A stretch of DNA of 32,254 nucleotides from Archaeoglobaceae archaeon (GTDB taxonomy: Archaea > Halobacteriota > Archaeoglobi > Archaeoglobales > Archaeoglobaceae). The notes under the pieces were generated by a model. It ran no database searches, was not told the DNA's origin, and worked only from the letters and a program-made list of their open reading frames with translations. The translations under genes were made by a program, and so were the position numbers. The DNA lies in contig JALWDS010000038.1 in the NCBI GenBank assembly GCA_027036775.1, forward strand, positions 57,254 through 89,507. The letters are read 5' to 3'. Of this stretch, positions 1 through 32,254 are shown piece by piece (the stretch's first letter is position 1; every line of letters begins with the position of its first letter).

Positions 1-42
1 TTATAATAATCTATTATTTTGTTATAATAATCTATTATTTTG
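1..42. repeat. two perfect tandem copies of a 21-bp AT-rich repeat
   Basis: Positions 1-21 and 22-42 are identical, and a third copy begins at 43 (ttataa) before diverging. Each unit carries an inverted repeat, AATAAT and ATTATT separated by CT (5-18 in the first copy). The 21-bp period is two helical turns, so dyads would face the same side of the DNA. The array may extend beyond the window edge. It lies upstream of the possible TATA region near 57-66 of the following gene, where an activator site would sit. No spacers are present, so this is not a CRISPR array. Confidence 0.8.
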
Positions 43-122
43 TTATAAGCGAAAGTATTTTAAATGGGATAGAAATAGAACGTTATGGCCTGTAACGCCA
101 TCCCCATGTAGGGGGTGGTATA

Positions 123-704
123 TTGAAGAGGGAGGTGTATGACGTGAGTAAACAGGCCAAAGACCTACTTGAAAAGGTAAACGGGGAGTGGAGAAGTATG
201 GATAGGATAGTTTCATTAATGAACGCAGTGGTAACGGGATACACGATAGCACTTTCAAAAGCTTTGGGGAGTGGAGCTACGGCCATGAGTCAACTGCTAA
301 TTAAGGAAATAGGTGACGTTCTATCCGAGATGGTTGATCAGATACTCGGTAGCAAACAGCTCGAATACAACGTCGAAAACAGGGTAGATTTGATAAAGTC
401 CGCTCTGCTTGAAATGGGAATTTGCAAAGAAGTTGAAGTCGTTTCCGAGGGAAAGGAGAATGAGGAAACTCATATCATTAAGATTTCAGACTCCATCTTT
501 CACCCTGCTCACATGGTCTTGGTCAAACAGGGATTTAAGGAGTTCCCCCTGAGCCCGGAGGGTTTTCTATGTGCCGCCGTTATCAGGAAAGTTTTGAGGC
601 TCAAAGAGGGTGGTGATCCCAAAGCACAGGTCCGTATAACGACTAAGCTTCCAACCAACGGAAAGACGTTGATTGTTGAAGTGAGAGAAGTAAAAATGAA
701 TTAA
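123..704 (+). CDS. conserved-looking protein of unknown function (193 aa)
   Basis: I do not recognise this family. The start is TTG at 123, preceded by a purine-rich GGGGGTGG stretch at 111-118 that fits a Shine-Dalgarno site. The N-terminal ~80 residues look helical, with an Ala/Ser/Gly-rich amphipathic stretch (MNAVVTGYTIALSKALGSG, about residues 33-51). The C-terminal half, residues ~95-190, looks alpha/beta and ends with two likely strands (VRITTKLP, TLIVEVREVK). There is no signal peptide or clear membrane span. The layout recalls small-molecule sensor domains, but no motif supports a specific assignment. Codon use matches the neighbours. It is monocistronic, convergent with the actin-like gene, and sits behind the 21-bp tandem repeats, which suggests specific regulation. 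Confidence 0.8.
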   Translation: MKREVYDVSKQAKDLLEKVNGEWRSMDRIVSLMNAVVTGYTIALSKALGSGATAMSQLLIKEIGDVLSEMVDQILGSKQLEYNVENRVDLIKSALLEMGICKEVEVVSEGKENEETHIIKISDSIFHPAHMVLVKQGFKEFPLSPEGFLCAAVIRKVLRLKEGGDPKAQVRITTKLPTNGKTLIVEVREVKMN

Positions 705-722
705 AATAATCGATGATAATAG

Positions 723-759
723 TCTCATAAAATTTTAAATTTAAGTTTTAAATATGAGA
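723..759. terminator. AT-rich inverted repeat between convergent genes
   Basis: TCTCATA at 723-729 is the reverse complement of TATGAGA at 753-759, and the intervening sequence is rich in A and T runs. It lies between the 3' ends of two convergent genes. A bidirectional terminator is the simplest reading. Archaeal termination depends mainly on T tracts, so the hairpin itself may not matter. Confidence 0.4.
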
Positions 760-762
760 TAT

Positions 763-1737
763 TTAGCTCTCCTTGGTCTTCGCAGCTATCAGACAACCCC
801 TCGCAACGCTGAATATAGGATCCCTTGCCATTCTGATCGTCGAAATCTCGACTGGCAGTCCAACCTTTGAAACCTTCTCCTCGAAAGCTTCCTTGAATCC
901 CCTCGGTTTTGCTGTTCCACCGGCCAAAACTATCGGAAACTCCACTTGAGGTGGTGAAACTTCGGCCAGCTTCCTCCTCAAGTTCTCTATGACGTAGGTC
1001 AGAAGGTAGTCGTAGTATATTGCTAAAGCACCCTCAACGCTACCCAGTTCGACCTCATACTTCAACTCGAACCTGCTCTCCTTTATCGCACACACCTGCT
1101 CCTTGGACATTCCCGTCGCCTTTGCGGTGTTCTCGTCAATCCAGTCACCTCCCCTCGCTATGCTGAAGGAAACTATAGGTGCTGCGAAATACGCTACGGT
1201 CACGTTCGTTAAACCGGCTCCGAAGCTTATACCTATTCCAGTAAAGCTGTTGTCCGCCAATTCCGAGTATATTACAGCCAATCCCTCGTCTATAGTGAAC
1301 GGCTTGTATCCAAGTTTTTTAACGAGAGCCTCCAAGGTCTTCCTGTGATACGTTGGCTCTATGTCGGAATCTATGGGGGTGGCTGGAGACGATATGCAAA
1401 CGACCTCCTCCCCGTTTGGAGAGCCCAAAACCCTTTCGAGTATGAGCTTTATTATCGGAAGTGCCTCCTTCTCCTCCGGACTCAATATTCCAGATTTCAT
1501 TGGCCTTCTCACGGACTTCTTAAAGACTGTAGCAAACTTCAAGGCGTCGTCACCCAAAACGTAGATCTTGTCTCCCCTAACTATGTATTGAACCTTGGCG
1601 TTGTCGAGCATCATCCTCGTCAAATCGCTGTAATCGAGCTCTAAGAAGGCGTTCCTCTGCTGAACGAAAACGACGTTGTCTCCTTCCATTTCGGAACAGA
1701 CTATGTTCATAGTCCCTACGTCCAATCCCTTGGCCAT
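763..1737 (-). CDS. actin/MreB/ParM-superfamily ATPase (archaeal actin-like protein)
   Basis: This 324-aa protein has the ASKHA/actin layout. Phosphate-1 is GLDVGTMN at residues 4-11, a connect-1-like DEGLAVIYSE lies near 150-159, phosphate-2 is GIGISFGAGLTN near 167-178, and the adenosine motif IVLAGGTAKPRG spans 269-280. Proteins of this family bind ATP and often form filaments. Its length is close to the ParM-like actin Ta0583 of Thermoplasma (from memory). One oddity is that the Asp usually found in phosphate-2 (as in MreB DIGGGT) is replaced by Ser in SFGAG. It is the second gene of a minus-strand unit, 29 bp after a four-helix membrane protein that could anchor it. No Shine-Dalgarno is obvious. 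The family is clear; a role in shape, segregation or envelope organisation is inference. Confidence 0.85.
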   Translation of the reverse strand: MAKGLDVGTMNIVCSEMEGDNVVFVQQRNAFLELDYSDLTRMMLDNAKVQYIVRGDKIYVLGDDALKFATVFKKSVRRPMKSGILSPEEKEALPIIKLILERVLGSPNGEEVVCISSPATPIDSDIEPTYHRKTLEALVKKLGYKPFTIDEGLAVIYSELADNSFTGIGISFGAGLTNVTVAYFAAPIVSFSIARGGDWIDENTAKATGMSKEQVCAIKESRFELKYEVELGSVEGALAIYYDYLLTYVIENLRRKLAEVSPPQVEFPIVLAGGTAKPRGFKEAFEEKVSKVGLPVEISTIRMARDPIFSVARGCLIAAKTKES

Positions 1738-1766
1738 GCTACAAATTCGCTACCAAGTTTAAAAGG

Positions 1767-2438
1767 TTAATCTTTTTTCATCCTACTCTCCATGTCCTTC
1801 AAAATTCTCGAAATTTCCGAAATCTCGTCGTCTTTGACTTTAACCTCCCTTTTCCCATCCTTAACCCTGTTCAGCATGTCCGCATCGTAATCGACGTTGT
1901 CCTTAACCTTAACAACCTTACCTATCCTCTCACCCAGAGGACCGAATTCGACGTTGTAGTCAAAGTCCTTTGCAACTATCTCAGATTCTGGAACTTCAAC
2001 GGGCTCAACGAACTTAACCTCCTCAAAATCCAAAGATTCCCTTCTTTTCTCCTCAGCCCTGCTCTCGACGATCCTTTGAACGACTTCACCGAACAGACCA
2101 CCGAACAGGGAGATCAGTCCGAAGGCGTAAAGAGTTGCTACAAACGTCACGTTGGGATAATACCAATCTTTTGGATAGAGGACTAGAAAAAGCACTATTG
2201 CGGTTAGGCACAGCGTCAAACCGACAACTCCAGCGACCTTAGAATACCTGAAGTATCCGAGCATTCCCGATACTCCGTGAAGGGCGATGGGAACGCCCAA
2301 ACCTATCAGGGTAAAGGTAAACTTCACCAGAAAAGGGTTGGAACCGTAGTGAAGTTGAAAGTGTATTATGAAAGCGAGTCCCAAGAGGATCAAACCCAAT
2401 CCAAACGAGAACACAAGTGAATAGCGGAAATACTTCAT
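1767..2438 (-). CDS. four-helix membrane protein with charged cytoplasmic tail, upstream of actin-like gene
   Basis: The 223-aa product has four hydrophobic segments, at about residues 7-28, 37-60, 65-88 and 97-119. A hydrophilic tail of ~100 residues follows, rich in Lys, Glu and Asp and ending in a likely helix (EISEISRILKDMESRMKKD). The short loop around YPKDWYYPNVTF resembles, from memory, a haloarchaeal membrane protein family (DUF7139-like), but I cannot confirm this. Gene order and the 29-bp gap suggest cotranscription with the actin-like ATPase, so the tail is a candidate filament anchor. A TATA-like element centred near 2464 lies 26 bp from the ATG, which predicts a leaderless transcript. 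A perfect palindrome occupies the DNA between TATA and start. Confidence 0.75.
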   Translation of the reverse strand: MKYFRYSLVFSFGLGLILLGLAFIIHFQLHYGSNPFLVKFTFTLIGLGVPIALHGVSGMLGYFRYSKVAGVVGLTLCLTAIVLFLVLYPKDWYYPNVTFVATLYAFGLISLFGGLFGEVVQRIVESRAEEKRRESLDFEEVKFVEPVEVPESEIVAKDFDYNVEFGPLGERIGKVVKVKDNVDYDADMLNRVKDGKREVKVKDDEISEISRILKDMESRMKKD

Positions 2439-2454
2439 GTCCTTAGCTAAGGAC
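2439..2454. promoter_or_regulatory. perfect 16-bp palindrome, candidate operator
   Basis: GTCCTTAGCTAAGGAC is a perfect palindrome that directly abuts the start codon (2436-2438) of the minus-strand membrane protein gene. It sits between the presumed TATA element (about 2460-2469) and the predicted start of transcription. A dimeric repressor bound here would block RNA polymerase. Regulation is inferred; the symmetry is plain in the sequence. Confidence 0.6.
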
Positions 2455-2487
2455 GAGAATTGATAAGCTTTTTCGTTTTCGACAAAA

Positions 2488-2499
2488 AGTTTATATACT
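2488..2499 (+). promoter_or_regulatory. TATA box of the TRAM-domain gene
   Basis: AGTTTATATACT, preceded by an A-rich BRE-like stretch, is the best consensus archaeal TATA element in the window. Initiation ~25 bp downstream would leave a leader of ~20 nt containing GGAGGTG (2527-2533) before the TTG start. This gene is thus leadered, unlike many of its neighbours. Confidence 0.7.
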
Positions 2500-2539
2500 A
2501 TCGGGACAACTTAAAGGATCAAATCTGGAGGTGTGAAAA

Positions 2540-2731
2540 TTGAAAAAACCGCCTGTAAACGTTGGAGAAGTTAGAGAGGTAAGGATAGTTGCGATGGGAA
2601 GCGGTGGGGACGGAATAGCAAAGGTGAACGGTTTCGTAGTTTTCGTTCCCGGGACCGAGTTAAACGACGTGGTTAGGGTGAGGATAACCAAGGTTTTGAA
2701 GAAGTTCGCTTTTGCGGAAGTTGTCGAATAG
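2540..2731 (+). CDS. small TRAM-domain protein
   Basis: The 63-aa product is a single TRAM domain, the small beta-barrel RNA-binding fold. Hallmarks are GEVREVRIVAMGSGGDGIAK and the following FVVFVPG strand at about residues 8-40. Such stand-alone proteins are abundant in euryarchaea and have been proposed as RNA chaperones. The TTG start at 2540 is chosen because a strong GGAGGTG site ends 6 nt upstream, and the in-frame GTG at 2531 is followed at once by a stop. A consensus TATA box near 2494 suggests strong expression. Its last 59 bp overlap the 3' end of pyrF on the other strand. Confidence 0.9.
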   Translation: MKKPPVNVGEVREVRIVAMGSGGDGIAKVNGFVVFVPGTELNDVVRVRITKVLKKFAFAEVVE

Positions 2732-3341
2732 ACCTTAAAATTTCTTCCGCCGACTTCCTTGGATCTTTAGATTCGTATATCGCCCTACCAACTATTACAT
2801 GGGTTGCGTATTTCACGACTTCTAAGCTACCCCCCTGTGCACCTATCCCCGGGCATATGACCTTTAAGCCTTCAACTATCTCCCTAAGTTTTTTTACCCT
2901 CTCAACCCTCGTAGCTGGAGCAACTATGCCGTGACATCCCAGTTCAACTGCCATCCTTGCAATCCTATCCGAAACGTCTTTAAAAAACTCTTCAGAACTC
3001 GTCAACTCCGTCACAACGTAAACCTCCCCTTCGTAGCCCTTAGCGACGTTCAAAACAGCCTTGACGGTTTCTCTACCAGAGAATCCGTGAACTATCACCG
3101 CTTTAGCCCCGTTCTCAAAGGCTATCTTTGCGATCGATGAGCTAACGTATGGTATGTCCGCTATCTTGAAGTCCGCAATCACGGGTCTAACCCTTGAAAG
3201 CTCCTCAATTACTCCAACACCGCACGATAAAACGAGGGGATAGTTGACCTTGACGTGGGAAACCAGATCCTTAACTTCTCTCGCAATCCTCAAAGCCCTG
3301 TCGCAATCGGGCAAGTCCAAAGCGAGTATTAGGTCAGTCAT
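2673..3341 (-). CDS. pyrF: orotidine 5'-phosphate decarboxylase
   Basis: It converts OMP to UMP, the last step of de novo pyrimidine synthesis. The 222-aa TIM barrel shows the catalytic DxKxxD motif in ADFKIADIP (D57, K59, D62), the conserved Lys in KVNYP (K31), and the phosphate-binding CPGIGAQGG and VGRAIY segments near residues 164 and 184. It is the last gene of the leuA-NYN-pyrF unit and its start overlaps the upstream gene by 8 bp. After the usual final helix (AEEILRSI) there is an extra tail of ~17 basic, Ser/Pro-rich residues. That tail is encoded opposite the TRAM gene and may have arisen from loss of a stop codon. Confidence 0.95.
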   Translation of the reverse strand: MTDLILALDLPDCDRALRIAREVKDLVSHVKVNYPLVLSCGVGVIEELSRVRPVIADFKIADIPYVSSSIAKIAFENGAKAVIVHGFSGRETVKAVLNVAKGYEGEVYVVTELTSSEEFFKDVSDRIARMAVELGCHGIVAPATRVERVKKLREIVEGLKVICPGIGAQGGSLEVVKYATHVIVGRAIYESKDPRKSAEEILRSIRQLPQKRTSSKPWLSSP

Positions 3342-3840
3342 ACTCGTAGTCCTCCTCGTTCAAAACTATGGCTATATCCGCGGAGTTCTTTAAGGCGGTA
3401 GAAAATCCGGGCTCCATTCCGATTATTATAGTCTCCTTTCCCATCTCCATAGCCTTCTTCAAAACCGCCTTGAAGTCCGCATCTCTCGTAACCAATGCCA
3501 GAACGTCTATCAAGTCGTTGTAGATCAAATCCATAGCCTCTACGGCCATTCTGACGTCAACGTCCCCTGAGGTTATCACTGGCTCGAAACCCTGATTTTC
3601 CACGGCCTCAATCAGTTTGTCGGTTGCGTATTGGTTTAAAAACACCTTTGCAACCTTTATGTCACCGTATTCGCTCAAGATTTCTCTAATTTCAACCAAA
3701 TTCAAGTTGAACTCCTTTCTGAGCATGTTCGGTCCATCTACGAGGACCGCTATCCTCTTTCTACTCTCCTGCTTCCTCCTCGAAAGAATCTCCTTGATCC
3801 TTTGAACCTTAGACAGACTCAACCTCTTCTTTATCGGCAT
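3334..3840 (-). CDS. NYN-domain (PIN-like, LabA/DUF88) putative ribonuclease
   Basis: The 168-aa protein has a basic N-terminal stretch (residues 1-30) followed by a NYN domain. Acidic motifs of the PIN-like fold are visible: VDGPN near 34-38, GDVDVRMAVEAM near 93-104, and TRDADF near 119-124. Members are thought to be Mg2+-dependent RNases; no substrate is known for this archaeal form. Its start lies inside the 3' end of leuA (32-bp overlap) with GGGGATGAG just upstream, and its end overlaps pyrF by 8 bp, so the three genes are probably translated from one mRNA. The metabolic link is unexplained. Confidence 0.88.
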   Translation of the reverse strand: MPIKKRLSLSKVQRIKEILSRRKQESRKRIAVLVDGPNMLRKEFNLNLVEIREILSEYGDIKVAKVFLNQYATDKLIEAVENQGFEPVITSGDVDVRMAVEAMDLIYNDLIDVLALVTRDADFKAVLKKAMEMGKETIIIGMEPGFSTALKNSADIAIVLNEEDYEYD

Positions 3841-5341
3841 TTCTCATCCCCTTTCTCCTCCTTTTGAGCATAAGGTAGTTTACCGCTTTAACTACCGCAT
3901 CGAAAGACGCCATGACTATGTCCGCACCTGCACTTCTCGCTGTAAAAGTCTCTCCGTCCTCGTCTTCAACGGTTACGTAGACGTTTGCGAGGGCATCGCT
4001 CCCACCGGTTATGGCATCCAACCTGAACTCCGTAATCCTAACTTTCCTACCCAGAAGCTCACTCACAGCCTTAAAAGTGGCATCCACTGGTCCAACACCT
4101 ATTGCCGAGGTGATTTTCCTCTCGCCCCACACGTTCGCGTTTATTACCGCTGTCGGAGTTATCTTGTTTCCCGTCAGCACCGTAACCTCTTCAACGCTCA
4201 GAACCTTGTCCTTCTCGCTGATCTCACCTAAAACAGACTCTGCAATTGCAAACAGATCCAAGTCCGTGACCTTCTTACCCTTGTCACCCAACTCCTTAAC
4301 CTTCTGAACTATCAAGCTCAACTTTTCATCATCAACGACGTAACCTGCGTCTTCCAAAATCTTCTTTATCTGATGCCTACCAGCGTGCTTTCCAACGACT
4401 ATCCTCCTCCTATGACCGACCATCTCTGGAGTTATTATGCCGGGCTCGAAAGTCCTCGCATCCTTCAAAACTCCGTGAGCGTGGATTCCGCTCTCGTGAC
4501 TGAACGCGTTTTCACCCACTATGGGTTTGTTCGGTGGCATCTTTACCCCAGTAAGTCTCTCAACCAATCTGGAGGTTTCAACCAAGTATTCCATCCTTAC
4601 GTTGGTCTTAAATCCTTCGGCGTAGAGTATTGCAACTACCTCCTCAAGAGGTGCGTTACCAGCCCTCTCACCCAAACCGTTAATAGTAACTTGAACCTCG
4701 TCGGCACCGGCTAAAACAGCTGAATATGTGTTTGCGGTAGCTAAGCCAAAATCGTTGTGACAGTGAACGTCTATCGGCACCTTGAGGTGATCCCTCAACT
4801 CCTTTATAAGCTCATAGAACTTGAACGGTGTTGCTATTCCTACCGTATCTGGAACGTTTACTATGTCAACTTTAGCATCCTCTACAGCTTTGTAAATTCT
4901 CTTTAGAAAATCTATTTCCGTTCTAGTAGCGTCCATTGCGGAAAACATGCACTCAACGCCGTGATCCTTAACGTATTCAACGGCATTTACCGCCATCTCA
5001 ACTATCTCCTCTGGACTCTTCTTTATGGTGTGTTCGACCTGAATCTTCGAAGTCGGAACAAATACGTGAACCATGTCCACGTCCGCATCAATCGCCCTGT
5101 CGATGTCCCCCTTAACAACCCTCGCCAAACCGCAAACCTTTGCGTTTAATCCCAAGTTTGCAATCTCCTTTACCGCCTCGAACTCACCCTTGGAAGCGGA
5201 GGGAAACCCAGCCTCTATTACATCTACTCCCAGCTTATCGAGCTGTTTGGCAATCTGAATCTTGTAGTTGACGGGTAGAGAGACTCCGGGCATCTGTTCT
5301 CCGTCCCTCAGCGTGGTATCGAAAATCTTGATCGTTCTCAT
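3809..5341 (-). CDS. leuA: 2-isopropylmalate synthase (LeuA/CimA family)
   Basis: Predicted to condense acetyl-CoA with 2-oxoisovalerate, the first step of leucine synthesis. The 510-aa protein has the DRE-TIM catalytic motif FDTTLRDGEQMPG near residues 5-17, the metal-binding HCHNDFG and the GLGERAGN loop, plus the C-terminal allosteric domain. NVPDTVGIATP and EAGFPSAS resemble LeuA more than citramalate synthase (CimA tends to have CDTVG), but substrate choice cannot be proven by eye. I set the start at ATG 5341 (MRTIKIF): a TATA-like AAATTTAAAAAAC at 5361-5373 is 26 bp upstream, whereas the longer ORF to 5398 runs through a box C/D sRNA. It leads the leuA-NYN-pyrF operon. Confidence 0.87.
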   Translation of the reverse strand: MRTIKIFDTTLRDGEQMPGVSLPVNYKIQIAKQLDKLGVDVIEAGFPSASKGEFEAVKEIANLGLNAKVCGLARVVKGDIDRAIDADVDMVHVFVPTSKIQVEHTIKKSPEEIVEMAVNAVEYVKDHGVECMFSAMDATRTEIDFLKRIYKAVEDAKVDIVNVPDTVGIATPFKFYELIKELRDHLKVPIDVHCHNDFGLATANTYSAVLAGADEVQVTINGLGERAGNAPLEEVVAILYAEGFKTNVRMEYLVETSRLVERLTGVKMPPNKPIVGENAFSHESGIHAHGVLKDARTFEPGIITPEMVGHRRRIVVGKHAGRHQIKKILEDAGYVVDDEKLSLIVQKVKELGDKGKKVTDLDLFAIAESVLGEISEKDKVLSVEEVTVLTGNKITPTAVINANVWGERKITSAIGVGPVDATFKAVSELLGRKVRITEFRLDAITGGSDALANVYVTVEDEDGETFTARSAGADIVMASFDAVVKAVNYLMLKRRRKGMRNADKEEVESV

Positions 5342-5360
5342 TGAGGTTAGAAGTTTGTCA

Positions 5361-5373
5361 AAATTTAAAAAAC
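5361..5373 (-). promoter_or_regulatory. TATA-like element of leuA
   Basis: An AAATTTAAAAAAC stretch is centred ~26 bp from the leuA ATG at 5341, consistent with a leaderless transcript. It starts immediately after the predicted 3' end of the adjacent C/D sRNA on the same strand. Confidence 0.55.
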
Positions 5374-5428
5374 TTTCAGCTACCCCAGAACTCATCATCC
5401 CATCAGAATCCCCAGCCTCATCATTCGT
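5373..5428 (-). ncRNA. box C/D guide sRNA (second of tandem pair)
   Basis: Read on the minus strand, all four boxes match consensus: C ATGATGA (5424-5418), D' CTGA (5406-5403), C' ATGATGA (5398-5392) and D CTGA (5379-5376). The D' guide is 11 nt (GGCTGGGGATT), the D'-C' spacer 4 nt, and the D guide 12 nt (GTTCTGGGGTAG). These sizes are typical of archaeal sRNAs that direct 2'-O-methylation with L7Ae, Nop5 and fibrillarin. By the N+5 rule the targets would be the second C of AATCC and of CTACC, in RNAs containing AATCCCCAGCC and CTACCCCAGAAC. I could not name the target. A TATA-like TTTTAAAAATCC lies ~25 bp upstream. Confidence 0.85.
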
Positions 5429-5445
5429 TTCAGTTTTAAGCCTTG

Positions 5446-5457
5446 GATTTTTAAAAT
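5446..5457 (-). promoter_or_regulatory. TATA-like element of the second tandem C/D sRNA
   Basis: On the minus strand TTTTAAAAATCC is centred near 5452, ~25 bp from the predicted sRNA 5' end near 5428. It lies in the short gap between the two C/D sRNAs, so the second RNA can be made independently. Confidence 0.5.
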
Positions 5458-5512
5458 TTCAGATGCCGTGGATATCATCACTCCTCAGATGGGCAAGGGT
5501 TTCATCACGCAA
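5456..5512 (-). ncRNA. box C/D guide sRNA overlapping the rqcH stop codon
   Basis: On the minus strand: C GTGATGA (5508-5502), D' CTGA (5488-5485), C' GTGATGA (5481-5475), D CTGA (5462-5459). The D' guide is 13 nt (AACCCTTGCCCAT), the D'-C' spacer 3 nt, and the D guide 12 nt (TATCCACGGCAT). The rqcH stop TGA (5507-5505) is part of box C, so this RNA may be released from the rqcH transcript 3' end. Only a weak TATA-like AAAATTCTTA (about 5541-5550) is seen upstream. N+5 predicts methylation of the last G of ATGGG and the last C of ATGCC in the targets; target RNAs unknown. Confidence 0.87.
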
Positions 5513-7388
5513 CCTTTACGATTCTCGATCTCCCGGGTGGTAAGAATTTTGCTATTTCATCTGGAGTTGCTATCGCCTTAACGACGTGTTTTTCATCCTC
5601 CTTAGCATTCTCAACCAAAGTCTTGGCTATCTCAACCGCCAACTCGTTCTGTTCTTTATCACCAATCTCCAAAACGACGTAGTGATCGCAGTGATTTGAT
5701 ATGGCATCGACTGGCCCGCCCATAAGCCTTAAATTTCTCAAATCGACACCGATAGCACATTTAAGCTCGACGGTGATGTAGTTCCTCTTTCCGACTATAT
5801 AAAACGACCCCTTCGGTAAATACTCCCCAGCCTTTGCTGACCTCTTGACCTGTTCTGGAGTTACGTAGTAAACTTCACCGCTGTGAATCCCCTGCTTCCA
5901 GAGGGATGAGTATATGGCCGAAAACTGTGCAGTCTCAATTAAACTCTTCTCTCCCGCCTCCTGCCCCCTCTTCAAAACTACGGCAGGTGCTCCCGGTGTT
6001 TGGGTGTGGAAGAACAAGTCCTTAGGTTCCAAATACTTAGAAACTATCTCCTCGTTCATCTGAGCGTTTCTCCCACCTATGGCCAAGAATCCTTCGGAAG
6101 TGATGAACCACCTGAACCTCTCGAACCACTCCCTCTTCCTGACGATCCTTATCGGTGCGACGTATCTAAGGCTCTCCCTTTTTTCCGCCTTCTCTATCTC
6201 CTCCTTAGTCTTCTCTATGGCTTTTAAAAGACCCTCAAGCTTCTCCTTGGCCTTCTTAGCCCTCTCGTAATAAGTTTCCGCAATACCGTGAACGTCTTTG
6301 TCCAAGTCCAGCCTAACGATTCTACCCTTTATCTCAACCGTAACGTAATCCTTGCCAACTTCCTTGACGAACTTCAAACTCTTGACCTTCCTCTTGAAAT
6401 CCTCAAAGTCCATCTCCTCTCTCGCCTTCTTAAATGCGTTGAGAGCTTTTTCGACAACGCTGTAATTTTCGTAAATGAAGTCTCCAAGCGACTTGAACTC
6501 GTTCATCTCCTCCTCAAGCCTCCTCTTGGTTTCGAGCTGTATTTCAAGCCTCTTCCTCAACTTCTTTAACTCTTCGCTCTCCTCAACTTCGATTTCGGCT
6601 ATCATCTTCGAGTAAAACTCGTCCAAGGCCCTGTTGAAGCTGTCGAAGTATCTCTTTTCAAAACCCTCGTAGTATCTCAGTTCGATTGGTAGAACATCCA
6701 CGTATTCTCCGTTCTTAACCACGATGTGCGGTTTTAAATTCCCTTCAAAAACTGGCTTGAATATGGATTGAATGGCTTCAAAAATCCTCTCAAACTCCTC
6801 ATCGCTCAACTGACTACCGAGCTTGTTTTTGTCTATTCCAGCCCTCAAGCATGTCTCTTCGGCAAACAAACCACCCAAACCGCACTTCGTGGCTAAGAGC
6901 TTTACTATCTCTCTATCTTCATGGCAAAGAACTTTAATCTCCTCCAAGGTCAATTCGAAGGGGGCCTTCCTCTTCGGGAACTCGTAAACCCCCCTCTTTC
7001 CGTGAATATCCATTATCACGTTGTAGTTCTCATCAGTTAGGGCTACGTTCCCCTTAGCGAATAGCTCGGCAACGATCTTCCTATCTCCAAAGTCTATAAC
7101 TACAATCCTATCGAAATCGTGCTGTTCAACGTTCTTTATTCGCTTGCCTTCGAGGTGCTTCCTCAAAAGCATTGCAAAGGGTGATGGAAACTTGGGACTC
7201 TCCTTCGGAAAGATCGTTAGGTGAATCCTCCTACCAGCTTCGATTATCAAATCCCTCCTACCTTCGCTGTAAATCTTGATCCTTATCTCGTTGGGGGGAT
7301 AGTGATAGATCTTCTCAACCTTGCCTCCCTCTATCTCCTTCAACTCCTTAACGCACGCGTAGATGTCCAAAGCTGACATCGACTTCAT
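5505..7388 (-). CDS. rqcH: Rqc2/RqcH homologue (NEMF/NFACT family ribosome rescue factor)
   Basis: The 627-aa protein binds obstructed large ribosomal subunits that still carry peptidyl-tRNA. In bacteria and probably archaea it recruits tRNA-Ala to add C-terminal Ala tails. It shows the N-terminal NFACT-N domain with the DR motif in HDFDRIVVIDF (~residues 85-95), two helix-hairpin-helix regions, a long charged coiled coil (~275-420), and the NFACT-R domain beginning RWFITSEGFLAIGGRNAQMN (~434-453). ATG 7388 is preferred over the internal ATG at 7379 because TTTTATAGG on this strand is ~25 bp upstream. It is monocistronic except for the C/D sRNA at its end, and divergent from elp3. Confidence 0.93.
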   Translation of the reverse strand: MKSMSALDIYACVKELKEIEGGKVEKIYHYPPNEIRIKIYSEGRRDLIIEAGRRIHLTIFPKESPKFPSPFAMLLRKHLEGKRIKNVEQHDFDRIVVIDFGDRKIVAELFAKGNVALTDENYNVIMDIHGKRGVYEFPKRKAPFELTLEEIKVLCHEDREIVKLLATKCGLGGLFAEETCLRAGIDKNKLGSQLSDEEFERIFEAIQSIFKPVFEGNLKPHIVVKNGEYVDVLPIELRYYEGFEKRYFDSFNRALDEFYSKMIAEIEVEESEELKKLRKRLEIQLETKRRLEEEMNEFKSLGDFIYENYSVVEKALNAFKKAREEMDFEDFKRKVKSLKFVKEVGKDYVTVEIKGRIVRLDLDKDVHGIAETYYERAKKAKEKLEGLLKAIEKTKEEIEKAEKRESLRYVAPIRIVRKREWFERFRWFITSEGFLAIGGRNAQMNEEIVSKYLEPKDLFFHTQTPGAPAVVLKRGQEAGEKSLIETAQFSAIYSSLWKQGIHSGEVYYVTPEQVKRSAKAGEYLPKGSFYIVGKRNYITVELKCAIGVDLRNLRLMGGPVDAISNHCDHYVVLEIGDKEQNELAVEIAKTLVENAKEDEKHVVKAIATPDEIAKFLPPGRSRIVKVA

Positions 7389-7410
7389 TCGATTCCGTTA
7401 AATCCAACGC

Positions 7411-7424
7411 CTATAAAAATTTAA
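7411..7424. promoter_or_regulatory. divergent rqcH/elp3 promoter core
   Basis: The AT-rich segment CTATAAAAATTTAA provides a TATA-like element for rqcH about 25 bp from its ATG (7388). On the other strand it would start the elp3 transcript near 7441-7447. It makes GTG 7428 an unlikely elp3 start because that codon lies only 4-17 bp downstream. Confidence 0.5.
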
Positions 7425-7454
7425 ACCGTGCAGGCAAACTCAACACTTGGAATC

Positions 7455-9026
7455 ATGGACGCCTTGATAGAGATAGGTAGGGAGATACTGAGAAGAGAGC
7501 CAAAGACTAAGGAGGAGATTGCGAAGATAAAGAAGGTAGTCAGTAAAAGGTTCAAACTACCAAAGATTCCGAGCGATGCTGAAGTTCTTAAGGCTTGGAA
7601 GGGAAAAGAGGGTTACGAGAAGCTTAGGGATATATTGAAGGTCAAACCAGTTAGAACCATTTCAGGCGTTGCGGTTGTGAGCGTGATGACTTCTCCAGCT
7701 CCGTGTCCTCACGGTAAGTGTGTAATGTGCCCAGGAGGAGTTGAGAGGGGAACTCCTCAAAGCTACATCGGATTGGAGCCGGCAGCCCAGAGGGGAAGAC
7801 AGCACAACTACCATCCGTTCAGGCAGGTTTACTCAAGGTTAAAGGAGCTTCACGATTTGGGACACGATGTGGATAAGGTTGAGATAATAGTGATGGGCGG
7901 AACCTTTCCTGCGAGAGCCAGAGAATACAAGGAGTGGTTCATGTTGAATGTCTTCAACGCCCTAAACGCTTTCGGTAGAAAGAGGTTTAAGTTCGAGAGG
8001 AATTTGGAGAAGGCTAAAAGAAAAAACGAAAGGGCCAAGGCGAGGTGTGTAGGCGTCACATTCGAAACCCGTCCAGATTACGCTAAGGAGGAGCACATAG
8101 TTGAGATGTTGAGATTCGGAGGGACCAAGGTCGAGTTGGGAGTCCAAAGCGTTTACGACGACGTTCTCGAAACCATAAAGAGAGGACATACCGTTGAGGA
8201 TGTCGTTAAGGCTACCCAGCTGTTGAAGGATTCCGCCTTCAAAGTCGGTTACCACGTTATGCCCGGTTTACCTAATTCGAATTTCGAGAGAGATTTGAAG
8301 ATGTTTAAAATCCTATTTGGGGACGAGAGGTTCAAGCCGGACTACCTCAAGATATACCCCACATTGGTGGTCGAGGGGACTGAGCTCTACAATTGGTATT
8401 TAGAAGGTAGATACAAACCTTATACGACCGACGAGGTCGTAGAACTGATTGCAAGGGCTAAGAGGTTCTTTCCAGTTTGGGTTAGGGTTCAGAGGATTCA
8501 GAGAGACATACCGATCGATAAAGCCATAGGTTTGGATAAGGGGAACGTCAGGCAGTTGGTTCATAAAAGGCTCAAGGAGCTGGGTTACCGCTGTAGGTGC
8601 ATAAGGTGCAGGGAAGTGGGTCACAGGGGATTGAACGCCGAAGCGGTTAAGGATGCTGAGCTCGTTGTAAGAAGATACAAGGCCTCGAAGGGAGTGGAGT
8701 TCTTCATATCCTACGAGATTCCCGAATACGACGCTTTGATTGGTTTCGTAAGGCTCAGGTTTCCTCACAAACCCTTCATAGAGGCCATAGAGAACTGTGC
8801 CTTGATTAGGGAACTGCACGTTTACGGTAAAGCGATTCCTATAGGTGCTAAGGAGAGTAATGCCTTCCAGCACAGAGGTTTCGGGGAGAGGTTGCTCAAA
8901 ACCGCCGAAGAGATAGCTAAAGAGAGGTTCGACGAAGTTGCGGTTATAAGCGGTGTTGGAGTTAGGGAGTATTACAGAAGGTTCGGATACAGAAAGAGGT
9001 TCGAATACATGGTTAAGAGGATTTGA
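7455..9026 (+). CDS. elp3: Elp3, tRNA uridine-34 carboxymethyl-forming acetyltransferase
   Basis: Elp3 uses acetyl-CoA and a SAM-derived radical to install the cm5U-type modification at the wobble uridine of tRNAs. The 523-aa protein carries the radical SAM cluster motif CPHGKCVMC (C84, C89, C92 from ATG 7455), the conserved GGTFPARAREYKEWF region, and a C-terminal GNAT domain with ELHVYG, QHRGFGERLLKTAEEIA and YYRRFGY. A Cys cluster in CRCIRCREVG (~residues 379-388) is typical of the linker. GTG 7428 would add nine residues but lies too close to the TATA element, so I favour ATG 7455. It is followed at once by a minus-strand C/D sRNA. Confidence 0.95.
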   Translation: MDALIEIGREILRREPKTKEEIAKIKKVVSKRFKLPKIPSDAEVLKAWKGKEGYEKLRDILKVKPVRTISGVAVVSVMTSPAPCPHGKCVMCPGGVERGTPQSYIGLEPAAQRGRQHNYHPFRQVYSRLKELHDLGHDVDKVEIIVMGGTFPARAREYKEWFMLNVFNALNAFGRKRFKFERNLEKAKRKNERAKARCVGVTFETRPDYAKEEHIVEMLRFGGTKVELGVQSVYDDVLETIKRGHTVEDVVKATQLLKDSAFKVGYHVMPGLPNSNFERDLKMFKILFGDERFKPDYLKIYPTLVVEGTELYNWYLEGRYKPYTTDEVVELIARAKRFFPVWVRVQRIQRDIPIDKAIGLDKGNVRQLVHKRLKELGYRCRCIRCREVGHRGLNAEAVKDAELVVRRYKASKGVEFFISYEIPEYDALIGFVRLRFPHKPFIEAIENCALIRELHVYGKAIPIGAKESNAFQHRGFGERLLKTAEEIAKERFDEVAVISGVGVREYYRRFGYRKRFEYMVKRI

Positions 9027-9078
9027 TCAGTTGCCAGACCTTCATCACGACTCAGTCAAGGCTGAACTCATCATCTCA
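9024..9078 (-). ncRNA. box C/D guide sRNA between elp3 and a DUF257-like gene
   Basis: On the minus strand: C ATGATGA (9074-9068), D' CTGA (9055-9052), C' GTGATGA (9048-9042), D CTGA (9030-9027). The D' guide is GTTCAGCCTTGA (12 nt), the spacer 3 nt, and the D guide AGGTCTGGCAA (11 nt). The D' guide is complementary over 10 nt to CAAGGCTGAA, a segment I recall from archaeal 16S rRNA just before CTTAAAGGAATTG. N+5 then predicts methylation of the first G in CAAGG. The D-guide target is unknown. A TATA element centred at 9102 lies 24-25 bp from the RNA 5' end and is shared with the gene at 9127. Box D abuts the elp3 stop codon on the opposite strand. Confidence 0.87.
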
Positions 9079-9097
9079 TACACCTTTGGCGATGGGT

Positions 9098-9106
9098 GAT
9101 ATAAAC
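9098..9106. promoter_or_regulatory. shared bidirectional TATA element (C/D sRNA and DUF257-like gene)
   Basis: GATATAAAC, reading GTTTATATC on the other strand, is centred near 9102. That is 25 bp from the plus-strand ATG at 9127 and 24-25 bp from the predicted 5' end of the minus-strand sRNA near 9078. Confidence 0.6.
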
Positions 9107-9126
9107 ACTTCCCTCGACAGCGGGTC

Positions 9127-9756
9127 ATGGACATCTCAAGTTTAATTAAGAGCTGGGAGGGTTTGAAGGTCAGAATACTCTACGACTCTCCAACGATCAA
9201 AAACGTCATCTTCCTCAACCACATGCTTCCCGAGTTTTCAAACGTTTACGTCGTCGTTTACTCAGATTCCATACACAACAAGCTCACGAACGTTTTCAGA
9301 CGTGCGGGTTCGGAGATTAAAAGGTATCTGAACAGGGTTAACTTAATAAAAATTGGAAACGTTGGAGAAACGGAGTTCGGTAGAATTCACGCCTTCATAG
9401 AGCACAGCACTCCGAGGGAAGAGTTCGTTACACTCATGGAGGTTTTGAAGGATTTAAAGGAGGAAGACGTTGCAATATTCTACGGTAACTACCTGACGGG
9501 CATGCTCGATGATAAAGAGGCCTTGAGACTGTCTCTTGAGTTTTACGGATTTTTGAAGGCCACCCTCTTCGAATTTAAGCACTTGAAGACGCAAAGGGTT
9601 ATCGATTACTACTTAAACGACCTTTACGACGTCGTTGTAACGGTTACGTTCCAAAACTCGAAACCGTCTCTCAAATGCGAAGGTCCCTTCGATATCTTAA
9701 GTAAAAATCTGGAATTTGTCGATGGCAAACTCAGGTTCAGCGAAGGGGATTTATAA
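9127..9756 (+). CDS. DUF257-like protein (KaiC/RecA-like fold without P-loop)
   Basis: The 209-aa product resembles, from memory, the archaeal DUF257 family: an opening SLIKSWEGLKVRILYDSP, then alternating hydrophobic strands (VYVVVYSD, VNLIKIGN, EDVAIFYGNY, DVVVTVTF) as in a RecA/KaiC-type alpha/beta core. No Walker A motif is present where one would expect it (~residues 18-25). Function is unknown. TATA placement 25 bp from the ATG predicts a leaderless mRNA. It precedes htpX by 21 bp, but htpX has its own TATA-like element overlapping the stop codon here. A second P-loop-less KaiC-like protein lies just beyond htpX, which suggests a functional cluster. Confidence 0.7.
   Translation: MDISSLIKSWEGLKVRILYDSPTIKNVIFLNHMLPEFSNVYVVVYSDSIHNKLTNVFRRAGSEIKRYLNRVNLIKIGNVGETEFGRIHAFIEHSTPREEFVTLMEVLKDLKEEDVAIFYGNYLTGMLDDKEALRLSLEFYGFLKATLFEFKHLKTQRVIDYYLNDLYDVVVTVTFQNSKPSLKCEGPFDILSKNLEFVDGKLRFSEGDL
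9748..9756 (+). promoter_or_regulatory. TATA-like element of htpX
   Basis: GGGATTTATAACC surrounds the stop codon of the preceding gene. Its TTTATAA core is centred ~26 bp before the htpX ATG at 9778, so htpX can be expressed independently and leaderless. Confidence 0.5.
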
Positions 9757-9777
9757 CCTGAGCCCCCGATTTAGAAC

Positions 9778-10776
9778 ATGTGGATAGTGTTCGATCCGAT
9801 ATACCTCATGTTGGCTACGTTGGGATACTTCGTAATGCTGTTCTTAGCGAGCACCATAGCACCAAAGGTGGCAAGCAGGGTCTCTGGAAGGTTTTCACTC
9901 TACACGTCGATGGTTCTCCTTGCAATTCTGATAGTCACGACATCCGCTTTAACGATATACGCAATTCTAAGCTTTGCTGGAATATACTTCAGCATTGCGG
10001 GATTGATTCTCTTCCTCCTAATCGTAAACCTTCTGATGTATCTGGTGTCCCCATACATGATAAACGTCAGCTACAACGCCAAACACGACCCGTTCCTTCA
10101 AGAGGTCGTGAACGAAGTCGCCTACAGGTTGGGAGTTAAGCCTCCCAAAGCCGTTGTAGTGAGGGCCCCACCGAACGCTTTCGCCTACGGAAACTTTCTA
10201 ACAGGAAAATTCGTTGCGGTATCCGACACCCTCATCCAGATGCTCACAAGGGACGAGCTTGAGGCGGTTGTTGGACATGAGATAGGACACCACAAGCACA
10301 GAGACAACTTGGTCATGCTACTCTTCGGATTACTGCCTTCGGTAATATTCTATCTGGGATACGCACTTATTCACGCTGGGTTTAGAGACGACAGGAGGAG
10401 CAACCTCGCCATAGTGGGATTGATTGCCGTAATCGTTTCTTTCGTAGTTCAGATACTCGTTCTGGCCTTCAGCAGGTTGAGGGAATACTACGCGGACTTC
10501 GAAGGAGTAATTGCGACGAGCAAGGAATCGATGCAGAGGAGTCTGGCGAAGATACACCTCTTTTACGAGAGGTATCCGAGGTTCATGCACGAGATAGCGG
10601 AGAGCAAGCTCAAAACCCTATTCATATACGCCTTGGTGAATGCGGTTGCAAATCCTGTAACGAGGGCGGAAATAGAGTGGTTGAAGAACAGGGAGGTTTC
10701 TCCTCTCGAGGAGTTTCTGTCAACGCATCCACCGATTCCGAAGAGACTCAGATTTATAGAGAGCATTCAAATTTAA
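9778..10776 (+). CDS. htpX: HtpX-like zinc membrane protease (M48)
   Basis: A 332-aa integral membrane metalloprotease thought to degrade damaged membrane proteins. Hydrophobic segments lie at about residues 8-28, 42-66, 70-92, 178-200 and 211-231. The zinc site is HEIGHH at 167-172, and the third ligand is Glu in REYYADFEG (~236). The NAFAYGN segment near 133-139 is typical of the substrate-strand region of M48 enzymes. There is no Shine-Dalgarno; a TATA-like element 26 bp upstream fits a leaderless message. Its 3' end overlaps by 4 bp the convergent 37-aa zinc-ribbon gene. Confidence 0.93.
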   Translation: MWIVFDPIYLMLATLGYFVMLFLASTIAPKVASRVSGRFSLYTSMVLLAILIVTTSALTIYAILSFAGIYFSIAGLILFLLIVNLLMYLVSPYMINVSYNAKHDPFLQEVVNEVAYRLGVKPPKAVVVRAPPNAFAYGNFLTGKFVAVSDTLIQMLTRDELEAVVGHEIGHHKHRDNLVMLLFGLLPSVIFYLGYALIHAGFRDDRRSNLAIVGLIAVIVSFVVQILVLAFSRLREYYADFEGVIATSKESMQRSLAKIHLFYERYPRFMHEIAESKLKTLFIYALVNAVANPVTRAEIEWLKNREVSPLEEFLSTHPPIPKRLRFIESIQI

Positions 10777-10886
10777 ATTTTTGTCACGTCTTCGCTACCG
10801 CACTGGGGACATCTTATCGGAAACTTGTGGGGGTCTTCGAGAAACACGTATCCACAGCTGTTGCACTGAAAGTAAACCTCGTTCAT
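10773..10886 (-). CDS. small zinc-ribbon protein (37 aa, easily overlooked)
   Basis: The minus strand encodes 37 residues from ATG 10886 to TAA at 10773. It carries two CxxC knuckles, C8/C11 (CNSC) and C26/C29 (CPQC), around a GYVFLEDPHKFPIRC stretch. This is the layout of a rubredoxin-like or rubrerythrin-tail zinc ribbon (FQCNSCGYVF then RCPQCGS). The product would be a free-standing Zn or Fe knuckle; the partner is unknown. Evidence that it is real: intact paired Cys motifs, a precise fit to the gap between htpX (4-bp overlap) and the next gene, and a TATA element ~27 bp upstream shared with the divergent gene. Confidence 0.8.
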   Translation of the reverse strand: MNEVYFQCNSCGYVFLEDPHKFPIRCPQCGSEDVTKI

Positions 10887-10907
10887 AAAACCCGCTTTTC
10901 CAAACGC

Positions 10908-10917
10908 CTTTTATACA
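10908..10917. promoter_or_regulatory. shared bidirectional TATA element (zinc ribbon and KaiC-like gene)
   Basis: CTTTTATACA (TGTATAAAAG on the other strand) is centred near 10912. It is 25 bp from the plus ATG at 10937 and about 27 bp from the minus ATG at 10886. The whole intergenic gap is 50 bp, so both transcripts should be leaderless. Confidence 0.65.
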
Positions 10918-10936
10918 TTTTCAAAAATCGTCGAGT

Positions 10937-11482
10937 ATGAAGAGGATAATCGAAAGCGGAATAAAGATAGTAGATAGGATTATAGGCGGTTTTCCCATCC
11001 CCTCACTCGTATCGGTGACCGTCGATCCGCTGGCAACTCCGGAACTGATAGTTTACGGTATGTGCGAATACTACGTTCCGAACTTCAAGGATAGAAGTTT
11101 GGTTGAAGTGGAGACGAACACCTTGGGTCGAAATCTAAAGGTGTTGAAGATCGACGACCTGAAGAACCTGAGAAACGCCAAGGTCTGCGTTGAATTCTGC
11201 CACGATTTCGATAAGGTTTTGGAGCTGAGAAGGCTTGCATACGATAACGAACTCGTCATACTTCTTGTTGTATTGAAGGGTTACTACGACGACAGGGAGT
11301 TGGCTAAGATACACTTCGTTAGCGACGGGGTGATGCTAATAGAGTCCGAAAAGGTGGGTGACAGGTTCGTTTTCAAGTTCGCAATACCAAAAATGATTGG
11401 CGGATACACCATACCCAACTACGTCAGGTTCAAGACTGAAAGGAGCGTTTTAGAGATTGACACCTCAAGGGACATAGTGTGA
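10937..11482 (+). CDS. KaiC/RecA-superfamily protein with degenerate Walker A
   Basis: The 181-aa protein aligns by eye with the start of KaiC/RadA-type ATPases: IVDRIIGGFPIPSLVSVTVD (~residues 11-30) corresponds to the usual 'ldrilgGGiprGsvvlitG' segment. Where the family has GxxGxGKT this protein has DPLATPEL, with no Gly-Lys-Thr, so ATP binding by the standard P-loop is unlikely. Later hydrophobic strands (AKVCVEF, LVILLVVLKG, GVMLIES) match the core fold. Function is unknown; a structural or regulatory partner of an active ATPase is possible. It has a leaderless start from a TATA shared with the zinc ribbon. The next gene follows after 38 bp but has its own TATA-like sequence. Confidence 0.75.
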   Translation: MKRIIESGIKIVDRIIGGFPIPSLVSVTVDPLATPELIVYGMCEYYVPNFKDRSLVEVETNTLGRNLKVLKIDDLKNLRNAKVCVEFCHDFDKVLELRRLAYDNELVILLVVLKGYYDDRELAKIHFVSDGVMLIESEKVGDRFVFKFAIPKMIGGYTIPNYVRFKTERSVLEIDTSRDIV

Positions 11483-11520
11483 ACCAGAACGATTAAATAA
11501 CCGAAAGTTGAATTCGATCA

Positions 11521-11802
11521 ATGAGAATTTCGGAGTTCGTCCTTTTTCAAAAGGAAGGTAGCGATCATTACACGGGTTACGCAAACTACTTCCGTTTGGA
11601 AAGTAGGCCTTGCATAATAAGGAAGACCAAGAACAAGTTCGTTGTTCTCGTTGACGATAACGGATGGAAGCAGATCGGCCTCTTTTACCCTCGAAAGGGG
11701 AAGGTTAGAGGTTTGAAGGAATACGAGCTCGTCGGTTTGATATGGACTCCAGAACACACTTTCCACGTGGTTAAGGACGGAAACAAGTTTTTAGGTTTAT
11801 AG
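11521..11802 (+). CDS. small protein of unknown function (93 aa)
   Basis: I do not recognise this family. The product is basic, aromatic-rich and predicted to be mostly beta, with alternating patterns such as FVVLVDDNGWKQIGLFY and TFHVVKDGNKFLG, perhaps a small barrel or SH3-like fold. There is no Cys pair or signal sequence. ATG 11521 is chosen because GATTAAATAAC (about 11490-11500) lies 26 bp upstream. The end overlaps the convergent phosphoesterase by 6 bp. Confidence 0.75.
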   Translation: MRISEFVLFQKEGSDHYTGYANYFRLESRPCIIRKTKNKFVVLVDDNGWKQIGLFYPRKGKVRGLKEYELVGLIWTPEHTFHVVKDGNKFLGL

Positions 11803-12390
11803 AAATCTAACGATAATTTTATCAAAATCCTCGAATTCGACAACCGCACACCCCTCGTTTGCCGGTGGCACTTTGACTATCAACGTGTCGTTCAGCTTTG
11901 CCACGCCCTTGTGTTCGTGTATGTGAGCGCAGAAAACGATCTTAGGCTTAACGCTCTCTATCCATCTCCTTATGGCCATGCTACCAACTGATCTTCCGTT
12001 TATCCAATCGAAAAAGCCGTAGGGCGTGTCGTGGAATACCGCAACGTCCGCTTTGAAGCCAGAAATAAGCCTCTCTATCTCCTCATCGTCGAATTCAAAA
12101 GGTGTGTTGAATGGGGTTGTCGAGGAACCTCCGAATCCGAAGAAGGTCAAGCCGTTGACCTCAACCGTTTTTCTGTGAATTGAGACACCACTACTCTCAA
12201 GGAAATCGAGAACCTCTTTCGTGTCCATGTTTCCCGGTATGGCCAAAACTTTTCCCTTCAACCTCTTTAAAAACCTCTCTACGAAAGATACCGGACCTAC
12301 GTTGGTGAAATCTCCAGCAACCACTGTTACGTCACCTTCGGGCACCTCGACATCCCTATTGTGAACATCCCCTAAGGCTACGATCCTCAT
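11797..12390 (-). CDS. calcineurin-like metallophosphoesterase
   Basis: The 197-aa protein has the dimetal phosphoesterase motifs in order: GDVH near residues 7-10, GDF near 26-28, GNMD (variant of GNHD) near 53-56, the HD of FHDTPYG near 118, and HIHEH near 156-160. It is compact, consistent with the YfcE/MJ0936-like archaeal phosphodiesterases; the substrate cannot be told. I use ATG 12390 rather than the in-frame TTG at 12393 because AGGTGA sits 4 nt upstream of the ATG. It follows the ACT-domain gene by about 34 bp on the same strand, so cotranscription is likely. Confidence 0.9.
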   Translation of the reverse strand: MRIVALGDVHNRDVEVPEGDVTVVAGDFTNVGPVSFVERFLKRLKGKVLAIPGNMDTKEVLDFLESSGVSIHRKTVEVNGLTFFGFGGSSTTPFNTPFEFDDEEIERLISGFKADVAVFHDTPYGFFDWINGRSVGSMAIRRWIESVKPKIVFCAHIHEHKGVAKLNDTLIVKVPPANEGCAVVEFEDFDKIIVRFL

Positions 12391-12424
12391 CAAATCACCT
12401 ACCTCGACGGATATAAGTTTCTTA

Positions 12425-13084
12425 TCATATTCTCCTCCCCCTCACCCTTCTTATATCGAACTTCGCCTTATCGCTCACGTGCATAACCGCAAGGGTTCCC
12501 GCCATTACGGGATCGCTCACGACAAGATCGCTCACCTTCGGGACGCTTCCAAGCATGTTCAAGGATATCACCGGTATTCCGCATTTCCTGAGCCTTTTCA
12601 CCTCTTCCGCTATTCTCCCTCCCATCAAACCGCCAGCCAAAACGAGAACCTTCGCCCTGTGCAATCTCGAAACCGCATTTACCGCTTCGGCCAGCTCAAC
12701 TTCACCCACTATGGGCATGGTATCTACGCTGATCCTTTCACCCCTCAGGTTGTGCCTGTCCGCTTCGCTTACCGCACCTAAAGCAACTTGAGAGACCAGA
12801 GCTCCTCCGCCGAATATAAGAACCCTCTTTCCGAATATGTCCTTAAAGGGCTTCACCTCCTCAACCCTGACGACCGAAGGAACCTTCTTTATTTCCTCCA
12901 ATATCCTTTCGAAGTTACCACCGTCTATTTCGAAGTAGATCATGGCGTTACCCTTATACTCACCGTCCTCTATTACGAAGGCCTGAGTGAAAGTTATGTT
13001 TCCGTTGTTGTTGGCTATAATCGTAGTCAAATCCCTCAAAACTCCTATTTCGTTTTTTGCTATAATTTGAACTGCCCTCAGCAT
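12425..13084 (-). CDS. ACT domain protein with C-terminal DUF5612-type domain
   Basis: Residues ~1-75 form an ACT ligand-binding domain (AVQIIAKNEIGVLRDLTTII, with the typical Gly-Val turn). Residues ~85-219 form a second alpha/beta domain with VLIFGGGALVSQVALGA, VLVLAGGLMGGRIAEEV and VSDPVMAGTLAVMHVS. This pairing is known from archaeal proteins of unknown role (DUF5612 from memory). ACT domains usually bind amino acids, so an amino-acid sensing role is a reasonable inference. ATG 13084 lies ~25 bp from a TATA-like element shared with the divergent mrp gene. The phosphoesterase gene follows. Confidence 0.85.
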   Translation of the reverse strand: MLRAVQIIAKNEIGVLRDLTTIIANNNGNITFTQAFVIEDGEYKGNAMIYFEIDGGNFERILEEIKKVPSVVRVEEVKPFKDIFGKRVLIFGGGALVSQVALGAVSEADRHNLRGERISVDTMPIVGEVELAEAVNAVSRLHRAKVLVLAGGLMGGRIAEEVKRLRKCGIPVISLNMLGSVPKVSDLVVSDPVMAGTLAVMHVSDKAKFDIRRVRGRRI

Positions 13085-13103
13085 CTCGAAGTGGTTGGTT
13101 GAT

Positions 13104-13116
13104 GAAATTTAAATAC
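13104..13116. promoter_or_regulatory. shared bidirectional TATA element (ACT protein and mrp)
   Basis: GAAATTTAAATAC is nearly symmetric, with AAATTTAAA as core. It is centred near 13110, ~26 bp from both the minus ATG (13084) and the plus ATG (13137). The gap between the two starts is only 52 bp. Confidence 0.6.
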
Positions 13117-13136
13117 GTGTTGGATGTAGCGACGGC

Positions 13137-13955
13137 ATGGAGTATGAGGAAGTTAAGGAGAAGATGAGGTTCGACGACGAAAGGCTGAAAAGGATGTTCA
13201 TGGAAGGAATAGACAAGCTGGCAAAGAGAATGAAAAGGGTTAAGACCAAGTTGGCTGTAATGAGCGGGAAGGGTGGTGTCGGTAAGAGCACGGTTGCCAG
13301 TCTTTTGGCAGTTCACTACGGAAAAAAGGGTTTTAAAACCGGCATAATGGACTGCGACTTCTGGGGTTCGAGCATACCGAAGATGTTCGGCGTTGAAAGC
13401 AAGAGGCCGATTGTTAGGGAAGACGGAATAGAGCCTGTTTACACAGACAAATGGGGTATTGCGATAATGTCAATTCAGTTCTTCTTACCATCGCCAGAAT
13501 CCCCCTTAGCTTGGAGGGGGCCTATGGTTAGCGGTGTCATAAGGGACATGCTTTCAAAAACGGAATGGGGTGAAATCGATTACCTCATCTTCGATCTTCC
13601 CCCGGGGACTGGAGACGTTCCTTTAACGATACTGCAGGAGGTGAGACCCAACGGCGTCGTTTTGGTTGCAACTCCACAAGAGCTAACGACTACGATAGTT
13701 GAAAAGTCCCTCAAGCTCGCTCAGGAGTTGGAGACAGCTATAGTGGGATTGGTGGAAAACATGAGCTACTTCGAGTGTCCTCAGTGTGGTCACAGGGAGT
13801 ATCTGTTCGGAAAGGGTAGGGTTGGAGAGATTGCAAGCAAATACAGGATAGAGTTCTTCGTAGAACTGCCAATCGATCCAGCCCTAACGAAGCTTTGCGA
13901 TTCTGGGAAGATAGAGCTCTACGAGATCGACCCCTTCGAATTCTTCCCGATTTAA
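13137..13955 (+). CDS. Mrp/NBP35-family Fe-S cluster carrier ATPase
   Basis: The 272-aa cytosolic P-loop protein carries [4Fe-4S] clusters to apo-proteins. The deviant Walker A SGKGGVGKST is at residues 43-52, with DCDFWGSSIP (switch I) and FDLPPGTGD (Walker B/switch II) after it. The CPQC pair of the bridging cluster is near residue 215, in YFECPQCGHREYLFGKG. A short helical N-terminal extension (1-38) lacks the Cys-rich motif of eukaryotic NBP35. It has a leaderless start from the shared TATA. Its stop overlaps the rlmE stop by 3 bp on the opposite strand. Confidence 0.93.
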   Translation: MEYEEVKEKMRFDDERLKRMFMEGIDKLAKRMKRVKTKLAVMSGKGGVGKSTVASLLAVHYGKKGFKTGIMDCDFWGSSIPKMFGVESKRPIVREDGIEPVYTDKWGIAIMSIQFFLPSPESPLAWRGPMVSGVIRDMLSKTEWGEIDYLIFDLPPGTGDVPLTILQEVRPNGVVLVATPQELTTTIVEKSLKLAQELETAIVGLVENMSYFECPQCGHREYLFGKGRVGEIASKYRIEFFVELPIDPALTKLCDSGKIELYEIDPFEFFPI

Positions 13956-14530
13956 AATTTTCTCTTAAATCCCTTTCCAACGAAGTAAACTTCCGCACTC
14001 TGCTTCCTCGAAGCTTTCGGTGAGTGAAACTTCTTAAATCTGAAGAACTGCTTGAACTCGTTGAAGAGGTTACCTATCTCCTCCCCCTGAAAGACCTTGA
14101 CCACGAAGTTACCTCCAAACTTTAAAACCTCCTTGGCTATCTTGAAAGCAGATCTCGCCAAGTCTATCGAAAGAAGATGGTCTATCGTCCACTTACCAGT
14201 AATTTTTGGTGAGGCATCACTCAAAACGACGTCGTAATACCTTCTAATCGATTTTATTTTCTCTAACGTCTCCTCCTTTGTTATGTCGCCCCTTACGAAC
14301 TCCACACCCTCTATGGGCTCCATGGGGTTTATGTCAACAGCAACAACTCTCGCACCCAATTCCACAGCAACCTGACTCCATCCACCCGGTGATGCTCCTA
14401 AATCCAATACCCAATCTCCCTCCCTTATCAGTTTGAACGTTCTGTTCATCTGAATTAGCTTGAAGGACGCCCTACTTCTGTAACCCATCTTTTTAGCCTT
14501 CCAGTAGTAGTAATCCCTCCTATCCCTCAT
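13952..14530 (-). CDS. rlmE: RlmE/FtsJ 23S rRNA 2'-O-methyltransferase
   Basis: It methylates the ribose of a 23S A-loop uridine (U2552 in E. coli) using SAM. The 192-aa protein has the RrmJ catalytic tetrad: Lys in RASFKLIQ (~24), Asp in LSDASPK (~109), Lys in FVVKVFQG (~149) and Glu in QSAEVYFVG (~183). The SAM-binding loop is VLDLGASPGGWSQVA (~43-57). No TRAM domain is fused. It is 12 bp downstream of pyrH on the same strand, so the two are probably cotranscribed, and convergent with mrp. Confidence 0.94.
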   Translation of the reverse strand: MRDRRDYYYWKAKKMGYRSRASFKLIQMNRTFKLIREGDWVLDLGASPGGWSQVAVELGARVVAVDINPMEPIEGVEFVRGDITKEETLEKIKSIRRYYDVVLSDASPKITGKWTIDHLLSIDLARSAFKIAKEVLKFGGNFVVKVFQGEEIGNLFNEFKQFFRFKKFHSPKASRKQSAEVYFVGKGFKRKF

Positions 14531-14542
14531 CTTAACAAGTTC

Positions 14543-15214
14543 TCACTCTGGCTCTATAAGGGTTCCTATCTCCTTAAAATCTCCCTCCAAAACCCTTCGA
14601 ACGTTCTCAGGCTCTCCCAAAAATACTATAGTCTTAATTCTGCTCCTCTGGATTATCTTCAAAGCGAGCAAGTCCATGACGTAACTTCCTCCAGCCCTAA
14701 CCTCCTGCTTCGCAACCATGTCGATTAGTTCAGAAACCTTGATCCTCTCAAACCTCTCAGCCTTTGGATTTACCTTTGGATCTTCGGAGTAAACACCCCT
14801 AACGGACGTGGCGTTTAGGAGTAGATCGGCGTTAACGAACTCTGCAAGCAACGCTGAAGTAGCATCCGTAGTGTGTCCGGGAAAAGTTCCACCCATCACA
14901 ACAACGTTGTAGTGTTTAGAAAGCTCAAAAGCTTCAGCGAAGTCTTTGGGAACCCTCTTAGGTGCAGAATTTAAAGCTGACAGCAGTAGCATTGCGTTGA
15001 GCCTCGTAACCTCAATTCCTATGTAATCGCAAAGGGTGTCGTTGGCTTTCAACTCCCTCGCAATCCTTATGTATTCCCTCGCAACCTTCCCCCCACCAAC
15101 CACAACGAATACCTTATGGTCTTTGGCAACGTTTTCTATAACTTCGGCGAACCTCTTTATCCTCTTGGCGTCTAAACCCAAAACCGATCCACCTAAGGAT
15201 ACAACAACCTTCAT
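14543..15214 (-). CDS. pyrH: UMP kinase, archaeal type
   Basis: A 223-aa amino-acid-kinase-fold enzyme that phosphorylates UMP to UDP. It begins with the conserved KVVVSLGGSVLG, followed by VVVGGGKVAREYI (~37-49), VVMGGTFPGHTTDATSALLAE (~108-128) and NATSVRGVYSEDP (~132-144). Its length fits archaeal UMPK, which is shorter than bacterial PyrH. A TATA-like AGTTTTAAAAAAC at about 15233-15245 is ~25 bp upstream, indicating a leaderless start. rlmE follows in the same unit. With pyrF elsewhere in the window, two consecutive steps (OMP to UMP to UDP) are represented. Confidence 0.95.
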   Translation of the reverse strand: MKVVVSLGGSVLGLDAKRIKRFAEVIENVAKDHKVFVVVGGGKVAREYIRIARELKANDTLCDYIGIEVTRLNAMLLLSALNSAPKRVPKDFAEAFELSKHYNVVVMGGTFPGHTTDATSALLAEFVNADLLLNATSVRGVYSEDPKVNPKAERFERIKVSELIDMVAKQEVRAGGSYVMDLLALKIIQRSRIKTIVFLGEPENVRRVLEGDFKEIGTLIEPE

Positions 15215-15281
15215 GAATTCAACGTCAAGAAAAGTTTTAAAAAACGATGCGAAAACCTTTTGAAGGCGATGATGCCTCCAA

Positions 15282-15355
15282 GGGGCCGTGGGGTAGCCTG
15301 GTTATCCTTCCGTCTTGGGGGGGCGGAGACCCGGATTCAAATTCCGGCGGCCCCA
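15282..15355 (+). tRNA. tRNA-Pro (anticodon GGG)
   Basis: The 74-nt cloverleaf has acceptor GGGGCCG pairing with CGGCCCC, anticodon stem CCGTC/GGCGG around loop TTGGGGG (anticodon GGG at 15317-15319), and T arm CCGGA-TTCAAAT-TCCGG. The discriminator is A and the CCA tail is not encoded. There is no intron. A 40-bp gap separates it from the next coding start. Confidence 0.95.
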
Positions 15356-15363
15356 CTACCCAA

Positions 15364-15376
15364 ACTTTAAATACCT
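15364..15376 (+). promoter_or_regulatory. TATA-like element of the Zn ribbon-aEF1beta operon
   Basis: CTTTAAATACCTT is centred 25-26 bp before ATG 15396, nine bases after the tRNA-Pro 3' end. It argues for the short start at 15396 rather than longer in-frame readings through the tRNA gene. Confidence 0.6.
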
Positions 15377-15395
15377 TTCAACTCTCCCTCAGAGC

Positions 15396-15548
15396 ATGCG
15401 ATGCGTAACGTGCAACTCGAACTTGGTGGGGCCAACTTACGTGGCATTTCCATGTCCGGTGTGCGGTGAAACGATATACAGATGCAAAAGGTGTAGAAGG
15501 TTGGCGAACCCATACAAGTGTCCGAACTGCGGGTTTGAGGGGCCGTGA
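15396..15548 (+). CDS. archaeal Zn-ribbon protein linked to translation (DUF1610-like)
   Basis: The 50-aa protein has four CxxC knuckles (C3/C6, C20/C23, C30/C33, C42/C45), making two zinc ribbons. It matches the small archaeal zinc-finger family, such as Haloferax HVO_2753 from memory, that is regularly encoded next to elongation factor 1-beta, as here. Role is unproven; RNA or ribosome binding has been suggested. The open frame extends upstream to 15315 inside tRNA-Pro, but the TATA placement and family length support ATG 15396. aEF-1beta starts 9 bp downstream. Confidence 0.9.
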   Translation: MRCVTCNSNLVGPTYVAFPCPVCGETIYRCKRCRRLANPYKCPNCGFEGP

Positions 15549-15557
15549 GGTGATGTT

Positions 15558-15824
15558 ATGGGTAAGGTTTACATGAAGTTGAGGGTTATGCCCGAAGACG
15601 TCGATGTGGATTTGGAGAAGGTTTACGAGAGGATTAAAGAGATCGCACCCGAGAACGTTGAGATAAGGGACTACAAAATACAGCCCATCGCCTTCGGATT
15701 GAAAGCTTTGCTCGTGGTGGCCGTAATGCCCGACGAGGGTGGAATAGGAGACAAGCTGGTTGAGAACATCAAGCAAATTGAGGGTGTCGAGAGCGTTGAG
15801 GTGGATGCGGTGGAGCTAATTTGA
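15558..15824 (+). CDS. ef1b: elongation factor 1-beta (aEF-1B guanine nucleotide exchange factor)
   Basis: It catalyses GDP/GTP exchange on elongation factor 1-alpha. The 88-aa product corresponds to the C-terminal catalytic domain of eukaryotic EF-1beta: VYMKLRVMPEDVDVDLEKV, then IQPIAFGLKALLVVAVMPDE (~43-62), and ending VESVEVDAVELI. GAGGTGAT lies just upstream of ATG 15558. It is the middle gene of a tight unit: Zn ribbon, aEF-1beta, and a PUA-like protein whose ATG is one base after this stop codon. Confidence 0.96.
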   Translation: MGKVYMKLRVMPEDVDVDLEKVYERIKEIAPENVEIRDYKIQPIAFGLKALLVVAVMPDEGGIGDKLVENIKQIEGVESVEVDAVELI

Positions 15825-15825
15825 C

Positions 15826-16260
15826 ATGCTCAAAGAAAAGATAGCAAATTTTTTGGAAAGGCAGTTCGGAATAAGGAGGGAAGAATTTTTCAGCTTGAAC
15901 CTCGAATTCGAAGAGAGGGGGAAGAGGAGAGTTTACGCATTCAAACCTTGCAATTTGGAAGTTCCAACCTACCACCACGGAATATACTTCGGGACCTTAG
16001 ATGAAAACGGCTTCAGACTTTCGATTGAGGGATGTTTCTTGGTTGGTAAGTTTGCGAGGAGGAACGTTTACGAAGTTGACGACGAGAAAGCAAAAATCTG
16101 GATGAGTGGAAAAGATATCGAATGTAACCTAAGGGGATACGTCATAGTCAAGTGGAGGAAATTTTACTTGGGCTGTGGGAAGGCAAACGGTAAGATTTTG
16201 AGGAACTTCGTTCCGAAAAATAGGAGGATACCATTTTCAGAATCTTCTCCCTCACAATGA
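15826..16260 (+). CDS. stand-alone PUA-like protein (COG3270-type, NOL1/NOP2/Fmu-associated)
   Basis: The 144-aa product resembles the C-terminal PUA-like domain that accompanies rRNA/tRNA m5C methyltransferases. YHHGIYFGTL near residue 50 is followed by a carboxy-terminal block GYVIVKWRKFYLGCGKANGK and NFVPKNRRIP. There is no methyltransferase domain and no SAM or catalytic Cys motif, so it probably acts as an RNA-binding accessory. Its ATG lies one base after the aEF-1beta stop, which implies translational coupling. The final 113 bp overlap the 3' part of a minus-strand ORF; the conserved-looking end belongs to this gene. Confidence 0.75.
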   Translation: MLKEKIANFLERQFGIRREEFFSLNLEFEERGKRRVYAFKPCNLEVPTYHHGIYFGTLDENGFRLSIEGCFLVGKFARRNVYEVDDEKAKIWMSGKDIECNLRGYVIVKWRKFYLGCGKANGKILRNFVPKNRRIPFSESSPSQ

Positions 16261-16681
16261 AACCCAACTCCAACTCTCTCCCAGCTATCTCCTGCAGTTC
16301 CCTCTCTTTTTCAAGTCCGATTTTCTTAGTTATCCTTTCGCAGAGAAAGGAGACACATATAACGGGTCTAACCTTCAAAACGCAACCGTTTTCACTCAAA
16401 AAGTAGCAGAATCCATCTTTATACCTCTTTTCCGGAATCTTTACTCCCATTAAGATGTTCATCAAGATAATGATTTCGTCAACCTCGTCTTCAACCCACT
16501 CCTTACAACAGCTTCCCGTTTCTTTAGCACACTCCCTGCAAATAGAAGTGACTCCGATCTCTCTCATGAACTTCCAAGTTTCTTCTATCGCCTCTTCGAG
16601 CATTCGCAGATCGTCCCTAATCTCGTCGAGATTCACCAATCTCACCATCTCCTTAGCCCTCTTTACTCTCCTCTCTATCAT
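16148..16681 (-). CDS. YkgJ-like Cys-cluster protein (putative Zn/Fe chelator)
   Basis: The 177-aa protein has a helical N-terminus (1-42), then eight Cys: C48, C51, C58 and C59, followed by C92, C100, C109 and C114. The CxxC...CC...C...C pattern resembles the YkgJ/UPF0153 family of presumed metal-binding proteins. Function is unknown. GAGGTGGT sits 3 nt upstream of ATG 16681, a clear Shine-Dalgarno. The C-terminal ~24 residues (Ser/Lys-rich, low complexity) are encoded antisense to the end of the PUA-like gene and look like a read-through extension. Confidence 0.75.
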   Translation of the reverse strand: MIERRVKRAKEMVRLVNLDEIRDDLRMLEEAIEETWKFMREIGVTSICRECAKETGSCCKEWVEDEVDEIIILMNILMGVKIPEKRYKDGFCYFLSENGCVLKVRPVICVSFLCERITKKIGLEKERELQEIAGRELELGFIVREKILKMVSSYFSERSSSKSYRLPSHSPSKISST

Positions 16682-16690
16682 GCTACCACC

Positions 16691-16700
16691 TCTTTTAAAC
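16691..16700 (+). promoter_or_regulatory. TATA-like element of the radical SAM-HhH gene
   Basis: TCTTTTAAAC is centred ~25 bp before GTG 16720, consistent with a leaderless start. It overlaps the leader of the divergent YkgJ-like gene, whose own promoter must lie further right, inside this gene. Confidence 0.45.
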
Positions 16701-16719
16701 TGAGCGTTTTACTTGGAAT

Positions 16720-18360
16720 GTGAAGGTGGCGATAGTTGACGGTTACGTGGACGAACCCTCGTGTTTGGGGGTTCCACCCTACATATCACCCTATCCGAGA
16801 TACATCTACGGAATGCTGAAGTATTTCAAGGTTAATCCAGCCTACTACACAATAGATCAGGTGAGGGACAGGATTTTCGAACTTGAAAGGTTCGATTTGC
16901 TGATATTCATAGCTGGAATTGCGGTCCCGGGGAAATATTTGGGTGGAAATCCCATGTCCTTGAAGGATTTAAAGGATTTCTCCAATTTAAAGTCCGAAAA
17001 GATTTTAGTTGGACCTATAACACTTGAGATAGAATCTAAAGATAGAAAGAACTTGGAGGAGTTCTACACGATAATCGATTATCCGTTTGAAAGGAGACTG
17101 CTCGAACATCTATCAAAGATCTTCAAAAAGGAGGTTAAAATCGAAAGGGATAGAAACTTCGTAAACAGATTTGCCATTTTGGGGGCTGAAGTCGTAAAGT
17201 TTCATCCCGACTATCCCCACGTAATATGCGAAATCGAAACCTACAAGGGTTGCTATTGGGGTAGATGCTCTTTCTGCATTGAGAGGTTTCATAGACTTGA
17301 GATGAGAGACCCAAAGGCTGTGATAGATGAAATTTCCGCCCTATACAAAAACGGAGTGAGGTTCTTCAGACTGGGAAACCAGACGGACTTCTTCACATAC
17401 ATGGCGGACTTCAAATATGAGATACCAAAACCGAATCCCGAATTCATGAAGAACTTTCACAGAGCCATATGGAGAGAATGTCCGAAGATAAGGACACTGC
17501 ACTTGGACAACGTCAACCCGAAAACGATCGCTGAATATCCCAGAGAAAGTAGAGAAATTGTAAAAACGATTATAATTTATCAAACCCCCGGCAACGTTGG
17601 TGCTATGGGTTTGGAGAGTGCGGATGAAAGGGTGGTTAGGGAAAACGATCTCTGTGCGAATCCAGAGGAGGTAAAGTTCGCCATAAAAGTTTTCAACGAG
17701 TTCAGATCGGTGGGTTACAACGGTTTACCGTGCTTTCTCCCGGGTATAAACTTCGTTATAGGACTGAAGGGTGAAACGAAGAGAACTTTTGAGAAGAACT
17801 ATGAATTTTTAAGAACTCTCTTGGAGGAGGATTTGTGGGTTAGAAGGATAAACATAAGGCAGGTGAAGGTTTTTAAAGGAACTCCCATGGAAAAGTTCGG
17901 ATACAGGAACGTCTTGAGGCACAAGAGGTATTTCAAGGTCTTTAAAGAGAGAGTTAGGAAAGAGATAGATAGGGAGATGCTCAGAAGAATAGTTCCAGTG
18001 GGTAGGAAGCTTACCGATCTCAGATGTGAGGCTAAAAGGGGTAAGGTTACGTTTGCGAGGCAGTTGGCAACCTATCCCCTCCTGGTGGGTGTTTTGGGTG
18101 AATACGAAAGAAACAAGTTTTTAGACGTTAGAGTTGTTGATTATGGGCAGAGATCCATCACCGCCATTCCCATTTTGAATCCGAACACCGCAAAGCTGTA
18201 TCAGCTTGAGGCGATCCCGGGTATCGGTAAAAGTTTGGCGGGAAAGATTATATCTAACAGACCTTACAACGGTATGGAAGATTTGAGGAGGGTTCTTGGG
18301 GATGTTTACGAGAGGGTCAAAGACTTCTTCTCATTCGAGGATAAAGGTTATATGTCGTGA
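16720..18360 (+). CDS. radical SAM protein with C-terminal helix-hairpin-helix
   Basis: The 546-aa protein starts with a Rossmann-like domain (residues ~1-150) resembling the N-terminal region of B12-type radical SAM enzymes but without a DxHxxG motif. The radical SAM core follows, with cluster Cys at C178, C183 and C186 (CYWGRCSFC, a CX4CX2C variant). LGNQTDFF, GAMGLESADERV and GLKGETKRTFEKN mark later parts of the barrel. The C-terminus carries a helix-hairpin-helix (LEAIPGIGKSLAGKIISNRP, ~497-516), suggesting nucleic-acid contact. Substrate is unknown; the architecture matches archaeal Fe-S oxidoreductases annotated only by domain. GTG start; tRNA-Ala follows 20 bp after the stop. Confidence 0.85.
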   Translation: MKVAIVDGYVDEPSCLGVPPYISPYPRYIYGMLKYFKVNPAYYTIDQVRDRIFELERFDLLIFIAGIAVPGKYLGGNPMSLKDLKDFSNLKSEKILVGPITLEIESKDRKNLEEFYTIIDYPFERRLLEHLSKIFKKEVKIERDRNFVNRFAILGAEVVKFHPDYPHVICEIETYKGCYWGRCSFCIERFHRLEMRDPKAVIDEISALYKNGVRFFRLGNQTDFFTYMADFKYEIPKPNPEFMKNFHRAIWRECPKIRTLHLDNVNPKTIAEYPRESREIVKTIIIYQTPGNVGAMGLESADERVVRENDLCANPEEVKFAIKVFNEFRSVGYNGLPCFLPGINFVIGLKGETKRTFEKNYEFLRTLLEEDLWVRRINIRQVKVFKGTPMEKFGYRNVLRHKRYFKVFKERVRKEIDREMLRRIVPVGRKLTDLRCEAKRGKVTFARQLATYPLLVGVLGEYERNKFLDVRVVDYGQRSITAIPILNPNTAKLYQLEAIPGIGKSLAGKIISNRPYNGMEDLRRVLGDVYERVKDFFSFEDKGYMS

Positions 18361-18380
18361 GTGATCAAATCGAAATCGAA

Positions 18381-18454
18381 GGGCCGGTAGCTCAGCCTGG
18401 TAGAGCGTCGCCTTGGCATGGCGAAGGCCTGGGGTTCAAATCCCCACCGGTCCA
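18381..18454 (+). tRNA. tRNA-Ala (anticodon GGC)
   Basis: The 74-nt cloverleaf has acceptor GGGCCGG pairing with CCGGTCC, including the G3:U70 wobble that specifies alanine. Anticodon stem TCGCC/GGCGA encloses TTGGCAT (anticodon GGC), and the T arm is TGGGG-TTCAAAT-CCCCA. The discriminator is A, CCA is not encoded, and there is no intron. Confidence 0.96.
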
Positions 18455-18460
18455 CTTCAG

Positions 18461-18475
18461 TTAAATTTTTATTCT
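18461..18475 (+). promoter_or_regulatory. TATA-like element of the glutamate synthase operon
   Basis: The AT stretch GTTAAATTTTTATTC begins 6 bp after tRNA-Ala. Its distal half is ~26-28 bp before ATG 18498, supporting that start over the in-frame GTG at 18477, which would lie almost on the element. Confidence 0.5.
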
Positions 18476-18497
18476 ATTGGTAGCTCTTGCATCGGCT

Positions 18498-19586
18498 ATG
18501 ATTGGTTCTTCGTGTGGTATATTCGGTGTGATGGACAGAAGTGGCAAGAGGTTCAAGGGCAGGATGGTCGTCGAAGCTATGAAAAACATGTATGTGAGGG
18601 GAAACGGCTTAGGGGCAGGTTTTGCTGTTTACGGTCTTTACAAGGACTATAAGGAGTATTACTGCTTTCACGTCATGATACAGAACAGAGACATGGGTGC
18701 GAAGAGGGAAGTTGACCTCTTTCTAAACGATAACTTTCACGTTGTTGACGATGAAGAGATTCCGGTCAACGACGAAGTCGAAGTTGTCGATCCACCTCTG
18801 TTTTGGAGATACTTCGTCTCACCGAAGAAGTCGGGAAGGGATCAAAAGTTGAGCGATGACGATTACGTCGTTAAAAAGGTTATGGAGATAAACACTAAAA
18901 TCAGAAACGCCTACGTCATCTCTTCGGGCAAGAACATGGGAGTTTTTAAGGGAACGGGTTTTCCGTGGGATATAGCTGAATACTTCATGATCGAGGACTA
19001 CAAGGGATACATGTGGACCGCTCACAGCAGATTCCCTACGAACACACCGGGATGGTGGGGAGGGGCGCATCCCTTCTGCATATTGGATTGGACTGTAGTT
19101 CACAACGGTGAGATATCGAGTTACGGAACTAACAAGCGTTACTTGGAGATGTTCGGCTACTGTTGCACTCTGATGACAGATACGGAAGTCATGGCATACA
19201 TATTTGACCTGCTCATGAGGAGGTTCGGTTATCCCATTGAAGTGGTTGCAAAGATTTTGGCCCCGCCGATGTGGGATCAGATAGACAACATGGACGAGAA
19301 GAGGAAGAGATTCTACACGATCCTGAGGATGACATACGGCCCCCTTTTGGTCAACGGCCCTTGGACGGTTATAGTTGCCCATCACGGCGAGATGTTCGGT
19401 TTAACCGACAGGATAAGACTGAGACCGCTTACCGCTGGAGAGAAAGGTGATCTGCTGTTTCTATCGTCTGAGGAATCCGCAATAAGGGCTGTCTGTCCAA
19501 ACCCAGACAGAGTTTGGACACCTCACGGGGGGGAACCAGTGATAGGTAGGTTGGATGAGAAGGCTCTGAAGAGGGTGGTGGAATGA
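18498..19586 (+). CDS. glutamate synthase, glutaminase domain subunit (archaeal GltB domain 1)
   Basis: The 362-aa class II (Ntn-type) glutamine amidotransferase releases ammonia from glutamine for the synthase subunit. It begins MIGSSCGIFG, placing the nucleophile at Cys6, so removal of a five-residue propeptide is expected. WTAHSRFPTNTPGWWGGAHPF and the VVHNGEISSY segment are the conserved glutamine-site motifs. In bacteria this is the N-terminal domain of one large GltB chain; here it is a separate gene. Its last codons overlap the next gene (ATGA), so the three gltB-domain genes are translationally coupled. Confidence 0.92.
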   Translation: MIGSSCGIFGVMDRSGKRFKGRMVVEAMKNMYVRGNGLGAGFAVYGLYKDYKEYYCFHVMIQNRDMGAKREVDLFLNDNFHVVDDEEIPVNDEVEVVDPPLFWRYFVSPKKSGRDQKLSDDDYVVKKVMEINTKIRNAYVISSGKNMGVFKGTGFPWDIAEYFMIEDYKGYMWTAHSRFPTNTPGWWGGAHPFCILDWTVVHNGEISSYGTNKRYLEMFGYCCTLMTDTEVMAYIFDLLMRRFGYPIEVVAKILAPPMWDQIDNMDEKRKRFYTILRMTYGPLLVNGPWTVIVAHHGEMFGLTDRIRLRPLTAGEKGDLLFLSSEESAIRAVCPNPDRVWTPHGGEPVIGRLDEKALKRVVE

Positions 19587-21112
19587 AGTCCCATTTGTTA
19601 CCAGAATTCTACGTTGAAAGGATTGAGAGCAGATGCAACAAATGTGGAGTTTGTGTAAAGCAATGTCCTTGGGGCGTTTACAGCTGGGACGAGGAGGGGA
19701 AGGAAATTTTGATAGATTACACGAAGTGCGTGGGTTGTCAGAGGTGCGTAATTTACTGTCCAAACAAGGCTCTGATCGTTAAACCCTACGAAGGGAGTTA
19801 CAGACCAAACGCATACTGGACAAGGGAGGTCATTAGCGATATCAAGAAACAGGCTGAGCAGGGAGGTGTTATATTAATCGGAACGGGAAGCGATAAGCCT
19901 TACAAGGTTTACTTCGATCACATCCTTTTAAATGCCTCACAGGTCACGAATCCTTCTATAGATCCGTTGAGGGAGCCTATGGAGTTGAGGACGTTCATAG
20001 GTAGAAAACCCGATAGGTTGGAGATAGATCCGGACGATTTCGAGATAAAAACCGAAATTACACCGAATCTGGTTATAGAGACTCCAATAATGTTCGCCGG
20101 GATGAGCTACGGAGCTATAAGCTACAACGCCTTTTTGTCGTTGGCGATGGCATCTAAGGAGTTTGGAACCAAGTTCTGCACAGGTGAGGGTGGATTACCT
20201 AAAGACATGCGTGAGGAGTATGGAGAAGTGGCGATAGTTCAGTGTGCGAGCGGTAGGTTTGGTGTCGATCCAGAGTATTTAAATTGTGCATGTGCGATCG
20301 AAATCAAGATAGGGCAGGGTGCAAAACCGGGAATAGGGGGGCATTTACCCGGTGAGAAGGTTTCGAAGAAGATTTCCGAAACGAGAATGATTCCAGAGGG
20401 GACGGATGCACTATCTCCAGCACCTCACCACGACATATACTCAATAGAGGATTTGGCAATGCTCATCTACGCCTTGAAGGAGGCGACGGATTACGAAAAG
20501 CCCGTTTTCGTTAAAATAGCTGCGGTCCACAACGTAGCTGCAATTGCAAGTGGAATAGTTAGGGCTGGAGCGGATGCGATAGTCATAGATGGTTTCAGAG
20601 GTGGAACTGGTGCCACACCAAAGGTGATGAGGGATCACGTTGGAATTCCTATAGAGATGGCTATAGCGGTAGTGGATCAGAGGTTGAGAGAGGAAGGTAT
20701 AAGGCACAAGTGTTCGATAATTGCGAGTGGAGGGATTAGATGCTCCGCTGACGTTGTAAAGGCCATAGCTTTAGGGGCTGATGCTGTTTACATTGGAACA
20801 GCTGCGTTGATTGCCATGGGTTGCACCATGTGTCAGAAGTGCTACACCGGTAAGTGTTCTTGGGGTATATGCACTCAGGACGAGAATTTGGCAAAACGTT
20901 TGAATCCTAAGGTCGCTTCAAAGAGACTTGTAAACCTCTTGAGGGCTTGGAGTTTGGAGATAAAGGAGATGATGGGTGCCATGGGAATAAACGCAATAGA
21001 GAGTTTGAGGGGAAATAGAGAGCATTTGAGGGGAATCGGTTTGGAGGATTGGGAGCTCAGGATTTTGGGTATAAAGGGTGCTGGAGAAGGTTACGAGTAT
21101 AGGGGTGATTGA
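19583..21112 (+). CDS. glutamate synthase, FMN/Fe-S synthase subunit with ferredoxin domain (domain 2)
   Basis: The 509-aa subunit makes glutamate from 2-oxoglutarate and ammonia. The N-terminus holds two [4Fe-4S] ferredoxin motifs (C18/C21/C24/C28 and C49/C52/C55/C59). The FMN barrel follows, with MFAGMSYGAIS, CTGEGGLP, GQGAKPGIGGHLPGEKV and VIDGFRGGTGATP. The 3Fe-4S Cys cluster CTMCQKCYTGKCSWGIC lies near residues 413-429. The fused ferredoxin and the absence of a gltD-like NAD(P)H subunit nearby suggest ferredoxin or another carrier as electron donor (inference). It is adjacent to domain 3 with no gap. Confidence 0.95.
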   Translation: MKSHLLPEFYVERIESRCNKCGVCVKQCPWGVYSWDEEGKEILIDYTKCVGCQRCVIYCPNKALIVKPYEGSYRPNAYWTREVISDIKKQAEQGGVILIGTGSDKPYKVYFDHILLNASQVTNPSIDPLREPMELRTFIGRKPDRLEIDPDDFEIKTEITPNLVIETPIMFAGMSYGAISYNAFLSLAMASKEFGTKFCTGEGGLPKDMREEYGEVAIVQCASGRFGVDPEYLNCACAIEIKIGQGAKPGIGGHLPGEKVSKKISETRMIPEGTDALSPAPHHDIYSIEDLAMLIYALKEATDYEKPVFVKIAAVHNVAAIASGIVRAGADAIVIDGFRGGTGATPKVMRDHVGIPIEMAIAVVDQRLREEGIRHKCSIIASGGIRCSADVVKAIALGADAVYIGTAALIAMGCTMCQKCYTGKCSWGICTQDENLAKRLNPKVASKRLVNLLRAWSLEIKEMMGAMGINAIESLRGNREHLRGIGLEDWELRILGIKGAGEGYEYRGD

Positions 21113-21934
21113 ATGCTCAAAGACCCCTACTTGGACGGAGTTAGAAGTGTTGAAGAGCTTTTGGGATACGTAGATTTCGAAGACGGGACTGCAATTATAG
21201 ATGCGAAGGACTTGAAGCACAAGGAGTTGAACGATCTTATGAAGGAGTGCGTTTTAAGAGGGGCGAGTAGGTTGATTTTAAAAAACGTGTGCGGTCAGAG
21301 ATACATAGGTTCGAGGCTTTTCTTCAACCCACCTAAGAGGGTGGAGATCGAGATATACGGAACACCGGGAAACGACTTGGGTGCGTTTTTGGCTGGACAC
21401 AGAATAATCGTTTACGGAAACGCTCAGGATGGTGTGGGAAATACCATGGACGATGGGGAGATAGTCGTTCACGGAAGGGCTGGTGACGTTGTAGCGATGT
21501 GTATGAGGGGTGGTAAGATTTTCATAAGGGACTACGTTGGCTATAGATGTGCGATACACATGAAGGGTTACAAGGACAAGGTTCCGACTTTAGTTATAGG
21601 CCAGACCGCTCAGGACTTTTTAGGGGAATACATGGCCGGTGGAAGGGTAATCGTTTTGGGGATCGGAATCGAAAGGCACAGGTGTTACTACATAGGAACG
21701 GGAATGCACGGAGGGGTCATGTATATAGGAGGGAAGGTTGAGAAACATCAACTCGGAAGGGAGGTCGGAGTTGTAGAGATGGATGAAGAGGATTGGAAGT
21801 TTTTGGAGGATGTTGTCAAGGAATACTGTAAGAATTTCGAAATGGAAGGCAAGGAGGACGAGATTCTGGGTAAAAAGTTTTCCAAGCTGATTCCGGTTAG
21901 CAAGAGACCATACGGAAGGGTTTACTCCTACTGA
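21113..21934 (+). CDS. glutamate synthase, GXGXG beta-helix subunit (domain 3)
   Basis: The 273-aa protein is built of the repeating G-XX-G-XXX-G beta-helix of the GltB C-terminal domain. GTPGNDLGAFLAGHRIIVYG, AQDGVGNTMDDGEIVVHG, RAGDVVAMCMRGGKIFIRD and YMAGGRVIVLG are successive turns. The same fold occurs in formylmethanofuran dehydrogenase subunit C, but the operon settles its role here. It is thought to hold the other two domains in register. ATG follows the previous stop directly. The end overlaps the convergent amrS gene by 7 bp. Confidence 0.93.
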   Translation: MLKDPYLDGVRSVEELLGYVDFEDGTAIIDAKDLKHKELNDLMKECVLRGASRLILKNVCGQRYIGSRLFFNPPKRVEIEIYGTPGNDLGAFLAGHRIIVYGNAQDGVGNTMDDGEIVVHGRAGDVVAMCMRGGKIFIRDYVGYRCAIHMKGYKDKVPTLVIGQTAQDFLGEYMAGGRVIVLGIGIERHRCYYIGTGMHGGVMYIGGKVEKHQLGREVGVVEMDEEDWKFLEDVVKEYCKNFEMEGKEDEILGKKFSKLIPVSKRPYGRVYSY

Positions 21935-22923
21935 AAGACCCCATAAATTTCTTTCCCACACCTCCAACATCTGTTGCCCCTCAACCTAACGTCCAAAACC
22001 CTGTAGGAGTGCCTCCTTATCAGAAGTTCACCGCAGTTTGGACAGTATGTGTTTTCGTATCTGTGACCCGGAACGTTGCCGATGTAAACGAACTCGATGC
22101 CTTCCCTTTTAGCCATCTCGATTGCCCTCTCTATCCTTTCTATTGGAGTCGGAGGATTTTTGAAAAGATAAGCTGGGAAGTAGCGGGTAAAGTGAATTGG
22201 AACTTCCTCGCCAGCGTATCTAAGATGACTTTCGATCATCCATCTGACGCAATCTTCATCGTCGTTCACGTCCGTAACCAGCAAGCAAACGATCTCCAAG
22301 TGCAAATTCAAATCTCTTGCGGTTTTTATCGTTTTTAAGACGTTCTTAACTTCGCCTTTGCAGTAAACCCTGTAAACCTCCTCGTCTCCCTTCAGGTCGA
22401 TGTTTATCGCATTCAAACCCGCTTTCGCCAAGTTCCTTAAGGGTAGCGGTGAGATGTATCCGTTGGAAACCATCGTGTTGTAGAGCCCATAATCTCTTGC
22501 AATTCTAAACAAATCCAAAAGAAACTCATACAACAGCGTCGGCTCGTTAAAGCTCGCACACGTCGCTATGTCTCCAAAGTAGATAGCTCTATCTACTATC
22601 TCCTTGGGGCTAACGGGTCTGTAACTCTTAGGTATAAATTTGGAGATGTGCCAGTTCTGACACCAAGGGCATTGAAGGTTGCACGAATACGTGGAGAAGG
22701 TTATGGCGGTCTTACCGGGGAGAAAGTGGAAGAAGGGTTTTATCTCCATGGGTCTGCTTTCGATCGCACTTACGTTACCGTAGGTTAAAGTGCACAGTTT
22801 ACCATCTTTAACGAACCTTACACCGCATCTACCCGTTTCCCCCTCTTTGAGCTTGCAGAAGTGGTAACAGAGATAACATCTCGCAACGTCTTTCGTTTTT
22901 CTGTAAGCTTTGGCCTCATACAT
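21928..22923 (-). CDS. amrS: AmmeMemoRadiSam-type radical SAM enzyme (AmrS-like)
   Basis: The 331-aa protein has an N-terminal Cys cluster (C16, C19, C23, C33), then CNLQCPWC (C81, C85, C88) binding the radical SAM cluster, and a C-terminal zinc ribbon (CPNCGE and CWRCGKE). GKTAITFSTYSCNLQCPWCQ is characteristic of this family, which usually travels with AMMECR1 and Memo-like proteins; neither is seen in this window. Its reaction is not established. It is translationally coupled to the upstream small membrane protein by an 8-bp overlap. Confidence 0.9.
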   Translation of the reverse strand: MYEAKAYRKTKDVARCYLCYHFCKLKEGETGRCGVRFVKDGKLCTLTYGNVSAIESRPMEIKPFFHFLPGKTAITFSTYSCNLQCPWCQNWHISKFIPKSYRPVSPKEIVDRAIYFGDIATCASFNEPTLLYEFLLDLFRIARDYGLYNTMVSNGYISPLPLRNLAKAGLNAINIDLKGDEEVYRVYCKGEVKNVLKTIKTARDLNLHLEIVCLLVTDVNDDEDCVRWMIESHLRYAGEEVPIHFTRYFPAYLFKNPPTPIERIERAIEMAKREGIEFVYIGNVPGHRYENTYCPNCGELLIRRHSYRVLDVRLRGNRCWRCGKEIYGVFQ

Positions 22924-23368
22924 ATCCGATCACTTTCAAAATTCCCAAAGAAGACGTTAAAACGACTACTCCAGATACCGCAACGCCCAAGGCTATGAAC
23001 AAAAAAGATTTAAGCCTGTCTAATCCCAAGATGGAGGATAAGAGTGCTCCAGTCCAAGCACCCGTTACTGGGAGAGGGATGGCAACGAATAAAGTCAATC
23101 CCAAGTATCCGTATTTCTCGATGGCAACTCTCCTCCTCTCAACCCTCTCGATCAACTTGGAGTAAAGTTTTGAAAGCGGTGTCCTTTGAACGAACCTCTC
23201 GACGAAGTTCAGGGTGTAGAGGACGAAGGGAATGGGAATCAAGTTGCCCAAGAGAGCGGTGAGGTAAGATGTTAGGGGATCGAATCCGAGGTAGAGGGCC
23301 AAGGGTATCCCACCCCTCAACTCCGATACGGGCATGGCTGAAACGAACAGAACCTTCAACCACTCCAC
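22916..23368 (-). CDS. small multidrug-export-like membrane protein (COG2426)
   Basis: The 150-aa protein has three to four hydrophobic spans (about 3-27, 31-52, 86-112 and 121-146). It bears the family signature SELRGGIPLAL near residues 15-25 and PLPVTGAWTGALL near 98-110. The 'multidrug export' name comes from annotation history and transport has not been shown, to my knowledge. The start is GTG at 23368, 9 bp after the panE stop and without Shine-Dalgarno, so coupling to panE translation is likely. The end overlaps amrS. Confidence 0.85.
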   Translation of the reverse strand: MEWLKVLFVSAMPVSELRGGIPLALYLGFDPLTSYLTALLGNLIPIPFVLYTLNFVERFVQRTPLSKLYSKLIERVERRRVAIEKYGYLGLTLFVAIPLPVTGAWTGALLSSILGLDRLKSFLFIALGVAVSGVVVLTSSLGILKVIGYV

Positions 23369-23377
23369 GTTTAAAGT

Positions 23378-24259
23378 TCATTTCAAGGATATAATACTTT
23401 CCAGAGATTTGACGAGCAGAGTTAAAGTCCTGTTGTAGGGTGTGTCTATCCCAAGCTCCTCCCCCTTCCTTACCAAGGCTCCGTTTATGAAATCTATTTC
23501 CGTTCTCTTGCACCTCTCCACATCCTGAAGCATGGAAGACCTGTTTCTTGCGGTTTTAATTAGAACGTCCCTCAAAACTTCTTCAAGTTTCTCCTCAAAA
23601 CCCATGGCCTCTAAAATCTTCTCCCCCTCTCTCAAAACTCTCAAAGCCAGATCCCAAAGCTCTTCGATTTCCAAAATCTTACCGTTTCTAACCCTCAAAA
23701 TTGCGGTGATCGGGTTTATTGCGGAGTTTATGACCGTTTTTATCCACTTCCTCCTAACTATATCCTCAACGGCGTGAGCTTTAACACCCGCGGATTTCAA
23801 GATTTCGACAACCCTAATCACGTCGTCGCTGATCCTTCCGTTCAACTCACCTACGAAAGTCTCACCTTCACCGGCGAACTCTATCCATCCGTAATCGACC
23901 AGATTGGATGCGTAGGTCGTAACTCCGCTCAAAACCCTATCCAAGTGGTTCATCAAAATCTCTTCGTTGCCTATGCCGTTCTGAAGTGAAACGACGATTC
24001 CGCAATTTACCCTGCTAAGCTCTTTCGCAACCTCCTCGGTGTCATACGATTTTACCGTTACAAACGTTACGTCCGCCTCTACAGGATTTTCTACCGCTTT
24101 AACCCTCACGAAGTCCTCAACGATCCCCGTGACTCTCAAACCCCTCTTGAGAGCTTTGAGCTGTTCACCCCTTGCGACGAATATCACATCGAACTTCCTT
24201 TGAAGCATGTAACCGTATAGACATCCCAAGGCACCTGCACCCATTATCTGAACCTTCAC
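23378..24259 (-). CDS. panE: 2-dehydropantoate 2-reductase (ketopantoate reductase)
   Basis: It reduces ketopantoate to pantoate with NAD(P)H for coenzyme A synthesis. The 293-aa protein opens with the Rossmann motif QIMGAGALGCLYGYML. VVSLQNGIGNEE (~92-103) and the catalytic Lys region RRKWIKTVINSAINP (~165-179) match the family. The frame is open to 24337, but I set the start at GTG 24259: it yields the usual Rossmann N-terminus and an AT-rich GATAAAAATTTT element (24279-24290) is ~26 bp upstream. Likely first gene of panE, membrane protein, amrS. Confidence 0.92.
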   Translation of the reverse strand: MKVQIMGAGALGCLYGYMLQRKFDVIFVARGEQLKALKRGLRVTGIVEDFVRVKAVENPVEADVTFVTVKSYDTEEVAKELSRVNCGIVVSLQNGIGNEEILMNHLDRVLSGVTTYASNLVDYGWIEFAGEGETFVGELNGRISDDVIRVVEILKSAGVKAHAVEDIVRRKWIKTVINSAINPITAILRVRNGKILEIEELWDLALRVLREGEKILEAMGFEEKLEEVLRDVLIKTARNRSSMLQDVERCKRTEIDFINGALVRKGEELGIDTPYNRTLTLLVKSLESIISLK

Positions 24260-24278
24260 AGATCGAAATATGTTCGAG

Positions 24279-24290
24279 ATAAAAATTTTG
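24279..24290 (-). promoter_or_regulatory. TATA-like element of panE
   Basis: AAAATTTTTATC on the minus strand is centred ~26 bp from GTG 24259 and decides between that start and the longer open frame. Confidence 0.5.
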
Positions 24291-24364
24291 AATCCGTAGG
24301 AAAAACGATTTAATCCGAGGTTTAAAACATAACTCAAATAAATAATTAAGAGAAGTGGTCTGAA

Positions 24365-25378
24365 ATGGACGTCGTCGTTATAGGGGGAGGAATAGGAGGC
24401 CTCGAATTCATAAAGGAATACGGGAGAGACGTAACACTAATCGAACCCAAAGATAAGATGGTCTGCCAAGCGTTTTTACCAGAATACTTAGTTGGAAAGG
24501 TTGAAGAGGACGAGATAACAATAGAAATATCCGAATTCTGCGATAAAAACGGGGTAAACTGGGTTAGGGATGAGGCTATTGAGATAAGGGACGGAAAGGT
24601 TATCACGAGCGGAGACGAGTTGGATTTCGACTTGGCGGTGATTTCGATAGGTGCAAAACCCTTCACTTTCGAAAACACATACAACTTGGGTGATCTTGAG
24701 AGTGCCAAGGCCTGCAAAAGGGCTTTGGAATGTGCGGAGAGGGTTGTGGTGATAGGTTCTGGAGCGACTGGAGTTGAATGTGCGTTCGAGCTTAGAGAGA
24801 TGGGTTTAGACGTGATTCTGGTTGAATACCTCGAAAGGGTTCTCCCAGCCTTCAGCTTCAAGGTTTCGAACTTCGTTGCCAAACTAATGGAGAGGGAGGG
24901 AATAGAGGTTTTAACTTCCTGCAAGGTTTTGGGTGTTAACGAGTTTGTCGAGACGAGCAAAGGAGACATAGAATGCGATACGGCAATTTCATGTGCTGGG
25001 GTAATTCCGAACTCCATAGGGGGGTTGAGATACGAGAGGGGAATCGTCGTTGACGAATTCTTGAGGGCCAAGGAAAAAGTCTTCGCGATAGGTGACTGTG
25101 CCAAAGTTTGCGTTGACAACAAGGTCGCAACCAAAACCGCTTACGAGGCCGAAATGCAGGCAAGAAACACTGCAAAAAACATCGAAAGAATTAAAAGAGG
25201 GGAGAAGCTCTTGAAGCACAAGGTGAGGTCGAGTTTGGATAGGCCAATTTCGTTCGTAACCCTTGCAAGGGGTAGAGCCATTTTGATCTACAAGGGTGTT
25301 TTTATTTCGAGACCCATGGGTATCCTCTACAGGTTGAAGAAGAGGATAATGAACGAGTTCATGAAGAGATACAGATGA
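24365..25378 (+). CDS. NDH-2-like FAD-dependent NAD(P)H oxidoreductase
   Basis: The 337-aa two-dinucleotide-binding-domain flavoprotein has an FAD motif VVVIGGGIGGLE (~3-14), an NAD(P) motif VVVIGSGATGVECA (~125-138) and the second FAD motif VFAIGDCA (~235-242). It lacks a CxxxxC redox disulfide, so it is not a lipoamide- or thioredoxin-reductase type. The short basic C-terminus (RLKKRIMNEFMKRYR) may touch the membrane as in type II NADH dehydrogenases, but sulfide:quinone oxidoreductase-like roles cannot be excluded. AAATAAATAATT is ~25 bp before the ATG. Its end overlaps the Sua5 gene by 4 bp. Confidence 0.82.
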   Translation: MDVVVIGGGIGGLEFIKEYGRDVTLIEPKDKMVCQAFLPEYLVGKVEEDEITIEISEFCDKNGVNWVRDEAIEIRDGKVITSGDELDFDLAVISIGAKPFTFENTYNLGDLESAKACKRALECAERVVVIGSGATGVECAFELREMGLDVILVEYLERVLPAFSFKVSNFVAKLMEREGIEVLTSCKVLGVNEFVETSKGDIECDTAISCAGVIPNSIGGLRYERGIVVDEFLRAKEKVFAIGDCAKVCVDNKVATKTAYEAEMQARNTAKNIERIKRGEKLLKHKVRSSLDRPISFVTLARGRAILIYKGVFISRPMGILYRLKKRIMNEFMKRYR

Positions 25379-26007
25379 AGGTTTACAGGGTCGATCCCAA
25401 CGATCCAGAAGAGGATGTTCTGAGGAAGGTTGCGGAGATGATAAGGAAGGGAAAGGTGGTAGCTTATCCGACGGATACCGTTTACGGTTTGGGAACGAAC
25501 GCTTTAAACGAGAGGGCGGTCGAGAGGATATTTAAAATCAAGGGTAGGGAGAGGAAGCCAATCTCAATAGTTATTTCGAGTTTGAAGATGGCCAACGAGT
25601 TTGGAGAGATAAACGAAATAGCTTTGAAGCTGATGAAGGCATTCTTTCCCGGCCCGATAACCATCGTGGTTAGGAAGAGGGATGTTTTGCCGTCGATACT
25701 CACCGCTGGGAGCGACAAGGTTGGTTTGAGAATGCCAAAACACGTGGTTCCCTTAAAACTTGCCGAATTTAGCGGTGTTCCAATAACTTCAACTTCCGCA
25801 AACGTTTCTGGAAGACCCTCACCTACGAGAGCTGAGGACGTTTTGAAAGAGCTGGGGGATAGAATAGACGCCCTGATAGATGCGGGAGAGACTCCTTTAA
25901 AGGTCGAGTCCACAGTCATAGATACTACAACGAAACCTCCAAAGGTTTTGAGGCTGGGAGCCCTACCGATCGAAAGGATAAGGGAGGTTGTAGAGGTTGA
26001 ACAATAA
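25375..26007 (+). CDS. L-threonylcarbamoyladenylate synthase (TsaC/Sua5/YrdC)
   Basis: It makes threonylcarbamoyl-AMP from Thr, bicarbonate and ATP for t6A37 on ANN-decoding tRNAs. The 210-aa YrdC-fold protein shows AYPTDTVYGLGTNA (~28-41), KGRERKPISI (~57-66), FFPGPITIVVRK (~89-100), GLRMPKH and TSTSANVSGRPSPT (~141-154). It is about the length of TsaC plus a short tail, without the extra Sua5 domain. It is coupled to the flavoprotein gene by an ATGA overlap; the functional link is unclear. Confidence 0.93.
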   Translation: MKVYRVDPNDPEEDVLRKVAEMIRKGKVVAYPTDTVYGLGTNALNERAVERIFKIKGRERKPISIVISSLKMANEFGEINEIALKLMKAFFPGPITIVVRKRDVLPSILTAGSDKVGLRMPKHVVPLKLAEFSGVPITSTSANVSGRPSPTRAEDVLKELGDRIDALIDAGETPLKVESTVIDTTTKPPKVLRLGALPIERIREVVEVEQ

Positions 26008-26017
26008 CCTTATATAC
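26008..26017 (+). promoter_or_regulatory. TATA box of the TPR protein gene
   Basis: CCTTATATAC, starting right after the Sua5 stop codon, is centred 24-25 bp before ATG 26037. It fits a leaderless transcript separate from the upstream operon. Confidence 0.65.
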
Positions 26018-26036
26018 TACCCGCCGAAGGCTCGGT

Positions 26037-26993
26037 ATGAGGGATGTGGTTAAGGAGATCGCGGAGCTCATAAGGGTTGGAGAGCCCATTTTGGCATTAA
26101 ACTACGTTCTAAGCAAGGCTCCAGAGGATGTTAGAGAGAAGGCCAAAAACATGTTTGACGATCCTCAAGTCATCGAAGAGATCGAGGGTGAGTGGGGAAA
26201 GATTCTGGCTCTGATATACTACTCGCACATGCTTAAGGTATCTTCGAGGGACATGAGCAGAAAGGGTATTGCTGGTCAGGCGGTTTCAGCTTTAACGGGT
26301 GCAAAACTCAGCAGACAGCTCGAATCGGAAGAGCTGGAGGCTATATTTCTGTTGAGCGGTGGTAAGGCCTTAAGCCTAATGGGAATGAAGGACAGGGCGG
26401 AAATCTGCTACGTAAAAGCGGAGGAGATTTTGAGGAGGTTGGCAAGGGAGGACAGCAGTTGGCTTAAGGAGCTCTCCGACGTTTTGAACGACCTCGGAAT
26501 AATATACGTGGAGAGCGGAGATAAGGAGAAGGGAAGGAGTTTGCTTGAGGAGGCCCTTGAAATTAGAAGGGAGTTGGCCAAATCGAATCCCGCATTCAAA
26601 CCCATGTTAGCCCAAACCTTAAACAACTTGGCTTCCCTTTACAAGGATTTGAGAATATACGACAAGTCCGACGAGTTCTTCGCTGAGGCGGAAGGTATAT
26701 ACAGGGAACTCGTCAAGGAAAACGAGGATTACAAGGTTGATTTGGCGGTCGTTCTCTGCAACTACGCATCCCTTTTGAGGGTTTTAAAGGAGCACAAGAA
26801 ATCGGAGAAAATGTATCTTGAAGCTCTGAAGATATTCGAGGAGTTGGCGGAGAAGAACGAGTTCTACAAGTCCGCAATTGCCGACGTTTGCATGTATCTA
26901 AGCGGATTGTATAAGGACATGGGAGACTTCGAAAGGTCCAAGGAGTTCTTCGAGAGGGCGAACAAAACGTTTGCAGAGTTTGCGACCGGTTGA
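26037..26993 (+). CDS. tetratricopeptide-repeat protein
   Basis: The 318-aa soluble helical protein has a non-TPR N-terminal region of ~100 residues and at least four TPR-like units at about residues 105-135, 147-185, 190-228 and 233-315. Typical patterns are LNDLGIIYVESGDKEKGRSL and LNNLASLYKDLRIYDKSDEF, with ~40-residue spacing as in kinesin-light-chain-type repeats. TPRs act in protein binding; no partner is apparent. It is monocistronic with its own consensus TATA box. The protein is Glu/Lys-rich, as expected for a thermophile. Confidence 0.88.
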   Translation: MRDVVKEIAELIRVGEPILALNYVLSKAPEDVREKAKNMFDDPQVIEEIEGEWGKILALIYYSHMLKVSSRDMSRKGIAGQAVSALTGAKLSRQLESEELEAIFLLSGGKALSLMGMKDRAEICYVKAEEILRRLAREDSSWLKELSDVLNDLGIIYVESGDKEKGRSLLEEALEIRRELAKSNPAFKPMLAQTLNNLASLYKDLRIYDKSDEFFAEAEGIYRELVKENEDYKVDLAVVLCNYASLLRVLKEHKKSEKMYLEALKIFEELAEKNEFYKSAIADVCMYLSGLYKDMGDFERSKEFFERANKTFAEFATG

Positions 26994-27075
26994 TCTCATC
27001 ACTCATCAGTGCCCGGGTTCGGCTTCATCGGATACCCTCAAAGGTTTTTGGTGCGAATGAATATATCGTTATCTC

Positions 27076-27840
27076 TCAATCTTTTAATAAAAATTCCACA
27101 ATATTCTTGGCCGTTTCTTCGCTCCTCATAGGCGGGACCTCGAAAACCTCAACGGGTTTCACAACCTCCAACACCCTTTCGGTCGTGTTCAAGTGGGTTA
27201 GGTTTGTAGCCATCTCGAAGTCTTTACCGTCGATTAAAACCGCCCTGCAAGGCATGACGGATAGAACGTAATCGCATTCGATCTCTACAGGTTTTGCAAC
27301 GTTGTTGTAGGATTCGATAATCGTAACTTCGTGTCTCAAAGTTTTGAAGCACTTCCTTGCAATCCTCAACCCCTCTTCAAAAAGCTCGTTGAAATCGTCG
27401 TGCTTTTCGGCCTTAAACCTTTCTATCATCTTTTCTACAACCTTCGAAATCTCCTTGGAGAGGAGTTTAAGATTTGAGGGGAAGTAGTAGTGATCTCTGT
27501 AAATTCTAACCACTGCGGGATTGTGAACGGTGTAGTAGTCCGTTCTGAAGTCAACCTTTATCGGGTCTGGGGGAAAGACGACGGAAACGACAACCCCTTC
27601 AACCCTCAAATCGTCTCCACTTTCGCACGCTTTGTGAAGCTTTATTAAGTCTTCTCCGACGAGAAATCCAAGTTTTAAGCTTTCTTCCACGCACTTAAAC
27701 TGATACCACCCGTTTATACCGCTGATCGGCTTGCAAAATCCCACGTCGTAACCCAAATCCCTAAAAACCCTTATGAGGGATGAGGCCATAGTGGTCTTTC
27801 CAGAGTCGTGGGGTAGAAGTCCGTTTACGAGTATCCTCAT
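27076..27840 (-). CDS. P-loop ATPase of dethiobiotin-synthetase-like fold, function unknown
   Basis: The 254-aa protein begins RILVNGLLPHDSGKTTMASS, a Walker A motif (GLLPHDSGKTT, residues 7-17) in the style of BioD/CobQ-type amidoligases and related P-loop enzymes. CKPISGINGW (~36-45) also recalls BioD's substrate loop. Later strands include VTIIES and DYVLSVMPCRAVLIDGKD. No biotin or cobamide gene is nearby, so the substrate is open. It is coupled to malate dehydrogenase by an ATGA overlap. The 82-bp gap between this and the TPR gene holds no gene I can support. Confidence 0.8.
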   Translation of the reverse strand: MRILVNGLLPHDSGKTTMASSLIRVFRDLGYDVGFCKPISGINGWYQFKCVEESLKLGFLVGEDLIKLHKACESGDDLRVEGVVVSVVFPPDPIKVDFRTDYYTVHNPAVVRIYRDHYYFPSNLKLLSKEISKVVEKMIERFKAEKHDDFNELFEEGLRIARKCFKTLRHEVTIIESYNNVAKPVEIECDYVLSVMPCRAVLIDGKDFEMATNLTHLNTTERVLEVVKPVEVFEVPPMRSEETAKNIVEFLLKD

Positions 27841-28727
27841 ATTCGGTAGCCCAACTCCTCAATCCTCTCCTTCAAAATACCAGCGGATCTCCTTAACAAC
27901 TCAAAATCCTCCTCGCTCAGGTTGTATTCCACTACCTCTTCAACTCCATCTCTACCGAGTATTGCGGGAACACCCAAAGCAACGTCTTTTATTCCGTATT
28001 CCCCTTGCAACACTACGCTCGTCGGAATTTCCTCTTTCGTATCTTCGAGCACCGCTTTAACCATTCTGAATATGCATATGGCCGGAGCGTAGAAAGTTGC
28101 ACCCTTCCTCTTTATGACCTCCATGGCAACCTTCCTCGTTTCCTCAACCGCCCTATCCAAATCAACTTCACCTTCCACATCCGCCAGACTCTTGGGACAG
28201 AACATTGAATCCCCGTGTTCGCCCATCATGAACACCCTCTTGGGTTTTCCCCCCATTGAAATGATTATCTCCTTCAGCCTAACCGTATCCAACAGGCTAC
28301 CCATCCCGAAAACTTCTCTCCTATCCTTTCCGCTCTCCCTCCACATCACGTAGGTCATGACATCGAGGGGGTTGGTAACGACGAGTATCTTGCTTTCCTT
28401 TGAGTGCTTGACCAATTTTTTCGCAACGTCCCTAATTATTTCGGCGTTTTTTTTGGCCAAGTCCAATCGGGACATACCCGGCTTTCTCGCCAAACCAGCG
28501 GAAACCACAATCAGATCGCATCCCCTTAAAAGGGAGTAGTCGCTTCCACCCCTTACCTTAACGTATCTGTCTAAGCCGACGACCGCATGGGATATGTCCA
28601 TGGCCTCTCCAACCGCCAAGTCTTCAACTATGTCAACCAAAACGACCTCTTCCAAGTCGAGGTGCTGTATGCATGTGAAGGCTGTTGTAGAGCCGATTCT
28701 ACCCGCACCTACAAAACCGAGCTTCAT
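27837..28727 (-). CDS. mdh: malate dehydrogenase (archaeal LDH-like type)
   Basis: It interconverts malate and oxaloacetate with NAD(P). The 296-aa protein has the Rossmann motif GFVGAGRIGS (4-13), the acidic VDIVEDLAVGEAMD (~31-44), the substrate-loop GLARKPGMSRLDLAKKN (~78-94), VTNPLDVMTYVMW (~117-129) and catalytic GEHGDSMF (~170-177). It closely resembles my recollection of the Archaeoglobus fulgidus enzyme, which helps place the organism. A TATA element (TTTATAAA, 28749-28756) is ~25 bp upstream of ATG 28727. It is cotranscribed with the P-loop ATPase gene. Confidence 0.95.
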   Translation of the reverse strand: MKLGFVGAGRIGSTTAFTCIQHLDLEEVVLVDIVEDLAVGEAMDISHAVVGLDRYVKVRGGSDYSLLRGCDLIVVSAGLARKPGMSRLDLAKKNAEIIRDVAKKLVKHSKESKILVVTNPLDVMTYVMWRESGKDRREVFGMGSLLDTVRLKEIIISMGGKPKRVFMMGEHGDSMFCPKSLADVEGEVDLDRAVEETRKVAMEVIKRKGATFYAPAICIFRMVKAVLEDTKEEIPTSVVLQGEYGIKDVALGVPAILGRDGVEEVVEYNLSEEDFELLRRSAGILKERIEELGYRI

Positions 28728-28746
28728 CGACCTAAAAAGATTCGAA

Positions 28747-28756
28747 GATTTATAAA
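28747..28756 (-). promoter_or_regulatory. TATA box of mdh
   Basis: AT-rich TTTATAAA lies ~25 bp from the mdh ATG, only 3 bp before the 3' end (28759) of the upstream flavoprotein gene on the same strand. mdh therefore has its own promoter despite the tight spacing. Confidence 0.6.
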
Positions 28757-28758
28757 AA

Positions 28759-30426
28759 TTACCAGAACCAGAAGGCCAAACCGCCCTCCAAAACCTTGCA
28801 TTTGAAACCCTTGCTCTTTAAAAATCTGTAGGCCTCGTAGCTTCTCGCACCTATCTGGCAGACTATTACCACCTCCTTGTCCTTTGGAATCTCATCGTAT
28901 CTCTCCCTGAGCTCGCTCTGTGGTATGTGCAGAACCCTTTCATCTTCTATCCTCTTGAACTTCTTCAACTCCTCTTCACTCCTTATGTCGAGAACGACCA
29001 AGTCCTCTCCTCTATCGAGTTTCTCCTTCAATTCGAAGCTTGAAATTGTTTCGATCAACCCCTCCATCTTGTTTATCACGGTGTTTGCCGAATGTATCAG
29101 GGTATCCACTGCCTGAGCGTATGGGGGTGCGTAAGCCAAATCGAAGTTGGACAAATCGTAAACGCTCGCCTTCATGTGCATTGCCGATACGACTACGTCT
29201 ATCCTCTTATCTACAACTCCCAATCCGACTATCTGTGCACCCAGTATCCTTCCGCTTCCCCTCTCCGCAACGAGCTTAACCCTTATTGGTTTCTGATTGG
29301 GATAGTAGTGAGCCCTGTCGGGACCCGAAACCAAGCACGTTACGACATCGTAGCCCAACTCCCTCGCCCTCCTTTCGGTTAATCCCGTTCTTGCGACGTT
29401 CATGTCGAAAACCTTGAATATGGTGGTTCCCAAAACACCGGGGAACTTCGAGTTTCCTCCAGTGACGTTGTCCCCAATAACCCTACCGTGCTTGTTGGCG
29501 ACGCTACCCATGGGTGTGAATATGGGATCGCCTGTCAAGAGGAATCTGTTCTCAACGCAGTCACCTCCAGCAAATATCCTTTCGTCGCTCGTTCTCAAGT
29601 GCTCGTCAACCCTTATTCCGAACTTACCAACGTCCAAACCGCACTTCACAGCAAGATCGACGTTCGGCCTAACTCCAACCGCCATCAAAACGAGATCGCA
29701 CGGAACCTCCTTGATTCCGTTGACCTTCACACCTCTGACCCTTCCTCCGCTCGTCAGTATCTCCGTTACCGTGCTTTTAGTCATAACGTCCACGTTCTTC
29801 TCTTTGAGATAAATCTCGACGAGCTTTGCCATCTCCAAGTCGAGCAGTGCTGGGAGTATGTAGTCCATTATCTCTATGACAGTCACCTTAACGTCCAAGT
29901 TCGTCAGAGCTTCCGCCATTTCCATCCCTATCAATCCACCGCCTATTATCACCGCCCTCTCAAGCTCGTTGTTCTCCCACATCTCTACTATCCTTTCCGC
30001 ATCCTCGGGATTCGAGAAGGTCACGACACCTTCCGCATCCGAGTTGGGAACGTCCAACCTAACGGGCTTGGATCCCGTTGCGAGAACGAGGTAATCGTAG
30101 TTCAGCTCATCCTCACTTCCGTCTGGCTTTAATATCTTGACGACCCTTCTATTCCTGTCAATTTCCGTAGCCCTTGTGTTGGATAGGAGTTCTATGTTTT
30201 TAACCTTCTTGAAGTATCTCTCGTCCCTAACAACGCCCGCAAGGGTTTTCCTCAAATCGTCAACAGTGTGAACCAAGCCTTCAACGTAGTAAGGCAGACC
30301 GCATCTACCAAGGGAGGGGTAAGAGCTCGCATCTACGACGGTTATATTTGCCTCCTCGTTCCTCCTCCTCGCCCTACACGCAGCCTTTAAACCGCAGGCG
30401 CCTCCACCTACGACGACGATATCCAT
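28759..30426 (-). CDS. CoA-disulfide reductase-like flavoprotein with C-terminal rhodanese domain
   Basis: The 555-aa fusion has an FAD motif VVVGGGACGLKAA near the N-terminus and the single redox Cys of CoA-disulfide reductases at C42 (SLGRCGLPYYVEG). An NAD(P) motif VIIGGGLIGMEMAEAL (~158-173) and FAGGDCV (~286-292) follow. The rhodanese domain occupies the last ~100 residues, with active loop CQIGARS near residue 527. Such fusions reduce CoA disulfides, persulfides or polysulfide, fitting a sulfur-metabolising archaeon. I prefer ATG 30426 to the TTG two codons upstream because a TATA-like ACTTATCTAA is ~25 bp away. tRNA-Ser precedes it on the same strand. Confidence 0.9.
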   Translation of the reverse strand: MDIVVVGGGACGLKAACRARRRNEEANITVVDASSYPSLGRCGLPYYVEGLVHTVDDLRKTLAGVVRDERYFKKVKNIELLSNTRATEIDRNRRVVKILKPDGSEDELNYDYLVLATGSKPVRLDVPNSDAEGVVTFSNPEDAERIVEMWENNELERAVIIGGGLIGMEMAEALTNLDVKVTVIEIMDYILPALLDLEMAKLVEIYLKEKNVDVMTKSTVTEILTSGGRVRGVKVNGIKEVPCDLVLMAVGVRPNVDLAVKCGLDVGKFGIRVDEHLRTSDERIFAGGDCVENRFLLTGDPIFTPMGSVANKHGRVIGDNVTGGNSKFPGVLGTTIFKVFDMNVARTGLTERRARELGYDVVTCLVSGPDRAHYYPNQKPIRVKLVAERGSGRILGAQIVGLGVVDKRIDVVVSAMHMKASVYDLSNFDLAYAPPYAQAVDTLIHSANTVINKMEGLIETISSFELKEKLDRGEDLVVLDIRSEEELKKFKRIEDERVLHIPQSELRERYDEIPKDKEVVIVCQIGARSYEAYRFLKSKGFKCKVLEGGLAFWFW

Positions 30427-30445
30427 GCCCAAAAAGTTGATAGGT

Positions 30446-30456
30446 GTTAGATAAGT
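30446..30456 (-). promoter_or_regulatory. TATA-like element of the CoA-disulfide reductase gene
   Basis: ACTTATCTAAC on the minus strand is centred ~25 bp from ATG 30426, in the short gap after tRNA-Ser. Confidence 0.4.
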
Positions 30457-30468
30457 TTTGCCAAAATA

Positions 30469-30552
30469 CGCCGGGGGTGGGATTTGAACCCACGAACCCT
30501 TTCGGGCAGGGGATCTCGAGTCCCCCGCAGTGCCGGACTCTGCAACCCCGGC
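30469..30552 (-). tRNA. tRNA-Ser (anticodon CGA)
   Basis: On the minus strand the 84-nt class II tRNA has acceptor GCCGGGG/CCCCGGC, anticodon stem GGGGA/TCCCC around CTCGAGA (anticodon CGA), a long variable arm (CCCGAAAGGG hairpin), and T arm GTGGG-TTCAAAT-CCCAC. Discriminator G73 supports serine over leucine. CCA is not encoded. A TATA-like ACTTTATCTT lies ~24 bp upstream. Confidence 0.96.
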
Positions 30553-30597
30553 TCAGATTAACTAAACTTTCAGAGAAGATAAAGTTTGCCATCAGCA

Positions 30598-30610
30598 ACT
30601 TTTAAATAAC
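30598..30610 (+). promoter_or_regulatory. TATA box of alba
   Basis: ACTTTTAAATAAC is centred ~26 bp before the alba ATG at 30631, consistent with a leaderless transcript. Confidence 0.6.
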
Positions 30611-30630
30611 GATTACCTCTTGCATAGGCT

Positions 30631-30909
30631 ATGACGGAGGGAGTGGTTTACGTTGGACAGAAGCCCGTAATGAACTACGTCCTCGCAACCCTAACTCAGT
30701 TCAACGAAGGTGCGGAAAAGGTAATTTTAAAGGCGAGAGGGAAGGCGATAAGCAGAGCGGTAGATGTTGCAGAGATCGTGAGGAACAGATTCCTACCGAA
30801 CGTGGATGTTGAGAGCATAAAGATCGACACAGAGGAGCTGGAGAGCGAGCAGGGTAGGAAGGTTAACGTTTCGACAATAGAAATTGTTTTGGCCAAGAAA
30901 TCCGCCTAA
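30631..30909 (+). CDS. albA: DNA/RNA-binding protein Alba
   Basis: The 92-aa chromatin protein binds DNA and RNA as a dimer. [20 protein letters not shown] at residues 5-24 contains the conserved KPVMNYV segment with the DNA-contacting Lys (K11 here, the equivalent of the modified Lys of Sso10b; this protein has one Lys, not two). [21 protein letters not shown] and the C-terminal [10 protein letters not shown] complete the fold. Strongly TATA-driven, monocistronic and convergent with argF, with a 6-bp gap. Confidence 0.97.
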
Positions 30910-30915
30910 AAATTT

Positions 30916-31833
30916 TTATTCTACCTCTTTTCCTATGAGTTTAAGCAGAATCGCCTTCTGTGCGTGCAGTCTGTTTTCCGCCTGATCGAAAACTATCGAA
31001 TGTTCCCCTTCTAAAACCTCCTCCGTTATCTCCTCACCTCTGTGTGCCGGTAAACAGTGCATGACCACGACGTTGGTTTTTGCTGAATCAACCAACTCCT
31101 GAGTTACCTGATATCCAGCAAACGCCTTCAACCTCTTCCTCCTCTCCTTCTCCTGACCCATCGATACCCACACATCGGTGTATATAACGTCAGCATTCTC
31201 GACCGCCTTTGTAGGATCGCTTTCGAACGTCAGCTTTGCACCCATCTTTAAGGCCTTCTCAACTACCTCCCTGTTAGGCTCGTAACCCTTTGGAGTGCAC
31301 ACCACCATCTCCATACCCGTTAACGCTGATGCGAGTATCAAGGAGTTGCAGACGTTGTTGCCATCTCCAACCCAAGCAAGTCTAACGCTTCTCAAATCAC
31401 CCTTGTATTCCTTTATGGTCAAAAGATCAGCTATAACTTGACAGGGATGCTCCAAGTCGCTCAAGCCGTTGATTACCGGAACGGTTGAGTATTTGGCAAA
31501 TTCGAGGATTGTTTCGTGCTTCCTCGCCCTTATCATTATGGCGTGAACGTATCTGCTCAACACCCTTGCGGTGTCCTTTATAGGTTCTCCCCTCCCCAAC
31601 TGCAGATCGTTCCAGTTCAGGTAGAGGGCGTGCCCTCCCAAATCCGTCATTGCAACCTCAAAACTTATCCTCGTTCTCGTTGATGGAAGTTCGAATATCA
31701 TAGCCAAGCTCTTGTTCTTCAAATAATCCGTGACCCTCCCCTTGTATCTCTCCTCCTTAAGCTTCTCCGCAAGTTTGAGTATCTCTTCGAGCTCTTCAGA
31801 AGTTAGGTCCGCCATGGATATCAAATGCCTCAT
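30916..31833 (-). CDS. argF: ornithine carbamoyltransferase
   Basis: It makes citrulline from ornithine and carbamoyl phosphate. From ATG 31833 the protein is 305 aa, the normal family length. It has the carbamoyl-phosphate site STRTR (in [12 protein letters not shown], ~52-63), [11 protein letters not shown] (~131-141), [11 protein letters not shown], and [11 protein letters not shown] (~260-270) with the ornithine-site Cys. The frame stays open to 32055, but that extension is antisense to the next gene, and TATA-like AAAAAGCTTAACT (31857-31869) lies about 25 bp from ATG 31833. That element is shared with the divergent gene. Confidence 0.95.
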
Positions 31834-31856
31834 CCCTTGGGAATGAACAAAAAGAA

Positions 31857-31870
31857 TAGTTAAGCTTTTT
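31857..31870. promoter_or_regulatory. divergent promoter region, argF and unknown gene
   Basis: The 60-bp gap holds one AT-rich element, AGTTAAGCTTTTTG. It is ~26 bp from the argF ATG and ~29 bp from ATG 31894, another candidate shared TATA region. Confidence 0.4.
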
Positions 31871-31893
31871 GATTGTTTCAACCAACCTAAGGT

Positions 31894-32254
31894 ATGAGGC
31901 CAACGAAGCCACTCGATTTCGATGCACTCGAAAGGGCGATAGAGACCGCAAAAAACGCCCTCCAACTCTTCACGGTCGAAAGACCCATAGTAGGTCCAGA
32001 AGGTGAAATAAACGTTCCGATAACCTACATGGGATTTGCGATAGACCGAGTTCACTACGATCCGCTATCGAAAATACCTTCACCCAAGGGAAGACCCGTT
32101 AGGGCTCGTAGGGATGTGAACTTGAACGAGGTTAAGGAGAGGATGGAGAGTGTTTTAAGAGAATCTCACGTCATAGAAGCTGTTGAATTTAGAGAAGCGG
32201 AAGGAGTTTGGGTCGTTCCCATCGCTTGGAACAGGTTGATCATAATGCACGTCA
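31894..32254 (+). CDS. protein of unknown function, truncated by the window end (first 120 aa)
   Basis: An open frame of 120 codons runs from ATG 31894 to the window edge without a stop. It begins [20 protein letters not shown], followed by an [19 protein letters not shown] segment and, later, [21 protein letters not shown]. The mix of helix then amphipathic strands looks like a globular cytosolic protein, but I do not recognise it. Support comes from the ATG placed ~29 bp after an AT-rich promoter element, codon use like its neighbours, and the divergent layout with argF. Confidence 0.75.

Follow-up and report, generated by a model that had tools for sequence, protein, structure and literature searches.

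Does the small RNA gene that shares the stop codon of rqcH in an Archaeoglobaceae genome encode a genuine C/D box guide RNA, and does this overlap serve to regulate RqcH? A sequence-only reading of the window (the whole 32,254-nt stretch of DNA analyzed here) had placed a box C/D sRNA with four perfect boxes at 5456–5512 and proposed both its excision from the rqcH mRNA and a regulatory role for the shared stop codon. The features of the host gene and of this sRNA (hereafter sRNA 1) are as follows.

5505–7388, minus strand: rqcH, encoding an NFACT-domain protein of 627 aa (NFACT_N and NFACT-R_1), from the ORF and a domain search
5459–5508, minus strand: C/D box sRNA 1, 50 nt from the first base of box C to the last base of box D, from the sequence, a pattern match, and sub-threshold Rfam matches
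5502–5508, minus strand: box C of sRNA 1, GTGATGA, whose bases 2–4 are the rqcH stop codon
5489–5501, minus strand: D′ guide of sRNA 1, AACCCTTGCCCAT, 13 nt, with 11 Watson-Crick pairs to 23S rRNA
5485–5488, minus strand: box D′ of sRNA 1, CTGA, from the sequence
5482–5484, minus strand: spacer GGA between boxes D′ and C′ of sRNA 1, from the sequence
5475–5481, minus strand: box C′ of sRNA 1, GTGATGA, from the sequence
5463–5474, minus strand: D guide of sRNA 1, TATCCACGGCAT, 12 nt, target uncertain
5459–5462, minus strand: box D of sRNA 1, CTGA, from the sequence

The layout GTGATGA-13-CTGA-3-GTGATGA-12-CTGA follows the box order RTGATGA/CTGA/RTGATGA/CTGA with guides of about 9–13 nt, and the interval given previously consists of this 50-nt unit and a few flanking bases. 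The TGA of rqcH (5507–5505, minus strand) lies inside box C (5508–5502), so that the upstream ORF ends within an sRNA on its own strand. A search for the C-D′-C′ pattern TGATGA-N7-18-CTGA-N0-14-TGATGA found three occurrences in the window, where shuffled sequence gives an expectation of 0.01, and 25 matches at 23 distinct places genome-wide, against none for the reversed pattern; these genome-wide sRNA counts come from pattern searches, which sRNAs with degenerate boxes escape. The L7Ae/Nop5/fibrillarin machinery is also represented in the genome, by genes for fibrillarin, for a Nop-domain protein, and for two members of the L7Ae family. The four boxes, the overlap, the pattern excess above chance in both window and genome, and the machinery genes together confirm the earlier description of perfect boxes with normal spacing on the rqcH strand and of a TGA formed by bases 2–4 of GTGATGA. 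Judged by its sequence, sRNA 1 is thus a real, perfect archaeal C/D box sRNA gene. It shares box order and size with the Rfam families RF00095 (snoPyro_CD) and RF01147 (sR12), and their covariance models match it on the correct strand. However, the scores fall below the gathering thresholds (e.g., sR12 at 5458–5510, E = 0.0013, with 25.7 bits where the gathering score is 38), presumably because the guide sequences differ.

The D′ guide pairs with 23S rRNA such that G1427 (own numbering) stands opposite D′+5 inside the duplex, and 2 of 200 shuffled guides equaled this pairing. Since blastn of the 23S sequence against E. coli 23S gave no match, a MAFFT pair alignment was used to place the predicted 2′-O-methylation site G1427 at E. 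coli 1305, and E. coli positions are accordingly approximate. Another sRNA in the same genome targets 23S G1425, two bases away. The D guide is weak: its best 23S matches are C1456 (9 bp including one GU pair), 29 nt from G1427, and C219 (8 bp), and 27 of 200 shuffled guides performed as well. Both rRNA and tRNA had been envisaged as targets in the sequence-only reading; the rRNA part held for the D′ guide, and the tRNA part did not, as neither guide convincingly matched any of 30 of the 43 tRNAs of the genome. Elsewhere, a C/D sRNA (L015) carries guides, GGTTGCTCTACG and ATCGAACCCG, whose matches lie in tRNAs (in their D-arm and T-arm regions) rather than in rRNA.

The core CCCTTGCCC of the D′ guide also serves as the D′ guide in four genomes of a sister genus, in C/D-like sRNAs that have the C box CGATGA and lie at other loci. 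Box D′ in those sRNAs is one base closer, and the predicted methylated nucleotide is therefore the neighbor of G1427. Since the core resides at other loci there, different sRNAs seem to serve the rRNA site around G1427 in different lineages.

How, then, would sRNA 1 be expressed? According to a review (PMC7994747, which cites Tripp et al. 2017), the majority of C/D sRNA genes in archaea have no promoter of their own, and in 25% of the genes the sRNA contains the stop codon of the ORF upstream, almost half of the time in box C; the review also describes a processing model for overlapping sRNA genes. sRNA 1 has in common with these 3′-overlapping genes the stop in box C, the same-strand orientation, and the lack of an evident promoter, as inspection by eye of the 60 nt before box C, which are 57% AT, revealed no TATA-like element. 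It does not differ from them in kind; what is new is that the host gene is rqcH, and the species. The upstream sequence and the agreement with the reviewed route support the earlier proposal that sRNA 1 is cut out of the 3′ end of the rqcH mRNA, and processing from this 3′ tail is the most likely origin of the RNA.

We therefore consider it very likely that the sRNA 1 gene is of the ordinary archaeal C/D box type, with its 5′ box laid over the 3′ end of rqcH. This reading draws on the four boxes and their overlap with rqcH, on the complementarity of the guide, on the machinery genes, and on the restriction to one lineage described below. From these features, we infer transcription, processing, RNP assembly, and methylation as follows. 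The rqcH transcript would carry sRNA 1 as its 3′ tail, the C/D and C′/D′ motifs of sRNA 1 would be bound by L7Ae, Nop5, and fibrillarin, and trimming would remove the flanking RNA that these proteins leave unprotected. Through its D′ guide, the resulting RNP may direct 2′-O-methylation (or folding) of 23S domain III around G1427. The D guide may be an orphan or may pair with C1456, about 29 nt from that site. Because UGA is already part of box C, the shared TGA can be explained by the way such genes arise, and it is probably a trace of the origin of the sRNA gene rather than a device for rqcH regulation.

Directly downstream of sRNA 1, and before a leuA-type gene, lies a second C/D box sRNA gene that had gone unnoticed in the earlier reading.

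5376–5424, minus strand: C/D box sRNA 2, ATGATGA-11-CTGA-4-ATGATGA-12-CTGA, from a pattern match, with an orthologue at the same locus of the congener G002
3809–5341, minus strand: leuA-type gene (HMGL-like, LeuA_dimer), from a domain search, with the likely start ATG at 5341–5339

A longer, mechanically called leuA ORF would start at 5398, inside box C′ of sRNA 2. Each guide of sRNA 2 has a match that includes two GU pairs, one at 23S:2092 and the other at 23S:2529. sRNA 1 and sRNA 2 share a strand, with 34 nt between them, and resemble the small clusters of two or three C/D sRNA genes described in PMC7994747. Unlike those clusters, sRNA 2 is preceded by an AT-rich, TATA-like stretch, ATTTTAAAA, and may have its own promoter.

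Conservation was assessed in 30 Archaeoglobaceae genomes, namely, that of the window and 29 others with a readable rqcH 3′ end, including the congeners G001 and G002. No C/D sRNA covers the rqcH stop codon at any of the 29 other loci, both congeners included, and the conservation of the 3′ end that the earlier reading had proposed to check in relatives is thus lacking. In G002, whose RqcH is 82% identical, sRNA 2 sits at the corresponding position with almost unchanged guides and sRNA 1 is missing, and G001 has neither sRNA at rqcH. Most other C/D sRNAs of the window's genome have a counterpart in G002 with a similar D′ guide. A move of an intact sRNA 1 to another site was rejected, since neither guide patterns nor blastn located one in G002 or G001, a search that a diverged copy could escape and in which G001 is 72% complete. 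The absence of sRNA 1 from a G002 locus that retains sRNA 2 suggests that sRNA 1 is either a recent gain in the window's species or a loss in G002. With no orthologue detected in the congeners, the sole conservation found for sRNA 1 is that of its guide core, which recurs in the sister genus with box D′ displaced by one base.

Stop codons also fall within sRNAs at other genes. In G002, a PAC2-family gene has its stop codon within a C/D sRNA, in box C (L076); its 92% identical counterpart in the window's genome (L016) has TAA as its stop codon and no sRNA on the same strand there. This case is the mirror image of the rqcH case, with the overlap present only in G002 in the former and only in the window's genome in the latter. 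A hycI-type gene (L010/L085) ends in the box C′ of an sRNA, and a small ORF of 81–83 aa ends in an sRNA box D′; both arrangements are kept in the two species of the genus. From the PAC2, hycI, and small-ORF overlaps, we conclude that the architecture tracks the predicted sRNA genes and not rqcH. A stop codon shared with box C is common and already described in archaea, and at rqcH it is confined to this one species among the 30 genomes.

These comparisons bear on the possibility that the boxes of sRNA 1 are a chance or decayed (pseudogene) arrangement yielding no functional guide RNA. The congeners without an orthologue at the locus and the weak D guide would be consistent with this possibility. 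However, four perfect boxes at standard spacing, the rarity of the three-box pattern in the window shuffles and its absence from the genome control, and an 11-bp Watson-Crick rRNA guide whose core recurs in another genus argue against it, and we regard it as extremely unlikely.

The sequence-only reading had further suggested a regulatory coupling, in which L7Ae, or the assembling sRNP, would occupy box C at the stop codon and could thereby affect RqcH termination or the stability of the mRNA, so that ribosome rescue would be linked to the supply of RNPs. Termination and k-turn formation would indeed compete for the same bases, and in Sulfolobus, L7Ae regulates translation via mRNA k-turns, one of which lies in the 5′ UTR of the L7Ae gene itself, and others have been proposed within the coding sequences of further genes (PMC5539422). 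Such control in some mRNAs makes the regulatory idea conceivable, and nothing found here supports it for rqcH. The overlap is absent from the 29 other family loci, and conserved coupling to rqcH was rejected on this account. The same arrangement occurs at unrelated genes, and reporter effects of 3′ overlaps, as described in PMC7994747 (citing Tripp 2017), were neutral or slightly negative. The proposed link is therefore unsupported, and we consider it very unlikely. Even less probable is a version limited to this species, in which competition between sRNP assembly on box C and rqcH termination would form a recently evolved switch between RqcH and guide-RNA production.

An ordinary sRNA gene that borrows a host stop codon thus remains the preferred reading, and sRNA 1 is a clean further example of this use of host-gene stop codons by archaeal C/D sRNA genes. 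UGA codons have been proposed to favor the evolution of C/D motifs (PMC7994747), and the congeneric pair, with the rqcH overlap here and the PAC2 overlap in G002 opposite a TAA here, fits the seeding of new box C motifs by UGA stops. The rqcH overlap reveals little that is specific to ribosome rescue.

A third sRNA gene, also absent from the earlier reading, lies farther along the window.

About 9024–9078, minus strand: C/D box sRNA 3, which passes the Rfam RF00095 threshold

sRNA 3 overlaps the end of an elp3-like ORF by 3 nt in antisense orientation and has the TATA-like sequence TTTATA upstream, and its D′ guide forms 10 Watson-Crick pairs with 16S:878. At two other loci (L013 and L018), C/D sRNAs start 4–8 nt past a tRNA gene on the same strand, and tRNA-sRNA dicistronic transcripts are therefore likely there.
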